From: Paracoccaceae bacterium
Lineage (GTDB): Bacteria; Pseudomonadota; Alphaproteobacteria; Rhodobacterales; Rhodobacteraceae
NCBI GenBank assembly: GCA_027484915.1
Contig: JAIXSA010000126.1
Span: 1-64,000 of the forward strand
Direction of reading: 5' to 3'
DNA length: 64,000 nucleotides
A model generated the notes under the pieces. It did not search any database. It was not told the origin of the DNA and saw nothing but the letters and a program-made list of their open reading frames with translations. Made by a program: the position numbers and the translations under genes. This document shows, piece after piece, positions 1 to 64,000 of the stretch (position 1 is its first letter; every line of letters starts with the position of its first letter).

Positions 1-988
1 AGCCGGTGGCTTTCGACGCGAGTGCGGAGGAGCGGGAGACCCGGGGGTTCATCTCGATCACAACCATGCGGCCGTCGGCGGGGTTGATCGCCCATTGCAC
101 GTTGGAGCCGCCGGTTTCGACCCCAATCTCGCGCAGGACGGCGATGCTGCCGTTGCGCATGATCTGGTATTCCTTGTCGGTCAGCGTCAGCGCGGGGGCG
201 ACGGTGATCGAGTCGCCGGTGTGGACGCCCATCGGGTCGACGTTCTCGATGGAGCAGACGATGATGGCGTTGTCGGCTTTGTCGCGGACCACTTCCATCT
301 CGTATTCCTTCCAGCCGAGGAGTGACTGGTCGACAAGGACCTGTGCCACGGGCGACGCCTCAAGCCCGGACTTCACGATCGCCTCGTAGTCGTCGCGGTT
401 GTAGGCGACGCCGCCGCCGGTGCCGCCGAGGGTGAAGGCGGGGCGGATGATGGCGGGGAGCCCGACGTATTCGATGGCGGCGATGGCTTCGGCGACTCCA
501 GCGGCGATGTCGTACTTGCCGTCGGCTTTCTTGGGCGCGGCAATGATCGTGGCCTTGGGGTTTTCCAGGCCGATCCGGTCCATCGCCTCGCGGAACAGTT
601 TCCGGTCCTCGGCCATTTCGATGGCTTCGCGCTTGGCGCCGATCAGCTCGACGTTGAACTTGTCCAACACGCCCATGTCAGCCAGCGCCAGCGCGGTGTT
701 CAGGCCCGTCTGCCCGCCCATCGTGGGCAGCAGCGCGTCGGGGCGTTCTTTCTCGATGATCTTGGCGACGACTTCGGGGGTGATCGGCTCGATGTAGGTC
801 GCGTCGGCCAGACCGGGGTCCGTCATGATCGTCGCGGGGTTCGAGTTCACCAGGATGACCCGGTAGCCTTCCTCGCGCAGGGCCTTGCAGGCCTGAGCGC
901 CGGAGTAGTCGAACTCGCAGGCCTGACCGATGACGATGGGGCCCGCGCCGATGATCATGATCGACTTGATATCGGTCCGCTTCGGCAT
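1..988 (-). CDS. carB: Carbamoyl-phosphate synthase large subunit, N-terminal part (partial)
   Basis: CarB makes carbamoyl phosphate from bicarbonate, glutamine-derived ammonia and two ATP, feeding arginine and pyrimidine synthesis in the cytoplasm. The ATG is at 986-988 on the reverse strand and the frame stays open to the left edge, giving 329 N-terminal residues of a protein that is usually about 1,080-1,110 long. The start [20 protein letters not shown] and the following FDYSGAQA and [11 protein letters not shown] stretches are classic CarB, followed by the first ATP-grasp domain ([27 protein letters not shown]). carA is not in the window. argF, which consumes carbamoyl phosphate, lies at 24.7 kb, not in an operon with it. 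Confidence 0.97.
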
Positions 989-1080
989 CGTGGCCCCCAC
1001 CTATTGCGCAAAATTGTGCGGGTTATAGACAGAAGCAAACCCGGCGCAAGCGGATTCCGGGCGGGCCATGCGGCAAAGAA

Positions 1081-1107
1081 AAAGGCCGGGGAAGACCCCC
1101 GGCCTTT
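1081..1107 (-). terminator. Rho-independent terminator after the permease
   Basis: A near-perfect GC-rich hairpin (arms AAAGGCCGGGG and CCCCGGCCTTT, short loop) lies 26 bases past the permease stop codon. On the reverse strand the stem is followed by a T-rich tail (CTTTTTCTTT). It separates the permease transcript from carB. Confidence 0.85.
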
Positions 1108-1132
1108 CCAGTTTTTCAGCCTTGGCTAAGGG

Positions 1133-2692
1133 TCAGCCCTTTTCGCCCACGGCAGCCTCGGCGGCGGCGATGGCGGCCTTGCGGGCGGCGATGCGTTCCC
1201 CCGTCGGCGGGCCTTCGAAGCGGCGGTTCTCGACCGCGACCCAGACCACCAGCGCAATGGCGATGAAGCCGAGGACGACATAGAGCACACGCTCATTCGG
1301 CGGCGCGACGGCAATGAACAGGATCACGCCCATGCCGACGACCGACAGGATCGTCACCAACCGGTAGAGGCCTGCGGACATCGCCCAAGGACCGGGCTTC
1401 GGCCACTTCGGCCCGCCGAAGGCCAGCATGCCGGCAACGAGCGGGATGGTGAACGACAGGAACAGGAACACCAGGGTCGAGTTCACGACGATGACGTAGA
1501 TCGAGGTTTCGCCGACCTTGATCGACAGCGCCAGCACCACGTAGAGGATGCAAAGCACGGTCGCGGTCCAGATCGCGTTCACCGGGGTCCGGTACTTCGG
1601 CGACACGGTGGCCAAGGGCTTCGAGAAGCCCGGAACGCCGTCATCGCGCGAGAAGGCGAAGAGCATCCGGCTGGCCGAGGTCACGGTGGCAAGGCCGCAC
1701 AGAAGCTGCGTGATCAGGATGAAGAAGTAGAGTGTCATCTTCAGGCCCGGCGGCAGGATCGCGTCCATCGTGCCGAAGAACACACCCCAGCCCTGGGCCG
1801 CGGCGGCGTCCATGTCCGGGATCGCCAGGATGATCGCGCAGATCATGATCCAGCCCACGAGCGACGACCAGAACACGGCCGAGACGATGCCGCGCGGCAC
1901 GGATTCGGCGGCGTTCTTGGTTTCCTCCGACGTGTGTGCCGAGGCGTCATAGCCGGTGATCGTGTAGACCGGCAGCAGGAGGCAGAGGAGGAACAGGTAG
2001 CCGATGCTTTCGGACTGCGGGAAGACCTCGCCACCGGCGGCACCCGAGTAGTTCTTGAAGGTCCAGAGCCGCGAGATGTCGATCGCGGGGGCGTAGTAAA
2101 GGCAGGCCAGCACCAGGACGGCGGTGGTCGCAAAGATGATGTAGCCCGAGATGTCGGTCAGGAAGGTCGTGGCCTTGATGCCGATGTGGTTGAAGATCGC
2201 CTGGATCACGGTGATCACCGCGACGAAGCCCACGACCTCCCAGTCCGAGCCGCCGAAGCCGACCATCGGGCCGAAAGTGCCGGTGAAGAAGTAGGCGGTA
2301 CCGATGTTGATCGCGCCGAGGACGGTGATCAGGCCCAGAAGGTTGAGCCAGGCGGTCAGCCAGCCCCAGAACCGGTTCCCGAGGATCGAGCCCCAGTGAT
2401 AAAGCCCGCCCGCCGTCGGGAAGGCCGAGGCGACCTGGGCCATGGACAGGGCGAACATAGCGGACAGAAGGCAGCCCACGATCCAGCCGATGCCGCCGCC
2501 CGCACCGCCGACCGACGAGACGGCCTGGGCGAAGGAGTTGATGCCGCCGGAGAGGATGCAGATGATCGAGAAGGAGATCGCGAAGTTCGAGAATTTCGAC
2601 ATGGAGCGTGACAGCTCCTGCGCGTAGCCCATGCCATGCAGGACCTTGAGGTCCTCATGCTTGGCATGGTCGTTGTAGTCGTCGGAAGCCAT
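1133..2692 (-). CDS. APC-superfamily amino acid permease (GABA/choline-type)
   Basis: A 519-residue integral membrane protein with about 12 hydrophobic segments, probably an inner-membrane proton-coupled importer of amino acids or related amines. The N-terminal cytoplasmic stretch is followed by FSIICILSGGINSF and by AFPTAGGLYHW, which resemble the amino acid/choline transporter branch of the APC superfamily (bacterial relatives of yeast UGA4/HNM1-type permeases). The ATG has a good AAGGGAA ribosome site 9 bases upstream. It is transcribed alone, ending in the hairpin at 1081-1107, and diverges from pabB. The substrate cannot be read from sequence. Confidence 0.88.
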   Translation of the reverse strand: MASDDYNDHAKHEDLKVLHGMGYAQELSRSMSKFSNFAISFSIICILSGGINSFAQAVSSVGGAGGGIGWIVGCLLSAMFALSMAQVASAFPTAGGLYHWGSILGNRFWGWLTAWLNLLGLITVLGAINIGTAYFFTGTFGPMVGFGGSDWEVVGFVAVITVIQAIFNHIGIKATTFLTDISGYIIFATTAVLVLACLYYAPAIDISRLWTFKNYSGAAGGEVFPQSESIGYLFLLCLLLPVYTITGYDASAHTSEETKNAAESVPRGIVSAVFWSSLVGWIMICAIILAIPDMDAAAAQGWGVFFGTMDAILPPGLKMTLYFFILITQLLCGLATVTSASRMLFAFSRDDGVPGFSKPLATVSPKYRTPVNAIWTATVLCILYVVLALSIKVGETSIYVIVVNSTLVFLFLSFTIPLVAGMLAFGGPKWPKPGPWAMSAGLYRLVTILSVVGMGVILFIAVAPPNERVLYVVLGFIAIALVVWVAVENRRFEGPPTGERIAARKAAIAAAEAAVGEKG

Positions 2693-2752
2693 TTTGGTGT
2701 TCCCTTCGTACCGGTGTTGGACGCTTTTTGTTGTTCGTTAAGCCTGGGCTAC

Positions 2753-2804
2753 ATCATCTGGTGCCCAAGTGTGGCGACAGGGAAGCGCGATTTTGATCAT
2801 CTGG
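2753..2804. promoter_or_regulatory. Direct repeat ATCATCTGG x2 in divergent promoter region
   Basis: The 9-mer ATCATCTGG occurs at 2753-2761 and 2796-2804, 43 bases apart, about four helical turns, between the divergent permease and pabB genes. Same-face repeats of this kind are typical of operator pairs. No known regulator motif is recognised. The rest of the 256-base gap shows no gene. Confidence 0.3.
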
Positions 2805-2948
2805 CAAGCTTGGAATGCGTTTCCTGACCGGGTGATCAGAAAATTTGCGCTACGGCGTCGTTTTCTGCTGCGTCTGCGGCGCGGATATGGCTGGCAGGGC
2901 GGACGGGATCGGCCTATCTCGGGCTGGAAGGCGTAAGGGGGCCGGCGT

Positions 2949-4085
2949 GTGATCCTCATCGAACATGGACCGGGTGGCGAGCCTGCTTTCTTCGATCACC
3001 CGCGCGAGGTGATCGTCGCAACGCGGCCGCGCGAGGTCGCCGCGGTGTTGCGACGGGCCGAGGCAGCGCGGGCGGCGGGGGCCTGGCTGGCGGGCTTTGT
3101 CGCCTACGAGGCGGGTTATGCGCTGGAGCCGAAGCTTGCCCGTCTGATGCCGCGCAAGCGGCCGGGGCCGCTGGTGGCGCTGGGTGTGTTCGACGGCCCC
3201 AGGGCAGCCGGTCCCGCGCTTGCCCGCGCGCTGGAGGAGGGGAAGGATACGCGAATGACCGCGCCCCTGCCGCTGATCGGTCGGCGCGCCTATGGCACTG
3301 CGGCGCGGAAGGTGTTCGACTATATCGCTGCGGGCGACTGCTATCAGGTGAACCTGACCTTCCCGATGGCGGCGCGGCTGGTTTCGGGCTCGGCCCTTGG
3401 GCTGTACGGGGCCTTCCGTCGGACGGGGGCGGTGGGGCACGGGGCTTTCGTCGACCTTGGGGTCGGGCCGGTGGTGGTCTCGCGCTCGCCCGAGCTGTTC
3501 TTCAAGGTCGAGGGCGGCAGGATCGTGACGCGCCCGATGAAGGGTACGCGACCGCGCGGCAAGGATGCGGCAGAGGATGCAGCGATCATTGCGGACCTGC
3601 GCAGCGACGAGAAGGATCTGGCCGAGAACCTGATGATCGTCGATCTCTTGCGCAATGACATCAGCCGTCTGTCGAAGGTGGGAACGGTGAAGGTGCCTGC
3701 GCTGTACGCGATCGAAAGCTATGCGACGGTGCACCAGATGACCTCGACCGTGGAGGGCGTGCTTGAGGGGCCGGCCACCCTGCCGGGCCTGATGGCGGCG
3801 CTGTTTCCCTGTGGTTCGGTGACCGGTGCGCCGAAGATCCGGGCGATGGAGATCATCCGCGAAGTGGAGCGTCACGCGCGGGGCGTCTATTGTGGGGCGG
3901 TGGGGTGGATGTCTCCGACCGGGGACGCGGATTTCAGCGTGGCGATCCGGACCCTGTCGGTCAGCGGGGATCAGATCGTGATGAACGTGGGCGGCGGGTT
4001 GACGCATGGGTCCACGGCGGATGGCGAATGGGAGGAGGCGCTGTGGAAAGCGCGCTTCGTGAAGGCGGCGGTGAGCCGGGACTGA
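2949..4085 (+). CDS. pabB: Aminodeoxychorismate synthase component I
   Basis: Converts chorismate plus ammonia to 4-amino-4-deoxychorismate, the first step toward p-aminobenzoate and folate. The 378-residue product is a PabB-type chorismate-binding enzyme: YQVNLTFPM, RSPELFF, the RPMKGTRPRG segment, LAENLMIVDLLRND around residue 224 and FPCGSVTGAPK near 287. The length is short compared with TrpE and lacks an obvious TrpE N-terminal lobe. The GTG start has AAGGGGG 8 bases upstream. It overlaps pabC by 43 bases, so both steps of pABA synthesis are translationally coupled. The glutaminase partner PabA is not in the window. Confidence 0.93.
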   Translation: MILIEHGPGGEPAFFDHPREVIVATRPREVAAVLRRAEAARAAGAWLAGFVAYEAGYALEPKLARLMPRKRPGPLVALGVFDGPRAAGPALARALEEGKDTRMTAPLPLIGRRAYGTAARKVFDYIAAGDCYQVNLTFPMAARLVSGSALGLYGAFRRTGAVGHGAFVDLGVGPVVVSRSPELFFKVEGGRIVTRPMKGTRPRGKDAAEDAAIIADLRSDEKDLAENLMIVDLLRNDISRLSKVGTVKVPALYAIESYATVHQMTSTVEGVLEGPATLPGLMAALFPCGSVTGAPKIRAMEIIREVERHARGVYCGAVGWMSPTGDADFSVAIRTLSVSGDQIVMNVGGGLTHGSTADGEWEEALWKARFVKAAVSRD

Positions 4086-4651
4086 GGCTGATCGAGACGA
4101 TGCTGTGGGACGGGGCGGGTGCTCCGCGCTGGGCGCTGCACATGGAGCGGCTGCAGCGGTCGGCCAAGGTGTTGGGCTGGGACTGTCCCGAGGTGGTGCC
4201 GTCCGGTCCCGACCATCCGGCGCGGCTGCGGCTGACGTTGGACCGGGAGGGGCGGGTGGAGTGGACGGTGGCCGACCTGCCCCCGGCCAAGGCGGAATGG
4301 CGGGTGGGAGTGGCGGTTGAGCGGCTGCGGTCGGGTGATCCCTGGCTGCGGGTCAAGTCGACGCGGCGCGCGGTCTACGACCAGGCGCGGTCGTCGCTGC
4401 CTAAGGGGCTGGATGAGATGATCTTCCTCAACGAGCGTGGCGAGGTCTGCGACGGGTCGATCACCACGGTCTTCTTCGACCGGGGGCAGGGGATGCGGAC
4501 GCCGCCCTTGTCCTGCGGGTTGTTGCCGGGGGTGCTGCGGGCAGAGATTGGCTGTCCCGAAGAGGTGTTGCGTGCCGAGGAGCTGCCGAGAGTGCGGCTT
4601 TGGGTCGGAAATGCGCTGCGCGGGCTGATCCCGGCGGTGTTCCTGACGTAG
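4043..4651 (+). CDS. pabC: Aminodeoxychorismate lyase-like class IV PLP enzyme
   Basis: Probably removes pyruvate from aminodeoxychorismate to give p-aminobenzoate. The 202-residue product shows class IV aminotransferase-fold features: LIETMLWDG at the N terminus, the PLP lysine in RVKSTRR (about Lys105), [17 protein letters not shown], and a closing [11 protein letters not shown]. The start is taken as GTG at 4043, inside the end of pabB, because the protein homology begins just after it and no upstream codon fits the family. It is shorter than branched-chain aminotransferases (about 300 residues) but normal for alphaproteobacterial PabC-like proteins. Position directly behind pabB supports the function. 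Confidence 0.86.
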
Positions 4652-4672
4652 GGTGGGCAATATTGCCCACCC
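4651..4672. repeat. Perfect 22-bp palindrome (GTAGGGTGGGC family)
   Basis: GGGTGGGCAAT and its exact complement meet without a loop immediately after the pabC stop. It could act as a terminator but has no T-run. A related copy, inverted and sharing GTAGGGTGGGCAAT, lies at 36011-36033. Confidence 0.7.
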
Positions 4673-4757
4673 CACCTGCCGGGTCGGGCTTGACTTGGGC
4701 CGCCCGGCAAGGTGTATCGGCGCGATGGAATTTGAGGCCCTGGAAAGGGGAACGACG

Positions 4758-6554
4758 ATGCACGCCTATCGCAGCCACACCTGTGCCGCACTGAACAAGT
4801 CGAACGTGGGCGAAACCGTCCGGCTGTCCGGTTGGGTCCACCGCGTGCGCGACCATGGCGGCGTCTTGTTCATCGACCTGCGCGACCATTACGGGATCAC
4901 GCAAGTGCTGTGTGACGGCGACTCGGCCGCATTCAAGGCGCTGGAGGCGGTGCGGTCGGAGTGGGTCATCCGGATCGACGGCCGGGTGAAGGCGCGCGAT
5001 GCGTCGTTGGTCAACGCCAAGATCCCGACGGGCGAGATCGAGGTCTATGTGACCGAGGTCGAGGTTCTGGGCGCGGCGGAAGAGCTGCCGCTGCCGGTCT
5101 TCGGCGACACCGAATACCCCGAGGAGACGCGCCTGACCTACCGCTTCCTCGACCTGCGCCGCGACACGATGCATCAGAACATGATGCTGCGGTCGAACGT
5201 GGTGCGCTGGCTGCGCAACGCGATGTGGGACCAGGGCTTCACCGAGTTCCAGACGCCGATCATCACCGCTTCGTCGCCCGAAGGCGCGCGTGACTTCCTG
5301 GTGCCGTCGCGCCTGCATCCGGGCAAGTTCTACGCCCTGCCGCAAGCGCCGCAGCAGTTCAAGCAGCTGATCCAGGTCGCGGGCTTCGACCGCTATTTCC
5401 AGATCGCGCCCTGCTTCCGCGATGAAGACCCCCGCGCCGACCGTTCGCCCACCGACTTCTACCAGCTGGACGTCGAGATGTCGTTTGTCACGCAGGACGA
5501 CGTGTTTGCGGCGGTGCAGCCAGTCCTGCAGGGGCTGTTCGAGCATTTCGGCAAGGGCCGGAAGGTCTACTCCGACTGGCCGCGCATCGCCTATCGGGAC
5601 AGCCTGAAATGGTACGGGTCCGACAAGCCCGACCTGCGCAATCCGATCAAGATGCAGGAGGTGTCGGAACACTTCCGCGGCTCGGGCTTTGCGATCTTTG
5701 CCAAGCTGCTGGAGCAGGAGGGCAACGAGGTCCGCGCGATCCCGGCGCCCAAGGGGCCGTCGGGTGAAGCCGTGGGCCGGAAGTTCTGCGACCGGATGAA
5801 TGCCTTTGCGCAACAGCAGGGGCTTCCCGGCATGGGCTACATCTTCTGGCGCGACGCCGAGGATGGGTCGGGGATGGAAGCCGCAGGCCCCTTGGCCAAG
5901 AACATCGGGCCGGAGCGGACGGAGGCGATCCGGCTGCAGCTTGGGCTTGAGAAAGGCGACGCTGCCTTCTTCCTGGGCGGCAAGGCCGAGGCCTTCGAGG
6001 GCATCGCCGGCAAGGCGCGCAACGTGATCGGCGAGGAATTGGGGCTGACCGAGAAGGACTGCTTCCGCTTCGCCTGGATCGTCGATTTCCCGATGTACGA
6101 AAAGACCGACGAGGGGAAGATCGACTTCAGCCACAACCCGTTCTCGATGCCGCAGGGGGGCCTGGAGGCGCTGAACGGCGATCCGCTGAAGGTTTATGCC
6201 TATCAGTATGACCTTGCCTGCAACGGCTATGAGGTCATCTCGGGCGGCATCCGGAACCACAAGCCGGAGATCATGTACAAGGCCTTTGAACTGGCCGGGT
6301 ATCCGAACAGCGAAGTCGACAAGCGCTTCGGCGGCATGGTCAAGGCGTTCAAGTACGGGGCACCTCCGCATGGTGGCTGTGCTGCGGGGATCGACCGGCT
6401 GGTCATGTTGCTGGCCGACACCCAGAACATCCGCGAGGTCATCATGTTCCCGATGAACCAGCGGGCCGAGGACCTGCTGATGAACGCTCCATCCGAGCCG
6501 ACCCTCCAGCAGCTGCGCGAGCTGAACCTGCGCGTCGTGCCGAAGGACAGCTGA
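4758..6554 (+). CDS. aspS: Aspartyl-tRNA synthetase (bacterial type)
   Basis: Charges tRNA with aspartate; in alphaproteobacteria the enzyme is usually non-discriminating and also makes Asp-tRNA(Asn) for GatCAB. The 598 residues follow the bacterial layout: an N-terminal OB-fold anticodon domain ([15 protein letters not shown]), class II motif 2 ([20 protein letters not shown], about residues 219-238), an inserted GAD domain, and motif 3 ([10 protein letters not shown], about 543-552). The frame is open further upstream, but the ATG at 4758 has a GGAAAGGGGA ribosome site and matches the family N terminus MHAYRSHTC. The stop overlaps the next start (TGATG). Confidence 0.97.
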
Positions 6555-7021
6555 TGTATCAGGCGTCCGTCCCCGTCTTCCGCCACTACCTGTCGCGCGT
6601 CAGCGACATCGTGGCGGTCGCGGGGCCCGATGCGCTGGACGCGCGGATTGCCGACAGCTTCCCCGCCCGCCAGCAGTTCGCTACGGCAGCGGGCTTTGCC
6701 TTGCGGATCGCCTGCCCGCTGGCGGGGCGCGAGGTGCCGGACCTGCCGCAGGGCCTTGGCCCCCGCCTGGCCGTGGCCCGCGCGCTGTTGGGGTCGATGA
6801 ACCCTGCCGATTTCGAAGGCGCCGAGACGCGGGTGATCCGCCACAAGGCCGGTTTTGCCGAGCTGCAGCAGTCGGGGGCGGAATTCCTGCATCTCTACGG
6901 CCTGCCGAACTTTTTCTTCCACATGACGATGGGCTATGCCGCGCTGCGCGCCGCCGGGGTTCCTTTGGGCAAGGCGGATTTCGACGGGTTCCACTCCTAT
7001 CCCGGGGATTTCCACTTCTGA
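6554..7021 (+). CDS. DUF1993 family protein (copy 1)
   Basis: A 155-residue soluble protein of the DUF1993 family, whose biochemical role is unknown; the fold is related to DinB/YfiT-like helical bundles. Family hallmarks include the N-terminal SVPVFRHYLSRV, the central RVIRHKAGF, and the closing YGLPNFFFHMTMGYAALRAAGVPLGKADF. It is coupled to aspS by a one-base TGATG overlap. A second family member sits at 26594-27088 and shares the YxLPxFxFHxTxxYxxLRxxGVxLGKxD ending, so the window contains two divergent paralogs. Confidence 0.8.
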   Translation: MYQASVPVFRHYLSRVSDIVAVAGPDALDARIADSFPARQQFATAAGFALRIACPLAGREVPDLPQGLGPRLAVARALLGSMNPADFEGAETRVIRHKAGFAELQQSGAEFLHLYGLPNFFFHMTMGYAALRAAGVPLGKADFDGFHSYPGDFHF

Positions 7022-7080
7022 GCCTGCCTTGCGTCCGCACGGCCTGCGCCCTAGCGTGACCCAAGGGTAGGGAGGTTGCC

Positions 7081-7794
7081 ATGTCGGACGCAAGGCTTGG
7101 GGATTTGGTTGCGAACTGGACACCGCCGCGCCGTCCGGATCACGCGCCAATGGAAGGTCGGTTTGTCCGGCTGGAACCGCTGGACGCCGACCGCCACGCC
7201 TTTGAGCTGCACGACTCTTTCCAGGGCCATGATGGGCTGTGGGATTACATGCCCTACGGACCCTTCGCCTCGGGCTCGGCCTATCACCGCTGGGCACGCG
7301 AGAAGGAGGCGGGAGAGGACCCGCGCTTTTTCGTGATGCGGGATGCCGCGACGGGGAAGTGCGGCGGCATCGCCAGCTACCTGCGGATCGCGCCCGAAGC
7401 GGGGTCGATCGAGGTCGGGCATATCTGCGTCTCTCCCTCCATGCAGCGGGGGGCGGCCTGGACGGAAGCGATGTTCCTGATGATGCGCTGGGCGTTCGAA
7501 GCGGGATACCGGCGCTATGAATGGAAGTGCAACGCGCTGAACCTCGCCTCGCGCCGGGCGGCGCAGCGGTTGGGGTTCAGCTACGAGGGCGTGTTCCGGC
7601 AACACATGATCGTCAAGGGCCGCAACCGCGATACGGCGTGGTTCGCGGTCATCGACAAGGAATGGCCCGCCCTGGCCGAGGCCTATGCGGCCTGGCTGGC
7701 ACCTGGCAACTTCGATGCGGCCGGACGGCAGCGGGAACGGCTGTCGGACCTGACACGGCCGGTTCGGACGGTTGGCGACCCCGCGCTGAGCTAG
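7081..7794 (+). CDS. GNAT-family N-acetyltransferase (RimJ/RimL-like)
   Basis: A 237-residue acetyl-CoA-dependent acetyltransferase of the RimJ/L type that carries its own GGGAGG ribosome site 7 bases before the ATG. Recognisable elements are MEGRFVRLEPLDADRH at the start, the beta strand region IEVGHICVSPSMQRG, the acetyl-CoA-binding helix after it, and the late motif NALNLASRRAAQRLGFSYEG, typical of this family. The substrate is not predictable; relatives act on ribosomal proteins, free amino acids or small molecules. It converges on the response regulator gene, with the two stop codons directly abutting at 7792-7797. Confidence 0.85.
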   Translation: MSDARLGDLVANWTPPRRPDHAPMEGRFVRLEPLDADRHAFELHDSFQGHDGLWDYMPYGPFASGSAYHRWAREKEAGEDPRFFVMRDAATGKCGGIASYLRIAPEAGSIEVGHICVSPSMQRGAAWTEAMFLMMRWAFEAGYRRYEWKCNALNLASRRAAQRLGFSYEGVFRQHMIVKGRNRDTAWFAVIDKEWPALAEAYAAWLAPGNFDAAGRQRERLSDLTRPVRTVGDPALS

Positions 7795-8475
7795 TCACGT
7801 CAGCGGGTCAAGGGCGGCCAGCCGGTCATCGATCAGTCGGACCAGTCTGGCGTGGTCCAGGGCGGAAACAGGGCCTTCGACGGCCTGTTCCAAGGCCGTA
7901 TCCCCGGCCGCACGGGCCAAGCTGCGCAGGAAGCCTCTGGCGTAGGTCGGGTCGCCTGACGCGGTGATCAGGCTGGCGGCGCGCAGCAGATCGTCGCGCA
8001 GGGCCATCGGGTCCCCGGGGGCCACAGGCGCCTCCTCGCCCCTCTCCACCGGGCCGGCGCCGGTGGCAAGCTGGCGAATCAGACGAACCAGCGCAGCTGC
8101 CGACCCGAGCGGTTTTTCCAGGAACCCCGTTGCCCCGGCATCCAGCGCCGCCTCGCGCCCATCGGGGTCGCCGGACAGGCCGAGGACCGGCAGCCCTTCG
8201 GCCGCAAGCTCGGCAATCAGGTCCTCTCCCCGGCCATCGGGCAGGCCAAGGTCGACGATGGCCAGGTCGGGGCGGCGAAATGCCAGATGAAGCCGTGCGA
8301 TTTCAAGGCTTTCCGCACGCCGCAGCCTGGCCCCCGCCCGTTGCAGGATCAGGCGCAGGGCGTCGCAGGTGAAGCGGCTGTCATCGACGATCAAGAGCGA
8401 CAGGCCCTGCAGCGGCAGGCGGCCGGGTCCGTCGGGCTGGGGCTGGGGGATCATCGGGTCGGGGGGAAAGGGCAT
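7795..8475 (-). CDS. Receiver-domain response regulator without DNA-binding domain
   Basis: A 226-residue protein with a complete CheY-like receiver: LIVDDSRF (Asp31/Asp32), phospho-acceptor Asp75 in AIVDLGLPDG, Ser101 in GLSGD, and Lys121 in LEKPLG. After residue 125 comes a roughly 100-residue helical, alanine/leucine-rich tail that does not look like a winged helix, GGDEF or HPt domain (no conserved histidine was seen). The start at 8475 is preferred because of GAGG 7 bases upstream; the frame is open to 8559. No histidine kinase is adjacent, so it is an orphan. Partner and output are unknown. Confidence 0.8.
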   Translation of the reverse strand: MPFPPDPMIPQPQPDGPGRLPLQGLSLLIVDDSRFTCDALRLILQRAGARLRRAESLEIARLHLAFRRPDLAIVDLGLPDGRGEDLIAELAAEGLPVLGLSGDPDGREAALDAGATGFLEKPLGSAAALVRLIRQLATGAGPVERGEEAPVAPGDPMALRDDLLRAASLITASGDPTYARGFLRSLARAAGDTALEQAVEGPVSALDHARLVRLIDDRLAALDPLT

Positions 8476-8606
8476 GGGCAACCTCGTTGTCTTCGGGCGG
8501 AGTGTCCTGAACCGCCGTAAAGTCCGGGTTAACGCCTGCGACCCAACGCCCGCTTGCATGCGAGGAGGCCGGGTCGCATAAGCGGGCGCAGAGCCTGGAG
8601 GACCCC

Positions 8607-9011
8607 ATGATCGGACGCCTGAACCATGTCGCCATCGCCGTGCCCGACCTTGAGGCCGCGGCGGCGCAGTACCGGACGACGCTCGGCGCCAAGGTCGGCG
8701 CGCCGCAGCCCGAGCCGGACCACGGGGTCACGGTCGTGTTCATCGAACTGCCGAACACGAAGATCGAACTTCTGTATCCCCTGGGCGAGAATTCTCCCAT
8801 CGCCGGTTTCCTGGAAAAGAACCCTTCGGGCGGCATCCATCACATCTGCTATGAGGTGGACGACATCCTGGCAGCGCGGGACCATCTGAAAGCCTCTGGC
8901 GCGCGGGTTCTGGGGTCGGGAGAGCCGAAGATCGGGGCGCATGGCAAACCCGTGCTGTTCCTTCATCCCAAGGATTTCAACGGCTGTCTGGTGGAGCTTG
9001 AACAGGCATGA
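8607..9011 (+). CDS. mce: Methylmalonyl-CoA epimerase
   Basis: Interconverts (2R)- and (2S)-methylmalonyl-CoA in propionyl-CoA assimilation and in the ethylmalonyl-CoA pathway. The 134 residues form two VOC modules: LNHVAIAVPDLEAAAAQYR at the start (metal ligand His7), GGIHHICYEVDD (His78/79) in the middle, and CLVELEQA (Glu130) at the end. The ATG follows GGAGGA. It overlaps the DUF1467 gene by four bases (ATGA), a pairing commonly seen in Rhodobacteraceae. The methylmalonyl-CoA mutase chaperone gene meaB is 24 kb away. Confidence 0.95.
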   Translation: MIGRLNHVAIAVPDLEAAAAQYRTTLGAKVGAPQPEPDHGVTVVFIELPNTKIELLYPLGENSPIAGFLEKNPSGGIHHICYEVDDILAARDHLKASGARVLGSGEPKIGAHGKPVLFLHPKDFNGCLVELEQA

Positions 9012-9277
9012 CGATCACGGCGGCACTGGTCCTTTACTCGATCACCTGGTTCATGACGCTGTTCTGCGTCCTGCCCTACCGTACCGTCTCGCAGGATGAG
9101 GCGAAGCACATCGTGCCGGGAACGCCCCCGGGCGCGCCGGCGGGCGAGGTGATGAAGCGCAAGGCCTGGGTCACCACGCTGATCGCGACGCCGATCTGGA
9201 TGGTGATCTCCGGGGTGATCCTTTCGGGCTGGATCACGGTTGAAGACCTGGACTGGTTCGGGCGGATGACGCCCTGA
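9008..9277 (+). CDS. DUF1467 small membrane protein
   Basis: An 89-residue protein with two predicted membrane helices (about residues 3-22 and 53-75) and a conserved charged loop containing PYRTVSQDEAKHIVPGTPPGAP, characteristic of DUF1467. Function unknown. It is translationally coupled to mce through an ATGA overlap, which implies co-expression but no known mechanism. Transcription probably ends in the palindromic element at 9292-9339. Confidence 0.85.
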   Translation: MTITAALVLYSITWFMTLFCVLPYRTVSQDEAKHIVPGTPPGAPAGEVMKRKAWVTTLIATPIWMVISGVILSGWITVEDLDWFGRMTP

Positions 9278-9291
9278 CGGGGGGCCCGGAC

Positions 9292-9339
9292 AAGATCCTC
9301 AAGCCAGGATTTTGGCAAATTTCCTGATCAGGAAATTTG
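9292..9339. repeat. Composite double palindrome, copy 1
   Basis: Two adjacent inverted repeats: AAGATCCT ... AGGATTTT (one mismatch, 6-base loop, 9292-9313) and a perfect 24-bp palindrome at 9316-9339 (CAAATTTCCTGA and its complement). The junction AGGATTTTGGCAAAT is shared with copy 2 at 12776-12819 although the arms differ. It sits between convergent genes, where it may terminate both. Confidence 0.75.
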
Positions 9340-9346
9340 GGTCGCG

Positions 9347-10042
9347 CTACCGACCAGCGCTGGCGAGCTGATGATAAAGGTGGGTGAAGGTTGCCACGCC
9401 CAGCACCGGGATCACCAGGTTCAGGATCGGCACCGACAGGGGTGCGGCCATCAGCGTGCCGGCGGCCCAGAGCGTCCAGCGGTTGCGACGGCGCATCGCT
9501 TTCACCTCCGACGGTGGTAGGCGACGCAGCGCCACCAGGCTGAAGTATTCGCGGCCCAGGAGGAACCCGTTCAGCGCCCAGAAGGCGAAGGGAATCGCCG
9601 GGCCGAGGAAGGGATAGACGAACAGCGCGCCGATGTTCACGGCGATCACCACGCCCAGGAAGTTGACCGACTGGCGCAAGCTTTCGGCAAAGCTGAGGGG
9701 CGTTGCGGGGGGTAGCTGCGGGTAGTGCCGGTCCTCGACCGCGTCGGCCACGTCTTCCAGGAACAGGCCCGTGAAGGCCGAGGCGACGGGGACCATCAGG
9801 AACACCGACAGCCCGATCATGAAGAGGACCGAGGTCCAGCCCAGAAGCGTGTCCATTCCGGTCACGGGGCCGATGACCGGCAGGTCGATCTGGTCGGGAG
9901 AAAGCCACCAGACAAGTTGCAGGAACAGCGCGTAGACGGCGAAGAGCAGCGCCAGCGCCAGAAGGACGCCCAGGATCACCACACGCCGGAAGCGGCGGTC
10001 GCCCAATTGGCCAAGCGCCTGGAAGAAGGCGACGAAGATCAC
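9347..10042 (-). CDS. EI24 domain membrane protein (CysZ-like)
   Basis: A 231-residue inner-membrane protein of the EI24/CysZ family. It has about four to six hydrophobic segments: 24-48, 68-92, a re-entrant region around 130-150 (VIAVNIGALFVYPFLGP), and 200-222. The ALNGFLLGREYF motif and following LRRLPPSE are characteristic of the family. CysZ proteins carry sulfate, but the alphaproteobacterial EI24 members have no established substrate and no cys genes are nearby. The ATG overlaps the end of the nitroreductase gene by four bases, so the two are coupled. Confidence 0.82.
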   Translation of the reverse strand: MIFVAFFQALGQLGDRRFRRVVILGVLLALALLFAVYALFLQLVWWLSPDQIDLPVIGPVTGMDTLLGWTSVLFMIGLSVFLMVPVASAFTGLFLEDVADAVEDRHYPQLPPATPLSFAESLRQSVNFLGVVIAVNIGALFVYPFLGPAIPFAFWALNGFLLGREYFSLVALRRLPPSEVKAMRRRNRWTLWAAGTLMAAPLSVPILNLVIPVLGVATFTHLYHQLASAGR

Positions 10043-10617
10043 GCGTCCACCCAGGTGACAAGGCGGGAAAGGTCGGGACGGGGGCGGTCTGGCCCGTCCG
10101 CCGGAGGGGTGGCGATGTGCACGATGCCCGCCACGCTTTCGCCCTCGGTGCAGCCGAAGGCGCGGGCGGCGAAGTCCGGGTCATGTGCAGGCCAGCCGGT
10201 CAGCCAGCAGGCGCCCCAGCCCGCAGCCTCGGCAGCGTTGACGATCCCGAGGCAGAGCGCCCCGGCGGACAGAAGCTGTTCAACCGCAGGGATCTTGGGC
10301 GAGGGCTTGGGCACGGCGATCACAACCACGGCCAGCTTGCCCAGGTCATACTGCCCGCGCCCCTTAGCGATCTTTTCGGCGTCGCCGCCAAGTTCGCGTG
10401 CCCGGGCCTCGGCAAGCTGGGCGAGCCTGGGGAAGGCCTCCCCCTGCAGCACCAGAAGCCGCCAGGGTTCCAGCTTGCCGTGATCGGGAACACGGGTGGC
10501 GGCTGCAAGGATTTCCTCCAGTTCCGGCCGCGTCGGGACCGGCAGGGTGAAAAGCTTGGCAGGCCGGGACCGGCGGGCGTTCAGGAAGGCAAGGGCAGCG
10601 TCGTTGCGGGCGGGCAT
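10039..10617 (-). CDS. Nitroreductase family protein (YdjA-like)
   Basis: A 192-residue FMN-dependent nitroreductase-fold enzyme likely using NAD(P)H. The pattern LNARRSRPAKLF, then ATRVPDHGKLEPWRLLVL, and the central GALCLGIVNAAEAAGWGACWLTGWP match the small YdjA subgroup, where flavin contacts are made by the Arg-Ser-Arg and Pro-Trp segments. The physiological substrate is not known. The start at 10617 was chosen for its CCAGG ribosome site and family N terminus; the frame stays open to 10659. It is the first gene of a two-gene unit with the EI24 protein. Confidence 0.88.
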   Translation of the reverse strand: MPARNDAALAFLNARRSRPAKLFTLPVPTRPELEEILAAATRVPDHGKLEPWRLLVLQGEAFPRLAQLAEARARELGGDAEKIAKGRGQYDLGKLAVVVIAVPKPSPKIPAVEQLLSAGALCLGIVNAAEAAGWGACWLTGWPAHDPDFAARAFGCTEGESVAGIVHIATPPADGPDRPRPDLSRLVTWVDA

Positions 10618-10751
10618 AGCGGACCTGGGTTCGTGCGTCGGCCGAAAGCTTAGGGGCAATGGCGGGCGGGCGCCAGTGACCGGCCGTCGGGGATTGTCGC
10701 ATGGGATGCACGAAAGTCGTGCTAGCCTGACGGCATTTCAGCAGCCTTTGG

Positions 10752-11606
10752 GTGATCCTTGTGTCCGACAATTCCAGCCTGCTTCCCGTATCTGCCCCCA
10801 TCGCGCATTTCCTGGAGTTCTTCTGCCTCTTCGGCACCCCCACCAATGCGCAGACCAATCCGCCGGTGCAGGTCATCGTCAACCACGGCTTTGCGCTGGG
10901 CTTCTGCCCCGACCGGGGCCAGCCCCTCTGGGCGGCCTACCAGGTGGCGGCAGCGGTGCGCGACGTGGATTTCGAGCGGCCCGAATTCTTCTACGACGAT
11001 CCCCGGCTGCCCGAAGCCTGGCGCATCGGGACACAGGGCTATGCGCGGGTCGGGGGAAAGACCTATGACCGCGGCCACATGGTGCCGAACTTCGCGATCA
11101 ACACCCAGTTCGGCCGCGTGGCGCAGTTCGAGACCTTCCTGATGTCGAACATCGTGCCGCAGCGCAGCCAGATGAACCGCGGCATCTGGAAGAACCTGGA
11201 ACACGGGATCGTCAAATCCTACGCGCCGATGCGCAAGCATGTCTGGGTGATCACCGGGCCGGTCTTCGCGGCCAATCCTCCCGTGATCCTGCGCCGGTCC
11301 GGCAAGCTGGTTCCAGTCCCCGAGGCGCTGTTCCTGATCATCGCCGAGCCCGAGCGCTATCCCTATGACGCGCCCAACAACTTGAACATCCTGGCGCTGA
11401 TGATTCCGCAGGACCACCCCTCGACCAAGCCGGAGACTGCGCCGATCTCGTCCCTGCCCGAGATCGAGGCGCGGACCGGGTTGACCTTCTTCCCGCGGCT
11501 TACGGCCCCGGACAAGGCGAAGCTGGTGCTGCACACCAGCCCCACGGTCTGGCCGTTCGAGGCGATCACCCCCCGCAACAGCGACGTGCCGCCGCCGCGG
11601 GGCTAA
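10752..11606 (+). CDS. DNA/RNA non-specific endonuclease (NUC1 family)
   Basis: A 284-residue beta-beta-alpha-metal nuclease. The active-site signature DRGHM (Asp106-Met110, catalytic His109) is followed by the metal-binding Asn in FLMSNIVPQRSQMNRGIW. Family members degrade both DNA and RNA and are secreted or periplasmic. The N terminus has a hydrophobic stretch (about residues 10-33) that could be a poor signal peptide, or the true start may lie downstream; GTG at 10752 and GTG at 10761 are both possible with no convincing ribosome site. The stop codon interlocks with the convergent deacetylase gene (CTAA). Confidence 0.87.
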   Translation: MILVSDNSSLLPVSAPIAHFLEFFCLFGTPTNAQTNPPVQVIVNHGFALGFCPDRGQPLWAAYQVAAAVRDVDFERPEFFYDDPRLPEAWRIGTQGYARVGGKTYDRGHMVPNFAINTQFGRVAQFETFLMSNIVPQRSQMNRGIWKNLEHGIVKSYAPMRKHVWVITGPVFAANPPVILRRSGKLVPVPEALFLIIAEPERYPYDAPNNLNILALMIPQDHPSTKPETAPISSLPEIEARTGLTFFPRLTAPDKAKLVLHTSPTVWPFEAITPRNSDVPPPRG

Positions 11607-12706
11607 AGGCCAAGCGCGGTCGCGGCCTCGTCGATCCAGCCGCGTACGAAGGCGTCGAAGCGGGCGTCGGGCTGGCGTTTCGCCAGTGTTGCGGCCAGTG
11701 GGTCCGGGGCAGAGACCGATGCGCCGCTCAGTTCCTCCAGCACGGCATGGCCGCAGAAGGGGACGTAGACCTCGGAATAGCCGCCCTCGTGGACCAGGGT
11801 GAGGCGTCCGTCGCACAGCCGGTCTGCGGCATCCATCGCCCTGCGGGTCAGGGCGCGGAAGCTCTCGGCCGTGCAGAGCATCCGGCCCAGCGGGTCGACG
11901 GCCGCCGCGTCAAAGCCGCAGGCGACGATGATCGCCTCGGGCTTGAAGCGGTCCAGCGCAGGCAGAACGACGCGGTCCATCGCGTAGAGATAGCTTGCAT
12001 GGCCAGCGCCGGGCGGCAGCGGCAGGTTCAGGTTCGCGCCAAGGGCGTTCGGTCCGCCCATCGCCTCGACCCCGCCGGTGTCGAGGGGATAGTTCCTTTC
12101 CTGGTGCAGGCTGATCGTCAGGACGTCCGGGTCGTCCCAGAAGATCGCCTCGGTCCCGTTGCCGTGGTGGACGTCCCAGTCGATCACGGCCACACGCCGG
12201 ACTAGGCCTTCCTCTTGCGCGGCGCGGATGGCGACGGCGATGTTGTTCAGAAGACAGAACCCGTTCGGGAAATCCGCCGTGCAATGGTGCCCCGGCGGCC
12301 GCGAGAGGGAGTAGGCGTTGCGGGCTTCGCCGGTCAGCACGGCGCGGAACGCGGCCTTGGCCAGGCCCGCCGACAGCGCGGCAATCTCGTAGCCACCCGC
12401 GCCGAAGGGGGTGCGCAGGCCCAACTCGCCCCCGCCGGCATCCGAAGTGGCCTTGAAGGCCGACAGGTAGCTTTCGGGGTGGACACGAAGCAGATCCGCC
12501 TGCGTCGCCGGATCGGCCCCGAGCATCGAAAGCTCGCGGGTCAGGCCGGTGACCTCGATCAGGTTGCGCAGGCGGCGCTTGGTCTCGGGGTTCTCGGGCA
12601 ACCCGCCGGGCGTGGGCTGGACAAGGCCCGCGACCGGAAGGGTGAAAGCATAATTGCCGCCACCGTGCCAGAAGCAGCGTTCGTCGGAATAGAAGGCGGT
12701 GGTCAT
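11603..12706 (-). CDS. Histone deacetylase-fold hydrolase (acetylpolyamine/acuC-like)
   Basis: A 367-residue zinc-dependent amidohydrolase of the class II-like bacterial HDAC family. Visible catalytic elements are the paired histidines in RPPGHH (His140/His141), the zinc ligands in VIDWDVHHGNG (Asp178, His180), and ACGFDAAAVDPLG containing the third aspartate. Bacterial members deacylate polyamines, acetoin-pathway proteins or unknown substrates. The ATG at 12706 has AGGAGA 10 bases upstream; the longer open frame runs through a palindromic intergenic repeat and is rejected. Confidence 0.92.
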   Translation of the reverse strand: MTTAFYSDERCFWHGGGNYAFTLPVAGLVQPTPGGLPENPETKRRLRNLIEVTGLTRELSMLGADPATQADLLRVHPESYLSAFKATSDAGGGELGLRTPFGAGGYEIAALSAGLAKAAFRAVLTGEARNAYSLSRPPGHHCTADFPNGFCLLNNIAVAIRAAQEEGLVRRVAVIDWDVHHGNGTEAIFWDDPDVLTISLHQERNYPLDTGGVEAMGGPNALGANLNLPLPPGAGHASYLYAMDRVVLPALDRFKPEAIIVACGFDAAAVDPLGRMLCTAESFRALTRRAMDAADRLCDGRLTLVHEGGYSEVYVPFCGHAVLEELSGASVSAPDPLAATLAKRQPDARFDAFVRGWIDEAATALGL

Positions 12707-12775
12707 CGCGCGGTCTCCTTTGGCGGGAAGCCTAGGGGCTGCGGGGGCGCTTGGCCAGACGGTGGGGGCTGAGAC

Positions 12776-12819
12776 AAAATCCTTCGAAGGATTTTGGCAA
12801 ATCTTTTCGAAAAGATTTG
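12776..12819. repeat. Composite double palindrome, copy 2
   Basis: Two loop-free perfect palindromes lie two bases apart: 20 bp at 12776-12795 (arm AAAATCCTTC) and 22 bp at 12798-12819 (arm CAAATCTTTTC). The junction AGGATTTTGGCAAAT is the same as in copy 1 at 9292-9339. This copy lies between divergent genes, so it cannot be only a terminator. Confidence 0.8.
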
Positions 12820-12855
12820 CTTGCCCCCACTGCCGCACCCGGCTTTCAACGGGGC

Positions 12856-13110
12856 ATGACTGACCTGTCCCATCTTGTGCAACCTGGCACTACCATCGCG
12901 ATCCGCGTGGCGCCCAATGCGCGACGGGCGGGAGTTGACGTGGTCGACGGCCAGATCCGCATCACCGTCACCGAGACGCCCGAGGCCGGCAAGGCGACCG
13001 AAGCGGCCCGCGCTGCGTTGGCAAAGGCGCTGGGCGTGGCGAAGACGCGGCTGGTGCTGGTCCGCGGGGCCACGTCGCGCGACAAGCTCTTCCGTCTAGA
13101 CGGGACCTAG
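12856..13110 (+). CDS. DUF167 family protein (YggU-like)
   Basis: An 84-residue protein of the widespread DUF167/YggU family. The signature is IAIRVAPNARRAGV near residue 15 and, later, KATEAARAALAKALGVAKTRLVLVRGATSRDKLFRL, matching family members of 80-100 residues. Its molecular role is unknown. The ATG at 12856 was chosen over an upstream frame extension running through palindromes. Its stop overlaps that of the convergent small gene in the tetranucleotide CTAG. Confidence 0.85.
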   Translation: MTDLSHLVQPGTTIAIRVAPNARRAGVDVVDGQIRITVTETPEAGKATEAARAALAKALGVAKTRLVLVRGATSRDKLFRLDGT

Positions 13111-13349
13111 ACGGCCTTTCGTTCCAGCCGGTAGCTGCCCTCGGGCAGGTTCAGCGCTGCGGCAAGGTCGCGGACCTGGGTCATCGACAGGGTGAGCCGC
13201 ATCACCTCGTCAGTCTGTGGATCGACCTGCTCGACCGTGATGCAATCCTCGAAGGCGTTGATGATGACATCTTCGACAAGCGGCAGGTCCTCGCCCTCAT
13301 CGACCAGGGTGATGACGGTGGCGTCGAATTCGTGCTCGATGGTGAACAT
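13107..13349 (-). CDS. Small acidic conserved protein of unknown function
   Basis: An 80-residue acidic protein without signal peptide or membrane helix. The composition is dominated by Glu, Asp and Val (for example VDEGEDLPLVEDVIINAFEDC), and it ends in a basic patch RLERKAV. No domain is recognised. Codon use is like its neighbours, and the gene ends exactly against DUF167, which supports it being real. The role cannot be inferred from context. Confidence 0.65.
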   Translation of the reverse strand: MFTIEHEFDATVITLVDEGEDLPLVEDVIINAFEDCITVEQVDPQTDEVMRLTLSMTQVRDLAAALNLPEGSYRLERKAV

Positions 13350-13461
13350 GGGTCAAGGCTAGCCCCAAGGCCCGCGCGCCGCAAGCATGACGGTTGCGTG
13401 AGCCACCCTTTCCCCCGCGCCGCGATTTGCTACCCTTCGCGCGTATCCGCCAGAGGTCCCC

Positions 13462-14085
13462 ATGCGTCTTCCCCTGATTGCCGCCCTGTTGCTGGCCCTT
13501 GGCGCCTGTGTGTCCACCGATCCCGTCCTGCCGTCGCTTCCGGCAGCGGCGCCCGTGCCGGCCACGTCACCCAGAGTGGCGGCAGAGAATTTCATCCTGG
13601 TGATGCAGCGCATGGAACCGGTGGCCGAAAGCTACTGCCGCCAGCGGGGCGTGGCGAGCAACTGCGATTTCCGCATCGTTGTCGACGACCGACCGGGCCA
13701 GCCTCCCAACGCCTTCCAGACTTTGGACCGCATGGGGCGGCCGGTGATCGGCTTCACGCTGGCGCTGATCGCGGACGCGCGGAACGCTGACGAGCTGGCC
13801 TTCGTCCTGGGGCACGAGGCTGCGCACCACATCGTTGGCCATATTGCCCTGCGCCAAAACCTTGGGGCCGATGTGGCGGCGCGCGGCTATTCCAAAGACT
13901 TCGAGCTTGAGGCTGATGCCCTGGGGGCCGAAATCGCCCTTATTGCGGGCTTTGATCCGATCCAGGGCTCCGCTTTCTTCGACCGGCTGCCCGACCCCGG
14001 CGACAAGTTCCTGGGCAGCCACCCGCCCAACGCGCAGCGCAAGGCGCTGGTCGAGGCCACGGTCCGGCGCCTGGGCGGTTCTTGA
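13462..14085 (+). CDS. M48-like metallopeptidase lipoprotein
   Basis: A 207-residue envelope lipoprotein with a short signal peptide and lipobox LGAC (lipidated Cys16). It carries a zinc-protease HExxH motif, HEAAH at 118-122, followed about 28 residues later by ELEADALG, which supplies the third ligand as in M48 peptidases; SHPPNAQRKA near the C terminus is also M48-like. It probably cleaves misfolded envelope proteins, as BepA-type enzymes do, but it lacks TPR repeats. It has GAGG upstream of the ATG and a four-base frame overlap with the leader of the next gene. Confidence 0.88.
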   Translation: MRLPLIAALLLALGACVSTDPVLPSLPAAAPVPATSPRVAAENFILVMQRMEPVAESYCRQRGVASNCDFRIVVDDRPGQPPNAFQTLDRMGRPVIGFTLALIADARNADELAFVLGHEAAHHIVGHIALRQNLGADVAARGYSKDFELEADALGAEIALIAGFDPIQGSAFFDRLPDPGDKFLGSHPPNAQRKALVEATVRRLGGS

Positions 14086-14150
14086 TCTGGGTCAAGGCGA
14101 CCTTTCCCGGGGGCGTGCAGCATCAATCTATTGCTTGGGAGGTTTTGGCG

Positions 14151-14399
14151 ATGATCGGGTATCCCGAGGCACCGAAGGCTTGGTGGCTGACCCGCGGTAT
14201 GGCGCGGATTTCCGGCGTCAATCTTCCGCGCGCCGTGGTGGACGGCTGGCTGCAGCGCGACGAGCTGGAAGACCTCGTCTCGCGCTGCGCGGCCTGCGGC
14301 CGGGGCGCGGAATGCGAACGCTGGCTGGTGTCGTCCGGCGCGGCACGGGCGATGCCGGACTTCTGCCCCAACAAGCCCGGGATCGAGGCGCTGGGCTGA
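14151..14399 (+). CDS. DUF6455 small cysteine-containing protein
   Basis: An 82-residue protein with RCAACGRGAECERWL in the middle and a further Cys in DFCPNKPG, giving four cysteines that could bind zinc or a cofactor. The WWLTRGMARISGVNL start and the helix LPRAVVDGWLQRDELEDLV match the DUF6455 family found mainly in Rhodobacteraceae. Function unknown. The ATG at 14151 is preferred over earlier in-frame codons because of GGGAGG 8 bases upstream. Confidence 0.75.
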   Translation: MIGYPEAPKAWWLTRGMARISGVNLPRAVVDGWLQRDELEDLVSRCAACGRGAECERWLVSSGAARAMPDFCPNKPGIEALG

Positions 14400-14496
14400 C
14401 CTTACCCCTCCGCGCGTCCCCGAAGCGCGGATCGGGGTCCCGGGGCGGGGGCCATCCCCTCTGGCCTGCCGCCCCGTTTTTGCCTAACACGGCGGC

Positions 14497-14853
14497 ATGA
14501 TCGTCCTGGAAGACATCTTGCGCGACCGCGGCTCGCGCTATGCAGCGGCGGCGGGCCTGGTCAGGTCCAAGGCCGAGATCGATGCCTTCCTTGCCGAGCT
14601 GCGTCGCCGGCGCAAGTTCGACAAGGCCACCCACCATTCCTGGGCGGCGCTGTTGTCCGACGGCGGCCCCCTGAAGAACGATGACGGCGAAGCGGGCGCC
14701 GGCGCGGTGATCCTGAAGATGCTGGAACGCGAGGCAGTGCCGGACCGCATCGTCGTAGTCACCCGCTGGTACGGTGGGGTCCACCTGGGTGGCGACCGCT
14801 TCGCCCATATCGTGACCTGCACCCGCGCGGCACTGGCGGCGCTGCGGGCCTGA
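14497..14853 (+). CDS. IMPACT/YigZ N-terminal domain protein
   Basis: A 118-residue protein consisting only of the UPF0029 (IMPACT N-terminal) domain: KFDKATHHSWAALL, DDGEAGAGAVIL, and VVVTRWYGGVHLGGDRF are the conserved blocks. The usual C-terminal DUF1949 ferredoxin-like half of YigZ (total about 200 residues) is absent. This truncated architecture is a common form rather than a recent break, since the stop is clean and no remnant follows. A role in translation control is suggested for eukaryotic IMPACT, but the bacterial role is unproven. Confidence 0.85.
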   Translation: MIVLEDILRDRGSRYAAAAGLVRSKAEIDAFLAELRRRRKFDKATHHSWAALLSDGGPLKNDDGEAGAGAVILKMLEREAVPDRIVVVTRWYGGVHLGGDRFAHIVTCTRAALAALRA

Positions 14854-14915
14854 GACCGGCGCTTGGCGCGGGACCGGGCCACGGCTAACCTTGCCCCAAA
14901 ACGGGGGAGGGACGG

Positions 14916-15278
14916 ATGCGCAACGCGCTGCGGGCCGAGGCACGGCGGCTGGCCAATACGGTGATCTGGTCCTGGGACGGCTTCCGCGCCGCCTGGGCTA
15001 CGGAAAAGACCTTGCGGCAATGGACGCTGGCAAATGTCCTGTCCGCGGGCTTTGCCTTTGCGCTGGACCTCACGCCCGGTGAACGCGCGCTGATCCTGGC
15101 GCTGGGCCTCATGATCCTGGCGGCCGAGCTGATCAACACCGCCGTCGAAGAGGTGGTGGACATGGTCTCGCCCGGGCCCGACCCTCGGGCGAAGAAGGCC
15201 AAGGACTGCGGCTCGGCCTGCGTGGCGCTGGCGGCGCTTGCGGCAGGGGTGGCCTGGCTGGTGGTCCTGCTCGGCTAG
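14916..15278 (+). CDS. dgkA: Diacylglycerol kinase (DgkA type)
   Basis: A 120-residue, three-helix inner-membrane kinase that phosphorylates diacylglycerol or undecaprenol, recycling lipid by-products of envelope synthesis. The family signature, AELINTAVEEVVDMVSP with catalytic Glu and ATP-site residues, lies around residues 69-85, with membrane helices near 35-52, 56-70 and 100-118. The ATG follows GGGAGGGACGG. Length is normal for DgkA. Confidence 0.93.
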   Translation: MRNALRAEARRLANTVIWSWDGFRAAWATEKTLRQWTLANVLSAGFAFALDLTPGERALILALGLMILAAELINTAVEEVVDMVSPGPDPRAKKAKDCGSACVALAALAAGVAWLVVLLG

Positions 15279-15337
15279 GGAACAAAGCCCGTCGGTGCCG
15301 GTTGCATGGCTAGTCCCCCAACCTGAAAGAGGCTCCC

Positions 15338-15730
15338 ATGCAAGACGCCCCCTTCGCCGACCGCGCCACCGCGTCCGGCAGCACCAGCACCAGTTCCACG
15401 ATGGTCTCCAGCGCCGATGTCAACGGCACCGAGGTCTACAGCCCCGCTGGCGACCATCTGGGACAGATCGACCATCTGATGATCGACAAGGTGTCCGGCC
15501 AGATCGCCTATGCGGTCTTGGGCTTCGGCGGCTTTCTCGGCATCGGCGAGGGCCACCATCCGGTGCCCTGGAAAAAGCTGAGCTACGACGTCGACATGGG
15601 CGGGTTCGTCACCGACATCACCCAGGAACAGCTGACCGGAGCCCCCGCCTGGGGCGACAACTGGACGGATGACCGCGACTACCAGCGCCGTAACTACGAC
15701 TACTACGGCGTCTCGCCTTACTGGCTCTGA
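15338..15730 (+). CDS. PRC-barrel domain protein
   Basis: A 130-residue soluble protein. After a Ser/Thr-rich low-complexity leader (residues 8-25) comes a PRC-barrel: GTEVYSPAGDHLGQIDHLMIDKVSGQIAYAVLGFGGFLGIG, then HHPVPWKKLSYD. The tail is rich in Tyr, Asn and Asp. PRC-barrels occur in the photosynthetic reaction-centre H subunit and RimM; short free-standing ones are often stress-induced in this group, but no specific role is known. Its 3' end overlaps the convergent DCC gene by 13 bases. Confidence 0.85.
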   Translation: MQDAPFADRATASGSTSTSSTMVSSADVNGTEVYSPAGDHLGQIDHLMIDKVSGQIAYAVLGFGGFLGIGEGHHPVPWKKLSYDVDMGGFVTDITQEQLTGAPAWGDNWTDDRDYQRRNYDYYGVSPYWL

Positions 15731-16125
15731 TCCCCGCGACCGGTCCCGGCCGTGCCGGTCGGGGTCGTGCGACGCTGTCGGCGCAGGTGCGCCCGGTAAA
15801 GCAGGGGGGCGGCGAGCCTGGAATACAGCCCCTCGGCCAAGGGCGCGACGACCGGCCAGCCGGTGACCCGCGCCAGCCAGCGCCAGCGCGGCATCGCCGA
15901 CCACAGCGCCCGGAACGCCGCGATCCCCGACAGCACATGACCGTCCTGCCAGACATGCAACTCTCGCGCGGCCTGGTCCGGGGTCAGCCCCCAGTCTGCG
16001 GCCCGGTCCAGTGCGTCGAACCGGATCGGCAACCCCTCGGCCACGGCCCGTCGCCGGTAGCCGTGGATTTCAAAGCGGCAGACCGGGCAGGTCTCGTTGT
16101 AAAGGACGCGTGTTTCCGTAGGCAT
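15718..16125 (-). CDS. DCC-family thiol-disulfide oxidoreductase-like protein (DUF393)
   Basis: A 135-residue protein whose start VLYNETCPVCRFEIHGYRR carries the CxxC pair (Cys-Pro-Val-Cys) of the DUF393/DCC family; the Asp that names the family is Glu-Thr here. The later VWQDGHVLSGIAAFRALW block is also typical. A redox role is inferred only from the thioredoxin-like motif. The start is uncertain (ATG 16125 or GTG 16131), with no clear ribosome site at either. Confidence 0.8.
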   Translation of the reverse strand: MPTETRVLYNETCPVCRFEIHGYRRRAVAEGLPIRFDALDRAADWGLTPDQAARELHVWQDGHVLSGIAAFRALWSAMPRWRWLARVTGWPVVAPLAEGLYSRLAAPLLYRAHLRRQRRTTPTGTAGTGRGDQSQ

Positions 16126-16178
16126 GACCACAAGATAGCCCGGCGGTCGATCCTGTCATGCGGGCAGACTGCCGCAGG

Positions 16179-17558
16179 TCACACCAGCCGGCCCCAGAGA
16201 TCATATTCCCCGGCCTCGTCCACCTCGACCCGGACGATGTCGCCGGGGGCGAGGTGATCGAAGCCTTCGTCGATGAAGAGGTTACCGTCGATCTCGGGCG
16301 CGTCGGCCTTGGTCCGGCAGGTAGCGCCGTCCTCGTCGACCTCGTCCACGATGACCTCTAGCACTTTTCCAACCTTGGCGGCCAGTTTCGCCTCGGAAAT
16401 TGCCTGCGCCTTTTCCATAAAGCGATCAAACCGGTCCTGCTTAACCTCTGCAGGCACATGGTCCGGCAGGTCGTTCGAGCGCGCCCCGGCGACGTTTTCG
16501 TACTGGAAGCAGCCCACCCGATCCAGCTGTGCTTCGTCCAGCCAGTCGAGGAGGGTCTGGAATTCCGCCTCGGTCTCGCCGGGGTAACCGACGATGAAGG
16601 TGGACCGCAGCGTCAGGTCGGGGGCGATGGCGCGCCAAGCGGCGATTTCGTCCAGCGTCCGCGCGGCGGCGGCGGGGCGGGCCATGCGTTTCAGGACGTC
16701 CGGGTGGGCGTGCTGGAACGGGATGTCCAGGTAGGGCAGCACCAAGCCTTCCGCCATCAGCGGGATCAGGTCGCGGACATGGGGGTATGGGTAGACGTAG
16801 TGGAGCCGCACCCAGGCCCCCAGTTTCCCCATCTCGCGCGCAAGGTCGGTGATATGGGCGCGCACCTCGCCGCCTTTCCAGGGCGACAGGTCATGCTTGC
16901 GGTCGACCCCGTAGGCGCTGGTGTCCTGGCTGATCACCAGCAGCTCTTTCACCCCCGCTTCGACCAGCTTTTCCGCCTCGCGCAGGACGGCATGGGCCGG
17001 GCGGCTGACGAGGCGTCCGCGCATGTCGGGGATGATGCAGAACTTGCACTTGTGGTTACAGCCTTCGGAGATCTTCAGATAGCTGTAGTGCCGGGGCGTG
17101 AGCGAGACGCCCGTCGCGGGCAGAAGGTCGATGAACGGATCAGGCGCGGGGGGGACTGCGGCATGCACCGCGTCCAGCACGCTTTCGTACTGGTGCGGGC
17201 CGGTCACCGCCAGCACCTTGGGATGGGCGCCGGTGATGTATTCGGGTTCGGCCCCAAGGCAGCCGGTCACAATCACCCGGCCGTTCTCCTGCAAGGCCTC
17301 GCCGATGGCTTCCAGGCTTTCGGCCTTGGCGCTGTCAAGGAAACCGCAGGTGTTCACGATCACCGCGTCGGCACCCTTGTAGTCGGGACTGATCGCATAG
17401 CCCTCGGCCCGCAGGCGGGTCAGGATGCGTTCGCTGTCGACCAGCGCCTTGGGACAGCCGAGGCTGACCATGCCGATGGTCGGCTGGCCCTCACGCCGGG
17501 TGTCGGGGACAAGGGCGCGGGCAAGGTCGGGGCGGAGGAGGGGCGGGTTCTCGGACAT
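16179..17558 (-). CDS. rimO: Ribosomal protein S12 methylthiotransferase RimO
   Basis: A radical-SAM enzyme that methylthiolates an aspartate of ribosomal protein S12. The 459 residues show the N-terminal cluster cysteines in [13 protein letters not shown] (Cys35), [10 protein letters not shown] (Cys71) and VTGCLG (Cys100), the radical SAM triad CNHKCKFC (Cys167, Cys171, Cys174), and a C-terminal TRAM domain ([19 protein letters not shown]). The [10 protein letters not shown] wording separates RimO from MiaB. The ATG at 17558 is used; 17612 lacks a ribosome site. Confidence 0.96.
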
Positions 17559-17701
17559 GGGCCGCCCTATACTCTGCGGCGACCTCTGTGGAAAGCCCGC
17601 CCTCTCGGCCATTTGATGCCTGTCAGGCCCCCCCGACTTGGCATCCCGCCGCCCGGAGGCTTAGACTTCTTCAAAACAAGAAAATATTCGAGGAGTTGAG
17701 C

Positions 17702-19708
17702 ATGCGCTGGATCGTCCGGGTCGGGGTAGTGCTGGCCGTGCTTGTGGTCCTTGGCCTGGGACTTGGCGCGATGGTCCCGGCGGAACGGGTGGCGCAGGCG
17801 GTCTCGGCGCAGTTCGAGGCGATGACCGGGCGCAAGATGCAGTTGCAGGGCGACGTGTCGCCCCGGCTCTGGCCCAGCCTGGGGATATCGACCGGCCCCG
17901 TCAGCATCGCCAACGCCGACTGGGCCGAAAGCGACCAGCCGTTGTTTGAGGCACAGGGCCTGTCCATCGACGTGAACTTCGGCGCGCTGTTCGGTGGTGA
18001 GGTGAAGATCCTCGGGCTTTCTGCCGACCGTCCCGAGATCAACCTTGAACGCAACGTGGACGGGCAGGCAAACTGGGACTTCGCTGCGGGAACCGGGGGT
18101 GGCGCGGGGTCGGTGCCCGCCCCGGCCACGGGCTTCACCTTGGACGAAGGCACGATCACGGGCGGTGCGATCCGCTTTGCCGACCGCCAGTCGGGCCGCG
18201 AGATTGCGCTGGACGACGTGGATGCGACCTTGGCGATCCCGGATTTCGCGGGTCCCTTCACGCTTGCCGCCTCGGGCCTGTCCAGTGGGCAGCCGGTGGC
18301 GCTGGAGCTGTCGGGCGGGGTCTTTTCGGCCTTTGCGCTGGGCCGGGTGGTGCCAGTGACGGCAGAGATGACGGCGGGTGGATCGAAGGTCAGCTTTGAC
18401 GGACGGGGTGGCTATGCCCCCCTTGCCGCCGAAGGGGTGCTGCGCGCGGACCTTTCGGACCTTCCGGCCCTGGGCGCGCTGACGGGATCTGCCCTGTCCC
18501 GCCCGCGCCCGGGCCTGGGTTCGGACAAGCTGCAGGTCACCGGCACTCTGACGCTGGACGGCACCGGGGCTGCCTTCCTGCGCGGGGCCGAGATCATCGC
18601 CGACCAGAACCAGCTGAAGGGTGACCTTGACCTTCTGCCCGGCGAGGCGCGGCCTTTGCTGAAGGGCACGCTCGCCGCCGGTCCCATCGTGATCGGAACC
18701 GGACCCGAAGGCGAGATGGGTCAGGGCAAGGCCGGCGGAATGCAAGCCGAAGGCTGGCCCAAGGGTGAGATCGACGTCTCGGCGTTGAGTGCGCTGGATG
18801 CCGAGGTTGCCCTTTCGGCGCCCTCGCTCAACCTTGGCCTCCTCAAGCTTGGCCAGACCCGCGCGCTGGTGACGGTGGAACGTGCCCGCGCGGTGATCGA
18901 TATCCGCGAGATGCAGGCCTACGAGGGCCAGATTTCCGGTGATTTTGTCGTGAACGGGCGGGGTGGGCTGTCGGTGGGCGGGCGGCTGACCCTGGCCGGT
19001 CTGAAGACCCAACCGCTGCTCACCGACCTTGCGGGGTGGGACCGGCTGGTTTCGACCGCTGATGTGGAACTGGAGTTCCTGGGCGTCGGCAATTCCATCG
19101 ACGCGATCATGAAAAGCCTGGAAGGCAAGGGCGCGGTGGAGCTTGGCGAAGGGGAACTGCGCGGGCTCGACATCGGGGCTATCTTGCGCGCGCTGGACCT
19201 GGGCTTCGTGGGCGAGGACCGCAAGACCGACTTTGACGGGCTGGCCGGAACCTTCTCCATCGCCGGTGGGGTGCTGACGAACACCGATCTGAAGATCGTG
19301 TCGCCCGATGTCACCGCCTCGGGAACCGGCGAACTTGGCCTGGGCGAACGGACGCTGAACTATCGCCTGCGGCCCACCGCACTTGCGGCCGAGGATGGGA
19401 CTGGCGGCGTTATGGTGCCATTGCTGATCACCGGCCCGTGGGCCGATCCGAAGTTCCGGCTGGACCTCGAATCCATCGCGCGTGAGAAGATGGAGGCCGA
19501 GGCCAAGGCCGTTGCCGCGCGCCTGGAAGAGGAAGCCAAGGCCGCCGAAGCCGCCGCCAAGGCCGAACTGGAACGGCGCCTGCGTGAGGAATTGGGCGTC
19601 GAAGTCGCGCCCGAGGCCAGCGCGGGTGACGCGGTCAAGGACGCCGCGACCCAGGCGCTGGAGGATCAGGCGGTCAAGGCCCTGGAAGAGATATTGAAGG
19701 GCGAGTGA
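17702..19708 (+). CDS. AsmA-family envelope protein
   Basis: A 668-residue protein anchored by one N-terminal membrane helix (about residues 4-24), with a long beta-rich periplasmic body typical of AsmA proteins, now viewed as bridge-like lipid transporters between membranes. The N-terminal AsmA domain includes GRKMQLQGDVSPRLWPSLG and VNFGALFGGEVKI; the C-terminal AsmA_2 part has GVLTNTDLKIVSPDV. A last, alanine/glutamate-rich predicted helix (about 600-640) extends beyond the usual end. The ATG follows GAGGAGTTGAGC. It appears monocistronic, ending in the hairpin at 19723-19750. Confidence 0.9.
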   Translation: MRWIVRVGVVLAVLVVLGLGLGAMVPAERVAQAVSAQFEAMTGRKMQLQGDVSPRLWPSLGISTGPVSIANADWAESDQPLFEAQGLSIDVNFGALFGGEVKILGLSADRPEINLERNVDGQANWDFAAGTGGGAGSVPAPATGFTLDEGTITGGAIRFADRQSGREIALDDVDATLAIPDFAGPFTLAASGLSSGQPVALELSGGVFSAFALGRVVPVTAEMTAGGSKVSFDGRGGYAPLAAEGVLRADLSDLPALGALTGSALSRPRPGLGSDKLQVTGTLTLDGTGAAFLRGAEIIADQNQLKGDLDLLPGEARPLLKGTLAAGPIVIGTGPEGEMGQGKAGGMQAEGWPKGEIDVSALSALDAEVALSAPSLNLGLLKLGQTRALVTVERARAVIDIREMQAYEGQISGDFVVNGRGGLSVGGRLTLAGLKTQPLLTDLAGWDRLVSTADVELEFLGVGNSIDAIMKSLEGKGAVELGEGELRGLDIGAILRALDLGFVGEDRKTDFDGLAGTFSIAGGVLTNTDLKIVSPDVTASGTGELGLGERTLNYRLRPTALAAEDGTGGVMVPLLITGPWADPKFRLDLESIAREKMEAEAKAVAARLEEEAKAAEAAAKAELERRLREELGVEVAPEASAGDAVKDAATQALEDQAVKALEEILKGE

Positions 19709-19722
19709 TCCCGGAAAACAGC

Positions 19723-19750
19723 AAGGCCGGGGCAATGCGGCCCCGGCCTT
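19723..19750. terminator. Bidirectional terminator between the AsmA gene and gcrA
   Basis: AAGGCCGGGGC and its exact complement form an 11-bp stem with a 6-base loop between the two convergent genes. The tail is short of T residues on the plus strand (TTCGCG) but reads TTGCTGTTTT on the minus strand, so it probably serves gcrA best. Confidence 0.7.
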
Positions 19751-19766
19751 CGCGTATCAGGGACGA

Positions 19767-20372
19767 TTACCGCCGACGGTCGCGGCGCGCGCTCATCGGC
19801 TGGAAGGCGACGCCGACGTGGGCCTCGCAATAGGGTTTGCCGGGAAGCGACGGCAGACCGCAGAACCAGAAGTCATCCGTGGCCGGGTCGCCGATCGGCC
19901 ATTTGCAGGTCCGTTCGGTCAATTCCATCAGCGTCAGCTTGCGGGCGCGCTTCTCGACCTCGCGGACGGAAGCCAGCGCCTCGGGGCTGATCTCGTTCAG
20001 GCTTGGCTGCGGTGGCAGCGGCTGGCCTGCGGGGATGATCGCCTTGCGGACCGGCAGCGGCGTCACGTTCGAGGCCGGAGGCGTCGACGCCGCAGCAGCT
20101 GGAGCAGCCGGGCGGGGTGCCTCGGCGCGGGCGGCTGCCGGGGCGGGGTCCGGGCGCGGAGCAGGCTCGGGCTTGGCAGCCTGGGCCGGGGCAGGCGTGC
20201 CCTCTTCCTCTTCGTCCTTGCCGCCCACCCGGTTCGACAGGCCAAGGCGATGGACCTTGCCGATCACCGCATTGCGGGTGACGCCACCCAGCTCCTTGGC
20301 GATCTGGCTGGCCGACTGGCCCTCGTTCCACATGCGCTTGAGCGTCTCGACACGCTCGTCCGTCCAGGACAT
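19767..20372 (-). CDS. gcrA: GcrA-family cell-cycle transcriptional regulator
   Basis: GcrA is an alphaproteobacterial co-regulator that binds the primary sigma factor and CcrM-methylated promoters. The 201 residues start with the conserved helix-turn-helix MSWTDERVETLKRMWNEGQS ending in GGVTRNAVIGKVHRLGLSNR (to residue 48). A Pro/Ala-rich flexible linker follows (about 55-110), then the C-terminal sigma-interacting region ELTERTCKWPIGDPATDDFWFCG with PYCEAHVGVAFQP. The layout and the Cys/His pattern are standard. It is convergent with the AsmA gene. Confidence 0.95.
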   Translation of the reverse strand: MSWTDERVETLKRMWNEGQSASQIAKELGGVTRNAVIGKVHRLGLSNRVGGKDEEEEGTPAPAQAAKPEPAPRPDPAPAAARAEAPRPAAPAAAASTPPASNVTPLPVRKAIIPAGQPLPPQPSLNEISPEALASVREVEKRARKLTLMELTERTCKWPIGDPATDDFWFCGLPSLPGKPYCEAHVGVAFQPMSARRDRRR

Positions 20373-20455
20373 CCCGATCTCCGCCTGTCTTGATTACCGG
20401 TGCATTCTACCCGTCCGGGGCAGGGGGCCGCAAGGGTGGCTCTTGCGAATGCCGG

Positions 20456-20899
20456 TCAGGCGCCGTCTTCGGTCCATTCGACCATGACCACCCCCGTGGT
20501 TTCCTGCCCGCCCGCCGCCGCATAGGCGGCCCGCGCGGCGACATTGTCCGCCTCGGTCAGCACCCAGGTCACGGTGCAGCCGCGCTTGCGGCCCTCATCC
20601 CGGATCGCGGCGATCAGGGCACGGCCGATGCCCTGGCGGCGGGCCTCCTCGTTCACGCCAAGCTCTTGAAGGAAAAGCTGGGAAGCCTTGTCCGGATGGT
20701 CAAGCACGGTGGCGCTGGCAAACCCCACGGCCCGCCCTTCGATCTCGGCGAGAAGCAGGATGTTGCGCGGGTCCGGTGCCCCCGGAGACCCAAGGAATGC
20801 CACGATAAATCCCGTGTCTGCCGGTTCGTCGAACACATCTGCGGCAAGCAAGGCCGCGACGTCCTCGGCTCCTGCCCGTCTGATCCGCCATCCAGTCAT
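20456..20899 (-). CDS. GNAT acetyltransferase (distant AAC(3)-I-like)
   Basis: A 147-residue acetyltransferase. The RAGAEDVAALLAADVFDEPA start, the FLGSPGAPDPRNILLLAEIEG strand, and the acetyl-CoA loop LGVNEEARRQGIGRALI resemble AAC(3)-I-type and related single-domain GNATs, including the late TEADNVAARAAYAAAGG block. Similarity is too general to claim aminoglycoside resistance; the substrate could be any small amine. The ATG at 20899 has AAGGGA upstream; a longer frame to 20929 exists. It diverges from the serine hydrolase gene. Confidence 0.83.
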   Translation of the reverse strand: MTGWRIRRAGAEDVAALLAADVFDEPADTGFIVAFLGSPGAPDPRNILLLAEIEGRAVGFASATVLDHPDKASQLFLQELGVNEEARRQGIGRALIAAIRDEGRKRGCTVTWVLTEADNVAARAAYAAAGGQETTGVVMVEWTEDGA

Positions 20900-21008
20900 G
20901 CCGCCGTCCCTTTCGCTTTGGTCACGCACCCGTGCGGCACGGTCAGGCCCGCCAGACTTGCCGCTGCACGGGCGGCCATCCTATCCTGCCCGTGTCCAGG
21001 AGCTTGTC

Positions 21009-22142
21009 ATGCCGCCCACCCATCCGAACCCCGATCTTTCCGTCGGTCCCGACCGCCACCCGCGCTGGAACTCTGCGCCGAACCGGCGCTGGGGCTTTCA
21101 CAATCTGCATCGGGTGGCCCGCTATGCCCAGACCTTCCGCGCGGCCCGCGTGCTGGACCTGCGCCTGTCGGCGGACCTGTCGATCCCCGCGCGCGACGAT
21201 GTGCGGCGGCTGACCGCGCTACCCTGGTTTTCCGCAATGGCCGTCACCGAGGGCAACCGCCTGCTTTACGAGGCCTATGCCCCCGACTTCGGCCCCGACG
21301 CGCCGCATTCGATCATGTCGATCTCGAAGCTTGCCGCCCACCTGATCCTGGGTCGGCTGTGCGAGGACGGCAAGATCGGCATGGATGAAACCCTGGGCGA
21401 GATCCTTCCGTGGATCGGCGCGGGCTACCACGGCGCGACGGTGCAGGACGTGGCCGACATGAACGTCCACAACGCCTATGACGAGGATTACACCAACCCC
21501 GACACCACCGCCTTCCTGCACGAGGTGGCAATGGGCATGCGCCTGCCCGAGGGGCCGGAACCCGCGAACCGCGATTTCCTGGCCGGGATCGGCCTTGCAC
21601 CGGGCGCGACCGACACCCGCAATCCGACCGGCACCTGCCTTTACAAAAGCGCCAACACCGATGTCCTGATGCTGGCCGCCGAGGCCCGCGGCGAAAGGCC
21701 CCTGCGGCTCTGGCTTGCCGACCTAGCCGATGCGGCGGGGATCGAGGGGGCGCTGCACATGGGCACCGACCGTCAGGGGATGCCGATCTTCAGCGGCGGC
21801 ATATGCCTGACCGCACGCGACCTTTGCCGCTATGGCGCGGTGCTGGCCCGGAAAGGGCAGGGCATTGACGGCAGCCCCTTCGGCTCGGCCGCGTTTCTGG
21901 AAGCGACCCGCCGGGGCGGCGTCCCGATGCCGGCCCCCCGCGCGCATCTGCGTTACTCCAACCAGAGCAACACCGACGGCACCTGGGTCGGACATGGCGG
22001 TTATGGCGGCCAGTACCTGGTGGCCAACCCCGACACCGGCCGCGTGGCCTGTTTCCTGTCCGTCCTGCAGAACGAGGCCGGCTACGACGCCGCCTACTAT
22101 CCGCCGATCATCGAGATGCTGGCCGCGATCTGCGCCGGCTAA
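21009..22142 (+). CDS. Class C beta-lactamase-fold serine hydrolase
   Basis: A 377-residue penicillin-binding-protein-like hydrolase without a signal peptide, so likely cytoplasmic. The active-site tetrad is SISK (Ser104-Lys107) in HSIMSISKLAAH; LYKSANTDVL gives the second-motif region and WVGHGGYGGQYL the third. Cytoplasmic members of this superfamily act as esterases, amidases or peptidases; beta-lactam resistance should not be assumed. The ATG at 21009 follows AGGAGCTTGTC; the frame is open further upstream over the divergent GNAT gene and is rejected. The stop interlocks with the Hint protein's stop (CTAA). Confidence 0.87.
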   Translation: MPPTHPNPDLSVGPDRHPRWNSAPNRRWGFHNLHRVARYAQTFRAARVLDLRLSADLSIPARDDVRRLTALPWFSAMAVTEGNRLLYEAYAPDFGPDAPHSIMSISKLAAHLILGRLCEDGKIGMDETLGEILPWIGAGYHGATVQDVADMNVHNAYDEDYTNPDTTAFLHEVAMGMRLPEGPEPANRDFLAGIGLAPGATDTRNPTGTCLYKSANTDVLMLAAEARGERPLRLWLADLADAAGIEGALHMGTDRQGMPIFSGGICLTARDLCRYGAVLARKGQGIDGSPFGSAAFLEATRRGGVPMPAPRAHLRYSNQSNTDGTWVGHGGYGGQYLVANPDTGRVACFLSVLQNEAGYDAAYYPPIIEMLAAICAG

Positions 22143-23131
22143 AGCCGCAGGGCGCGCGCCTCGGCGTGGCGCACGATGGGAAAGGCCGCGCGCCGCCGCA
22201 GAAGCTCCGCCTCCGGGACGAGTGCTTCAATGTCGGCGCGGTCTGACGAGGTGAGACCTTCCAGGCCGTTCTCGCCGGGATGGAAGCTTTCCGACAGGGC
22301 GCCCTCGGCCAACAGCACCTCGTGCCGGTCGCAGAGCAGGACCACGTAGTCCACGCCTCTTTCTGGCAACACCTGCCGCGCGGTGCGATCGTCGACCAGC
22401 GCCTGGGCGGCGACCAGAACCCTGTCCTCGCCGAAATAGACCTCGGCCCGCCAGTCGTCGATCAGTATCCGCTTCTGCGGCGAGACGACCAGGATCCGGT
22501 CGTTCCCGACCGTGCCTTCCGAAAATTGCACCGGGCGCAGCGGCGGATGCGCCAACAGCTCCAGCGCCGAGAGGCGCCGCCGTCCAACCCAGCGCAGCGG
22601 CCGCGAGCCATTGGCCAGTGTCGTCACCACGTCGCCTGCCGTGAGCGTCTCAACCGTGCGGGGCCCGTCCGGCGTGTCGATCAGCGTGCCTGCGACAAAG
22701 GCCGCAACACCCGCAGAGGATCGCTCGACCGGCTGCAGCGCGGACTGCCATGCCCCCGCGACTGCAAGTGCCACCGGCTTTGGCCCGATCCGGACCAGAA
22801 ACAGGCCCGCCCGCCCCGGGACCGGCTCGAGCGCAACCCGTGACCCTGCTGCATGACTGTCCTCGGCAAGCGCCAAAGGTTCTGCCAGTGCCGCAGCTTC
22901 GGACGTGACGTCCAGCACAAGATCGGCAGTCATCGCCCCTGCCGCCAGCGCGGGCTCCTGTTCGGCCAGACGCAGTGCCCAACCGCGACCCGTGGCCGCC
23001 CGTGGCAGCAACACATGGTCCAGCGCATAGACGCCGACAGTGATGCGTTCCGCAACCATGTCCGCCAGAAATCCCCGATGTCCCTGCTGCCCCCGCGGTA
23101 AGGGCCTGTGTCCCAGTCCGGCCCCGATCAT
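22139..23131 (-). CDS. Hint (hedgehog/intein)-domain protein
   Basis: A roughly 330-residue protein whose middle carries a Hint domain: GVAAFVAGTLIDTPDGPRTVETLTAGDVVTTLANGSRPLRWVG at about residues 140-185, and PQKRILID plus VLVAAQALVD after it. These match the bacterial Hint_2 type common in Rhodobacteraceae. The canonical first Cys/Ser of inteins is replaced by Ala-Gly-Thr here, so self-splicing is doubtful. The N-terminal 130 residues are uncharacterised and acidic. Starts at 23131, 23155 and 23173 are all possible; none has a strong ribosome site. Its target is unknown, possibly a processing role for secreted repeat proteins. Confidence 0.8.
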   Translation of the reverse strand: MIGAGLGHRPLPRGQQGHRGFLADMVAERITVGVYALDHVLLPRAATGRGWALRLAEQEPALAAGAMTADLVLDVTSEAAALAEPLALAEDSHAAGSRVALEPVPGRAGLFLVRIGPKPVALAVAGAWQSALQPVERSSAGVAAFVAGTLIDTPDGPRTVETLTAGDVVTTLANGSRPLRWVGRRRLSALELLAHPPLRPVQFSEGTVGNDRILVVSPQKRILIDDWRAEVYFGEDRVLVAAQALVDDRTARQVLPERGVDYVVLLCDRHEVLLAEGALSESFHPGENGLEGLTSSDRADIEALVPEAELLRRRAAFPIVRHAEARALRL

Positions 23132-23396
23132 GCCTTGCCAGCCTTTACAGGTCATTTCCAGCAAAAAAGGCATGTGGGGCGGGCCAGCAATTCCGCTTTA
23201 CGACCCGCGAACTTCCCGCTATCGGACAGGCATGAGCATCGGGACCCGCCATAGCCTTGCCTCGCGCCGACGCCGTAGCGTCTGACGCCGCATCCCGCTG
23301 TCCCCGGCGCACCATCCGCGCCACGCCTTTTCCCTTCCGTTGACTCCCGGCCAGCCGTCAGGCACCCATTGGCCTTCACCTGCAAGGACATGCCCC

Positions 23397-24587
23397 ATGA
23401 TCCCGTCCGTTCTGCCGACCTACAATCGCGCGCCGCTTGCCTTCGTGAAGGGTGAGGGAAGCTGGCTTCACGCCGAAGACGGTCGCCGCTTCCTTGACCT
23501 CGGTTCGGGAATCGCGGTGAACGCTCTGGGTCATGCGCATCCGGCGCTGGTGCAGACGCTGACGGACCAGGCGCGGAAGCTGTGGCATGTGTCCAACGTC
23601 TACACGATCCCGGAACAAGAGCGGCTGGCCAAGCTTCTGACCGAGAACACCTTTGCCGACACCGTCTTCTTCACCAACTCCGGCACCGAAACGGCAGAGC
23701 TGGCAATCAAGATGGCGCGCAAGTTCCACTATGACGCTGGCCAGCCCGACCGGGTGGAGATTGTCGCCTTCGAAGGCGCCTTCCACGGCCGCTCCACCGG
23801 CGCCATCGCGGCGGCGGGGTCGGAAAAGATGGTCAAGGGCTTCGGGCCCCTGATGCCCGGCTTCAAGCACCTGAAGTGGCCCGCAAATGACGCCGACCAT
23901 GCGGCCATCCGCGCGGCCATCACCGACAAGACCTGCGCGGTGATCATCGAGCCGATCCAGGGCGAGGGCGGTATCCGTGTCGTCCCCGACCAGTGCCTGA
24001 AGGGCCTGCGCGACATTTGCGACCAGACCGGCGCGCTTCTGATCTTCGACGAGGTGCAATGCGGCATGGGCCGCACCGGCCGCCTCTTCGCGCATGAATG
24101 GGCGGGGGTGACACCGGACATCATGATGGTCGCCAAGGGCATCGGCGGCGGCTTCCCCCTGGGCGCGGTCCTGGCCACCGAACGTGCCGCATCCGGCATG
24201 ACCGCGGGCACCCACGGCTCCACCTATGGCGGCAATCCGCTCGGCTGTGCCGTTGGGGCCAAAGTCGTCGAACTCATCTCGGACCCTGCCTTCCTGGCCG
24301 AGGTCGCCCGCAAGGGCGCGCTGATGCGTCAGGGCCTCGAATCCCTCGTCGCCCGCCACCCGCAAGTGTTCGAGGGCGTCCGGGGCGAAGGCCTGATGCT
24401 GGGCCTGAAATGCAAGCCTGCGCCCACCGAGGTGGTGAAGGCCGGCTACGAGGCCGGTGTCCTGACCGTAGCCGCCGCCGACAGTGTCCTGCGTCTGCTT
24501 CCGGCGCTGAACATCCCTGACACCGACATTGCCGAGGCCCTCACCCGCCTCGACCAGGCCGCCACCCAGCTTGAACAGGCCGCCTGA
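23397..24587 (+). CDS. argD: Acetylornithine / succinyl-diaminopimelate aminotransferase
   Basis: A class III PLP aminotransferase of 396 residues, forming N-acetylornithine from its semialdehyde in arginine synthesis and often also serving lysine synthesis. Motifs: NSGTETAELAIKMARK, FHGRSTGA, EPIQGEGG, IFDEVQCGMGRTG, and the PLP lysine 247 in MMVAKGIGGGFPLGA. The ATG at 23397 is chosen over a leader extension to 23340. It is followed 72 bases later by argF, the next arginine step but one, so they likely form a two-gene unit. A possible -35 TTGACT lies at 23340. Confidence 0.95.
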   Translation: MIPSVLPTYNRAPLAFVKGEGSWLHAEDGRRFLDLGSGIAVNALGHAHPALVQTLTDQARKLWHVSNVYTIPEQERLAKLLTENTFADTVFFTNSGTETAELAIKMARKFHYDAGQPDRVEIVAFEGAFHGRSTGAIAAAGSEKMVKGFGPLMPGFKHLKWPANDADHAAIRAAITDKTCAVIIEPIQGEGGIRVVPDQCLKGLRDICDQTGALLIFDEVQCGMGRTGRLFAHEWAGVTPDIMMVAKGIGGGFPLGAVLATERAASGMTAGTHGSTYGGNPLGCAVGAKVVELISDPAFLAEVARKGALMRQGLESLVARHPQVFEGVRGEGLMLGLKCKPAPTEVVKAGYEAGVLTVAAADSVLRLLPALNIPDTDIAEALTRLDQAATQLEQAA

Positions 24588-24600
24588 CTTCATCTTTGTC

Positions 24601-24634
24601 CAAATATCCTGGGGGTCCGGAGGCAATGCCCCCG
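24601..24634. repeat. CAAATATCC intergenic element (argD-argF)
   Basis: CAAATATCC followed by GGGGG ... CCGGAGGC ... GCCCCC, the last parts able to form a small hairpin. A related copy lies at 32576-32600, and the CAAATATCC core also occurs at 49875. Similar elements are common between genes in Rhodobacteraceae; the function is unknown, possibly partial termination. Confidence 0.5.
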
Positions 24635-24659
24635 GCTGCCAGCCAAAAAGCGAAACGAC

Positions 24660-25586
24660 ATGAACCACTTCCTTGACATCCACAAGACCGACCCGGCCCA
24701 GTTGCGGGCCATGATCGACACCGCGCAGGCGATGAAGACCGCCCGTAACGGCCGCCCCAAGGGCTCGCCCGACGACGACCAGCCCTTGAAGGGCCACATG
24801 GTCGCGCTGATCTTCGAAAAGCCCTCGACCCGCACCCGCGTCTCCTTCGACGTGGGCGTCCGCCAGATGGGCGGCGAGACGATGGTGCTGTCGGGCAAGG
24901 AAATGCAGCTGGGCCACGGCGAGACCATCGCGGACACCGCCCGCGTCCTGTCGCGCTATGTCGACCTGATCATGATCCGGACCTTTGAAGAGGCGACTCT
25001 CCTGGAAATGGCCGAACACGCCACCGTCCCGGTGATCAATGGCCTGACGAACCGCACCCATCCCTGCCAGATCATGGCCGACGTGATGACCTATGAGGAA
25101 CACCGCGGCCCCATCGGGGGCAAGAAGGTCGTCTGGTGCGGCGACGGCAACAACGTCTGTGCGTCCTTCCTGCACGCCGCCGGGCAGTTCGGATTCGACT
25201 TCACCTTCACTGGTCCCGAAACGCTCGACCCCGAGGACAAGTTCGTCGCCTTCGCCCGCGAGAAGGGGTCCAAGATCACCATCCAGCGCGATCCCTTCAC
25301 CGCCGTCGAAGGGGCCGACCTTGTGGTCACCGACACCTGGGTCTCGATGCACGACCCCGAATCCGCCAAAGAACGCCGCCACAACCAGCTGCGCCCCTAC
25401 CAGGTCAACGAACAGCTCATGTCGCGCGCCAAGCCCGACAGTCTCTTCATGCACTGCCTGCCCGCGCACCGGAACGACGAGGCGACGAGTGCCGTGATGG
25501 ACGGCCCGCATTCGGTGATCTTCGATGAGGCCGAGAACCGCCTGCACGCGCAGAAGGCGATCATGCGCTGGTGCCTCGGGGTCTAG
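24660..25586 (+). CDS. argF: Ornithine carbamoyltransferase
   Basis: Transfers the carbamoyl group from carbamoyl phosphate to ornithine, making citrulline. The 308 residues contain the carbamoyl-phosphate-binding STRTR motif (Ser56-Arg60, in [12 protein letters not shown]), [15 protein letters not shown], the ornithine-binding SMHDPES region, and the HCLPAHR active-site loop near residue 270. Length and motifs are standard. It sits 72 bases behind argD; carB, its carbamoyl phosphate source, is at the far left of the window. Confidence 0.96.
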
Positions 25587-25592
25587 GTCAGG

Positions 25593-26354
25593 TCACTGGC
25601 TGATCCAGATTTCCAGATGGCCGGGGGTGTCCATCGCATAGGCTGAATCGGTGACGTCCAGCACCTTGATGGACGTGCCGCCCATCGCGCGGGACAGGTC
25701 CTCGGCCAGCACTTCGGCCCGGTCCTGGTCCTTCGGATGGAAGAAGCGCACCTCGTTCAGCCCGGCGGCGTGGTCGTAGCGCTCGCCTCCCTGGTCCGCC
25801 CCCTCGATAGGCCAGCCCAGGGCCACTAGATCGCGGGCGATCTTTTGCACGCTCTCGCGCTCCAATCCTGCGAACTGGATGTAGACCGTGGTCGAGCCGC
25901 GATCGACGTCCGTGCGCGCGGGTGCAGTCTCGGAAACGGTCGGACCGGACGCCTCGGCCTCGGCAACGACGGCGGCCTGCAGCACGTCGACGGGCGAGGT
26001 GCTGCAGGCCGCCGGTTTCCAGAACCCGGTCAGGCAGTCCAGCTTTGCATAGGGCAGCGTGTTCCCTGCAAGGACCTGCCCCGTCACCCCGATCGCGAAG
26101 AGCAGGGCCAGGATGACCAGCGTCCAGCAGGCCACCAGCGCCAAGGCTTCGGGCATCCGCGCCAGCACCGCCACGAGAACCGAGAAGATCAGCAACGCGA
26201 CCGGGATGTGCCAGAAGGTCAGCCCGCTGTCCTTGACCTGGTTTCCGAAGACTGCGGCCAGGGCCAGCAAGAGAAAGCCGCCGATCAGCAGTGTCGCCGC
26301 GCGACGATTGATCTTCAGCGCAACTTCAAGCGTCTTGATGGGATCCAAAGACAT
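25593..26354 (-). CDS. Membrane protein of unknown function with C-terminal SPOR/LytR_C-like region
   Basis: A 253-residue protein with three to four hydrophobic segments in the first 100 residues (about 20-38, 48-66, 70-92) and a soluble C-terminal half. The latter contains STTVYIQFAGLERESVQKIARDLVALGWPI and YDHAAGLNEVRFFHPKDQDRA, reminiscent of LytR C-terminal or SPOR-like domains, but no firm match is claimed. The ATG has AGGAG 10 bases upstream. It is convergent with argF, only six bases apart. Role unknown. Confidence 0.7.
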   Translation of the reverse strand: MSLDPIKTLEVALKINRRAATLLIGGFLLLALAAVFGNQVKDSGLTFWHIPVALLIFSVLVAVLARMPEALALVACWTLVILALLFAIGVTGQVLAGNTLPYAKLDCLTGFWKPAACSTSPVDVLQAAVVAEAEASGPTVSETAPARTDVDRGSTTVYIQFAGLERESVQKIARDLVALGWPIEGADQGGERYDHAAGLNEVRFFHPKDQDRAEVLAEDLSRAMGGTSIKVLDVTDSAYAMDTPGHLEIWISQ

Positions 26355-26593
26355 GAACGAAGACTCCTGGAATAAGGGTCTCAGACTGTGCAGGGGTAAA
26401 GGAAGGTCGGCAATCGGCCGGAAATCGGTTCCGGCACCCTATCACAACGGCGCTTGCGACGCAAAGTCCAAGCCCGCGCCGACGGGGCCGGTCGGGTCGG
26501 GTTTCCCCCTGACAAGCCGCGCCCTTTGGCACAGGGCCCTTGGCATTGTCACCCGGTTCCGCCACCCTGCCGGCAGATCTCAGGAGGACTCAC

Positions 26594-27088
26594 ATGCACC
26601 GCCGTTCCGTCGCCGTCTTCGACCGCTTCCTCTCGGCCCTCTCCACCATCCTCGACAAGGCCGAGGCGCATTGCGAAGCGAAGAAGATCAAGCCCGAGGT
26701 CATCCTGACCGCGCGCCTGTTCCCCGACATGCTCCCCTTCACGCGGCAGGTTCAGCTCGCCTGCGACTTCGCCGCACGGGGCACGGCGCGGCTGGCGGGG
26801 GTGGAACCGAAAGGCTTCCCCGATACCGAGACCACCTTTGCCGAGCTGAAGGACCGCATCAGTGCGGCGCGCGGCTACATGGGCAGCTTCCAGGCCGCCG
26901 ATTTCGCCCATGCCGACACCCGCGACGTCCATTTCAAGGCCGGACCCCGCGACATGGTGCTGAAGGGGGATGAGTTCCTGTCCTTCTATTCGCTGCCGCA
27001 GTTCTACTTCCACATCACCACCGCCTACGACATCCTGCGTCACAACGGGGTAGAGCTTGGCAAGCGCGACTACATGGGCGCTGCATGA
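26594..27088 (+). CDS. DUF1993 family protein (copy 2)
   Basis: A 164-residue second DUF1993 protein. It shows SVAVFDRFLSALSTILDKAEAH at the start, ARLFPDMLPFTRQVQLACDFA, and the diagnostic C-terminal FYSLPQFYFHITTAYDILRHNGVELGKRDY that aligns with copy 1 at 6554-7021. The ATG follows CAGGAGGACTCAC. It ends in an ATGA overlap with the isochorismatase gene, so the two are made together, which is the only functional hint. Confidence 0.82.
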   Translation: MHRRSVAVFDRFLSALSTILDKAEAHCEAKKIKPEVILTARLFPDMLPFTRQVQLACDFAARGTARLAGVEPKGFPDTETTFAELKDRISAARGYMGSFQAADFAHADTRDVHFKAGPRDMVLKGDEFLSFYSLPQFYFHITTAYDILRHNGVELGKRDYMGAA

Positions 27089-27630
27089 ACCGCGCGGTTC
27101 TGGTCATCGACATGCAGGAAGGGATGGCCGACCGGATCCGCGCCGGCCGCCCGACGGCGACCCCCGACGCGCCAGAGCGGATCGCCGCGCTGCTGGCAGG
27201 GGCGCGGGCGCAGGGGCTGCCGGTGGTGCATGTGCTCCACGACGACCCGCATCCGGACTCGCCCTTCCGCAAGGGTCTGCCCGGAGCCGAGCCGATGCCC
27301 TGCGCCGTGCCCCAGGTTGGCGAGACGGTGTTGTGGAAGCATGGATCCAGCGCCTTCCACGGCACCGGCCTTGATACCCACCTGAAGGCGCTGGGCATTG
27401 CCGAACTGGTCGTTGCCGGGGCCGTCGCCGCCTTCTGCGTCACCTCAACGGTCCGGCAGGCCTCCGATCTCGGCTATCGGGTGCTTCTGCCGCAGGATGC
27501 GCTCCTGGGCTTCGACCTGCCCGGGCATGACGGCGGCCAGATCCACGCCGGAACCGTCTTCCGCGTCACGCTGTCGCTTCTGGGGGCCGATTTTGCGACG
27601 CTGACCACGGTCGACGCCCTCGCCGCCTAG
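27085..27630 (+). CDS. Isochorismatase-family cysteine hydrolase
   Basis: A 181-residue amidohydrolase of the isochorismatase superfamily with the Asp-Lys-Cys triad visible: Asp9 in LVIDMQEGM, Lys85 in LWKHGSSAF, and Cys118 in AAFCVTSTVRQA. The FHGTGLDTHLKALGI block is typical of nicotinamidase-related enzymes of unknown substrate. It overlaps the DUF1993 start/stop by four bases. A GC-rich hairpin (CGCCCC-GTCA-GGGGCG, 27633-27648) just past the stop may terminate it. Confidence 0.88.
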   Translation: MNRAVLVIDMQEGMADRIRAGRPTATPDAPERIAALLAGARAQGLPVVHVLHDDPHPDSPFRKGLPGAEPMPCAVPQVGETVLWKHGSSAFHGTGLDTHLKALGIAELVVAGAVAAFCVTSTVRQASDLGYRVLLPQDALLGFDLPGHDGGQIHAGTVFRVTLSLLGADFATLTTVDALAA

Positions 27631-27699
27631 GGCGCCCCGTCAGGGGCGGCCTTGATCTAGGGGCCTGGCTGTCCCCACCGCCCGCCGCGGCGATTGCCC

Positions 27700-28902
27700 C
27701 TACGCCGGCTGTCCGTCCTTTGGGGCCAGCACCTTGGCCCGCCCGTCGGCATCCGCCGCCCGCGCCGCGAGCAATGCCACCAGCACCAGGACCAGCGCCA
27801 GGCCGGCATAGGTCGGACGGAAGCCCAAATGCTCGGCCACGAAGCCGATGGTCGAGGGCGCGACGAGGATCCCGCAATAGCCCACCATCGTCACGATCGA
27901 GATCGCACTGGCCGAGGGCAGGCGCGGATGGTTCCCGGCCGCCGAGAACAGGATCGGGACCATGTTGGCGATCCCAAGGCCCGCGACGAAGAAGCTGACG
28001 ATCACCATCCAGCCTTCCGTGGCCACCGCCCCGCCCATCATGCCCGCTGCCCCGAGCCAGCCCGAGATCCGCAGCGTCCGCACCGCGCCGAACCGGTTGC
28101 GCACCGTGTCGCCCAGAAAGCGCATCAGCGCCATCGCACCCGCGAAGAAGGCGAAGCCCAGGCCCGAAACGAAGACATCCGACCCCAGTTCCTTCTGCAT
28201 GTAGATCGCCGCCCAATCCAGGATGGCGCCTTCGGGCACCATCGAGGCCAATGCCAGGAACCCCAGAAGCCAGACGTGGAAGTCCTTGGGGAAAAGCCGC
28301 GTCTTCGGCGCAGGGGCCGCATCGATGACTACGGGCTGCGGCTCTTCCGGCAGCAGGAACGGCATCGCGAGAAGCACGACCACGGCCACCACCCCGGCGG
28401 TCAGCAGCGACTGCAGCTCGGACCCCCAATGCGCGATGACCCAGGCCCCGGCAGACCCGCCGATGAAGCCGCCCAGGCTCCAGAACCCGTGGCTTGAGGA
28501 CATGATCGCCCGGTTTAGCCGCCGCTCGATCACCACGGCCTGCGCGTTCATTGCCACGTCCATGCAGCCCGCCATCGCGCCGAAGACCGCCATGAACACG
28601 GCAAGAAGCCAGAGGTTGGGCGAAAAGACCACCATCGGCAGCACCGGTATCAGTGCGAGCGAGAAGAGGGACAGCACCCGCCGCCCGCCGTAAAGGCTGA
28701 TAAGCCGTCCGGCGAACAGCATGGCGGACACCGCCCCCATTCCCAGCACCAGGATCAGCAGGCCAAGTGCGGATTCGGTCACGTCATGGCGCGGCATCAA
28801 GAGCGGGATCTGCGGTGCCCAGGCGCCCATGACAAAGCCATTGGCCAGAAACATGGCCGCCACCGCCCACCGCGCGCGCCGCGCCTGAACATCCACCTGC
28901 AT
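27700..28902 (-). CDS. MFS transporter (YbjJ-like)
   Basis: A 400-residue major facilitator with about 12 membrane helices. The start LANGFVMGAWAPQIPLLMPR, the intracellular loop GRLISLYGGRRVL and MDVAMNAQAVVIERRLNRAIMSSSHGFWSLGGFIG resemble the YbjJ / inner-membrane permease subgroup. The substrate is unknown. The ATG has GAGAGG upstream. Its promoter region (28903-29000) carries two small palindromes, CGCAT-GTCAT-ATGCG and AACACGTGTT, that may be regulator sites. Confidence 0.85.
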   Translation of the reverse strand: MQVDVQARRARWAVAAMFLANGFVMGAWAPQIPLLMPRHDVTESALGLLILVLGMGAVSAMLFAGRLISLYGGRRVLSLFSLALIPVLPMVVFSPNLWLLAVFMAVFGAMAGCMDVAMNAQAVVIERRLNRAIMSSSHGFWSLGGFIGGSAGAWVIAHWGSELQSLLTAGVVAVVVLLAMPFLLPEEPQPVVIDAAPAPKTRLFPKDFHVWLLGFLALASMVPEGAILDWAAIYMQKELGSDVFVSGLGFAFFAGAMALMRFLGDTVRNRFGAVRTLRISGWLGAAGMMGGAVATEGWMVIVSFFVAGLGIANMVPILFSAAGNHPRLPSASAISIVTMVGYCGILVAPSTIGFVAEHLGFRPTYAGLALVLVLVALLAARAADADGRAKVLAPKDGQPA

Positions 28903-29007
28903 GATCTGCCTCTCGATTGTTAGCGCATGTCATATGCGGACCCGATCACCGGCGAAAGGGCCGGAAGATCAACACGTGTTGCAGGGTTGAAAGGAAAGCC
29001 CGGTCCT

Positions 29008-31437
29008 TCAGGTTCCCCGCGGCTTTGCCCGCAAGGTCGGTTCGGCCTGCGTCGGGTCTTCCGGCCACGGGTGACGCGGATAGGCCCCCCGCATGTCCTT
29101 GCGCACATCCGCGTAAGAGGTCGCCCAGAACCGCGGCAGGTCCGTCGTGACCTGCACCGGGCGCTGGGCCGGGGACAGAAGCGTCACCCGCAGCGGCATC
29201 CGTGCCGCCCCCACCACCGGATGCACCGTGACCCCGAACATCTCTTGCAGCCGCACCTCGATCGCCGGCACCTCGCCCTCGTAGTCGATCGGGATCTTCC
29301 GCCCCAGCGGGGTCTCGAAACTGCCTGGCACAAGGCGGTCCATCTCGGCCAGCCGGTCCCAGCCGATCAGGCCCTGCAAGGCCGGAACGAGGTCAACCCC
29401 CCGGATCTCCGGCTCGGTCCGGACGCCAGAGAGATGCGGCAGAAGCCAGTCCTCGGCCGTCGCCAGAAGCTCGGCATCCTCCACCCCCGGCCAGCCCTCG
29501 CCCCGTGCCAGCCGCGCGCGGGCCCGCAACCGCCGTGAGGCCGCCGACCAGGGCAGGCCGGCAAGCCGCACCCCCTCCAGCGCCGCCTGCGCCACCGCCT
29601 CGGAGGGCGCATCCCAATGCCGGTCGTCCAGCACCAGCGCCCCCAGCCGCTCCTGTCGCCGCGACACCACACGGCCCTCGCGCCGCGACCATTCGCAAAG
29701 CTCGACCCAGGCGATGCGGTCGCCGAAAATTCCCCGCACCTCGGCATCAGAGATCGCCACGGCCTGCCGCACCGTCGCTTCCCGCGCGTCTCCGTCGAGG
29801 TCCGTCGCCACGATCAGCCGCGCCCCGGACAGCGACAGCCCCGGCGCCATCGCCGCCCCCTTGCCGCCCGACAAGACCCAACGCGGCGCTTCGCCCTTGC
29901 GCCGAAGCCCGATCCGGTCGGGATAAGCCAGTGCCGCCATCTCGGCGAGCGAATGGTCCGCGCTGCGCCTCTCCGACGGCCCGCCCGCCGCACTGGTCGC
30001 CGCCGCCTCGAGCCGCTTCGCCTCGACCCGCACCCGCTCCACCACAGCCCGGTCCGCCTCCGGACCTGGCCGCTGGATCGCCTGCATCCGCAGGGCAAGG
30101 TCCGGCCCCGCGCCCCGCAACGGATCCCGTTCGGCCAGAAGTGCGGCCAGCGTCGCCGCCTGCGGCCCGGCCACCGCCAGCATGTGCCCCAATCGGGGAT
30201 GCAAGGGCAGCGCCGCCAACACGCGCCCATGCGCCGTGATGTGGCCCCGCGCGTCCAGTGCCCCCAACCCCTGCAGCAAGGCCCGCGCTTCGGCCAATGG
30301 CCCCGCCGGGGGTGGCGTCAGGAAGGGCAGCTCAGTCCCGCCCCATAGCGCCAGCTCCAGCGCCAGCCCGGCAAGGTCCGCCACCTCGATCTCGGCGGGC
30401 GGGTAGGGGGCCAGCCCGCCCTCTTCGCCCTTCGTCCACAGCCGGTAGCAGACCCCGGCGCTGACCCGACCCGCGCGGCCCCGGCGCTGCTCGGCCTCGG
30501 CCTTGGTCACCCGCTCTGTCACCAGCCGCGACATGCCCGAGTTCGGGTCAAACCGCGCCCGGCGCGCGCGGCCCGCATCCACCACGACGCGGATGTCCGG
30601 CAAGGTCAGCGAGGTCTCGGCGATGGAGGTCGCCAGAACCACCTTGCGTCCCTCGGCTGGGGCCAGTGCGGCCCGCTGCGCTGCAAAGTCCATCGCCCCG
30701 AACAGGGGCCGCACCGCCACGCCTGGCAGGTCACGGATCAGACCCTCCACCCGCCGGATTTCGCCTTCGCCCGGCAGGAAGACCAGCATCCCGCCCTCCG
30801 TCTCGTCCAGCGCCGCCTTCACTGCCCCCGCGACCAGCGCCTCCAGCCGCAGCGAGGCATCGGGGGGCCGCGGCAGCCACCGCGTCTCCACCGGGAAGGC
30901 GCGGCCCTCCGAGGTGACGACCGGCGCACCGCCCATCAGCGTTGCCACGGGGGCCGCGTCCAAAGTCGCGGACATGACCAGAAGCTTCAGGTCCTCACGC
31001 AGCGCCCCCCGCACCTCAAGGCACAGCGCCAGCCCCAGATCGGCATTCAGCGACCGCTCGTGGAATTCGTCAAAGATCACCAGCCCGACGCCCGCAAGCT
31101 CCGGGTCCGTCTGGATCATCCGCGTCAGGATCCCTTCGGTCACCACCTCGATCCGCGTCTCACGGGAAACCTTCGCCTCACCCCGGATGCGGTAGCCCAC
31201 CGTCCGCCCCACCGGCTCACCCAGCGTTTCCGCCATCCGCTCGGCCGAGGCGCGGGCCGCCAGCCTGCGCGGCTCCAGCATCAGGATGCGGCCAGCGACC
31301 ATGCCCCGCGCCAGCAGGTCCAGGGGCACCAGCGTCGTCTTCCCCGCTCCGGGGGGTGCCTGCAGCACCGCCATCCCGTGCGCGGACAGCGCCTCGGCAA
31401 GCTCGGGCAACACATGGGAAACCGGCAGTTCGATCAT
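29008..31437 (-). CDS. hrpB: ATP-dependent helicase HrpB
   Basis: A DEAH-box superfamily 2 RNA/DNA helicase of 809 residues, of unclear cellular role. Walker A is APPGAGKTT (about residues 27-35), the DEAH equivalent is IFDEFHERS, motif III SATLDAAPV, and motif VI RRGRAGRVSAG. After the helicase core come the HA2 region and the HrpB-specific C-terminal domain with LLSPAQRPVQVTTDLPRFW. The ATG at 31437 matches the family start ELPVSHVLPELAEAL; the frame continues open another 390 codons but only as antisense to the oxidoreductase gene. Confidence 0.94.
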   Translation of the reverse strand: MIELPVSHVLPELAEALSAHGMAVLQAPPGAGKTTLVPLDLLARGMVAGRILMLEPRRLAARASAERMAETLGEPVGRTVGYRIRGEAKVSRETRIEVVTEGILTRMIQTDPELAGVGLVIFDEFHERSLNADLGLALCLEVRGALREDLKLLVMSATLDAAPVATLMGGAPVVTSEGRAFPVETRWLPRPPDASLRLEALVAGAVKAALDETEGGMLVFLPGEGEIRRVEGLIRDLPGVAVRPLFGAMDFAAQRAALAPAEGRKVVLATSIAETSLTLPDIRVVVDAGRARRARFDPNSGMSRLVTERVTKAEAEQRRGRAGRVSAGVCYRLWTKGEEGGLAPYPPAEIEVADLAGLALELALWGGTELPFLTPPPAGPLAEARALLQGLGALDARGHITAHGRVLAALPLHPRLGHMLAVAGPQAATLAALLAERDPLRGAGPDLALRMQAIQRPGPEADRAVVERVRVEAKRLEAAATSAAGGPSERRSADHSLAEMAALAYPDRIGLRRKGEAPRWVLSGGKGAAMAPGLSLSGARLIVATDLDGDAREATVRQAVAISDAEVRGIFGDRIAWVELCEWSRREGRVVSRRQERLGALVLDDRHWDAPSEAVAQAALEGVRLAGLPWSAASRRLRARARLARGEGWPGVEDAELLATAEDWLLPHLSGVRTEPEIRGVDLVPALQGLIGWDRLAEMDRLVPGSFETPLGRKIPIDYEGEVPAIEVRLQEMFGVTVHPVVGAARMPLRVTLLSPAQRPVQVTTDLPRFWATSYADVRKDMRGAYPRHPWPEDPTQAEPTLRAKPRGT

Positions 31438-31530
31438 CCCCCGCTTATGGCGCGACCTGCCGCGCATGGCCAGAGGCGCGGCTTTCCAACCCGGCACACC
31501 CGGCGCATGATCGACCGGAAGGAGAGCCCC

Positions 31531-32547
31531 ATGCCGCAGACCGCCCGCACCATCCAGCTTGTCCAGCGCCCCGTCGGGGCACCCCGGCCGGAAGACTTCC
31601 GTATCGCCGAGGTCCCGCTTCCCGACCCCGGCCCAGGCGAGGTGCTCCTCAGGATGTAGTGGCTTTCCCTCGACCCCTACATGCGCGGCCGGATGTCCGA
31701 CGCCCGCTCCTACGCCGCGCCCACGCCCCTTGGCAGCCCCCCGCCGACCGAGGCCGTGGCCCGCGTGCTGCTGTCCAATAACCCCGGCCTTGCGGCAGGC
31801 GATCAGGTCCTCGTCTACGACGCCTGGCGGGACCACACGGTCGCCAAGGCGGCCAACTGCCGCAAGCTCGACCCTGCGCAGGCCCCGGTGCAGTCCTGGC
31901 TCGGCGTCCTCGGCATGCCCGGCCGGACGGCCTGGGCGGGCCTGAAGCACATCGGCAAACCGAAACCTGGCGACACCCTCGTCGTCGGCGCCGCCACGGG
32001 CGCAGTCGGCAGCCTGGTGGGCCAGATCGCGCGCCTGCAGGGCCTGCGCGTCGTGGGTGTGGCGGGCGGCGCGGAGAAGTGCCGCCATGCCACCGAAACG
32101 CTCGGCTTTGACGCCTGCCTCGACCGCCACCAGCCCGACCTTGGCCAACGGATGGCGGATGCCTGCCCCAGGGGGATCGACATCTACTTCGAACTCACCG
32201 GGGGCGATGTGCTGACCGCCGTCCTTCCCCTCCTGAACCCCTTCGCCCGGATTCCCGTCTGCGGCACGATCGCCAGCTACAACGCCACCACCGCGCCCGA
32301 AGGTCCAGACCGCCTGCCCGCCCTCATGCGCCTGATTCTGACCCGCAGCCTGACCGTCCGCGGCTTCATCGTCAGCGAGTTCGACGCCGACCGCCCGGCC
32401 TTCGAGACCGAGATGTCTGCCTGGCTCGCCTCGGACCGGATCGTTCACAAAGAGGACATCTCCCACGGACTCGACAGCATGGTCCCGGCCTTCATCGGCA
32501 TGCTCGAGGGCCGAAACTTCGGCAAGGCCCTGGTCCGGCTGGACTAG
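31531..32547 (+). pseudogene. Zinc-free NADP-dependent oxidoreductase (CurA/leukotriene B4 dehydrogenase-like), interrupted by an amber codon
   Basis: Reads as a 338-residue medium-chain reductase acting on alpha,beta-unsaturated ketones, but codon 43 is TAG (31657-31659), directly in the highly conserved segment LLRM-stop-WLSLDPYMRGRM. The frame continues intact for another 296 codons with cofactor motif VVGAATGAVGSLVGQIARLQG and a normal end. The ATG at 31531 has GGAAGGAG upstream. Everything except one codon is in order, so this is a single nonsense mutation, a sequencing error, or suppressible readthrough. Reinitiation at ATG 31681 would give a protein lacking part of the substrate domain. 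Confidence 0.85.
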
Positions 32548-32575
32548 CCGCGCATCTCGCCCTTTCACATTTGCC

Positions 32576-32600
32576 CAAATATCCCCGCCGGAGGCCCCCT
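32576..32600. repeat. CAAATATCC intergenic element (downstream of the broken oxidoreductase)
   Basis: CAAATATCCCC followed by GCCGGAGGCCCCC, a shorter version of the element at 24601-24634. It lies 29 bases after the oxidoreductase stop. Confidence 0.45.
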
Positions 32601-32602
32601 GA

Positions 32603-32635
32603 GCCATCCTGTGCGTCCTTCACGCACAGGATGGC
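32603..32635. repeat. 14-bp perfect inverted repeat with 5-base loop
   Basis: GCCATCCTGTGCGT, loop CCTTC, then the exact complement. It has no T-run, so it is not a standard terminator. An imperfect second hairpin (AAAGGA ... GCGCG/CGCGC ... TCCTTT) follows at 32642-32670. Both lie in the 216-base gap before meaB, which otherwise shows no gene. Confidence 0.75.
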
Positions 32636-32763
32636 GAGGCAAAAGGACTTCGCGCGGCACGCGCTCCTTTCGAAAGCCGCCCGAACCCTCTACGCCGCCG
32701 GAACGCTGTCCCCCCTCGCCAAGCCCGCAAGCTTCCGGCAATAAGTCTGAAACGCGAGGGACA

Positions 32764-33738
32764 ATGGACACCACCGAACGCGCCCGCCTCATCCGCGCCG
32801 GAGACCGCCGGGCGCTTGCCCGTGCGATCACGCTGGTCGAAAGCGCGCGCGCCGACCACAGGGCCGAGGCGCTGGCGCTTCTTGATGCGCTCCGCTCCGG
32901 CCCGCAGGCGCTGCGCATCGGGCTTTCGGGCACGCCCGGCGTCGGCAAATCGACCTTCATCGAAAGCTTCGGCTTGATGCTGACCGGACAGGGCCTCAAG
33001 GTCGCCGTCCTCGCCGTCGACCCCTCCTCTGCGCGTTCCGGCGGCTCGATCCTCGGCGACAAGACGCGGATGGAACGCCTCAGCCGCGAACCGAACGCCT
33101 TCATCCGGCCCTCGCCCAGCCAAAGCCAGCTTGGCGGCGTCGCCCGCCGCACGCGCGAGGCTGTCTCCCTGTGCGAGGCTGCAGGCTTCGGCGTCGTCCT
33201 GATCGAGACGGTGGGCGTCGGCCAGTCCGAAACCGTGGTCGCGGAATTGAGCGACCTCTTCCTCCTCCTCCTCGCGCCCGCCGGCGGCGACGAGTTGCAG
33301 GGCGTCAAGCGCGGCATCATGGAGATGGCGGACCTCATCCTCGTGAACAAGGCCGACGGCGACCTGAAACCTGCCGCGCTGCGCACGGTCGCCGACTATT
33401 CAGGCGCCCTCCATCTGCTGCGCCGCCGCCCGCAGGACCCGAAGGATTTCCCAAAGGCGCTGCCCGTCTCGGCCCTGGCCGACGAAGGCCTGGTCCAGGC
33501 CTGGGACGAGATGCGCACCCTGATTGCCTGGCGCAAGCAGCACAGCCACTGGGACCGCACCCGCGCCGCGCAAGCCCGCCACTGGTTCCAGGAAGAGGTC
33601 CGCCAAGGCCTCCTTGCCGCCCTGCTGCGCGAGCCGCAAAAGGGCCTGATGACCAGCCTCGGCGACCGCGTCGCGGCAGGAGACCTCACGCCAGAGGCCG
33701 CCGCCGCGCAGATGCTCGACCTTCTGGGCCGGCGGTGA
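32764..33738 (+). CDS. meaB: Methylmalonyl-CoA mutase-associated GTPase MeaB
   Basis: A G3E-family GTPase chaperone that gates cobalamin loading and protects methylmalonyl-CoA mutase. The 324 residues include the P-loop GTPGVGKST (56-64), the switch region DPSSARSGGSILGDKTRM, ETVGVGQSE and NKADGD for guanine recognition. The ATG at 32764 follows GAGGGACA; the open frame upstream of it runs through hairpins and is rejected. The stop overlaps the next start (GTGA). The epimerase of the same pathway is encoded at 8607-9011; mutase genes are outside the window. Confidence 0.93.
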   Translation: MDTTERARLIRAGDRRALARAITLVESARADHRAEALALLDALRSGPQALRIGLSGTPGVGKSTFIESFGLMLTGQGLKVAVLAVDPSSARSGGSILGDKTRMERLSREPNAFIRPSPSQSQLGGVARRTREAVSLCEAAGFGVVLIETVGVGQSETVVAELSDLFLLLLAPAGGDELQGVKRGIMEMADLILVNKADGDLKPAALRTVADYSGALHLLRRRPQDPKDFPKALPVSALADEGLVQAWDEMRTLIAWRKQHSHWDRTRAAQARHWFQEEVRQGLLAALLREPQKGLMTSLGDRVAAGDLTPEAAAAQMLDLLGRR

Positions 33739-34541
33739 AGGGCGGTCTGCCCACCGAAACCATCTTCGACGGCGACCTCCTGCAGGCCCGCCTTACCCGC
33801 CCGCGAGAGGGGAGCCGGGTGCTTTACGTGACCTACCGCCAGCGCCTGGACCAGCCCGGAAGCTTTTCTGACGATCCGCCGGTCCGCAATGCCCTGACGC
33901 GCGGGCTTGCCCATCTGCACCTCCAGTCGCGCTGGAACGACTGGTATCTGAATGCGGAGACCCCGGCGCTTGAAGACGCCCTCCGCGATCTTCGCGCCGG
34001 CTTCGACGAAGCCCGCGCCGTCGGCTACTCGATGGGCGGCTATGCGGCCCTGCGCTTTGCCGCAGCGCTGGACCTGACCCAGGCGCTGGTGATCTCGCCC
34101 CAGTTTACCCTGGACCGCCAGATCATCCCGCAAGAGAACCGATACCGCGAAGCGGCCCGCTATGACCGCGCGCTTGGCGATCTGTCGCGGCACGGCAAAC
34201 CTGACCTCGCCGGCGCAGTCGTCTTCGACCCCAGCCATCCGCTTGATCCGCTTCACGCCCGGCTCATCGTCCGAACCATGCCGCGGATGGGCCTTGCGCC
34301 CTGCAGGTACGGCGGCCACCCGGCAACGCAGGCCATACGGACCGGAGGCGGATTTGGCAGGCTCCAGGCGCTGGGTCTCGAGGGCGCGCTGTCCGCCCCC
34401 GCAATCACCCGCCTGCACCGCGCGCTCCGCCCGCAGTCCAGCCGCTACTGGCACTTCCGCGCACAGGCCTGCCTCGTTCGTGGCAAGCACGCGGAAGCCG
34501 AGCGTGCCCTCGCCCGCGCCGAAGCCCTTGCGCGGGAATAG
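33735..34541 (+). CDS. Alpha/beta-hydrolase-fold protein of unknown function coupled to meaB
   Basis: A 268-residue protein starting with GTG inside the meaB stop (GTGA). It has a nucleophile-elbow motif GYSMG (Ser99) followed by GYAALRFAAAL, and VVFDPSHPLDPLHA later, which could hold the acid and the histidine. The first 90 residues lack the usual oxyanion HG motif. The C-terminal 60 residues contain a repeated-looking helical part, RHWHF-like YWHFRAQACLVRGKHAEAERAL, resembling a TPR unit. The overlap implies co-expression with MeaB, but a link to cobalamin or acyl-CoA metabolism is only inference. Confidence 0.7.
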   Translation: MKGGLPTETIFDGDLLQARLTRPREGSRVLYVTYRQRLDQPGSFSDDPPVRNALTRGLAHLHLQSRWNDWYLNAETPALEDALRDLRAGFDEARAVGYSMGGYAALRFAAALDLTQALVISPQFTLDRQIIPQENRYREAARYDRALGDLSRHGKPDLAGAVVFDPSHPLDPLHARLIVRTMPRMGLAPCRYGGHPATQAIRTGGGFGRLQALGLEGALSAPAITRLHRALRPQSSRYWHFRAQACLVRGKHAEAERALARAEALARE

Positions 34542-34561
34542 GGCTGGCGCTGTCGCCTGCG

Positions 34562-35455
34562 CTACCGTGTGAATATCAGCGCCAGCCCGATGACCGCCAG
34601 CAGCGCCCCAGCCCAGCTGAGCAGGCTTGGCCGCTGCCCGGTCCGCAGCCAGAGCAGCGGCAGGATGATCACCGGCGAGGTCGCCGACAGCGTGGCGATG
34701 ATCCCGGTCTGTGACCCCTGCAGCGCGTAAAGGAAAAGCGTCATGCCAAGAAGAAGCCCGATCAACGCCGTCGCTGCCGTCAGGAGCAGGACATGTCGGG
34801 ACACCACGTCCGGGCGCGGCGGGGCAAAGGGAAGTCCAGCGACAACGCCCATCGCCAGCCCCGAGGCTCCGACCCGGATCAGCGAGCCGACATAGGGGTC
34901 AAGCCCGCCCGCCATGTAGGGCCGTGCAATAAGTGCACCTGTTGCCTGCCCAAGGGCTGCGCCCAGTCCGAACAGGACCCCGATGCCCAGCCCGCCCCAG
35001 ACCTGCTCCAGCCGATGCGCGCCGCTGGCGGGCCGACCCAGAATGGCCAACGCCACGCCCAGGACCGTCACCGCGATGCCCAGTCCCGCCTGCCAACCCA
35101 GCCGCTCGCCAAGCACCAGCCAGCCCAGCACCGCCGCCATTGGCGCGTTCAGCGCGAAGACCGCCCCGGCACGGCGCGGCCCCAGACGGCCGACGGCGGC
35201 AAAGTTCAGCGTGTCGCCCAGAAGGATGCCAACGACGCCGGACAGAGCCAGCACTGCCACGGTCTGCCAGCCGGGCAGCGCCAAAGTCCCCGATCCCAGC
35301 ACCAGCGCCGCAAGGATCAGCGAAACGAAGACCTGCCGGATCAGGTTGAAATGGAACGGACCCAGCGCCCGGATCGCGTCCGAGGCAAGGATGCCCGTGG
35401 TCGCCCAGCAGGTCGCGGTGCCCAAGGCGGCAAGTTCGTGGATCGGAAATGCCAT
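34562..35455 (-). CDS. EamA/DMT-family transporter
   Basis: A 297-residue ten-helix drug/metabolite transporter with two EamA repeats: GTATCWATTGILASDAIRAL in the first and GIGVLFGLGAALGQATGAL in the second, and the GVVGILLGDTLNFAAVGRLGPRRA loop. Substrate unknown; relatives export amino acids and other metabolites. The ATG at 35455 has AAGGGAG upstream; the 36-codon leader in frame is rejected. It is convergent with the hydrolase gene and divergent from rpmB. Confidence 0.87.
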   Translation of the reverse strand: MAFPIHELAALGTATCWATTGILASDAIRALGPFHFNLIRQVFVSLILAALVLGSGTLALPGWQTVAVLALSGVVGILLGDTLNFAAVGRLGPRRAGAVFALNAPMAAVLGWLVLGERLGWQAGLGIAVTVLGVALAILGRPASGAHRLEQVWGGLGIGVLFGLGAALGQATGALIARPYMAGGLDPYVGSLIRVGASGLAMGVVAGLPFAPPRPDVVSRHVLLLTAATALIGLLLGMTLFLYALQGSQTGIIATLSATSPVIILPLLWLRTGQRPSLLSWAGALLAVIGLALIFTR

Positions 35456-35553
35456 GTCCGAACTCCCTTCCGGACCTGCCTGACATGCAGGCCGGCACAT
35501 CGCAACCCGGCTTGCCGCATGTCTTGTTTCGGCACCAAGGGCCCGCTGACCGC

Positions 35554-35582
35554 TTGACGGCACCGGGGATTCCCCTTACACG
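35554..35582 (+). promoter_or_regulatory. Candidate sigma-70 promoter for rpmB
   Basis: TTGACG and TACACG separated by exactly 17 bases, ending about 70 bases before the rpmB ATG. The strong -35 with a weak -10 is typical of this bacterial group. Based on pattern only. Confidence 0.45.
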
Positions 35583-35653
35583 CCCCCAATCGAATTCGAA
35601 GGCTGGGGATTCCCTGCCTTCCCCCGCTTTTGACGAACCGAAGGAACACCGAA

Positions 35654-35941
35654 ATGTCTCGCGTCTGCGAACTCACCGGCAAGGGCCCGATGACGGGGAA
35701 CACCGTCTCCCACGCCAACAACAAGTCCCGCCGTCGGTTCCTCCCGAACCTGAACGAAGTGACGATGATCTCCGATGTGCTCGGCCAGTCGTTCAAGCTG
35801 CGCGTCACCGCTGCGGCGCTGCGTTCGGTCGACCACCGCGGGGGTCTTGACGCCTATCTGGCCAAGGCCAAGGACGACGAACTGTCGGCCGCCGCGCTGA
35901 AGATCAAGAAAGACATCGCCAAGGCCCAGGCCGCCGCCTGA
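35654..35941 (+). CDS. rpmB: Ribosomal protein L28
   Basis: A 95-residue 50S ribosomal protein. The start [20 protein letters not shown] and [14 protein letters not shown] with the C-terminal alphaproteobacterial extension ([20 protein letters not shown]) identify L28. It is monocistronic, with its own candidate promoter and the strong terminator at 35961-35993. Confidence 0.97.
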
Positions 35942-35960
35942 CGCCTTCGACGTCGTCGAA

Positions 35961-35993
35961 AAGGCCCCGCCTTCGGTTCGAAGGCGGGGCCTT
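35961..35993 (+). terminator. Rho-independent terminator of rpmB
   Basis: AAGGCCCCGCCTTCG, loop GTT, then the exact 15-base complement, followed by CTTTCGCATTT. It lies 20 bases after the rpmB stop. Confidence 0.9.
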
Positions 35994-36010
35994 TCGCATT
36001 TCTGCCGGGC

Positions 36011-36033
36011 GGTGGGCAGATTGCCCACCCTAC
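36011..36033. repeat. GTAGGGTGGGC-family palindrome, second copy
   Basis: GGTGGGCA-GAT-TGCCCACC, followed by CTAC. Read on the minus strand it shares GTAGGGTGGGCAAT with the palindrome at 4651-4672. It lies just past the rpmB terminator. Confidence 0.6.
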
Positions 36034-36110
36034 GACAAAGACGTCACGCTGCGGCGGCTGCAGGGCCCGCAAGCTGCGCCCAGAGCGCAGGCTGTCTTGC
36101 CCGCAGCCCC

Positions 36111-36133
36111 GTAGGAGGGGCGATCCGCCCACC
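36111..36133. repeat. GTAGGGTGGGC-family palindrome, diverged copy
   Basis: GTAGGAGGGGCGATCCGCCC followed by ACC, a diverged member of the same palindrome family (GTAGG.GGGC ... GCCC.CC), 82 bases after the second copy. The 204-base gap 35942-36145 holds only these elements and the rpmB terminator. Confidence 0.45.
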
Positions 36134-36145
36134 GTGCCGTCAGAA

Positions 36146-36451
36146 TCACCCGGCGCAATAGGCTTCGGCCGTCTGGCCAAAGCTCTTGTAGCGGTCCCAG
36201 AACGCATCATCCGACTTCGACTGCGACACCCAGGTCGCATGCGCGGCTTCGGGGTTCTTGAAGAACTTCGCCGCCCGCTTCTGATCGCCGCCCGACAGCG
36301 TCATGTCGGCCGCCTGCTGGATGCAGCCGCACAAAGCCCGGTTTCCGCCCCGGTCCGAGGCCATGCAAGCCCGCTCGATCGGACCGGCTCCGGCCACGCC
36401 GGCAACCACACAGGACGCCGCAACGGCGGCCACAAACAAGATGGATTTCAT
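36146..36451 (-). CDS. Small secreted protein of unknown function, four cysteines
   Basis: A 101-residue exported protein with signal peptide MKSILFVAAVAASCVVAGVAGA, cleaved around residue 22. The mature part contains ERACMASDRGGNRALCGCIQQAADMTLSGGDQKRAAKFF and ends YCAG, giving four cysteines that may form disulfides in the periplasm. The arrangement is familiar from conserved Rhodobacteraceae hypothetical proteins. No function known. The ATG at 36451 was chosen for the signal peptide. Confidence 0.72.
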   Translation of the reverse strand: MKSILFVAAVAASCVVAGVAGAGPIERACMASDRGGNRALCGCIQQAADMTLSGGDQKRAAKFFKNPEAAHATWVSQSKSDDAFWDRYKSFGQTAEAYCAG

Positions 36452-36689
36452 TTCGCTCTGCCTCTTTGCCGGCCCGGGGGCGCACAAGGCATCCTCCCTC
36501 ACTGGTCATTTTCTGACATGCATCATGCCGTTTCAAAGCAATTTTTTCAAGCCTCCCAGTAACTTGGCAAGTTTTGGCCGAGGCTCGCAACGGCTCGCGT
36601 CGGCGATCCACGCCCTGCACAAGATGCAGTAGATCTGGGCGCACCCGGCGGGTGGCCGCTTCACGCCGAAGTGAAGCGGCCCCGTGTCT

Positions 36690-37091
36690 TCACTCGATCG
36701 CCTCGATCCCGGCGGCGCGCATCCGTGCCACGGTCTCGCGCATCGCCTGCAGGCGGTCGGGCGGCGTGCCCTCCCAGCCCCGCACCTCTCCCATCACGCG
36801 AAGGGCTTCGCGGCTTCGGTAGGACCGTGTCGGGTTGCCCGGGAACTTCTTGTCCGTGACGTTGGGATCGTCCTCGAACGCGCCCATCGGCTCCACGACA
36901 TAGACCCGTGGCTCCGCCTCGGCCTGGGCCAGCTCGGCCGCCAGGACCGCGATATCAAGCCGCGCGGTCAGGTAGACCCACGCGGCTGGTCGGCCCGCGC
37001 CATAGTTTGATGTCAGGCCCGCGACGATGAGATCGCCCCGCACCAGGTCCGCCTTCGTGCCGTGAAAATAGTGCCCCGCAGCATCGGTCAT
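36690..37091 (-). CDS. arr: Rifampin ADP-ribosyltransferase (Arr family)
   Basis: A 133-residue enzyme that uses NAD+ to ADP-ribosylate rifamycins at the C23 hydroxyl, blocking RNA polymerase inhibition. Diagnostic blocks: YFHGTKADL (His10), AAWVYLTARLDIA (Tyr40), VYVVEPMGAFEDDPN (Asp75) and LTDKKFPGNPTRSYRS. The spacing His10-Tyr40-Asp75 equals His19-Tyr49-Asp84 of the mycobacterial enzyme. The ATG at 37091 has GGAGAACGGA directly upstream. No mobile element is near it, so it looks like a resident chromosomal copy; a natural non-antibiotic role is possible. Confidence 0.92.
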   Translation of the reverse strand: MTDAAGHYFHGTKADLVRGDLIVAGLTSNYGAGRPAAWVYLTARLDIAVLAAELAQAEAEPRVYVVEPMGAFEDDPNVTDKKFPGNPTRSYRSREALRVMGEVRGWEGTPPDRLQAMRETVARMRAAGIEAIE

Positions 37092-37261
37092 TCCGTTCTC
37101 CGTCCGTCGTGTCGCCAAGGCTCCCCAGATTGCCCCATCCGGCCGCCCCCGCCCAGACTTGAACGAAATTCGTTTCTTCCCACATCAGGGCAAAGCTTCC
37201 CCGGATTTCCCTTCCGCATAAGCCCTTTCCGGCTCGCACTGCACAGGCTATATGCGGCCCC

Positions 37262-39061
37262 ATGACCGAGCTTTCCCAGATCCGCAACTTCTCCATCGTG
37301 GCGCATATCGACCACGGCAAATCCACCCTGGCCGACCGGCTGATCCAGTCGACGGGCACTGTCGCCGAACGCGACATGCAGGCCCAGCTCTTGGACAGCA
37401 TGGACATCGAGCGGGAACGCGGCATCACCATCAAGGCCAACACCGTCCGGATCGACTACGTCGCCAAGGACGGCAAGGCTTATGTGCTGAACCTGATCGA
37501 CACCCCCGGCCACGTCGACTTTGCCTATGAGGTCAGCCGCTCCATGCGCGCCGTCGAAGGCTCACTCCTCGTCGTGGACGCATCCCAGGGGGTCGAGGCG
37601 CAAACGCTGGCCAATGTCTACCAGGCGCTGGACGCAGGCCACGAGATCGTCCCGGTCCTGAACAAGATCGACCTCCCCGCCGCCGAGCCGGAGCGGGTCA
37701 AGCAGAACATCGAGGACGTGATCGGCCTCGACGCCTCGGACGCCATCCCGATCTCCGCCAAGACCGGCCTCGGCATCCCCGACGTCTTGGAGGCCATCGT
37801 CCACCGCCTCCCCGCCCCCAAGGGCGACCGCAACGCGCCCCTGAAGGCCATGCTCGTCGACAGCTGGTATGACGCCTACCTTGGCGTTGTCGTCATGATC
37901 CGCATCGTCGACGGCGTCGTGAAAAAGGGCGACCGCATCAAGATGATGCAGACCGGCGCAGTCTACGGCATCGACAAGCTTGCCGTCCTGAAACCCCAGA
38001 TGGTCGACATCCCCGAGCTTGGGCCCGGCGAAATCGGCGTCTTCACGGCAAGCATCAAGCAGGTCCGCGACACCAAGGTCGGCGACACGATCACCCACGA
38101 AAAGAAGCCGTGCGCCGAAGCGCTGCCCGGCTTCAAACCCTCGGTCCCCGTCGTCTTCTGCGGCCTCTTCCCGGTCGACGCCAACGACTTCGAGGCCCTG
38201 CGCGACGCCATTGAGAAGCTGGCCCTCAACGACGCCTCCTTCACCTACGAGATGGAAACCTCCGCCGCCCTCGGCTTCGGCTTCCGCATGGGCTTCCTCG
38301 GCCTTCTCCACCTCGAGGTTGTCCGTGACCGGCTGGAACGCGAATACGACCTCGACCTGATCACCACCGCCCCGTCCGTGGTCTTCAAGCTCCACATGAA
38401 GGACGGCGAGGTCCGCGATCTTCACAACCCCGCCGACATGCCCGACCTCACTTACGTCGACCATATCGAAGAGCCGCGGATCAAGGCCACGATCATGGTG
38501 CCGGACGAATACCTCGGCGACATCCTCAAGCTCTGCCAGGACCGCCGCGGCATCCAGGCAAACCTCACCTACGCCGGCCAGCGCGCAATGGTGGAATACG
38601 ACCTGCCCTTGGCTGAAGTGGTGTTCGACTTCTATGACCGCCTGAAATCGGTGACCAAGGGCTACGCGTCCTTCGACTACCAGATCAGCGAATACCGCGA
38701 GGACAACCTCGTGAAGATGTCGATCCTGGTGAACGACGAACCCGTCGATGCGCTTTCAATGATGGTCCACCGCGACCGGGCCGAGGCGCGTGGCCGCTCC
38801 ATGGTCGAGAAGCTGAAGGACCTGATCCCCCGCCACATGTTCAAGATCCCGATCCAGGCAGCCATCGGCGGCCGGGTGATCGCGCGGGAGACGCTGTCGG
38901 CCATGCGCAAGGACGTGACCGCCAAGTGCTACGGCGGCGACGCGACCCGGAAGAAGAAGCTGCTGGAGAAGCAGAAAGCCGGCAAGAAGAAGATGCGCCA
39001 GTTCGGCAAGGTCGAGATCCCGCAGGAAGCGTTCATCGCGGCGTTGAAGATGGATGGGTAA
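37262..39061 (+). CDS. lepA: Elongation factor 4 (LepA)
   Basis: A 599-residue translational GTPase that back-translocates or helps mature ribosomes under stress. Motifs: [15 protein letters not shown] (P-loop near residues 14-28), [17 protein letters not shown], and the LepA-specific C-terminal domain with [20 protein letters not shown]. Length is typical. The gene stands alone; a small palindrome (AACGAA-A-TTCGTT) lies about 90 bases upstream. Confidence 0.97.
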
Positions 39062-39119
39062 GCTGCGTCTTCAAACGCGGTACCCAAACCAATCAGTGTG
39101 CCGCCCAATGCGATCGGAT

Positions 39120-39137
39120 GGTGCGCTGTAGCGCACC
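39120..39137. repeat. Palindrome GGTGCGC-TGTA-GCGCACC
   Basis: A perfect 7-bp stem with a 4-base loop between the convergent lepA and entericidin-like genes. It resembles the GTAGGGTG(C/G)GC palindrome family (on the minus strand CAGGGTGCGC) and may terminate transcription, though it lacks a T-run. Confidence 0.55.
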
Positions 39138-39144
39138 CTGCTGC

Positions 39145-39279
39145 TTACATACCGGCCTGAGCTTCCTGGCTCTCCTCGGTGATCGCCTCTCCGGCGTTCT
39201 CGATGTCCTGGCCTGCGCCCTGGATGGTTTCGCAGGCGGTCACGGCAAGCAGGGAAAAAAGCACGAGCAGTCGGGTCAT
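39145..39279 (-). CDS. Entericidin A/B-like small lipoprotein
   Basis: A 44-residue lipoprotein precursor: a positively charged start, hydrophobic core LLVLFSLLAV, lipobox VTAC (lipidated Cys16), then ETIQGAGQDIENAGEAITEE, the classic entericidin repeat-like amphipathic segment. ATG at 39279 with GGAG 8 bases upstream; TAA at 39145. In enterobacteria, entericidins are an antidote/toxin lipoprotein pair linked to stationary phase; in alphaproteobacteria single copies are frequent and of unknown role. The gene is so short that it is easily missed in automatic annotation. Confidence 0.88.
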   Translation of the reverse strand: MTRLLVLFSLLAVTACETIQGAGQDIENAGEAITEESQEAQAGM

Positions 39280-39391
39280 GGGTCAACTCCATCATAAGGT
39301 CTGACCCTCAACCCCCGCCGACGCCGGAAAGTTCCCTGCGCAGAAAACGGGGGCTCGCCCGCCCCGCCCATGTCCCCTGCGATCCCGAAAT

Positions 39392-39592
39392 TTACCTGCA
39401 CACCCCCAGGTCGTCGCAGAACACCCCCGCCGCGCCGCCGACGACGGCGCCGGTCAGGGCGTTCCCGCCCGTGACGTCCGCGATCACCGCGCCACCGGCC
39501 GCTCCGGCCAGCCCGCGCTCGGTGTCCGTGTTCAGGCAGCCCGACAGCGCCACCACACAGGCCAAGAGGCCCCCAAGCTTCACACTCTTCAT
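39392..39592 (-). CDS. Small glycine-zipper lipoprotein
   Basis: A 66-residue lipoprotein precursor with signal peptide MKSVKLGGLLACVVALSGC and lipobox LSGC (Cys19). The mature part is a glycine-zipper: RGLAGAAGGAVIADVTGGNALTGAVVGGAAG, ending FCDDLGVC. Such proteins associate with the outer membrane, and the last two cysteines may pair. The ATG at 39592 follows GGAGGGGAACGG; the frame stays open far upstream but without coding character. It lies behind a second small lipoprotein gene on the same strand. Confidence 0.8.
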   Translation of the reverse strand: MKSVKLGGLLACVVALSGCLNTDTERGLAGAAGGAVIADVTGGNALTGAVVGGAAGVFCDDLGVCR

Positions 39593-39854
39593 CCGTTCCC
39601 CTCCAGGTTGATGTGCCCGATCCTGCCGGACCCCTCCGCGCTCTGCATCTGGGATCCTCTTGCGGCTGCGGGCGTCGGCAGTCTTCCACGCACAGGCTCG
39701 CGCGAAACCAGCGAGGGCTTGCCGATGCGCCATCGGGTGCGGGCAAAAGTTAACTGCATTCCTACCCACCGCGCGTAGAGACGGAAGGAAGACGCCAGCA
39801 AGACGGAGGAAGACGTTTAACCCCCTGTTAACCAAGCTTTGCCATCCTTGCTGC

Positions 39855-40163
39855 ATGAAACACATCATCCCCTTGATTTCGTGCCTTTTCATAGCCGCTT
39901 GTGGTGCCTCGCCGGCGCCGGAGTTCTTCGGGGCCACCCGCACCGACGTCACGGTTAACGGCCGCGACTACACCGTCTTCCAGAAAGGTGAGCGGGTAGA
40001 GGTCATACGCCTTGCCTACGCCACCCGGGGGCAGCATCAGGAGATCCGCGCCACGATGATCGAACTCATCCCGCGCGTTACGGGGTGCAAACTGCGCGAA
40101 AGCACCTTGCAGGGCGACAGTGGCGAGATGCGCGGGTCGCTCGACTGCCCTAAGCAGCCTTGA
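39855..40163 (+). CDS. Small putative lipoprotein of unknown function
   Basis: A 102-residue precursor with signal peptide [19 protein letters not shown] and lipobox IAAC (Cys16). The mature domain has [30 protein letters not shown] and two further cysteines (GCKL, DCPK) that could form a disulfide. No family is recognised. It lies 49 bases upstream of purC on the same strand. An imperfect direct repeat (AGACGGA[A]GGAAGACG) lies in the 262-base gap before it at 39779-39815; nothing else was seen there. Confidence 0.7.
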
Positions 40164-40212
40164 CTCGTCAGGCAAAACCCCCAAGAAGCAGGCACCGAAC
40201 CGGGGGCCTGCC

Positions 40213-41178
40213 ATGCGCCAGATCGACCTTTCCCGCACCCTGCCGCAGGCGCGGATTGCGGAACTTCCCAATCCCTATTTCGGCAAGGTCCGTGACTGCT
40301 ATGACCTGCCCGACGGCACGCGCCTCCTGATCTCCTCGGACCGGATTTCCGCGTTCGATCAGATACTTGCGGTGATTCCCTGGAAGGGCCAGGTCCTGAC
40401 GCAACTCGCGCGCTACTGGTTCGACCACACGTCGGACATCGCCGCGAACCACGTCCTCGGTTACCCCGATCCGAACACCGTCCACTGCAAGCGCGTGACG
40501 ATCCTGCCTGTCGAAATCGTCGTCCGCGGCTATCTTGCGGGCACCACCTCGACCTCGATACTGACCCAGTACAAGGCGGGAGCACGGGTGATGTACGGCC
40601 ACACCCTTCCGGACGGCCTGCGCGACAACCAGGCTCTGCCGCAGGCCATCATCACGCCGACGTCGAAGGCCTTCGACGGCGGACATGACGAACCGCTGAC
40701 GGCCGAAGAAATCCTTGCGTCCGGCCTGTTAACCAGTGCCCAATGGGACGAGGTCAGCGCCAAGGCTTTGGCCCTTTTCGCCCGAGGGCGGGAAATGGCG
40801 CGAAAACAAGGGCTTATACTTGTAGATACCAAATACGAGTTCGGCACCGATGCCGCCGACAATATCCTGCTCGCCGACGAAATCCACACCCCCGATTCCA
40901 GCCGCTACTGGATCGCCGAAGGCTACGAAACCGCCTTCGAAACCGGCTCTCGGCCGCCCAGTTTCGACAAGGACGTGATCCGCTCCTGGGTCGTCGCGCG
41001 CTGCGATCCCTACAAGGACAAGATCCCGGATATCCCCTTGGAAATGATCGAGAAAACCGCGATGGTCTACATCGACGCCTTCGAGAAGATCACTGGTCAG
41101 CCCTTCCTTCCAGACGCCTCCGGCGCCACCCCGCTGGATCGCATCCGCACCAACCTCACCCCGTTCTTCACCCGTTAA
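40213..41178 (+). CDS. purC: SAICAR synthase (long form)
   Basis: Makes the succinocarboxamide intermediate (SAICAR) from CAIR, aspartate and ATP in purine synthesis. The 321-residue protein is the longer PurC type: [30 protein letters not shown] at the N terminus, the [17 protein letters not shown] segment, [12 protein letters not shown] and [12 protein letters not shown]. Short bacterial PurC is about 240 residues; many alphaproteobacteria carry one of each, but a second copy is not visible here. The ATG at 40213 is chosen over a leader extension from 40120. Confidence 0.94.
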
Positions 41179-41220
41179 GCTGTTTGCGCTAACAGTAGGC
41201 CCGACAAAGGGGGACAAGAC

Positions 41221-42144
41221 ATGATTCTCAGCTGCGGCGAAGCCCTGATCGACATGCTGCCCCGCACCTCGACCGAGGGCGAACCCTGCTTCGCCCCCTA
41301 CGCCGGCGGCGCGGTCTTCAACACGGCGATCGCCCTGGGAAGACTTGGTGCACCATCGGCGTTTTTCTCGGGCGTTTCCAATGACATGCTGGGCGAAATT
41401 CTGGCTGATACCCTGACCGCGTCGAAGGTCGATACCCGCTATCTGGCGCGGTCGGACCGGCCCACGACGGTGGCTTTCGTCAAGCTGGTGGACGGCCAGG
41501 CGACCTACGCCTTCTACGACGAGGCGACGGCGGGGCGGATGCTGTCGACCGACCAGCTGCCAACCCTGCCCAAGGACGTCGACGCGCTGTTCCTGGGTGG
41601 CATCAGCTTGGTGAACGACCCCGCCGCCAGCACCTACGAGGCGCTGCAGGCCCGGGAATGCGCCACCCGCGTCACCATGGTCGACCCCAACATCCGCCCC
41701 GGCTTCATCGCCGGGAAAGAGGCCGAATATCGCGCCAGGATTGAACGGATGATCGCCCGCGCTGACATCGTCAAACTGTCGGACGAGGACCTTCGCTGGC
41801 TGGAAGGGCAGGGCGACCTGACAGCCCTGGCGCGGGGCATCCTGGTCAAGGGGCCGAAGGTTGTCTTCATCACCGAAGGCGCGAACGGCGCACGGGCGGT
41901 AACGGCGACGCAGGATATTTTCGTTACAGCTCAGAAGGTTGCCGTGGTCGATACCGTCGGCGCGGGCGATACCTTCAACGCCGGAGTGCTCGCCGCGCTG
42001 CACGAGGCGGGCGCACTGACGAAGGCCGGGGTCTCCAACCTGCCAGACGCAACGCTGACGGCGGCCCTCACCCTTGGCACCCGCGCCGCGGCTGTCACGG
42101 TCGCCCGCGCCGGGGCCAACCCGCCCTGGGCGCACGAGCTGTGA
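41221..42144 (+). CDS. PfkB-family carbohydrate kinase (fructokinase-like)
   Basis: A 307-residue sugar kinase. [15 protein letters not shown] at the start, [17 protein letters not shown] for substrate binding, and the anion-hole/catalytic motif [17 protein letters not shown] near residue 242 identify the PfkB family; the wording fits fructokinases (2-keto-3-deoxygluconate kinase is a less likely alternative). The gene is coupled by a four-base GTGA overlap to dtd. Neighbouring sugar transport genes are absent. Confidence 0.88.
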
Positions 42145-42584
42145 GAGCGGTCCTTCAACGCGTCACCGAGGCGCGGGTCCATGTCGATGGCCAGCTGATC
42201 GGCGAAACGAGCAAGGGCTTCCTGATCCTTGTCTGCGCGATGGGTGGCGACAGCGAAGTCCAGGCCGAGAAGCTGGCGGCCAAGGTCGCCAAGCTGCGGG
42301 TCTTCAAGGACGATCAGGGCAAGATGAACCTCTCGGTCCGCGACATCGACGGTTCGGCCCTGGTGGTCAGCCAGTTTACCTTGGCCGCCGACTTGCGCGG
42401 CAACCGTCCGGGGTTTTCCACCGCTGCCCCGCCGGCCGAGGGAGAGCGGCTTTACCTGCACTTCAGTCGGGCGCTTGAAAAGGAAGGCGTGCCGGTCTCC
42501 AACGGCCAGTTCGGCGCGGACATGGCTGTCAGCCTGGTGAATGACGGGCCGGTGACCATCTGGATGGACACCGACCAGCTGTAG
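42141..42584 (+). CDS. dtd: D-aminoacyl-tRNA deacylase
   Basis: Removes D-amino acids from mischarged tRNA. The 147 residues show [17 protein letters not shown] at the start, the SQFTLAAD active-site loop (77-84), and the late [11 protein letters not shown] containing the Gly-Pro motif (134-144). The start codon is GTG, inside the kinase stop (GTGA). Confidence 0.96.
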
Positions 42585-42585
42585 G

Positions 42586-43110
42586 CTAGTTGAACGGATT
42601 TCCTGGCGTCGTGTCGGTGATCACGTTGCCGCAGTCGACCAGCGCGCTGATTGAGGCGCTGGAGCCTGCGAGTGAGTAGTTCTGCACATCCACGCCATCG
42701 GCGTCCCTCAGGTAAAGCCGGTTGCCCCGCGCCACTTCGGTGATGAAGTTCACCCCGGCCTGATCGTCCGGCAGGTAGAACAGGACCGAGTTCTGATAAA
42801 GCTCGGCGCCCGTCAGATTCCACGGAGCGCGCCGGTCGATCTGGACGCCCAGATCGGCGGTCTGGCCTTCGCCGAAGGACCATGCGCTGGAGTAGAACTG
42901 GAGCTGGACCGCTCCGTCCGGGAAGGTCCAGATCGAGAAGCTTTCACCGGGGGCCGTCACCTCGGCCACGCAGCCGATGGAACCGTCATCCCAGCCGACG
43001 ACCGAAACCTGCCAATGCTTGTGCGCAAACAGCACTTCGCTTTCCTGCGCGCTTGCACCACCCACCGATGTCGCCAGCAGCGCCACTGCCAGAACCGAAC
43101 GAATGCCCAT
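42586..43110 (-). CDS. Secreted protein of unknown function
   Basis: A 174-residue periplasmic or secreted protein with signal peptide MGIRSVLAVALLATSVGGASAQ (cleavage after Ala-Ser-Ala). The mature part, WQVSVVGWDDGSIGCVAEV, SFSIWTFPDGAVQLQFYS, and the late DCGNVITDT, suggests a beta-rich domain with two cysteines, somewhat like IalB-type invasion proteins, but no confident family call is possible. It is convergent with dtd, one base between stops. The ATG at 43110 is preferred over 43131 because of the signal peptide and AGGA upstream. Confidence 0.68.
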   Translation of the reverse strand: MGIRSVLAVALLATSVGGASAQESEVLFAHKHWQVSVVGWDDGSIGCVAEVTAPGESFSIWTFPDGAVQLQFYSSAWSFGEGQTADLGVQIDRRAPWNLTGAELYQNSVLFYLPDDQAGVNFITEVARGNRLYLRDADGVDVQNYSLAGSSASISALVDCGNVITDTTPGNPFN

Positions 43111-43218
43111 ATTCCTGTCCCGTGATGTCATCCCTTGGGACCTGTCTTCGCGCCCCCATGTGATTCAGGCAAATGAAACTTTCCGTCACGCTGGCGACAG
43201 TCTGTGCACTGTTGCAGC

Positions 43219-45111
43219 TCAGGCCGCCCATTCCCACGGGTTCGAGAACTGGCCCAGTACCGCCTGCACCACCACATCCTCGACCGGAGCGGCCTTCGTC
43301 AGTTGGGCGACGAGACCGCGCTTCTTGTCCTCGACCACGTTGGCGACGCGGGCGGGGATACCCGCCTCGGCAAGGGCAGCGTCGTAGGTGCGGGTGATTG
43401 CGAGCCGACGCAGATCGGGCTTGAAGACCTTGCCTACGGCAGTCTTCGGCAATTCAGGTAGGATTTCCAAGTATTTGGGAAGCGCCGCCCTTTCGCTGAT
43501 GTGCTTTGCAGCATAGTCCATCAGATCGTCGACGGTCGCCGAGGATCCCTTGACCAGCTCGACATAGGCGCAGGGCAGCTCGCCGGCATGGGCGTCCGGC
43601 TGACCGATGGCGCCCACGAAGCCCACGGCCTCATGCCCCATCAGCGCCTCTTCGATGATCGCCGGGTCGATGTTGTGACCCCCGCGGATGATCAGGTCCT
43701 TTGCCCGCCCGGTGATGAAGAGATACCCGTCGGCATCCAGCCGCCCCAGATCGCCCGTGCGCAGGAAGCGGCCCTCGGCAAAGAGCTCGCGGTTCTTGTC
43801 GGCTTCGGTGTAGGTCGACCCTTCGAAGACCCCGGGGTTCGAGATGCAGATTTCGCCCACCTCGTCGACTGCGCATTCGCGGAAGTCGGTGGCCCCCTCT
43901 TTGGTCAGGATACGGACGTTGCAGTACGGGAACATCAGGCCGACCGACCCGATCTTCTTCTCCCCTTCGGGCGGGTTGATCGAGACCAGGCAAGTCGCCT
44001 CGGTCAGGCCGTAGCCCTCGATGATGTCGATTCCGGTTTCCTTCTTGAAGCGGTTGTAAAGCTCGATCGGGAGGGGGGACGAACCGGAAAAGGCGTTCTT
44101 CAGGCTGGAAATATCGGCGTTCACCGGGCGCTGCATCAGCGCGGCCAGCGCCGTCGGCACGGTGATCATGTAGGTCACCCTGTAGCGCTCGATCAGCTTC
44201 CAGAAGTTGTCGAAGACACCCTCGCCGCGATAGCCCTGCGGCGTCGGGAAGACGACATGCGCGCCCGATCCGATCATGGACATCAGGATCGGATAGCAGG
44301 CGAAGACGTGGAACAGGGGCAAGGGGCACATCACCACATCGGTCGGCTTGAAGAGGAGGGTCGTGCCAAGCCAGCCGTTGTAGACCATGCCGGAAACTTT
44401 GTGCTGCGCCACCTTGGGCATGCCAGTGGTGCCGCCGGTATGGAAATAGGCGGCGACGCGGTCCTCAAGCGTGTCGGAGAAAGTCAGCTTGTCCGACGGC
44501 ATCCGCGCCATCTCGGCGGCGAAGTCCTTGATGTTCGCCGTGTGCTGCGGCGGGTTCTTTGGCCGGATCAGCGGGACGATGACCTTCTTCAGGCCCGACA
44601 GATAGGGGACAAGGTCCACCTCCAGCACCGTCTTCACGTTCGGCGCGAACTGGACCGCTTCGGACACCTTCTGCGGCAGGTCCGTCTTCGGGAAGGCCTT
44701 CAGTGTCACCACGACCTTGGCATTGGTCTCGCGCAGGATCGCGCTGATCTTTTCCGGCTCCAGCAGCGGGTTGATCGGGTTGACGATCCCGGCGACAGCG
44801 CCGCCCAAAAGCGTGATTGCCGTCTCCATCGCGTTGGGCAGGACGAAGGCTACGACGTCCTTTTCGCCCACGCCCAGGCTGCGGAACAGGTTTGCGGCCT
44901 GGGTGACCTTGGCATGCAGTTCGGCCCAGGTGAGCGTCAGCTTCTTCGTCTCGGGTCCGGACAGCAGCTGGTAGCTGATGGCGGGCCGGGCACCGTGGTC
45001 GGTCTTGGCCCGGGAAAGGTACTCGTACATCGATCGCGCCTGGCCGCGTTCGGCCCAGGGTTTCTCGGCCTCGATGGCTTTCAGGTCCGCGGCAGTGGCG
45101 AAAATGGTCAT
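43219..45111 (-). CDS. Acyl-CoA synthetase (AMP-dependent synthetase/ligase)
   Basis: A 630-residue ANL-superfamily enzyme forming an acyl-CoA through an acyl-AMP. Signature motifs: FHTGGTTGMPK (P-loop, A3), EGYGLTEATCL (A5), RTGDLGRLDADGYLFITGRAKDLIIRGGHNIDP (A7/A8), and PKTAVGKVFKP with the C-terminal catalytic lysine. It probably uses medium or long fatty acids or related carboxylates; the exact substrate is open. The ATG has GGGGAGGAACAG upstream; the longer open frame to 45294 runs over the end of the ABC gene and is rejected. Confidence 0.92.
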   Translation of the reverse strand: MTIFATAADLKAIEAEKPWAERGQARSMYEYLSRAKTDHGARPAISYQLLSGPETKKLTLTWAELHAKVTQAANLFRSLGVGEKDVVAFVLPNAMETAITLLGGAVAGIVNPINPLLEPEKISAILRETNAKVVVTLKAFPKTDLPQKVSEAVQFAPNVKTVLEVDLVPYLSGLKKVIVPLIRPKNPPQHTANIKDFAAEMARMPSDKLTFSDTLEDRVAAYFHTGGTTGMPKVAQHKVSGMVYNGWLGTTLLFKPTDVVMCPLPLFHVFACYPILMSMIGSGAHVVFPTPQGYRGEGVFDNFWKLIERYRVTYMITVPTALAALMQRPVNADISSLKNAFSGSSPLPIELYNRFKKETGIDIIEGYGLTEATCLVSINPPEGEKKIGSVGLMFPYCNVRILTKEGATDFRECAVDEVGEICISNPGVFEGSTYTEADKNRELFAEGRFLRTGDLGRLDADGYLFITGRAKDLIIRGGHNIDPAIIEEALMGHEAVGFVGAIGQPDAHAGELPCAYVELVKGSSATVDDLMDYAAKHISERAALPKYLEILPELPKTAVGKVFKPDLRRLAITRTYDAALAEAGIPARVANVVEDKKRGLVAQLTKAAPVEDVVVQAVLGQFSNPWEWAA

Positions 45112-45220
45112 CTGTTCCTCCCCTTGTGCCCGCTTATTGCGCAGGCTTCGGACGAACATGGGGATGGCAAACGCGTTTGTGAAGTCGGTTTGTCCCGACC
45201 CCGGTGGCCGGGACGTTACG

Positions 45221-47002
45221 TCAGATCGACCCGTCGGTGAACTGCAGACGGGCCAGACGGGCGTAAAGTCCGTCCTCGGCGACCAACTTGTCATGCGTGC
45301 CCTGTGCGACGATCTGGCCCTGGTCGAAGACGACGATGCGGTCGGCGCGCTTCACCGTGGCCAGCCGGTGCGCCACGACCAGCGTCGTGCGCCCCTCGGC
45401 CAGCTTCTCGACCGCCGCCTGCACCAGACGCTCGCTTTCCGCGTCCAGAGCGCTGGTCGCCTCGTCCAGCAGCAGGATCGGCGCATCGCGCAGGATCGCC
45501 CGCGCGATGGCAACGCGCTGCTTCTGTCCCCCCGACAGCATCACCCCCCGCTCGCCGAGATAGCTGTCATAGCCCTGTGGCAAGGCCGTGAGGAAGTCAT
45601 GCGCGGCGGCGGCCTTCGCGGCGGCCTCGACCTCGGCATCCGACGCGTCAAGCCGCCCGAAGCGGATGTTCTCGCGCGCCGAGGTGGCGAAGATCACCGG
45701 GTCCTGTGGCACCAGCGCGATGGCCTGGCGGAAGTCGTTGCGGGCCATCTCGGGCAGTGCGATCCCGTCCAGCGTGATGCGGCCCGACTGGGGATCGTAA
45801 AAGCGCATCAGCAGTTGCAGGATCGTGGTCTTGCCCGCGCCCGAGGGGCCGACCAGCGCCACTGTCTCGCCCGGCTGCACATGCAGCGACACCCCGTTGA
45901 GCGCCGAGGCTTCGGGCCGTGCCGGATAGCGGAAGGTCACATCCTCGAACGCAATCTCGCCGCGCACTGGGCGGGGCAGGGCTGCGGGCCGGCGAGGGTC
46001 CTGCACCGAATCCTCGGTGCCCAGAAGCTCTACCAGACGCTCGGTCGCCCCGGCGGCGCGCTGCAACTCTCCCCAGATCTCGGACAGCGCGCCCACCGCG
46101 CCCGCCACCATCACGGCATAGATCACGAACTGGATCAGCGCGCCGACCGACATCGCCTCGGCCCGGACGTCCCGCGCGCCGACCCACAGGACGCCGACGA
46201 TCCCGGCGAAGGTCAGGAAGATCACGATGACGGTCATCACGGCCCGCGTCTTGATCCGCGCCTTGGCCGAGGTGAAACTTTTCTCGGTCACCTCGGCGAA
46301 CTGGCCCCGGGTTGCGCCCTCATGCGTGAAGGCCTGCACCGTCTGGACGGAGGACAGTGCTTCGGATGCCGAACCGGAGGAGGCAGCGATCCAGTCCTGG
46401 TTCTCGCGCGACAAGGCCCGCAACTTCCGCCCCAGGACGACGATCGGCACGATGATCGCCGGCACGATCAGCAGCACCAGCCCGGTCAGCTTGGCCGAGG
46501 TCAGGAACAGAAGCACCAGCCCGCCCAGCAGGATCAACACATTGCGCAGTGCCACGGAAACCGAAGACCCGATCACCGACAGGATCAGCGTCGTGTCTGT
46601 CGTGATCCGGCTCAGGACCTCGCCGGTAAGGATGCGTTCGAAGAAGGCGGGCGACATCCCCAGAACGCGGTCGAACAGCGCCCGGCGGATGTCGGCCACC
46701 ACCCGCTCGCCCAGCCGTGTCACCAGGTAGTAGCGCAGGCCGGTCCCGACCGCGAGCAGGGCCGCGATCACCAGGGCGGCCGCAAAATACTGGTCCAGCA
46801 AGGCGGAATTCGCATCGTTGAACCCGTCGATCACCCGGCGCACCGCCAGGGGCAGGATCAGGCTGACCGAGGCGGTCAGGACCAGCGCCAGCAGCGCCAG
46901 TCCCAGAAGGCCGCGATAGGGCCTAAGGAACGGAGCCAGGCCCCGCAGCGCACCCACCCGTTTCGACTTCGGCCGATCCTCGACCGCAGAGCTGTCCGAC
47001 AT
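45221..47002 (-). CDS. ABC exporter with fused membrane and ATPase domains
   Basis: A 593-residue type IV (MsbA/LmrA-like) half-transporter that works as a homodimer. It has six membrane helices in residues 30-310 with the coupling helix region GLRYYLVTRLGERVVADIRRALFDRVL. The ATPase domain follows: Walker A GPSGAGKTT, Q-loop, ABC signature LSGGQKQRVAIARAIL, Walker B ILLLDEATSALD, and the H-loop VVAHRLATVKRADRI. It exports lipids or drugs; the substrate is not known. The gene precedes the acyl-CoA synthetase by 109 bases on the same strand. Confidence 0.93.
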   Translation of the reverse strand: MSDSSAVEDRPKSKRVGALRGLAPFLRPYRGLLGLALLALVLTASVSLILPLAVRRVIDGFNDANSALLDQYFAAALVIAALLAVGTGLRYYLVTRLGERVVADIRRALFDRVLGMSPAFFERILTGEVLSRITTDTTLILSVIGSSVSVALRNVLILLGGLVLLFLTSAKLTGLVLLIVPAIIVPIVVLGRKLRALSRENQDWIAASSGSASEALSSVQTVQAFTHEGATRGQFAEVTEKSFTSAKARIKTRAVMTVIVIFLTFAGIVGVLWVGARDVRAEAMSVGALIQFVIYAVMVAGAVGALSEIWGELQRAAGATERLVELLGTEDSVQDPRRPAALPRPVRGEIAFEDVTFRYPARPEASALNGVSLHVQPGETVALVGPSGAGKTTILQLLMRFYDPQSGRITLDGIALPEMARNDFRQAIALVPQDPVIFATSARENIRFGRLDASDAEVEAAAKAAAAHDFLTALPQGYDSYLGERGVMLSGGQKQRVAIARAILRDAPILLLDEATSALDAESERLVQAAVEKLAEGRTTLVVAHRLATVKRADRIVVFDQGQIVAQGTHDKLVAEDGLYARLARLQFTDGSI

Positions 47003-47127
47003 GCGCGTGCCTCACCCGTTCCGGGCTTCGGTTTAGTCTGACGAAGCCGCCGGGACAAGCGCCGTAGCCCGCGACCGATGGGCCAGAGGGACTTCCGCCC
47101 GCCCGCGCACCGTGCCACCTTGGGCAC

Positions 47128-47955
47128 ATGACCCAGACCCAGCACTTCCGCGCCGAGGACGGCACCCGACTGGCCTATCGCGACGAAGGCGCGGGCATGC
47201 CGCTACTTTGTCTGCCCGGCCTCACGCGCAGCATGGCGGATTTCGACTACCTGATTCCGCATCTGCCGCCCCTCCGCCTGATCCGGATGGACTACCGGGG
47301 ACGCGGGCAAAGCGACTGGACCGGGGCCGCGACCTACACGGTGCCGCAAGAGGCGAAGGACGCGCTGGCGCTTCTGGACCATCTCGGGGTGGCAAAGGCC
47401 GCGATCCTTGGCACCTCGCGCGGCGGGCTGATCGGGATGCTTCTGGGGGCCACCGCCCGGGACCGCGTCGCTGGCTTGATCTTGAACGACGTCGGTCCCG
47501 AGATCGCCCGCGACGGGCTGACCCGCATCTTCGACTATGTCGGGCGCAACCCGGCGGGTCGGACGACTGAGGGCTATGCCGAACGTCTGTCCAGAACCCC
47601 CGGCTTTCAGGGGGTTCCCATGTCGCGCTGGCTGGAGGAAGCCCGCAAGCTTTCGGTCGAAACACCGGAAGGCCTGCGCATCCCCTATGACCCAGCCTTG
47701 CGTGAGGCTTTCCTTGCCGCCTTCGAAGGCCCGCCCGTTGATCTCTGGCCACTCTTCGACGCTTTGCAGGGCCTGCCGCTGGCGCTGATCCGCGGCGCGA
47801 ACTCTGACCTGCTGACCGCCGAAACCGTGGCCCGGATGCGCGCCCTTCGTCCCGACATGGGTTTCACCGAAGTCCCCGACCGCGCCCATATTCCCTTCCT
47901 GGACGAACCCGAATCTGTGGCGCTCATCCTGGATTTCCTGGCAAGGCTGCCATGA
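47128..47955 (+). CDS. Alpha/beta hydrolase (active-site intact)
   Basis: A 275-residue alpha/beta hydrolase with a full triad: CLPGLTRS oxyanion region, nucleophile elbow GTSRG (Ser97), an acid in RGANSDLLTAET, and the histidine in DRAHIPFLDEPE. The substrate is not predictable. It is the first gene of a tight three-gene run (ATGA overlap with the dehydratase gene, then GTGA into a second hydrolase). Confidence 0.87.
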   Translation: MTQTQHFRAEDGTRLAYRDEGAGMPLLCLPGLTRSMADFDYLIPHLPPLRLIRMDYRGRGQSDWTGAATYTVPQEAKDALALLDHLGVAKAAILGTSRGGLIGMLLGATARDRVAGLILNDVGPEIARDGLTRIFDYVGRNPAGRTTEGYAERLSRTPGFQGVPMSRWLEEARKLSVETPEGLRIPYDPALREAFLAAFEGPPVDLWPLFDALQGLPLALIRGANSDLLTAETVARMRALRPDMGFTEVPDRAHIPFLDEPESVALILDFLARLP

Positions 47956-48917
47956 ACATCGCGATGATCGAAGCCGCCGCGACCCGGATGGCGGGCCATG
48001 TGCGCCGAACGCCGCTTCTCAACGCGCCGCTCCTTGACCGGATGGTCGGCCGTCGGGTCTTGGTGAAGGCGGAATGCCTGCAGGTGACCGGCAGCTTCAA
48101 GGCGCGGGGCGGCTGGTCCGCCGTATCGGCGCTTGATCCGGCGGCGCGGGCGCGGGGGGTGATCGCCTACTCCTCGGGCAACCATGCGCAGGGCGTGGCC
48201 TATGCGGCGGCGGCCCACGCGGCACCTTGCGTGATCCTTATGCCGTCGGACGCCCCCGCCGTGAAGATCGCCAACACCCGTTCCTACGGCGCGGAGGTGG
48301 TGCTTTACGACCGCGCGACCGAGGACCGGGACGCCATTGGCGCGCGGCTGTCGCAGGACCGCGGCCTGACGCTGATCAAACCCTACGACGACCCCCAAGT
48401 GATCGCCGGGCAAGGGACGGTCGGCCTTGAACTGGCCCAGCAAGCGGCCGACGCAGGCGTTGACAAGGCCCCGGTCTTCGTCTGCTGCGGCGGAGGTGGG
48501 CTCGCCTCGGGCATCGCGCTTGCCCTGCAGGCCCATGCCCCCGGCCTGCATGTCCGCACCGCCGAGCCGGAGGGTTTCGACGACATGGCCCGCTCGCTCG
48601 CCTCGGGACGACGTGAGCGGAATGCGGCCCTCAGCGGCTCGATCTGCGATGCGATCCTGACCCCGTCGCCGGGTGAGTTGACCCTGCCGCTGCTTTCCGG
48701 TCTTGCCGGTCCGGGTGCCGTGGTCCGCGACGATCAGGCGCTGCGGGCTGTGGCGCTGGCCTTCACCCATCTGCGCGTCGTGCTGGAACCGGGAGGTGCG
48801 GCGGCTCTGGCGGCAGCGCTCTTTGGCGAGGGTCTGCCCGATACCGTCATCGCCGTTGCGACCGGAGGCAACGTGGACCCCGCCACCTTCGCCACGGCAC
48901 TGGAGCGCTTTGCGTGA
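47952..48917 (+). CDS. Threonine/serine dehydratase-like PLP enzyme
   Basis: A 321-residue fold type II PLP enzyme. The PLP lysine is Lys50 in TGSFKARGG; SSGNHAQGVAYAA and CCGGGGLASG (phosphate-binding glycine loop) are as in catabolic threonine dehydratases and serine racemases. It lacks the ACT-type regulatory domain of biosynthetic IlvA (about 510 residues), so it is likely catabolic or broad specificity. It overlaps both neighbours by four bases. Confidence 0.9.
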   Translation: MNIAMIEAAATRMAGHVRRTPLLNAPLLDRMVGRRVLVKAECLQVTGSFKARGGWSAVSALDPAARARGVIAYSSGNHAQGVAYAAAAHAAPCVILMPSDAPAVKIANTRSYGAEVVLYDRATEDRDAIGARLSQDRGLTLIKPYDDPQVIAGQGTVGLELAQQAADAGVDKAPVFVCCGGGGLASGIALALQAHAPGLHVRTAEPEGFDDMARSLASGRRERNAALSGSICDAILTPSPGELTLPLLSGLAGPGAVVRDDQALRAVALAFTHLRVVLEPGGAAALAAALFGEGLPDTVIAVATGGNVDPATFATALERFA

Positions 48918-49690
48918 CTCTGGTCTGGCTTGAGGACCTGCGGCTCAATGCCGAACTCACCGGTCCCGAGGGTGCTCCACCAGTCGTGCTGGTCCACGGA
49001 CTTGGCCTCGACCTGCGGGTCTGGGACGCCCTGATCCCGCATCTGGCGAACCGTTGCCTTCGTGTTGATCTGCGGGGACACGGGCGATCAGACAGCCCGG
49101 CGCCGCCCTACGGCATGGGCGGCCTGATCCGCGATGTCGAGCGGTTGATGACGCATTTCGCACTAAGGGATGCGGTCGTCGTCGGGGCGGGAGAGGGCGG
49201 TCTCGTGGTCCAGGGCCTGGCGGTCAAGCGCCTCGATCTGGTGCGGGCGATGGTCCTTGCCGGTTCGGCCACGCGCTTCGCCAACCCCGCCGTGTGGGAA
49301 CGTCGCCTTGCGGGCCTCAAGGCGCAGGGCCCCGATCTCGATGCCGAATGCGCCCAACTCCTTGGTCCGCGCTGGCGATCTGCTCCGATGCTGGCAGAGG
49401 TCAGCGAAATGCTGGCCCAGACGCGCCCGGAGGGTTGGCAGGGTGTGGCTGCTGCCACCGCAACCGCCGATTTCTACCAGACAACGGCGACGCTGACCTT
49501 GCCGACATTGATCCTTGCAGGGGCGGACGACCGCAAGGTGCCGCCCGACCTGCAACGAGAACTGGCCGACCTTGTTGCGGGTTCGCAGATGGAGCTTCTG
49601 CGCGGGGCGGGGCACTTGTCCATGCTGACCCACCCCCAACACTTTGCTGCCGCCCTGAACGGCTTCCTAATTCGGATCGGCCATCGATAG
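48914..49690 (+). CDS. Alpha/beta hydrolase homolog lacking the nucleophile serine
   Basis: A 258-residue protein aligned throughout with 3-oxoadipate enol-lactonase-like hydrolases: VVLVHGLGLDLRVWD, RVDLRGHGRSD, the acid in LAGADDRKVP (Asp205/206) and the histidine in GAGHLSML (His234). The nucleophile elbow, however, reads GAGEGG at residues 91-96, with Gly93 in place of the catalytic Ser. GGA cannot become a serine codon by one base change except AGT/AGC-type double change, so this looks old. It may be a binding protein or a cofactor-free enzyme. It starts with GTG overlapping the dehydratase stop. Confidence 0.84.
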   Translation: MTLVWLEDLRLNAELTGPEGAPPVVLVHGLGLDLRVWDALIPHLANRCLRVDLRGHGRSDSPAPPYGMGGLIRDVERLMTHFALRDAVVVGAGEGGLVVQGLAVKRLDLVRAMVLAGSATRFANPAVWERRLAGLKAQGPDLDAECAQLLGPRWRSAPMLAEVSEMLAQTRPEGWQGVAAATATADFYQTTATLTLPTLILAGADDRKVPPDLQRELADLVAGSQMELLRGAGHLSMLTHPQHFAAALNGFLIRIGHR

Positions 49691-49939
49691 TTTGATCTTT
49701 TCCCACTCAAACCCAGGAGATGTGCTGAAATCAGCGCCTCGAATTTCAGTTTTCCCACATTAGCTGCCACTTCCGACCGACTCGTCCCGGGGTCATCGAC
49801 CTGTTCCATCCGCGCCATCTTCTGTCGCGGATGAAAGGTCTGCCACGCGCCTTCCCTCCTACCTTACCGTTCGACAAATATCCCACGCGGGCGCGGCGGA
49901 GTGAAACGCCCGCCCCTTCCTCAGCTAAGGGGCGCACCG

Positions 49940-51178
49940 ATGAAACTGAAGGACCTTGAAATCTTCGTCGTCGCGCCCCCCTTTCCCGGCTGGGGCGGCC
50001 GCTACTGGATCTTTCCGAAACTGACCACCGATACCGGGATCGTCGGCTACGGCGAATGCTACGCTTCGACCGTCGGGCCAAAGGCGATGCGTGCGGTCAT
50101 CGAAGACGTGTTCGAGCGGCACATGCAGGGCGAGAACCCCGAGAATATCGAGCTTATGTTCCGCCGCGCCTACAGCGCTGGCTTCACCCAGCGCCCCGAC
50201 CCCACGGTCATGGGTGCCTTCGCGGGGCTGGAGATCGCCTGCTGGGACATCCTGGGCAAGGCGCGCAACCGTCCAGTCTATGCCCTTCTCGGCGGCAAGA
50301 TGAATGACCGAATCCGCAGCTATACCTACCTCTACCCCGAGCCAGGCCGCGAATCGGCCGAGTTCTGGGTTGACCCCGATGCCGCCGCCGAGGCTGCCGT
50401 CCGCTTCATGAACATGGGCTTCACCGCCGTGAAGTTCGACCCCGCCGGCCCCTACACCATCCGCGGCGGGCATGAACCCGCGATGTCGGACATCACCCGC
50501 TCGGTCGCTTTCTGCAAGGCCATCCGCGACGCCGTCGGCGACCGGGTTGACCTTCTGTTCGGCACCCACGGCCAGTTCACCACCCCTGGTGCGATACGGA
50601 TGGGCCGCGAACTCGAACGCTACAACCCGCTCTGGTACGAAGAGCCGATCCCGCCGGACAACCTTCTGGAATTCGCCGAGGTCGCCAAATCCGTCCGCGT
50701 CCCACTTGCCACGGGTGAGCGGATGACGACGAAGGCCGAATTTGGCACGCTCCTTCGCGTCGGCGGTGTCAAGATCCTGCAACCCGCCCTTGGCCGCGTC
50801 GGCGGCATCTGGGAAGCGAAGAAGATCGCCGCGATGGCCGAGATCTTCAACGCCGAGATGGCCCCGCACCTTTACGCGGGCCCCGTGGAATGGGCGGCGA
50901 ACGTCCACTTCGCCGCTTCGATCCCGAACCTTCTGATCGCCGAGACGATCGAAACCGGCGGGGCCTTCCACCAGAAACTGATCAGGAATTCGATCAAGTG
51001 GGAGGATGGCTACATCATCCCGCCCGAAGCCCCCGGCCTTGGCATAGATTTCGACGAGGACGTCGCACGCGCCCATCCCTACACCGGCACGGCCTTGCAC
51101 CTGCAGATGCAGGAAGCGCCCTGCGACTATCGCCACGGAAATCGTTTTGAGGGCGGTGCACCAAGCTCGATCACCTGA
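49940..51178 (+). CDS. Enolase-superfamily (mandelate racemase/muconate lactonizing) enzyme
   Basis: A 412-residue two-domain enzyme acting on an acid sugar or similar carboxylate. The N-terminal capping domain runs to about residue 125; the barrel contains TAVKFDPAGPY, the metal-ligand strands LWYEEPIPPDN and LATGERMTTKAEF, GGVKILQPALGRVGGI and EMAPHLYAGPV. The strand that usually gives the first metal-binding Asp reads LLFGTHGQF, without Asp, which is either a subgroup trait or a shifted ligand. The specific reaction cannot be fixed. The ATG at 49940 lies 39 bases inside a longer open frame. Confidence 0.85.
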   Translation: MKLKDLEIFVVAPPFPGWGGRYWIFPKLTTDTGIVGYGECYASTVGPKAMRAVIEDVFERHMQGENPENIELMFRRAYSAGFTQRPDPTVMGAFAGLEIACWDILGKARNRPVYALLGGKMNDRIRSYTYLYPEPGRESAEFWVDPDAAAEAAVRFMNMGFTAVKFDPAGPYTIRGGHEPAMSDITRSVAFCKAIRDAVGDRVDLLFGTHGQFTTPGAIRMGRELERYNPLWYEEPIPPDNLLEFAEVAKSVRVPLATGERMTTKAEFGTLLRVGGVKILQPALGRVGGIWEAKKIAAMAEIFNAEMAPHLYAGPVEWAANVHFAASIPNLLIAETIETGGAFHQKLIRNSIKWEDGYIIPPEAPGLGIDFDEDVARAHPYTGTALHLQMQEAPCDYRHGNRFEGGAPSSIT

Positions 51179-51192
51179 GATGCACCTCCTCT

Positions 51193-51242
51193 AGCACTTC
51201 GTGCACTCGTCGGACACCCCAGCGAGGAGTGCACGAAGTGCT
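51193..51242. repeat. 16-bp perfect inverted repeat beyond the tRNA-Arg 3' end
   Basis: AGCACTTCGTGCACTC and its exact complement, separated by 18 bases. Each arm itself contains a small palindrome (GCAC-TTC-GTGC), so the DNA or RNA could fold in two ways. It starts 22 bases past the tRNA 3' end and could help end the tRNA transcript, though no T-run follows. Confidence 0.75.
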
Positions 51243-51264
51243 CGACGAGCGGCGTTCAGAAGAA

Positions 51265-51341
51265 TGGCGGGCCCAGAAGGACTCGAACCCTCAACCTCGG
51301 ACTTAGAAGGTCCTTGCTCTATCCAGTTGAGCTATGAGCCC
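51265..51341 (-). tRNA. tRNA-Arg (anticodon TCT)
   Basis: A 77-base cloverleaf with CCA encoded. Acceptor GGGCTCA pairs with TGGGCCC (two G-T pairs), D-arm GCTC/GAGC, anticodon stem AGGAC/GTCCG with one A-G mismatch at its top, loop CTTCTAA giving TCT at positions 34-36, T-arm GAGGG-TTCGAGT-CCTTC. It reads AGA, a rare codon in this high-GC DNA. A spurious reading frame (AGPEGLEPSTSDLEG) across it is a well-known tRNA shadow. Confidence 0.96.
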
Positions 51342-51372
51342 GCGCCCCCGCCTTTTGCGACACTGCAAAAGT

Positions 51373-51837
51373 TCAGGCAAGCATCTTCGTCATGAAGATC
51401 GAGTTCGGGTCGTCCCAATATCCCTCGAACGGCGGGCATTCCACGAAACCGGCCCGGTCATAAAGCGCGCGCGCGGCGATGAAGGTGGGCTGCACCCCGG
51501 TTTCCAACGACAGGCGTAAGAAGCCATCGGTCCGGGCGGCAGCGATCAGATGGTCCAGCATCGCCTTCGAAAGTCCCCGCCCGCGTGCCTCCGACAGGAC
51601 ATGCATCGACTTGATCTCGGCGTGCGTGGCGTCGATCCGCTTGTAAGCCCCCATCGCCAGCGGCTGACCCCCGTCGCGCAGGACGAAAAAGCGGATCCCC
51701 GGCGCGGCCAGTGCGCTTTTGTCCATCATGTGGATCGATTCCGGCGGGGTGTCGGCATGCATGTCCGCCGTATGCCGTTCGAACAAGAGCGACAGGTCAG
51801 GCGTGAGCGGGTGTTCTTCGGCGATCTCGACCGCCAT
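51373..51837 (-). CDS. GNAT-family N-acetyltransferase
   Basis: A 154-residue acetyltransferase with the motif A region AEIKSMHVLSEARGRGLSKAMLDHLIAAAR and the late GVQPTFIAARALYDRAGFVECPPFEGY. This wording fits the common PhnO/YjaB-like small GNATs acting on unknown amines. The ATG lies immediately after the stop of the upstream complex I subunit gene (TGA then ATG), so translation is probably coupled. Confidence 0.86.
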   Translation of the reverse strand: MAVEIAEEHPLTPDLSLLFERHTADMHADTPPESIHMMDKSALAAPGIRFFVLRDGGQPLAMGAYKRIDATHAEIKSMHVLSEARGRGLSKAMLDHLIAAARTDGFLRLSLETGVQPTFIAARALYDRAGFVECPPFEGYWDDPNSIFMTKMLA

Positions 51838-52149
51838 TCAGTGCGTCCAGGCGCCCTTGCGGTCGGTGGCAAAGTTCTCGCCATAGCCGCGCGGCCGGAT
51901 CACCGCCTTGCGCGGCTTCGGCTGCACCAGGTCGTATTCGATACCCTTTTCGGCGGCATAGGCCTCGGCCGCCTCGCGGGTCTCGAACTTCAGCCGCACC
52001 TGGCTTTGCGTGTCGCTTGACGAGGTCCAGCCCATCAGCGGATCAACCTCACGCTCGGACGCAGGGGCGAACTCCAGCACCCACTGGTGGGTCTTGGCAG
52101 AGCCGGACTGCATGGCGGTCTTCGCTGGCTGGTAGATACGGGCGCGCAT
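51838..52149 (-). CDS. NADH:ubiquinone oxidoreductase accessory subunit (NDUFS4/18-kDa homolog)
   Basis: A 103-residue alphaproteobacterial homolog of the mitochondrial complex I subunit NDUFS4. The [25 protein letters not shown] start, [40 protein letters not shown] and the PRGYGENF ending are the family landmarks. It supports the matrix-arm N-module of complex I at the inner membrane. The ATG at 52149 has GGAGGATTCCC upstream. Core nuo genes are outside the window. It is followed without gap by the GNAT gene. Confidence 0.92.
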
Positions 52150-52214
52150 GGGAATCCTCCGAACGTCACCCGTATATCTCAACGCTTTGCGGAAAGCGCA
52201 AGCGTCAGAAAGGA

Positions 52215-52269
52215 CTGTCGGTCGGCGTCTGGGAGTGTGGGGTGGGGTAGGGTCGACGCCGACCGACAG
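52215..52269. repeat. 15-bp perfect inverted repeat with G-quadruplex-type loop
   Basis: CTGTCGGTCGGCGTC and its exact complement flank a 25-base loop with four G-runs (52231-52233, 52239-52242, 52244-52247, 52250-52252) separated by 5, 1 and 2 bases, matching the G3+N1-7 quadruplex pattern. It lies in the 207-base gap between the complex I subunit start and the methyltransferase stop; no other feature was seen there. Confidence 0.8.
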
Positions 52270-52356
52270 CTTCAGTTGCTGCTTGCCCGATCAATGTCGC
52301 GCAAGTCGAAAGTCAAATCAACCTAAAGTTGTGTTCGTTGAGGGAATTTATCGCGC

Positions 52357-53211
52357 TCAGCGATGCTTCAGCCGGATGATGCGGTAGCTGTTGTAGGTCC
52401 GGAATGCCTGGGATGTGCGGCTTGTCTGGGTCAGGCGCTGCATGAGGTTGTCACGCCGCCTGCGGGACAGGAACAGGCCGATCACCTTCCCCAGGGCCCA
52501 ATGGGCCGTGGGCCGCTTCGCGCGAATCTCGTCCGACACGCGGGTCACGCCGTGGCCCAGGACGTGAAACAGGCGCTGCTCCAGATCGATGGACGGGGCT
52601 ACGGCGTCCGTGATGTCCTCTTCGGCATCGACCGCAAAGGCCGACCCCTCGACGGCGGAGCGAAAGTTGGTCAGCCGGTGCCCGCCGCCGGGTTGCGGCC
52701 CATGCGCCCCGCGGCCCCTGTAGGCTTCGGTCCGGAAGCAGTCGGCGATCAGCACCGTGCCACCCGGAGCCAGCAGCCGGGCACATTTCGGCAGGCTCTC
52801 GGCCAACGGAATGTACTGGAAGCTTTCCGAAAAGAGGCACAGGTCATACTGACCCTGGCCCTGGAAAGCCTCGAAGGTACATTCGTGAACGGTGGCCCCC
52901 TGCGCCGTCTCGCGGCAGCGTGCAGCCAGGAAGGCCGAGGGCACAACGATGTCGACCTGGTGGCCCAGGGCCAGCAGTTTCTTCGCGGTCTCGCCCGCGC
53001 CGCCACCGATGTCGAGGATACGCAGCGGACCCTCCGGCAAATAGCCGAACAGCTTCACAGTATAGGCATCCTGCGCCGTTCGCAGGTTGCCGGCCGTCAC
53101 CTCCAGCCCCGTCCAAAGCCCGTAGTGCAGGTTCTCCGCCCCAGTCAGCCAGCGGATGAACGCCAGTCCAACATCCAGCCCCACGGCCCGCGTATCGATC
53201 TTGTCAGCCAT
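52357..53211 (-). CDS. Class I SAM-dependent methyltransferase
   Basis: A 284-residue methyltransferase with motif I ILDIGGGAGETAKKLL (about residues 67-82), an acidic motif II region, LCLFSESFQYIPL (motif IV) and LLAPGGTVLIADCF (motif VI). The N terminus (AFIRWLTGAENLHYGLW) resembles cyclopropane-fatty-acid/sterol-type methyltransferases, which suggests a lipophilic or quinone-like substrate, but this is a guess. ATG at 53211 with GAGGTGA upstream; the preceding GTG is less likely. It diverges from uvrB. Confidence 0.85.
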   Translation of the reverse strand: MADKIDTRAVGLDVGLAFIRWLTGAENLHYGLWTGLEVTAGNLRTAQDAYTVKLFGYLPEGPLRILDIGGGAGETAKKLLALGHQVDIVVPSAFLAARCRETAQGATVHECTFEAFQGQGQYDLCLFSESFQYIPLAESLPKCARLLAPGGTVLIADCFRTEAYRGRGAHGPQPGGGHRLTNFRSAVEGSAFAVDAEEDITDAVAPSIDLEQRLFHVLGHGVTRVSDEIRAKRPTAHWALGKVIGLFLSRRRRDNLMQRLTQTSRTSQAFRTYNSYRIIRLKHR

Positions 53212-53297
53212 CACTCACCTCTGGTGGCGAGCCTTAGCCGCTTGCCCCGCATTCGGCAACGCTTTCGCCCCGTCGCGCCGGATCACCGCTTGAACTG

Positions 53298-53312
53298 GAA
53301 CAAAAACGGATC
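53298..53312 (+). promoter_or_regulatory. Possible LexA (SOS) box upstream of uvrB
   Basis: GAAC-N7-GATC, one base off the alphaproteobacterial direct-repeat LexA box (GAAC-N7-GAAC, or GTTC-N7-GTTC on the other strand), 37 bases before the uvrB ATG. An additional GAAC lies at 53292. uvrB is a common SOS gene, which supports the call, but the half-site mismatch keeps it tentative. Confidence 0.35.
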
Positions 53313-53349
53313 AAATCTGTTGTTCCCCGACTCCCCCGAGAGGCGCGCA

Positions 53350-55533
53350 ATGCCGCACAACAACATCAACGCCCTGACCGAGCGGCCGGACGTGCTGACC
53401 CGGCCCAAGCTGGAAGGCGGCCGCCGCTTCGTCCTGTCCACGCCGTTCCAGCCCGCGGGCGACCAGCCGACAGCAATCAAGGAGCTGACGTCCGGCGTCC
53501 TGGCGGGAGAGCGTGACCAGGTCCTGTTGGGCGCGACGGGGACGGGCAAGACCTTCACGATGGCCAAGGTGATCGAGGAAACCCAGCGCCCCGCCATCAT
53601 CCTGGCGCCAAACAAGACGCTGGCCGCCCAGTTGTATGGGGAATTCAAAGGCTTCTTCCCCGACAACGCGGTGGAATACTTCGTCAGCTACTACGACTAC
53701 TACCAGCCCGAGGCCTATGTCGCCCGGACTGATACCTATATCGAGAAGGAATCCCAGATCAACGAACAGATCGACCGGATGCGCCACTCGGCCACCCGGG
53801 CGCTTCTGGAACGCGACGACGTCATCATAGTCGCCTCGGTGTCGTGCATCTACGGCATCGGCTCGGTCGAGACATATTCGGCCATGACGCAGGATCTGAT
53901 GGTCGGCCAGATGTACGACCAGCGCAAAGTGATGGCGGAACTGGTGGCCCAGCAGTATCGCCGCCTGGAAACCGCCTTCCAGCGCGGCGCCTTCCGGGTG
54001 CGGGGCGACAGTCTGGAGGTCTGGCCCGCCCACCTGGAAGACCGCGCCTGGCGGTTCAGCTTCTTCGGCGAAGAACTGGAGTCGATCACCGAATTCGACC
54101 CCCTGACCGGGGCCAAGACCGATAGCTTCAAGCAGATCCGCATCTATGCCAACAGCCACTACGTCACCCCGCGCCCCACGTTGGCGCAGGCCATTAAGGG
54201 CATCAAGGACGAGCTTTTTCACCGACTGAAACAGCTTACATCCGAGGGCAAGCTTCTCGAAGCGCAACGCCTTGAACAGCGCACCAACTTCGACCTCGAG
54301 ATGCTGGAGGCCACCGGCTCCTGTGCCGGGATCGAGAACTACTCGCGCTACCTCACCGGCCGCGCGCCGGGCGAGCCGCCGCCGACGCTGTTCGAATTCA
54401 TCCCGGACAACGCCATCGTCTTCGCCGACGAAAGCCACGTCTCGGTTCCGCAGATCGGCGGCATGTACAAGGGCGACTTCCGCCGCAAGTTCACGCTGGC
54501 CGAGCATGGCTTCCGGCTGCCGAGTTGTATGGACAACCGCCCCCTCAAGTTCGAGGAATGGGACGCCATGCGCCCGCAATCCGTCTTCGTCTCGGCCACC
54601 CCGGCAGCGTGGGAACTGGAGCAAACCGGCGGCGTCTTCACCGAACAGGTCATCCGTCCCACGGGCCTGATCGACCCCGAGGTCGAGATCCGCCCCGTCG
54701 AGATGCAGGTGGACGACCTTCTGGACGAAATCCGCAAGGTCGCCGCCCGTGGCCTGCGGACGCTTGCCACCGTCCTGACCAAGCGGATGGCCGAGGACCT
54801 GACCGACTACCTGCACGAACAGGGCATCCGGGTGCGCTACATGCATTCGGACATCGACACCATCGAACGCATTGAAATCCTGCGGGATTTGCGGCTAGGC
54901 GCCTTCGACGTGCTGGTCGGTATCAACCTTCTGCGGGAAGGCCTGGACATCCCGGAGTGCGGGCTTGTCGCGATCCTTGATGCCGACAAGGAGGGCTTCC
55001 TGCGCTCGGAAACTTCTCTCATCCAGACCATCGGCCGCGCCGCGCGGAACTCGGAAGGCCGGGTCATCATGTATGCCGACCGTATCACCGGCAGCATGGA
55101 ACGCGCGCTGGCCGAGACCAACCGGCGCCGCGAAAAGCAGGTCGCCTACAATATCGAACACGGCATCACGCCCGAGACGGTGAAGAAGAACGTCGAGGAC
55201 GTGCTGTTCGGAACGTGGGAGGGTGATACCGATCAGGCGCGCATCACGACCAAGATCGACAAGCCGATGATCGGCAAGAACCTTGCGGCACACCTTGACG
55301 CGCTGCGCCTGCAGATGCGCAAGGCGGCCGAGAACCTGGAGTTTGAGGAGGCCGCCCGCCTGCGCGACGAGGTCAAGCGGCTGGAGGCGGTGGAGCTTGC
55401 GGTTGCCGACGACCCCTTCGCGCGGCAGGAGGTGATCGAGGAAGCGGTGGAAGAGGCCGTGAAGATGGCCGGGCGGTCGACGGCGGGCCGGGCCGGGCAG
55501 CGGGGTGGGAAGAGGTCGAGGGGGCGGAGGTAG
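53350..55533 (+). CDS. uvrB: UvrABC system protein B
   Basis: Central damage-verification subunit of nucleotide excision repair, loaded by UvrA and cut with by UvrC. The 727 residues contain Walker A GATGTGKT (61-68), the DNA-clamping beta-hairpin [20 protein letters not shown], helicase motif [11 protein letters not shown], and the C-terminal UVR/UvrC-binding coil [22 protein letters not shown] lysine/arginine-rich tail ends the protein. The frame is open 329 codons further upstream, antisense to the methyltransferase; the ATG at 53350 matches the family N terminus. Confidence 0.97.
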
Positions 55534-55839
55534 ATAGTGCGCTTGCGCAAAAAGCAGCGTCCGCCAGCCTGGGAACCTTGATTCGGGGCTTGCCGACTAA
55601 GCTGGCGACACTTTCGGTCGCCACCAGAAGACTTATCCACGCGTGTCACGCGCTTGTCACTGAAGGGAAACAGTGGCGTCATAAATTATTGATAAATATT
55701 ATAAAAACCGTGTCTTTCTTGCCCTGCCCCGGCTATCTTCCGATATTTGCAGCGCTTCACATGGTTGTGCAATCTCGGTTGATGAATGTGTAGGCCGGAC
55801 CTTGCGAAGGTTCCACAGTCTGCAACAAAGGTAACCAAA
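55534..55839. other. Intergenic region uvrB-porin (306 bases)
   Basis: No gene seen. It holds a 7-bp hairpin TGGCGAC-ACTTTCG-GTCGCCA at 55603-55623, the Pho-box-like repeats and AT-rich promoter at 55643-55705, an inverted TTGCA ... TGCAA pair around 55746-55773, and a short hairpin GGACCTT-GCG-AAGGTTCC near the porin start. Base composition drops sharply to AT-rich at 55679-55710. Confidence 0.7.
55643..55705 (+). promoter_or_regulatory. Candidate PhoB-dependent promoter (tandem Pho boxes)
   Basis: Seven-base repeats at 55643 (GTGTCAC), 55654 (TTGTCAC), 55676 (GCGTCAT) and 55687 (TATTGAT) keep an 11-base phase, with the slot at 55665 (GGGAAAC) degenerate. Each pair is separated by four bases, as in the Pho box CTGTCAT-N4-CTGTCAT; the 55676 pair has the AAAT spacer of classic boxes. 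A TATTAT/TATAAA -10 follows at 55697-55705. It drives a porin and a pstS gene, which fits. Confidence 0.65.
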
Positions 55840-56700
55840 ATGAAGAAACTTCTGCTCGCTTCCGCCGCTGTTGCGGTTCTTGGAGGCGCTGCCCATGCTG
55901 ACGTGTCGTTGTCGGGCGATGCCTTTATGGGCGTCTCCTCCGTCGAAGGTGCCGACTACTCCTTCACCAACCGTGCCCGTGTCCGTTTCAGCCTGTCTGC
56001 CGAGTCCGACAGCGGCCTCAAATTTGGGGCGCAGTTTCGTGCGGCTGATGCAGAGAAGGCGGGCTTAGGAACGAGTGGAACTGTGTTCCTTGACATCCCG
56101 AAAGTCGGCAAGCTTACCATGGGCGACGCCGATGGTGCTGTTCAGGCCGCCGTCACCCAGTTCGTCGCGATTGGCCACGACGAAACCAAGAAACTGCAGG
56201 AATTCACCTTCCTGACAGGCGGTAGCGTCGGCAAAGGAACCGACCTGCTTTACAGCTATACTAACGGCAGCTTGGTCGGCCACCTGTCGATGGGCAGCCC
56301 TGGAACTGGGTCGGGCAGTGGCGCGACTGCGGGCAGCGACGACCGAGCTGTCGGCCTGTCCTACACCACGGAATTCTGGAAAGTGGCAGTCGGCTATGAA
56401 GACAACGGCCCGCTCAGCCAGACCGTCATCAGCGGAAGCGTCGGAAACGGCCAGATCGAGGTCAAGGCCGCCTATGGCCAGCGCAGCGACGACAAGAGCC
56501 AGTATGTTGTCTACGGCACCTACATCGTGGGTACGACGACCTTCACCGTCTTCACCCGCGATGACGAATACAAGAACGTGGAAGCGAACGGATTGGGCGT
56601 GACCCACGACCTTGGCGGAGGCATGGCTCTTTCCGCCGGATATGCCAAGCAGAAGGGCAAGGACTCAAACGTCAGCCTCGGCGCCACCTTCTCCTTCTGA
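55840..56700 (+). CDS. Rhodobacter-type outer-membrane porin
   Basis: A 286-residue trimeric porin precursor: signal peptide MKKLLLASAAVAVLGGAAHA, then DVSLSGDAFMGVSSV and NRARVRFSLSAESDSGLKFGAQF, closely following the first strands of R. capsulatus and R. blasticus porins. It ends in LGATFSF, the C-terminal phenylalanine needed for beta-barrel insertion. At 266 mature residues it is slightly shorter than those porins. The ATG follows AAAGG. A Pho-type promoter upstream and pstS 73 bases downstream suggest a phosphate-limitation porin. Confidence 0.9.
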   Translation: MKKLLLASAAVAVLGGAAHADVSLSGDAFMGVSSVEGADYSFTNRARVRFSLSAESDSGLKFGAQFRAADAEKAGLGTSGTVFLDIPKVGKLTMGDADGAVQAAVTQFVAIGHDETKKLQEFTFLTGGSVGKGTDLLYSYTNGSLVGHLSMGSPGTGSGSGATAGSDDRAVGLSYTTEFWKVAVGYEDNGPLSQTVISGSVGNGQIEVKAAYGQRSDDKSQYVVYGTYIVGTTTFTVFTRDDEYKNVEANGLGVTHDLGGGMALSAGYAKQKGKDSNVSLGATFSF

Positions 56701-56773
56701 CGGAATACGAGACACAAACCTGCCTGTCCGCTCAGGGACTATGCAGGCTATCAAACATCAACGGAGCACTCTT

Positions 56774-57799
56774 ATGAACATCCTACGCATGGTCGTACTT
56801 TCGACCGTGACCGGTTTCTGCATGGCGGCCGCCGCCTCGGCGCGTGACCAGGTCCAGGTCTCGGGCTCATCCACGGTTCTGCCCTACGCCACCATCGTTT
56901 CCGAGTCCTTTGGTGACAACAGTGACTTCCCCTCGCCGGTCGTCGAAGGCGGTGGCACCTCTGTCGGCATCAAGAAATTCTGTGGCGGCGTCGGCGAGAA
57001 TACGCCGGACATCGCCACTGCGTCGCGCAAGATCAAGCAATCCGAACTGTCGCGCTGCAAGGCAAATGGCGTTTCGAATGTGGTAGAGGTGCAGATCGGC
57101 TACGACGGGATCGTGTTCGCGTCCAGCGTCAACGGCCCGGCGTTCCAGTTCACCGCTGCGGACTGGTACAACGCCCTTGCCGCAGAGGTCGTGATAAACG
57201 GCCAGATTGTTCCGAACCCCTACACCAAGTGGTCCGAGGTCGATGCCAAACTTCCCGACCAGGAAATCCTGGCCTTCGTTCCCGGAACGAAGCACGGGAC
57301 GCGTGAAGTCTTCGACATCAATGTGATCGAGAACGGCTGCAAGGCCTATAAGGCCGACAAGGTGCTGGCCCGCCGCGTGAACAGCGACAAGGACAAGACC
57401 AAAGAACTCTGCATCAAGCTGCGGACCGATGGTCGCGTCGTCGAAATCGACGGTGACTACACGGAAACGCTCGCTCGACTGGCGTCCAACAAGGACGGCG
57501 TGGGTGTGTTCGGTCTTGCCTTCTATGAAAACAACCGCGACTCGCTTCGCGTTGCGGACTTCCAGGGCGTTACGCCTTCCCGTGAAACGGTTGCGTCCGG
57601 CAAGTACAAGGTATCGCGTCCGCTCTTCCTGTATGTGAAAGGCGAGCATGTCGGTGTGATCCCGGGCCTGAAAGAGTTCGTTGAGTTCTTCATCTCCGAC
57701 GACATGGCCGGACCTGGCGGCCCTCTGGAAGCCTATGGTCTTGTCCCAGACCCGCAACTCAAGAAGACGCAGTCGAAAGTTGGCAAAACCTTCAACTGA
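56774..57799 (+). CDS. pstS: PstS-family phosphate-binding protein
   Basis: A 341-residue periplasmic substrate-binding protein with a signal peptide ending near residue 24 (AAAASA). Phosphate-site hallmarks are VSGSSTVLPYATIVSESF, EGGGTSVGIKKFC and the later PGTKHGTREVFD; two cysteines in CGGVGENTPD and SRCKANG regions could pair. The architecture matches PstS/SphX. The gene follows the porin by 73 bases without a terminator between them, but pstC, pstA, pstB and phoU are not adjacent, so it supplies a transporter encoded elsewhere or acts as a surface binding protein. Confidence 0.9.
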   Translation: MNILRMVVLSTVTGFCMAAAASARDQVQVSGSSTVLPYATIVSESFGDNSDFPSPVVEGGGTSVGIKKFCGGVGENTPDIATASRKIKQSELSRCKANGVSNVVEVQIGYDGIVFASSVNGPAFQFTAADWYNALAAEVVINGQIVPNPYTKWSEVDAKLPDQEILAFVPGTKHGTREVFDINVIENGCKAYKADKVLARRVNSDKDKTKELCIKLRTDGRVVEIDGDYTETLARLASNKDGVGVFGLAFYENNRDSLRVADFQGVTPSRETVASGKYKVSRPLFLYVKGEHVGVIPGLKEFVEFFISDDMAGPGGPLEAYGLVPDPQLKKTQSKVGKTFN

Positions 57800-57822
57800 G
57801 CTTGTGACCAGAGAATGAGGAG

Positions 57823-57851
57823 GCCCGGGCCCTGTTGGCCCGGGCTTTCCG
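57823..57851 (+). terminator. Rho-independent terminator after pstS
   Basis: GCCCGGGCC, loop CTGTT, GGCCCGGGC, followed by TTTCCGCATTT, 23 bases past the pstS stop. It closes the porin-pstS unit. Confidence 0.88.
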
Positions 57852-57937
57852 CATTTGCGGTCGCAGGCCCGTCCATTCCGATGGCGCTGATCCAGCGGCT
57901 GGCTTGACCATCGGCCGATCCGTCCCATCTCGCATGC

Positions 57938-58366
57938 ATGCGCACGCCAGTCGCCCTTCTCCTCCTCGTCTCACCGGCTTCCGCATGGGAGTTCACGGCG
58001 ACCCCGATCTGCACCCTGACGCATCAGACGCCCGATCTCGCCATCCGCGTGACCTTCGACCCCGCGCAGGCCGAACCCTATGCGATTGCTCTGACCCGCC
58101 CGTCGGTCTGGCCGGAGAGCGACAGCTTCGGCCTGCGCTTCGACGGACCGGCGGCGATGACCATCGGAACGCAGCGGCACCAGCTTTCCGCCGACCGACG
58201 CACCCTGACCGTGACCGATACGGGCTTCGGCAATGTGCTGGACGGCCTGGCCTACAATGCCACCGCGACGGCGCTTGCCGACGATACCGCACTCCCCTTC
58301 GACCTGACCGGTGCCCGCCCGGCGGTCGAGGCTTTCCGGTCCTGCTACGTCCTCCCCTCGGCCTGA
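57938..58366 (+). CDS. Small secreted protein of unknown function
   Basis: A 142-residue exported protein with signal peptide MRTPVALLLLVSPASA. The mature part, WEFTATPICTLTHQTPDLAIRVTFD and ALTRPSVWPESDSFGLRFDG ending FRSCYVLPSA, has two cysteines and looks beta-rich; similar proteins are found as conserved hypotheticals in Rhodobacteraceae. No function known. Convergent with the ABM gene, four bases between stops. Confidence 0.72.
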   Translation: MRTPVALLLLVSPASAWEFTATPICTLTHQTPDLAIRVTFDPAQAEPYAIALTRPSVWPESDSFGLRFDGPAAMTIGTQRHQLSADRRTLTVTDTGFGNVLDGLAYNATATALADDTALPFDLTGARPAVEAFRSCYVLPSA

Positions 58367-58370
58367 GGCG

Positions 58371-58688
58371 TCAGAAGACCCCCGTCACCTCGTACATGAC
58401 CGGCTCGAACCCACGGCACAGCTCGTTGATCCGGCGGTTGCGCTCGCGCATCTCGGGCGTGCGCAGCATCGCCTGGTAATCCTCGCGCCGCTGCCATTGG
58501 GAGTAATTGCAGATCCGCGTCCTCGCGTCGTTCATGTGCAGCCCCGCCGCGATGAAGCCCGGCTGGTGGCGGATGCAGTCTTGGTATGCGGCTTCCAGCG
58601 CCTCGACCAGGTCGAAGGCCATCGCAGGCGTTGTCTCGAAGGTGGTGATGACGGTTTGGCCTCGGAAATCCTTGACAATCTGCGGCAT
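58371..58688 (-). CDS. Antibiotic biosynthesis monooxygenase (ABM)-domain protein
   Basis: A 105-residue ferredoxin-like ABM-fold protein. VITTFETTPAMAFDLVEALEAAYQDCIRHQPGFIAAGLHMNDARTRICNYSQWQRREDYQAM contains the conserved Gly-Phe and Gln-Trp pattern of the domain. ABM proteins include heme-degrading and quinol monooxygenases, but small free-standing ones are mostly uncharacterised. The ATG has GGGAGG upstream. Confidence 0.83.
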   Translation of the reverse strand: MPQIVKDFRGQTVITTFETTPAMAFDLVEALEAAYQDCIRHQPGFIAAGLHMNDARTRICNYSQWQRREDYQAMLRTPEMRERNRRINELCRGFEPVMYEVTGVF

Positions 58689-58738
58689 GTCGGCCTCCCT
58701 CTATGGCATTCAGGATGACACGAAGCGGGACCAAAGGC

Positions 58739-58927
58739 ATGAAGTTTCTCGACCCCAACGACCGCTTCTTTGCCCAGGCCTGGGTCCGCTGGCTGACCGT
58801 CCTCGCCCCCACGGCCTGGGGGCTGTTCGAGTTTTTCTACGTCGGCTCACCTTTCTGGGGGATCCTGTTCATCGGCGCTGGGGCCTATGCCGGCTGGATG
58901 CTCTTCTTCCAGCGCGGGAAGGACTGA
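58739..58927 (+). CDS. Small two-helix membrane protein
   Basis: A 62-residue protein: a soluble start MKFLDPNDRFFAQAWVRW, then two hydrophobic segments (about 19-36 and 40-58) ending in LFFQRGKD. No family is recognised with certainty. ATG at 58739 with AAAGG 4 bases upstream; an in-frame ATG at 58703 is less likely. It is convergent with the zinc-ribbon gene, the stops abutting. Confidence 0.65.
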   Translation: MKFLDPNDRFFAQAWVRWLTVLAPTAWGLFEFFYVGSPFWGILFIGAGAYAGWMLFFQRGKD

Positions 58928-60064
58928 TCAGTCCATCCACTCCGGCCGGTCGAAGCCCAACGCCTGCGGGTCGTAGAGATAGGCAGCTCCGAAGCCGATG
59001 GTCAGCGCCAGAAGCACCGCGAAGGCGATCTTCCAGACCGACCAGGGACGTTCGCCCTGAACCTCGCCCGTCTGGCCGTTGACCAGGAAGCGGTAGCTTT
59101 TCCCGTTGTACTTGTAGGCCGCGGTCCAGATCGGCAAAAGGATGTGCTTGAAGGTCTCGTCCGACCAGTCGGTGTCCACGTCATTGACCCGCTGCTCGTC
59201 CCCGCCGATGTCGCGGCGCACGTCCTGCAGGATCACCGCCGCCATCCGCTCACGCGCTTCCGTGTGCCCGTCGGCGAGGCTCACGGTATACCCCTCGGCC
59301 TGGAAGCCCGCCAGGTACTCCGGCCCATAGGGCACCAGCGCGCCCAGGTCCCAGGGCGTCAGCTCATCCCCCAACCGTCCTGGCAGGCTGCCCGAGGCCA
59401 TGATCAGCACGTCGTCGAAATCTCGCGCTACCCGGCCCGAGGCGGGATACCAGCGCGTATGCCGCACCTGTTCCTGCCGCGTCTCCATCCGTCCGTTCAC
59501 GCGGACCTGCACTGTCCGCGTCTCATAATAATACTCGCCCCGCTGGCCGGTGTAGCGGCTTTGCGTGTCCGCATCGAAGGTCCAGAACGGGACATAGACC
59601 CCGTTCATCGACCGCCCCTTGCGCGCATACTCCAGCAAAGTGTTCGGCGCGAACCACAGACCGCCCATCCAGGCCGTCAGCGCCTTGTGCGCCTGCGCCT
59701 CGTCCAGCGCGAAGGGGATCAGCGCCTGCGGCTTGATGTGGCGCGTCGTGCCGGTGTCCAGCACCACGGGCGTCGCACAGAACGGGCATTCGGTGGCATG
59801 GGTCGCACCCGAAATCTCGACCAAGGCCCCGCAGTTCGGGCAGGTGGTCGTCCGCACCTCGACCATGTGGCTGTCGGCCAGGTCGTCCTGCAACCCCTTC
59901 GCCAGGTCGAGTTCCCCCAGCGCCCGCGCCCGTTTCGGCGCTGCTGCCTGGGGGATTTCCTGCACATGTCCGCAGTGGTCGCAGACCAGCTGCGTCTGGC
60001 CCGGAGCGAAGCGCAGTTGCGCCCCGCATTGGTCACAGGGCCAGCGGTATTCGTCCTGGGGCAT
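58928..60064 (-). CDS. Membrane-anchored double zinc-ribbon protein (YdjG-like)
   Basis: A 378-residue protein often misnamed a PriA-like helicase; no helicase motifs are present. It has two N-terminal zinc ribbons: Cys10/Cys13 with Cys28/Cys31, and Cys75/Cys78 with Cys93/Cys96. A central domain follows (FWTFDADTQSRYTGQRGEYY), then a late region FKHILLPIWTAAYKYNGKSYRFLVNGQTGEV, and one membrane helix near residues 345-363. It resembles Bacillus YdjG, which works with the SPFH protein YdjI. It starts one base after the SPFH gene and is the last gene of the five-gene operon. Confidence 0.84.
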   Translation of the reverse strand: MPQDEYRWPCDQCGAQLRFAPGQTQLVCDHCGHVQEIPQAAAPKRARALGELDLAKGLQDDLADSHMVEVRTTTCPNCGALVEISGATHATECPFCATPVVLDTGTTRHIKPQALIPFALDEAQAHKALTAWMGGLWFAPNTLLEYARKGRSMNGVYVPFWTFDADTQSRYTGQRGEYYYETRTVQVRVNGRMETRQEQVRHTRWYPASGRVARDFDDVLIMASGSLPGRLGDELTPWDLGALVPYGPEYLAGFQAEGYTVSLADGHTEARERMAAVILQDVRRDIGGDEQRVNDVDTDWSDETFKHILLPIWTAAYKYNGKSYRFLVNGQTGEVQGERPWSVWKIAFAVLLALTIGFGAAYLYDPQALGFDRPEWMD

Positions 60065-60065
60065 C

Positions 60066-61166
60066 TCAGGCTTTTGGCAGGGGTGGGGGCATCTGGTCCA
60101 AGAGCCGCGCCAGTTCCGTATCGGCGGCCATCTTCCAGCCGTCCTGTCCGGCGGTCCAGACCATCGTGGCGCGCGTCAGACGACCATCGGCCGCGGCCTT
60201 CGCAAGCTCCGCCTCACCGAACGGACCCGAGGTCGTTCCGTCCACCGCAAGATGCCAGACCTTGCCCGCCGGCGGCGGTGGGGGAGGGGGTGGCGGTGCG
60301 GCAGCCGCCCCCGGCTGTGCCCCCCACGGCCCCATGTTCTGCGCCATCGAGGCACCCATGCCCATGCCCATCCCGGCCCCCATCGCCGAGCCCATCGCCG
60401 ACCCCGGCTGGCTTAGGCTTTCGGCGGCGTTGTATTGCATGTAGCGGTTCAGGTCGCCCACCACGCCCATCGAGGTGCGCTTGTCCAAGGCCTTTTCGAC
60501 ATCTTCCGGCAGGCTGATGTTCTCGATGTAGAATTCCGGGATCGAGATCCCGTATTCCCCCACCTGCGGCGCGATGGCATTGGCGATGATCTTGCCCAGG
60601 TCGGCCAAGTTCGCTGCCATGTCCAGCACCGGGATGCCCGACTTTGCCAGCACCTGGGACGCAGACTGCACGATGATGTTGCGGATCTGGAAGCTGATCT
60701 CGTCGGCGGTGAACTCGCCGTCCGTCCCCACGATCTCGGTCATGAACTTGCCGGGGTCGGTCACCCGCATGGAATAGGTGCCAAAAGCCCGCAGGCGGAT
60801 CGGCCCGAACTCGGGGTCGCGCGCCATGATCGGGTTCTTTGTTCCCCATTTCTGGTCGTTGAAGCGGGTGGTGTTGACGAAATAGACCTCGGACTTGAAC
60901 GGCGACTGGAACCCGTGGTCCCAGTGCTGCAGCGTCGTCAGGATCGGCATGTTGTTGGTCTCCAGCATGTAGAGACCGGGCTGGAACACGTCGGCGAGCT
61001 GCCCTTCATGGATGAAGACCGCCGCCTGGCCTTCACGCACCGTCAGCTTGGCACCGTACTTGATCGCCTGACCCCGGCGGTCAAACCGCCAGACCATCGT
61101 GTCCCGTGTATCATCCAGCCAGGAAATGACATCGATGAATTCGCCTTTGAGGAAATCGAAGACCAT
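60066..61166 (-). CDS. SPFH-domain protein with C-terminal GYF_2 domain (YdjI-like)
   Basis: A 366-residue scaffold protein. Residues 1-290 are an SPFH (band 7/flotillin-type) domain of the virion-core/YdjI group: VWRFDRRGQAIKYGAKLTVREGQAAVFIHEG, RAFGTYSMRVTDPGKFMTEIVG and YGISIPEFYIENISLPEDVEKALDKR. A methionine/glycine-rich stretch (about 255-280) and a run of nine prolines lead to a GYF_2 domain (WHLAVDGTTSGPFGEAELAKAAADGRL) at about 305-360. There is no obvious membrane helix. It lies between the DUF2927 lipoprotein and the zinc-ribbon protein in one transcription unit. Confidence 0.9.
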   Translation of the reverse strand: MVFDFLKGEFIDVISWLDDTRDTMVWRFDRRGQAIKYGAKLTVREGQAAVFIHEGQLADVFQPGLYMLETNNMPILTTLQHWDHGFQSPFKSEVYFVNTTRFNDQKWGTKNPIMARDPEFGPIRLRAFGTYSMRVTDPGKFMTEIVGTDGEFTADEISFQIRNIIVQSASQVLAKSGIPVLDMAANLADLGKIIANAIAPQVGEYGISIPEFYIENISLPEDVEKALDKRTSMGVVGDLNRYMQYNAAESLSQPGSAMGSAMGAGMGMGMGASMAQNMGPWGAQPGAAAAPPPPPPPPPAGKVWHLAVDGTTSGPFGEAELAKAAADGRLTRATMVWTAGQDGWKMAADTELARLLDQMPPPLPKA

Positions 61167-61189
61167 TGGGTGTCACCCTCCGTTTGGGG

Positions 61190-62122
61190 TCAACTTTCGC
61201 CGCCGGTCATCCGGCGCGCAAGGGATTCGACGATGGGACGCGCTTCCGCCGCCGTCATGCCGGGGCGCAGCTCGGCGCTGTAGAGGATGCGCAGCATCAT
61301 CTCGTCCTGATCGGTCAGCAGGGCGAATTCCTCGTCGTCGTTGAAGATCGAGGGCCGAGCGCGGGGCGAGTCATTCGGCAGTCCCAAGCCCTGCGCGATC
61401 TCTTCATGGAAGCACGACAGGCGCAGAAGGTCCGGGTTCTCGGCCCGGATCACCGCGACGGCATGGCGGTGCAGATGGCTTTCCGACCCCGAGATGGCAA
61501 AGACGTTACAATAGGTCGTCTGGTTCATTTGCGTGACTGCCTGAATCACGTCCGGTGCGATGCCGATCCGCAGGCCCGCGAGTTCCGGTCCCAACGCAAT
61601 GCGTTCGTCTTCGGACACGATGTAGACCCAGAAGTTCGGGGCTGCATCGGTCAGGCCGATGGGGTGACCCGTGATCTGGGATAGCCGTGCAAGATAACTT
61701 GCGATCCGCGCCCGGTCGGTGGCCCGCTTTTCCGCCGGAATCGAAGGTCCGAACCGTACCGAGACCCGAATCGGATCATTCCAGCGCGTCAGCGCGGACG
61801 CCGTCTCTTCGCGGGTGATGCCGCCGCGGCTGCGGGTAAACTCCTGAAACAGGGCGATCTTCAGAAAGTTTTCGGTCAGCCGTTCCGGCCGGATCGGGAT
61901 ATCCGTCCCTGGATCGGTCCGCAGCATACCTTCCCGCAAGAGTACCTGCTGTACTTGCGCATAATAGGCCGCCGCCGCCGCACTTCTAGGTGTGGGCGGG
62001 GGCGGCGCCACTGGCGCGACCGGCGACGCGGGCGCCACACGCGCGGACACGCCGAGGCAACCGGCAAGCGCCAGGCAGGCCATTCCGCCGATCAGAGATT
62101 TCACCGCACTTGAACGCGCCAT
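61190..62122 (-). CDS. DUF2927 lipoprotein, gluzincin-like
   Basis: A 310-residue lipoprotein with signal peptide and lipobox LAGC (Cys22), then a proline/alanine-rich linker (about 27-47). The DUF2927 body contains a C-F-HEEIAQGLGLPND segment that looks like an HExxxQxxG metal-protease-like site, followed by SIFNDDEEFALLTDQDEMML. Whether it is an active peptidase is not known. It is the third gene of the XpaC-TelA operon, nine bases after TelA. Confidence 0.86.
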   Translation of the reverse strand: MARSSAVKSLIGGMACLALAGCLGVSARVAPASPVAPVAPPPPTPRSAAAAAYYAQVQQVLLREGMLRTDPGTDIPIRPERLTENFLKIALFQEFTRSRGGITREETASALTRWNDPIRVSVRFGPSIPAEKRATDRARIASYLARLSQITGHPIGLTDAAPNFWVYIVSEDERIALGPELAGLRIGIAPDVIQAVTQMNQTTYCNVFAISGSESHLHRHAVAVIRAENPDLLRLSCFHEEIAQGLGLPNDSPRARPSIFNDDEEFALLTDQDEMMLRILYSAELRPGMTAAEARPIVESLARRMTGGES

Positions 62123-62131
62123 CCTGTCCTT

Positions 62132-63304
62132 TCAGGCCGTCTGTGCCGGAGCCGACTGCCGTGCCTTTGCCGAAGCCAGCGTCTCGCGCAGCTCGGCCTC
62201 CATCTTCACCAGTTCCACCTCGGCCGCCGCCCGGCGCGCCTTGCCCTCGTCGGCGATGGCAAGGCTTTCGTTGATCGTGGCGATCAGCGTGGCATTGGCC
62301 GCCTTGATCGTCTCGATGTCGAAGACCCCACGCTCCATCTCCTCGCGCACCACCTTGTTGGCGGCCTGCAGGTTCTCGGCATTGGCCTTCAGCAATTCGT
62401 TCGTCAGGTCGTTCGCCTCACGCACAGCCTCGGCCGCTTCCTTCGACCGCTGGATCGTCACCGCCTGTGCCAGCTGCGTCTCCCACAGCGGCACGGTGTT
62501 GACGAGGGTCGAGTTGATCTTGGTCACCAGCGACTTGTCATTCTCCTGCACCAGCCGGATCGAGGGCAGTGACTGCATCGTCACCTGCCGGGTCAAACGC
62601 AGGTCATGCACCCGGCGCTCCAGATCATCCCGCGCCGCGCGCAGATCGCGCAGCTCCTGCGCCTTCATCACCTTGTCCGCTTCGGGGGCCGCCGTCACCT
62701 CGGCCTCCTTGGCCGGGATCGCCGTGCCGTCCGTCTCGGCCAGCTTCGCCTCTCCGGCGGCGATGTACAGCGCCAGCTCGTTGTAGAAGGTCAGCGTCTT
62801 TTCATAGAGCAGGTCCAGGCTCTTGATATCCTTGAGCAGCGTATGCTCATGCGTCAGAAGCTCACCCGTGATCTTGTCGATCTGCCCCTGCACGTCCTCG
62901 TACTGCGCCACGAACTCGGCGAAGGGCGCCGCGCGGCCCAGAAGCTTCTCCCACCAGCTCGACTCGCGCCGCAGGTCCAGCTCCTCGACAGCGAAACCGC
63001 GGATCGTGGTGACGATCTTGCGAAGCGAGTCGCCTGCAGGCCCCACATCCTTGTTCTTCACGTCCTGCAACATCGCCTGGCTGATCACCTGCAGCTCGGC
63101 CTGCGCGGACGAGCCGAAGGCGATGATCGACTGAGTGTTCGACAGGTCCACTTCGTCCATCCGCTTGCGGATTGCCTCGGCCTTGTCCGAAGGTGCTGCC
63201 TCCAGCGGCACGACCTCGGCCATCGGCTCGGGCAGGATCACGGCATTGACCTTCTCGACCTCGGTCAGAAGGGCCTGCGCATCGGATTGAACGGTTGTGG
63301 ACAT
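62132..63304 (-). CDS. TelA-family protein (toxic anion resistance)
   Basis: A 390-residue, mainly helical cytoplasmic protein of the TelA family, named for tellurite resistance but generally tied to envelope stress. Landmarks are FGSSAQAELQVISQAMLQDVKNKDVGPAGDSLRKIV, WWEKLLGRAAPF, QSLPSIRLVQENDKSLVTKINSTLVNTVPLWETQLAQAV and NAENLQAANKVVREEMERGVFDIETIKAAN. Long coiled-coil stretches cover residues 140-270 and 290-370. The ATG at 63304 has GGGAGA upstream, 17 bases after the XpaC stop. Confidence 0.93.
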   Translation of the reverse strand: MSTTVQSDAQALLTEVEKVNAVILPEPMAEVVPLEAAPSDKAEAIRKRMDEVDLSNTQSIIAFGSSAQAELQVISQAMLQDVKNKDVGPAGDSLRKIVTTIRGFAVEELDLRRESSWWEKLLGRAAPFAEFVAQYEDVQGQIDKITGELLTHEHTLLKDIKSLDLLYEKTLTFYNELALYIAAGEAKLAETDGTAIPAKEAEVTAAPEADKVMKAQELRDLRAARDDLERRVHDLRLTRQVTMQSLPSIRLVQENDKSLVTKINSTLVNTVPLWETQLAQAVTIQRSKEAAEAVREANDLTNELLKANAENLQAANKVVREEMERGVFDIETIKAANATLIATINESLAIADEGKARRAAAEVELVKMEAELRETLASAKARQSAPAQTA

Positions 63305-63321
63305 CGGAAGTCTCCCTTGGA

Positions 63322-64000
63322 TCAATGATCAAGCTTCAAACGGTCGCGCAACACGGCGATCTCGACATCCAGATCGGTGCGGCTGTTGGAAAGAAAAGTG
63401 GTAGTCTTCTGAGCGAAGGTGGTTTCCAGATCGGTCAGCAGCGCCTCATAGTCGCTGCGGGCACTGGCGTCCCGGGTCTGGGCGTAATGGTCGGCGAACT
63501 TCACCGTCGCGTCGCGGGCGCCCATCAGGTAGACCGACAGGTACTTCCGCGCCGCCGTCAGGTCGCCAGGATCGCCCTCGATCGTGCGAAAAAGCCCCCG
63601 CGCCACGCCCGAAAACTGCGCGACGCGCTTCTCAAGGCTGCGGTCCTTCGCCCGCAGGATCGCATCCTGCATCGCGGACAGATAGGCCTCGCCCTCTTCC
63701 ACGGCCTTTGCGACCCGGCCGGTCTGGAAGGCGTCGATCCCTTCCATCCCCTTGTCGGCCATCGGGTCCAGCCCGAACGCCGCCAGATGCAGCCCCGCCC
63801 CGACGACAGCGTAAAGGACCGGGTACACAAGACCCTGATCGGCGATCACGCCCCCCACGGCCAGCGCCGCCCCGGTCGCCACCGCCCCCGCCGCCTTGCG
63901 CGGGAAGGCTGGCCGACGCGCAAGCTTGCGGGCGTTGTAGGCCGCCTCGGCCGCCATCCCTTCGCGGGTAAGCCAAGCTGCCAGCACGATCAGCCCTCCG
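63322..64000 (-). CDS. XpaC-family (5-bromo-4-chloroindolyl phosphate hydrolysis) protein, partial
   Basis: The C-terminal 226 residues of an XpaC-family protein; the frame runs open through the right edge, so the true start lies outside. A GTG at 63987 with GGAGGG upstream exists, but the residues before it (GGLIV) continue the family's second membrane helix, so it is probably internal. Visible parts are a helix near VLAAWLTREG, VATGAALAVGGVIADQGL and the coiled helical remainder with DAILRAKDRSLEKRVAQFSGVARGLF and LDVEIAVLRDRLKLDH. XpaC and TelA genes are neighbours in many bacteria. Confidence 0.87.
   Translation of the reverse strand, partial: GGLIVLAAWLTREGMAAEAAYNARKLARRPAFPRKAAGAVATGAALAVGGVIADQGLVYPVLYAVVGAGLHLAAFGLDPMADKGMEGIDAFQTGRVAKAVEEGEAYLSAMQDAILRAKDRSLEKRVAQFSGVARGLFRTIEGDPGDLTAARKYLSVYLMGARDATVKFADHYAQTRDASARSDYEALLTDLETTFAQKTTTFLSNSRTDLDVEIAVLRDRLKLDH

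Follow-up and report, generated by a model that had tools for sequence, protein, structure and literature searches.

In Bacillus, an SPFH protein that lacks a membrane helix (YdjI) is encoded beside a membrane protein with a double zinc ribbon (YdjG), as described in two reports (PMC11237479, PMC8581546). According to the latter, YdjI requires YdjG/H and positions PspA, and deletion of YdjI lowers membrane fluidity (PMC8581546). The original prediction likened the present locus to this system, and its layout matches what both papers describe (PMC11237479, PMC8581546). The prediction also placed XpaC and TelA under an envelope-stress theme, which agrees with the membership of xpaC-yaaN in the core sigma-W regulon of B. 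subtilis, as given in PMC3498285; in a liaR mutant of E. faecium, XpaC is reported to be upregulated (PMC10269926).

The locus lies at the end of the window, that is, the whole 64-kb stretch of DNA analysed, and comprises there five genes on the minus strand, which encode XpaC, TelA, a DUF2927 lipoprotein, an SPFH protein with a GYF_2 domain and a zinc-ribbon membrane protein. ORF coordinates and Pfam matches confirmed the predicted five-gene layout and its gaps of 17, 9, 23 and 1 bases. The gene for XpaC is cut at the window's end. A sixth gene, encoding a microprotein, lies immediately 5' of xpaC and beyond the 64-kb window, and was therefore invisible to the earlier reader.

We compared this module by layout with B. 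subtilis pspA-ydjGHI, which encodes PspA, the zinc-ribbon protein YdjG, the TPM protein YdjH and the SPFH protein YdjI. Both contain an SPFH protein of YdjI type that has no membrane helix, adjoining a membrane protein with two zinc ribbons, one membrane segment and an additional domain. The module differs in that its operon lacks PspA, in that GYF_2 replaces the C-terminal zinc ribbon of the SPFH protein, and in that XpaC, TelA, DUF2927 and the microprotein are added. Among its five proteins there was no Pfam match to PspA, and none to a TPM-domain protein (YdjH) at E up to 1. The module also shares with the B. subtilis xpaC-yaaN pair an XpaC gene directly 5' of a TelA-family gene (PF10112 and PF05816 are adjacent here, and YaaN is presumably a TelA-family protein), but its own pair has the microprotein in front and the genes for DUF2927, SPFH and the zinc-ribbon protein behind. 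An open literature search returned no description of TelA with XpaC and SPFH, of DUF2927, or of 'toxic anion resistance' with SPFH; its scope excluded subscription journals and preprints, where an earlier description is possible. Literature searches on TelA in Rhodobacterales and on the gliding-motility GYF protein yielded nothing of use here.

Judged from gene context alone, the six-gene block probably helps maintain the cell membrane. More specifically, and with confidence a little short of even, the same context leads us to read the six genes as encoding one cytoplasmic-membrane maintenance complex, which would act like Bacillus PspA-YdjGHI without being that system, with TelA/XpaC and not PspA as partner and with a periplasmic pseudo-metzincin arm.

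Predicted products of the block

XpaC (PF10112), a membrane protein of 287 aa, is encoded on the minus strand at positions 63,322 to 64,000, with its 5' end at 64,185 beyond the window; the Pfam match (3.3e-23) was obtained with the 221-aa part inside it. An N-terminal motif resembling MAQRFGGKYSP is followed by hydrophobic stretches, of which two segments exceed the hydropathy threshold and four can be discerned by eye, and by a C-terminal domain. The motif was found in 93 of 94 XpaC proteins, 86 by a loose pattern and seven by eye.

The microprotein, a single helix of 27 aa that is unannotated, is encoded on the minus strand at contig positions 64,185 to 64,268 (L002:9186-9269), and its stop codon has one base in common with the xpaC start (TGATG). 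In the order sample, every one of the 94 genomes with xpaC carries such an ORF (21-29 codons, single helix) directly 5' of that gene, abutting or overlapping it: 88 were detected by script and six, with GTG or TTG xpaC starts, by eye. In the scan of named loci, the script did not pick up L124 and L088, and L079 fell just below the cut-off. The microprotein has no match in Pfam or NCBIfam, its nonsynonymous/synonymous per-site ratio is 0.32, and it is short enough for annotation to miss. Together with XpaC, it would form a unit that holds the helical TelA at the membrane.

The SPFH protein (Band_7_1, YdjI-type; 366 aa; PF13421, 2.3e-102) is encoded at 60,066-61,166 on the minus strand, and hydropathy analysis detected no hydrophobic segment or membrane helix in it. 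Its C-terminal GYF_2 domain (residues 304-349; 60,120..60,257, minus strand; PF14237, 9.1e-16) was matched in a profile search with the domain of known structure in Adventurous gliding motility protein X (7z3c, E 7.1e-7). A proline run stands right before the domain (about 60,270-60,299), and the protein ends in a PPPLP tail (60,069-60,092); such runs flank GYF on both sides in 79 of 80 proteins by pattern and in the 80th by eye. Proline runs and GYF_2 would cross-link SPFH subunits or draw in a proline-rich partner.

The zinc-ribbon protein (378 aa; 58,928-60,064, minus strand) consists of two ribbons, a middle domain and a C-terminal membrane helix (58,973-59,029). Its ribbons, both of the form CxxC...CxxC (C10/C13/C28/C31 and C75/C78/C93/C96), matched Pfam ribbon families below cut-offs only (best DZR, 20.7 bits against a cut-off of 27.3). 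In an alignment of 15 proteins, the source protein included, six ribbon cysteines are invariant and two more nearly so. This protein would hold a multimeric SPFH scaffold to the inner face of the membrane, in the way that YdjG/H anchor YdjI.

By predicted location, XpaC, TelA, the SPFH protein and the tail-anchored zinc-ribbon protein are cytosolic or in the membrane, and DUF2927 is a lipoprotein. The complex would act as Bacillus PspA-YdjGHI does, in keeping the membrane fluid and repairing it when the envelope is stressed. A motif search of 62 upstream sequences identified no envelope-stress promoter; a TTCCCCCTAG-like motif was present in about 20 of the 62 and absent from the source sequence.

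Conservation and the joining of two gene sets

Among 101 genomes sampled in the order Rhodobacterales, SPFH lies downstream of TelA on the same strand, no more than 5 kb away, in 97 of the 98 SPFH-bearing genomes, demonstrating that the gene order is conserved order-wide rather than among close strains only. Its recurrence in genomes of 55 sampled genera indicates that the gene neighbourhood is more than chance. The full order xpaC-telA-duf-spfh-zr was found in 78 of the 101 genomes; among other arrangements, 12 genomes had no zinc-ribbon gene in the stretch examined, four lacked XpaC and three lacked the module DUF2927, and G011 has DUF2927 alone of the module genes. TelA is near-universal in the order (100/101). 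The zinc-ribbon gene was detected within module stretches in 85 genomes and in 13 of the remaining 16, making 98 that are identical to the 98 SPFH genomes, and in seven sampled genomes it is located elsewhere.

Outside the order, XpaC, TelA, SPFH and zinc ribbon occur together, without DUF2927, in two families of the class (L033, L034), and XpaC-TelA adjoins a short SPFH-GYF protein in another member of the phylum (L068). In one class-sample genome (G112), TelA and SPFH are far apart. SPFH-zinc ribbon pairs without TelA make up five of 80 named loci, one at a contig edge (L083) and four with TelA elsewhere in the genome; Paracoccus and Rhodosalinus show the latter arrangement. In 36 of 79 named loci, more than 400 bases separate SPFH from zinc ribbon, and unrelated genes have been inserted in several of these.

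The same two genes are adjacent in other bacteria, annotated in Comamonas as 'SPFH and helix-turn-helix domain-containing protein' and 'TFIIB-type zinc ribbon-containing protein'. Such pairs occur in L053 and L055-L060, and also on plasmids of Comamonas, Vibrio and Tsukamurella, whose SPFH neighbours hit the zinc-ribbon profile with E values of 3e-142, 3e-112 and 5e-81. The zinc-ribbon proteins of L053 and L056-L060 are 31-45% identical to that of the source module. Unlike the module, these pairs have no TelA, XpaC or DUF2927 in the stretches examined, and their SPFH C-terminus often bears another adaptor (helix-turn-helix in Comamonas). Conversely, G081 retains XpaC-TelA-DUF2927 without SPFH and zinc ribbon. 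On this sequence evidence, the module is two older parts joined: microprotein-XpaC-TelA(-DUF2927) and SPFH-zinc ribbon.

It is possible that these parts still work independently at the membrane, microprotein-XpaC-TelA-DUF2927 as one module and SPFH-zinc ribbon as another, with a common transcript for stress-induced co-expression but separate complexes. The stand-alone pairs of L053, L055-L060 and the plasmids, those of Paracoccus and Rhodosalinus with TelA elsewhere, and the converse case of G081 all speak for such independence. Nevertheless, the near-complete retention of TelA-SPFH adjacency despite unrelated genes entering between SPFH and zinc ribbon, together with the recurrence of this join in two further families of the class and, involving another SPFH-GYF protein, in L068, argues for the single complex that we tentatively prefer.

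The DUF2927 lipoprotein

The DUF2927 lipoprotein (PF11150, 1.6e-59), encoded at 61,190-62,122 on the minus strand, has a lipobox (LAGC, recognised by eye) and a proline-rich linker. Its domain at about residues 86-284 is confidently predicted to adopt a metzincin (matrix-metalloprotease) fold: the AF2 model (pLDDT 90.5, pTM 0.84) matched karilysin and matrix metalloproteinases in VIA (Z 11.9, 152 residues, rmsd 3.0), and the best Foldseek E was 1.1e-3. PDB sequence searches with DUF2927, by profile and by single sequence, returned no metzincin.

The active-site motif is rewritten: residues 240-251 (61,370..61,405, minus strand) read EExxQxxGxxND against the HExxHxxGxxH of metzincins. The HExxxQ-like site of the original prediction was a misreading, off by one position; many homologues have V, L, A or I at the position of H239, whereas E240, E241, Q244, G247, N250 and D251 are invariant in all 62 aligned module proteins. 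Position 260, set by sequence alignment as that of the Met-turn methionine, is Phe in 62/62 and Met in L168. Compared with metzincins such as karilysin and the matrix metalloproteinases, DUF2927 keeps the predicted fold, the general-base Glu and the motif Gly, but it has Glu/Gln/Asn for the His/His/His zinc ligands, lacks the Met-turn methionine and is a predicted lipoprotein. PF11150 members that retain HExxH were identified by alignment (L168, L170, L171), indicating that the DUF2927 site changed as a whole; these histidine-bearing members gave only sub-threshold matches to Matrixin, M57 and Astacin (E 0.08-0.25).

Beyond the module, EExxQxxGxxND is present in 10 of 15 DUF2927 homologues; the motif scan covered 17 DUF2927 loci, L042 among them, with L166 and L172 giving no profile match and hits in G116, G133 and G185 left out. 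The few neighbourhoods scanned outside the module contained no recurring partner.

Lipid-anchored in the periplasm, DUF2927 would have lost cleavage, and would bind peptides or misfolded chains and report or buffer envelope damage. A more far-reaching version of this idea, which we regard as doubtful, is a PspA-independent trans-envelope machine found throughout the order: the periplasmic rewritten metzincin would sense damage or misfolded chains and signal via microprotein-XpaC to TelA and the SPFH-GYF scaffold on its zinc-ribbon anchor, and DUF2927 would stand as the first family either of non-histidine metzincins or of dedicated pseudo-metzincin sensors. It is unlikely that DUF2927 is still an enzyme, in which Glu, Gln, Asn and Asp hold another metal and E241 serves as the base. 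Such activity would fit the invariance of the ligand positions and the catalytic Glu throughout the module proteins, and the retention of the motif in most non-module homologues is stricter than expected of drift after activity loss; however, the three histidines and the Met-turn methionine have all been lost, and a peptide-binding pseudo-enzyme would equally predict conservation.

TelA and the place of PspA

TelA (PF05816, 1.3e-105; 390 aa) is encoded at 62,132-63,304 on the minus strand from an ATG start, with TTG at 63,325 as an alternative start upstream; it is predicted to be helical and, by hydropathy, to lack a membrane helix. In Pfam at E up to 1, the TelA family was its sole match. 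The AF2 model, from 48 close homologues, is weak (pLDDT 69.1, pTM 0.50) and all helical save isolated residues. Foldseek returned nothing at E <= 0.001 for this weak model (pLDDT 69), and the best helical matches in VIA reached Z 12.5, under the caution line for helical proteins. Both lists hold alpha-pore toxins and other helical bundles, a non-specific result for a weak model, and PspA, Vipp1 and ESCRT-III entries were absent from the best 50 matches listed by either program. TelA was not confirmed in any viral contig.

PspA itself (PF04012) is present as well in 37 of the 101 genomes of the order; the source genome (95% complete, 173 contigs) gave no match at E <= 1e-5. The proposal that TelA takes the place of PspA was not supported, and we consider it improbable that TelA substitutes structurally for PspA, as a membrane-remodelling polymer of ESCRT-III type that the SPFH and zinc-ribbon proteins would recruit. 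The helical model, the lack of a PspA match in the source genome and the position of TelA, which corresponds to PspA's place beside the YdjI-type genes of Bacillus (PMC11237479), are consistent with that idea; the co-occurrence of PspA in other genomes and the exclusive Pfam match argue against it, and the non-specific structural matches of the weak model point neither way. The single-complex reading has TelA/XpaC as the partner in PspA's stead.

It is highly improbable that the block is an operon for resistance to tellurite or a toxic anion, comparable to the kla/tel genes of IncP: TelA is distantly related (28.9% identity) to a plasmid protein that carries the annotation tellurium resistance protein KlaB and that we take to be IncP-type, but, unlike a resistance gene met with here and there, it is near-universal in the order and stands beside genes for SPFH and for zinc-ribbon membrane proteins. 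In many cases, tel genes confer protection from membrane stress and not from anions.

This analysis assigns DUF2927 a predicted fold, finds its active site degenerate and supplies histidine-bearing relatives for comparison. In nearly all genomes examined of this major order, TelA and XpaC, old families of obscure function, keep company with a putative SPFH scaffold and its zinc-ribbon anchor, with a lipoprotein shaped like a protease and with a microprotein, and the module recasts TelA function as a testable question about one complex.

Conservation of the gene order in Rhodobacterales

The five-gene operon originally predicted was upheld: xpaC, telA and the DUF2927, SPFH/GYF_2 and zinc-ribbon genes all lie on the minus strand with the gaps first described, and the families are as first described. 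XpaC is truncated by the window end; on the contig, which extends to 66484, it reaches 64185 and comprises 287 aa. By eye, an rluB-like gene on the same strand and then a deaminase-like gene on the opposite strand lie upstream of xpaC, while a small ORF with a match to the antibiotic-biosynthesis-monooxygenase domain lies downstream of the five genes. Named relatives served to assign the sampled order to Rhodobacterales, the nearest of them being Rhodobacter sp. SY28-1 (SPFH 92% identical).

Conservation was assessed in 101 genomes of the order, representing 55 genera of one family. TelA was matched in 100 of them (partially in G085) and the YdjI-type SPFH domain in 98, and in 97 of these 98 SPFH lay within 5 kb downstream of TelA and on its strand. 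The gene order thus extends past close strains, as the original prediction required. Reading of the stretches gave all five genes in order in 78/101; another 12 contained only the first four, the zinc-ribbon gene falling outside the stretch. In five of these 12 the contig runs out at SPFH or shortly beyond it, and in seven the gene is elsewhere. XpaC was missing in four stretches and DUF2927 in three. The remaining arrangements were XpaC–TelA–DUF2927 (G081), TelA–DUF2927 with SPFH and zinc-ribbon genes together on another contig (G048), a partial TelA (G085) and DUF2927 alone (G011). In total, 98 genomes have a zinc-ribbon gene (85 in stretches, plus 13 of the other 16), and they are exactly those bearing SPFH.

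The 80 best of a larger number of named loci found through SPFH, from Rhodobacter, Roseovarius, Ruegeria, Paracoccus and others, showed the full order in 65 cases and the full order plus a second xpaC-like ORF in two more. Six stretches lacked XpaC; four of these (L076, L089, L113, L119) cover fewer than 600 bases upstream of telA, and real absence from the stretch was confined to L086 and L152 (Paracoccus). Five loci, including L083 at the edge of its contig, carried SPFH–zinc ribbon only, and two further loci were cut by contig edges. TelA was present in all six genomes checked, namely those of L086 and L152 and the other four SPFH–zinc-ribbon-only genomes, where it lies elsewhere. Unrelated genes (cytochrome b561-like, RidA-like and phosphatase-like, by eye) separate SPFH from the zinc-ribbon gene in several loci, e.g., L114, L125, L100 and L129.

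A sixth gene and the start of XpaC

The xpaC gene is immediately preceded by an ORF of about 21–29 codons, the length varying with the chosen start. Its product on the window's contig is MSGGGIRTLSLVLLVFLVAYVAWSGGA, and there its stop codon and the xpaC start codon have one base in common. Such a hydrophobic ORF preceded xpaC in 94/94 order-sample genomes (88 by script; six with GTG/TTG xpaC starts by eye). Among the 88, 47 had a one-base overlap between the stop and the xpaC start and the others a stop within 8 bases of it, and glycine was the third-last residue in 80. The nonsynonymous/synonymous per-site ratio was 0.32 across 66 named-set sequences, counted from single-base codon differences and ignoring kinship and saturation. 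The microprotein matched no Pfam or NCBIfam model; in L086, L113, L119 and L152, none was seen within the 150 bases that precede telA.

XpaC itself begins with a sequence resembling MAQRFGGKYSP in 93/94 (86 by a loose pattern, seven by eye). The lone exception, a single case, is G081, a genome without SPFH and zinc ribbon; the XpaC proteins of L033 and L034 adjoin SPFH yet show no such motif at their called starts. Upstream of xpaC, about 20 of 62 sequences (L085, L090, L105, L120, L122 and others) carry a motif like TTCCCCCTAG some 20–30 bases ahead of a CCTAAGTT-like box; the TTCCCCCTAG-like motif is absent there in the window. The pair is a possible promoter or regulator site.

Predicted fold of DUF2927 and architecture of its partners

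The AF2 model of DUF2927 (62 sequences) reached pLDDT 90.5 and pTM 0.84. Foldseek placed matrix metalloproteinases and snapalysin, a zinc protease of Streptomyces, in its top rows (best E 1.1e-3, probability 1.00), with nothing at E ≤ 0.001, and VIA gave Z 11.9 against karilysin and MMPs over 147–152 residues. The site motif is CxHEExAQGLGLxND. Ligands were assigned from sequence alignment within PF11150, anchored on the Cys237 shared with histidine-keeping members (L170 CIPHELAHGFGFAHS, L168 CVYHELMHVLGLSGH, L171 CAVHELMHALGFPGH); the third histidine is shifted one residue further on in L168 and L171. This alignment puts the predicted ligand positions at E240, Q244 and N250 (or D251), the catalytic Glu at E241 and the Met-turn position at F260. 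E240, E241, Q244, G247, N250, D251 and F260 are invariant in 62/62 aligned sequences.

Fifteen homologues outside the module comprised ten with EExxQxxGxxND, one with KD, three with HExxHxxG and one degenerate. The window's genome has a second copy (G000:C153:7043-8431, a 463-aa frame), which bears the EExxQxxGxxND site and precedes a VWA/CoxE-like gene; genome G001 (L159) also carries a copy with this site. The HExxHxxG-keeping relatives (L168:7494-8327, L170:3194-3916, L171:6985-7860), one with Met at the Met-turn position, are possibly active metallopeptidases within the same family and would be useful controls.

The SPFH GYF_2 domain matches the solved domain 7z3c. Proline runs flank it in 79/80 named loci by pattern and in the 80th by eye; among full-length order-sample proteins, the C-terminal run was found in 93/94 and the run ahead of GYF in 92/94. 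In SPFH proteins elsewhere (L037, L053–L065, L153; mostly by eye), the C-terminal adaptor is swapped and the core constant: GYF_2 as in the module (L053–L056, by eye), helix-turn-helix (one Comamonas copy by annotation; L058–L060 by eye) or SHOCT-like (other stretches, by eye). Alignment to a Vibrio plasmid copy extends over the GYF part. The zinc-ribbon protein combines two ribbons of four cysteines each with a single helix at the C-terminus, and its domains should therefore face the cytosol. According to PMC11237479, YdjG consists of two zinc ribbons, a domain related to YpeB and a TM segment, a matching layout.

Two older parts and the place of TelA

Gene distribution suggests that the module is built from two older parts. 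Of the 115 genomes sampled from the class, with most families represented once, nine had TelA and five SPFH, all five also bearing TelA. Two class members outside the order (G156 and G163; L033 and L034) carry XpaC–TelA–SPFH–zinc ribbon without DUF2927; in a third, G112, SPFH lies far from TelA. The phylum sample gave SPFH in 32/249 and TelA in 34/249; without its 13 own-order genomes, SPFH remained in 19, of which TelA occurred anywhere in five (G112, G221, G278, G392, G416). No TelA lay near SPFH in the stretches read around SPFH outside the order (L037, L053–L065). There, the zinc-ribbon profile matched strongly in seven (L053, L055–L060), weakly in four (L061–L064) and not at all in three (L037, L054, L065); on plasmids of Comamonas, Vibrio and Tsukamurella, the gene after SPFH also matches it. 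A larger DUF4178 protein, whose ribbon match is weak at best, fills the slot beside SPFH at L061:5445-6935 and L062:4806-6587. On the Vibrio coralliilyticus plasmid NZ_CP048695 (L153), SPFH and its zinc-ribbon partner adjoin a divergent cluster that includes TIR-domain and TRAFs-binding genes. In stretch L068 (5152-10296), XpaC–TelA is followed by a short protein that carries GYF_2 and matches Band_7_1 below threshold, then by a gene with no match and two genes for lytic transglycosylases (SLT); by gene context, this stretch appears to link TelA independently to SPFH-GYF and cell-wall enzymes.

The proposal that TelA takes the place of PspA fared less well: 37/101 order genomes have PspA as well as the module, and a one-for-one replacement is therefore unlikely. 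The case for the module's mechanism consists of gene context and one confident predicted fold. The literature searched yielded no earlier description of the module. The module is real and strongly conserved, a new combination of known families, to which are added a microprotein that no Pfam or NCBIfam model covers and a protein of predicted metzincin fold with a rewritten site.
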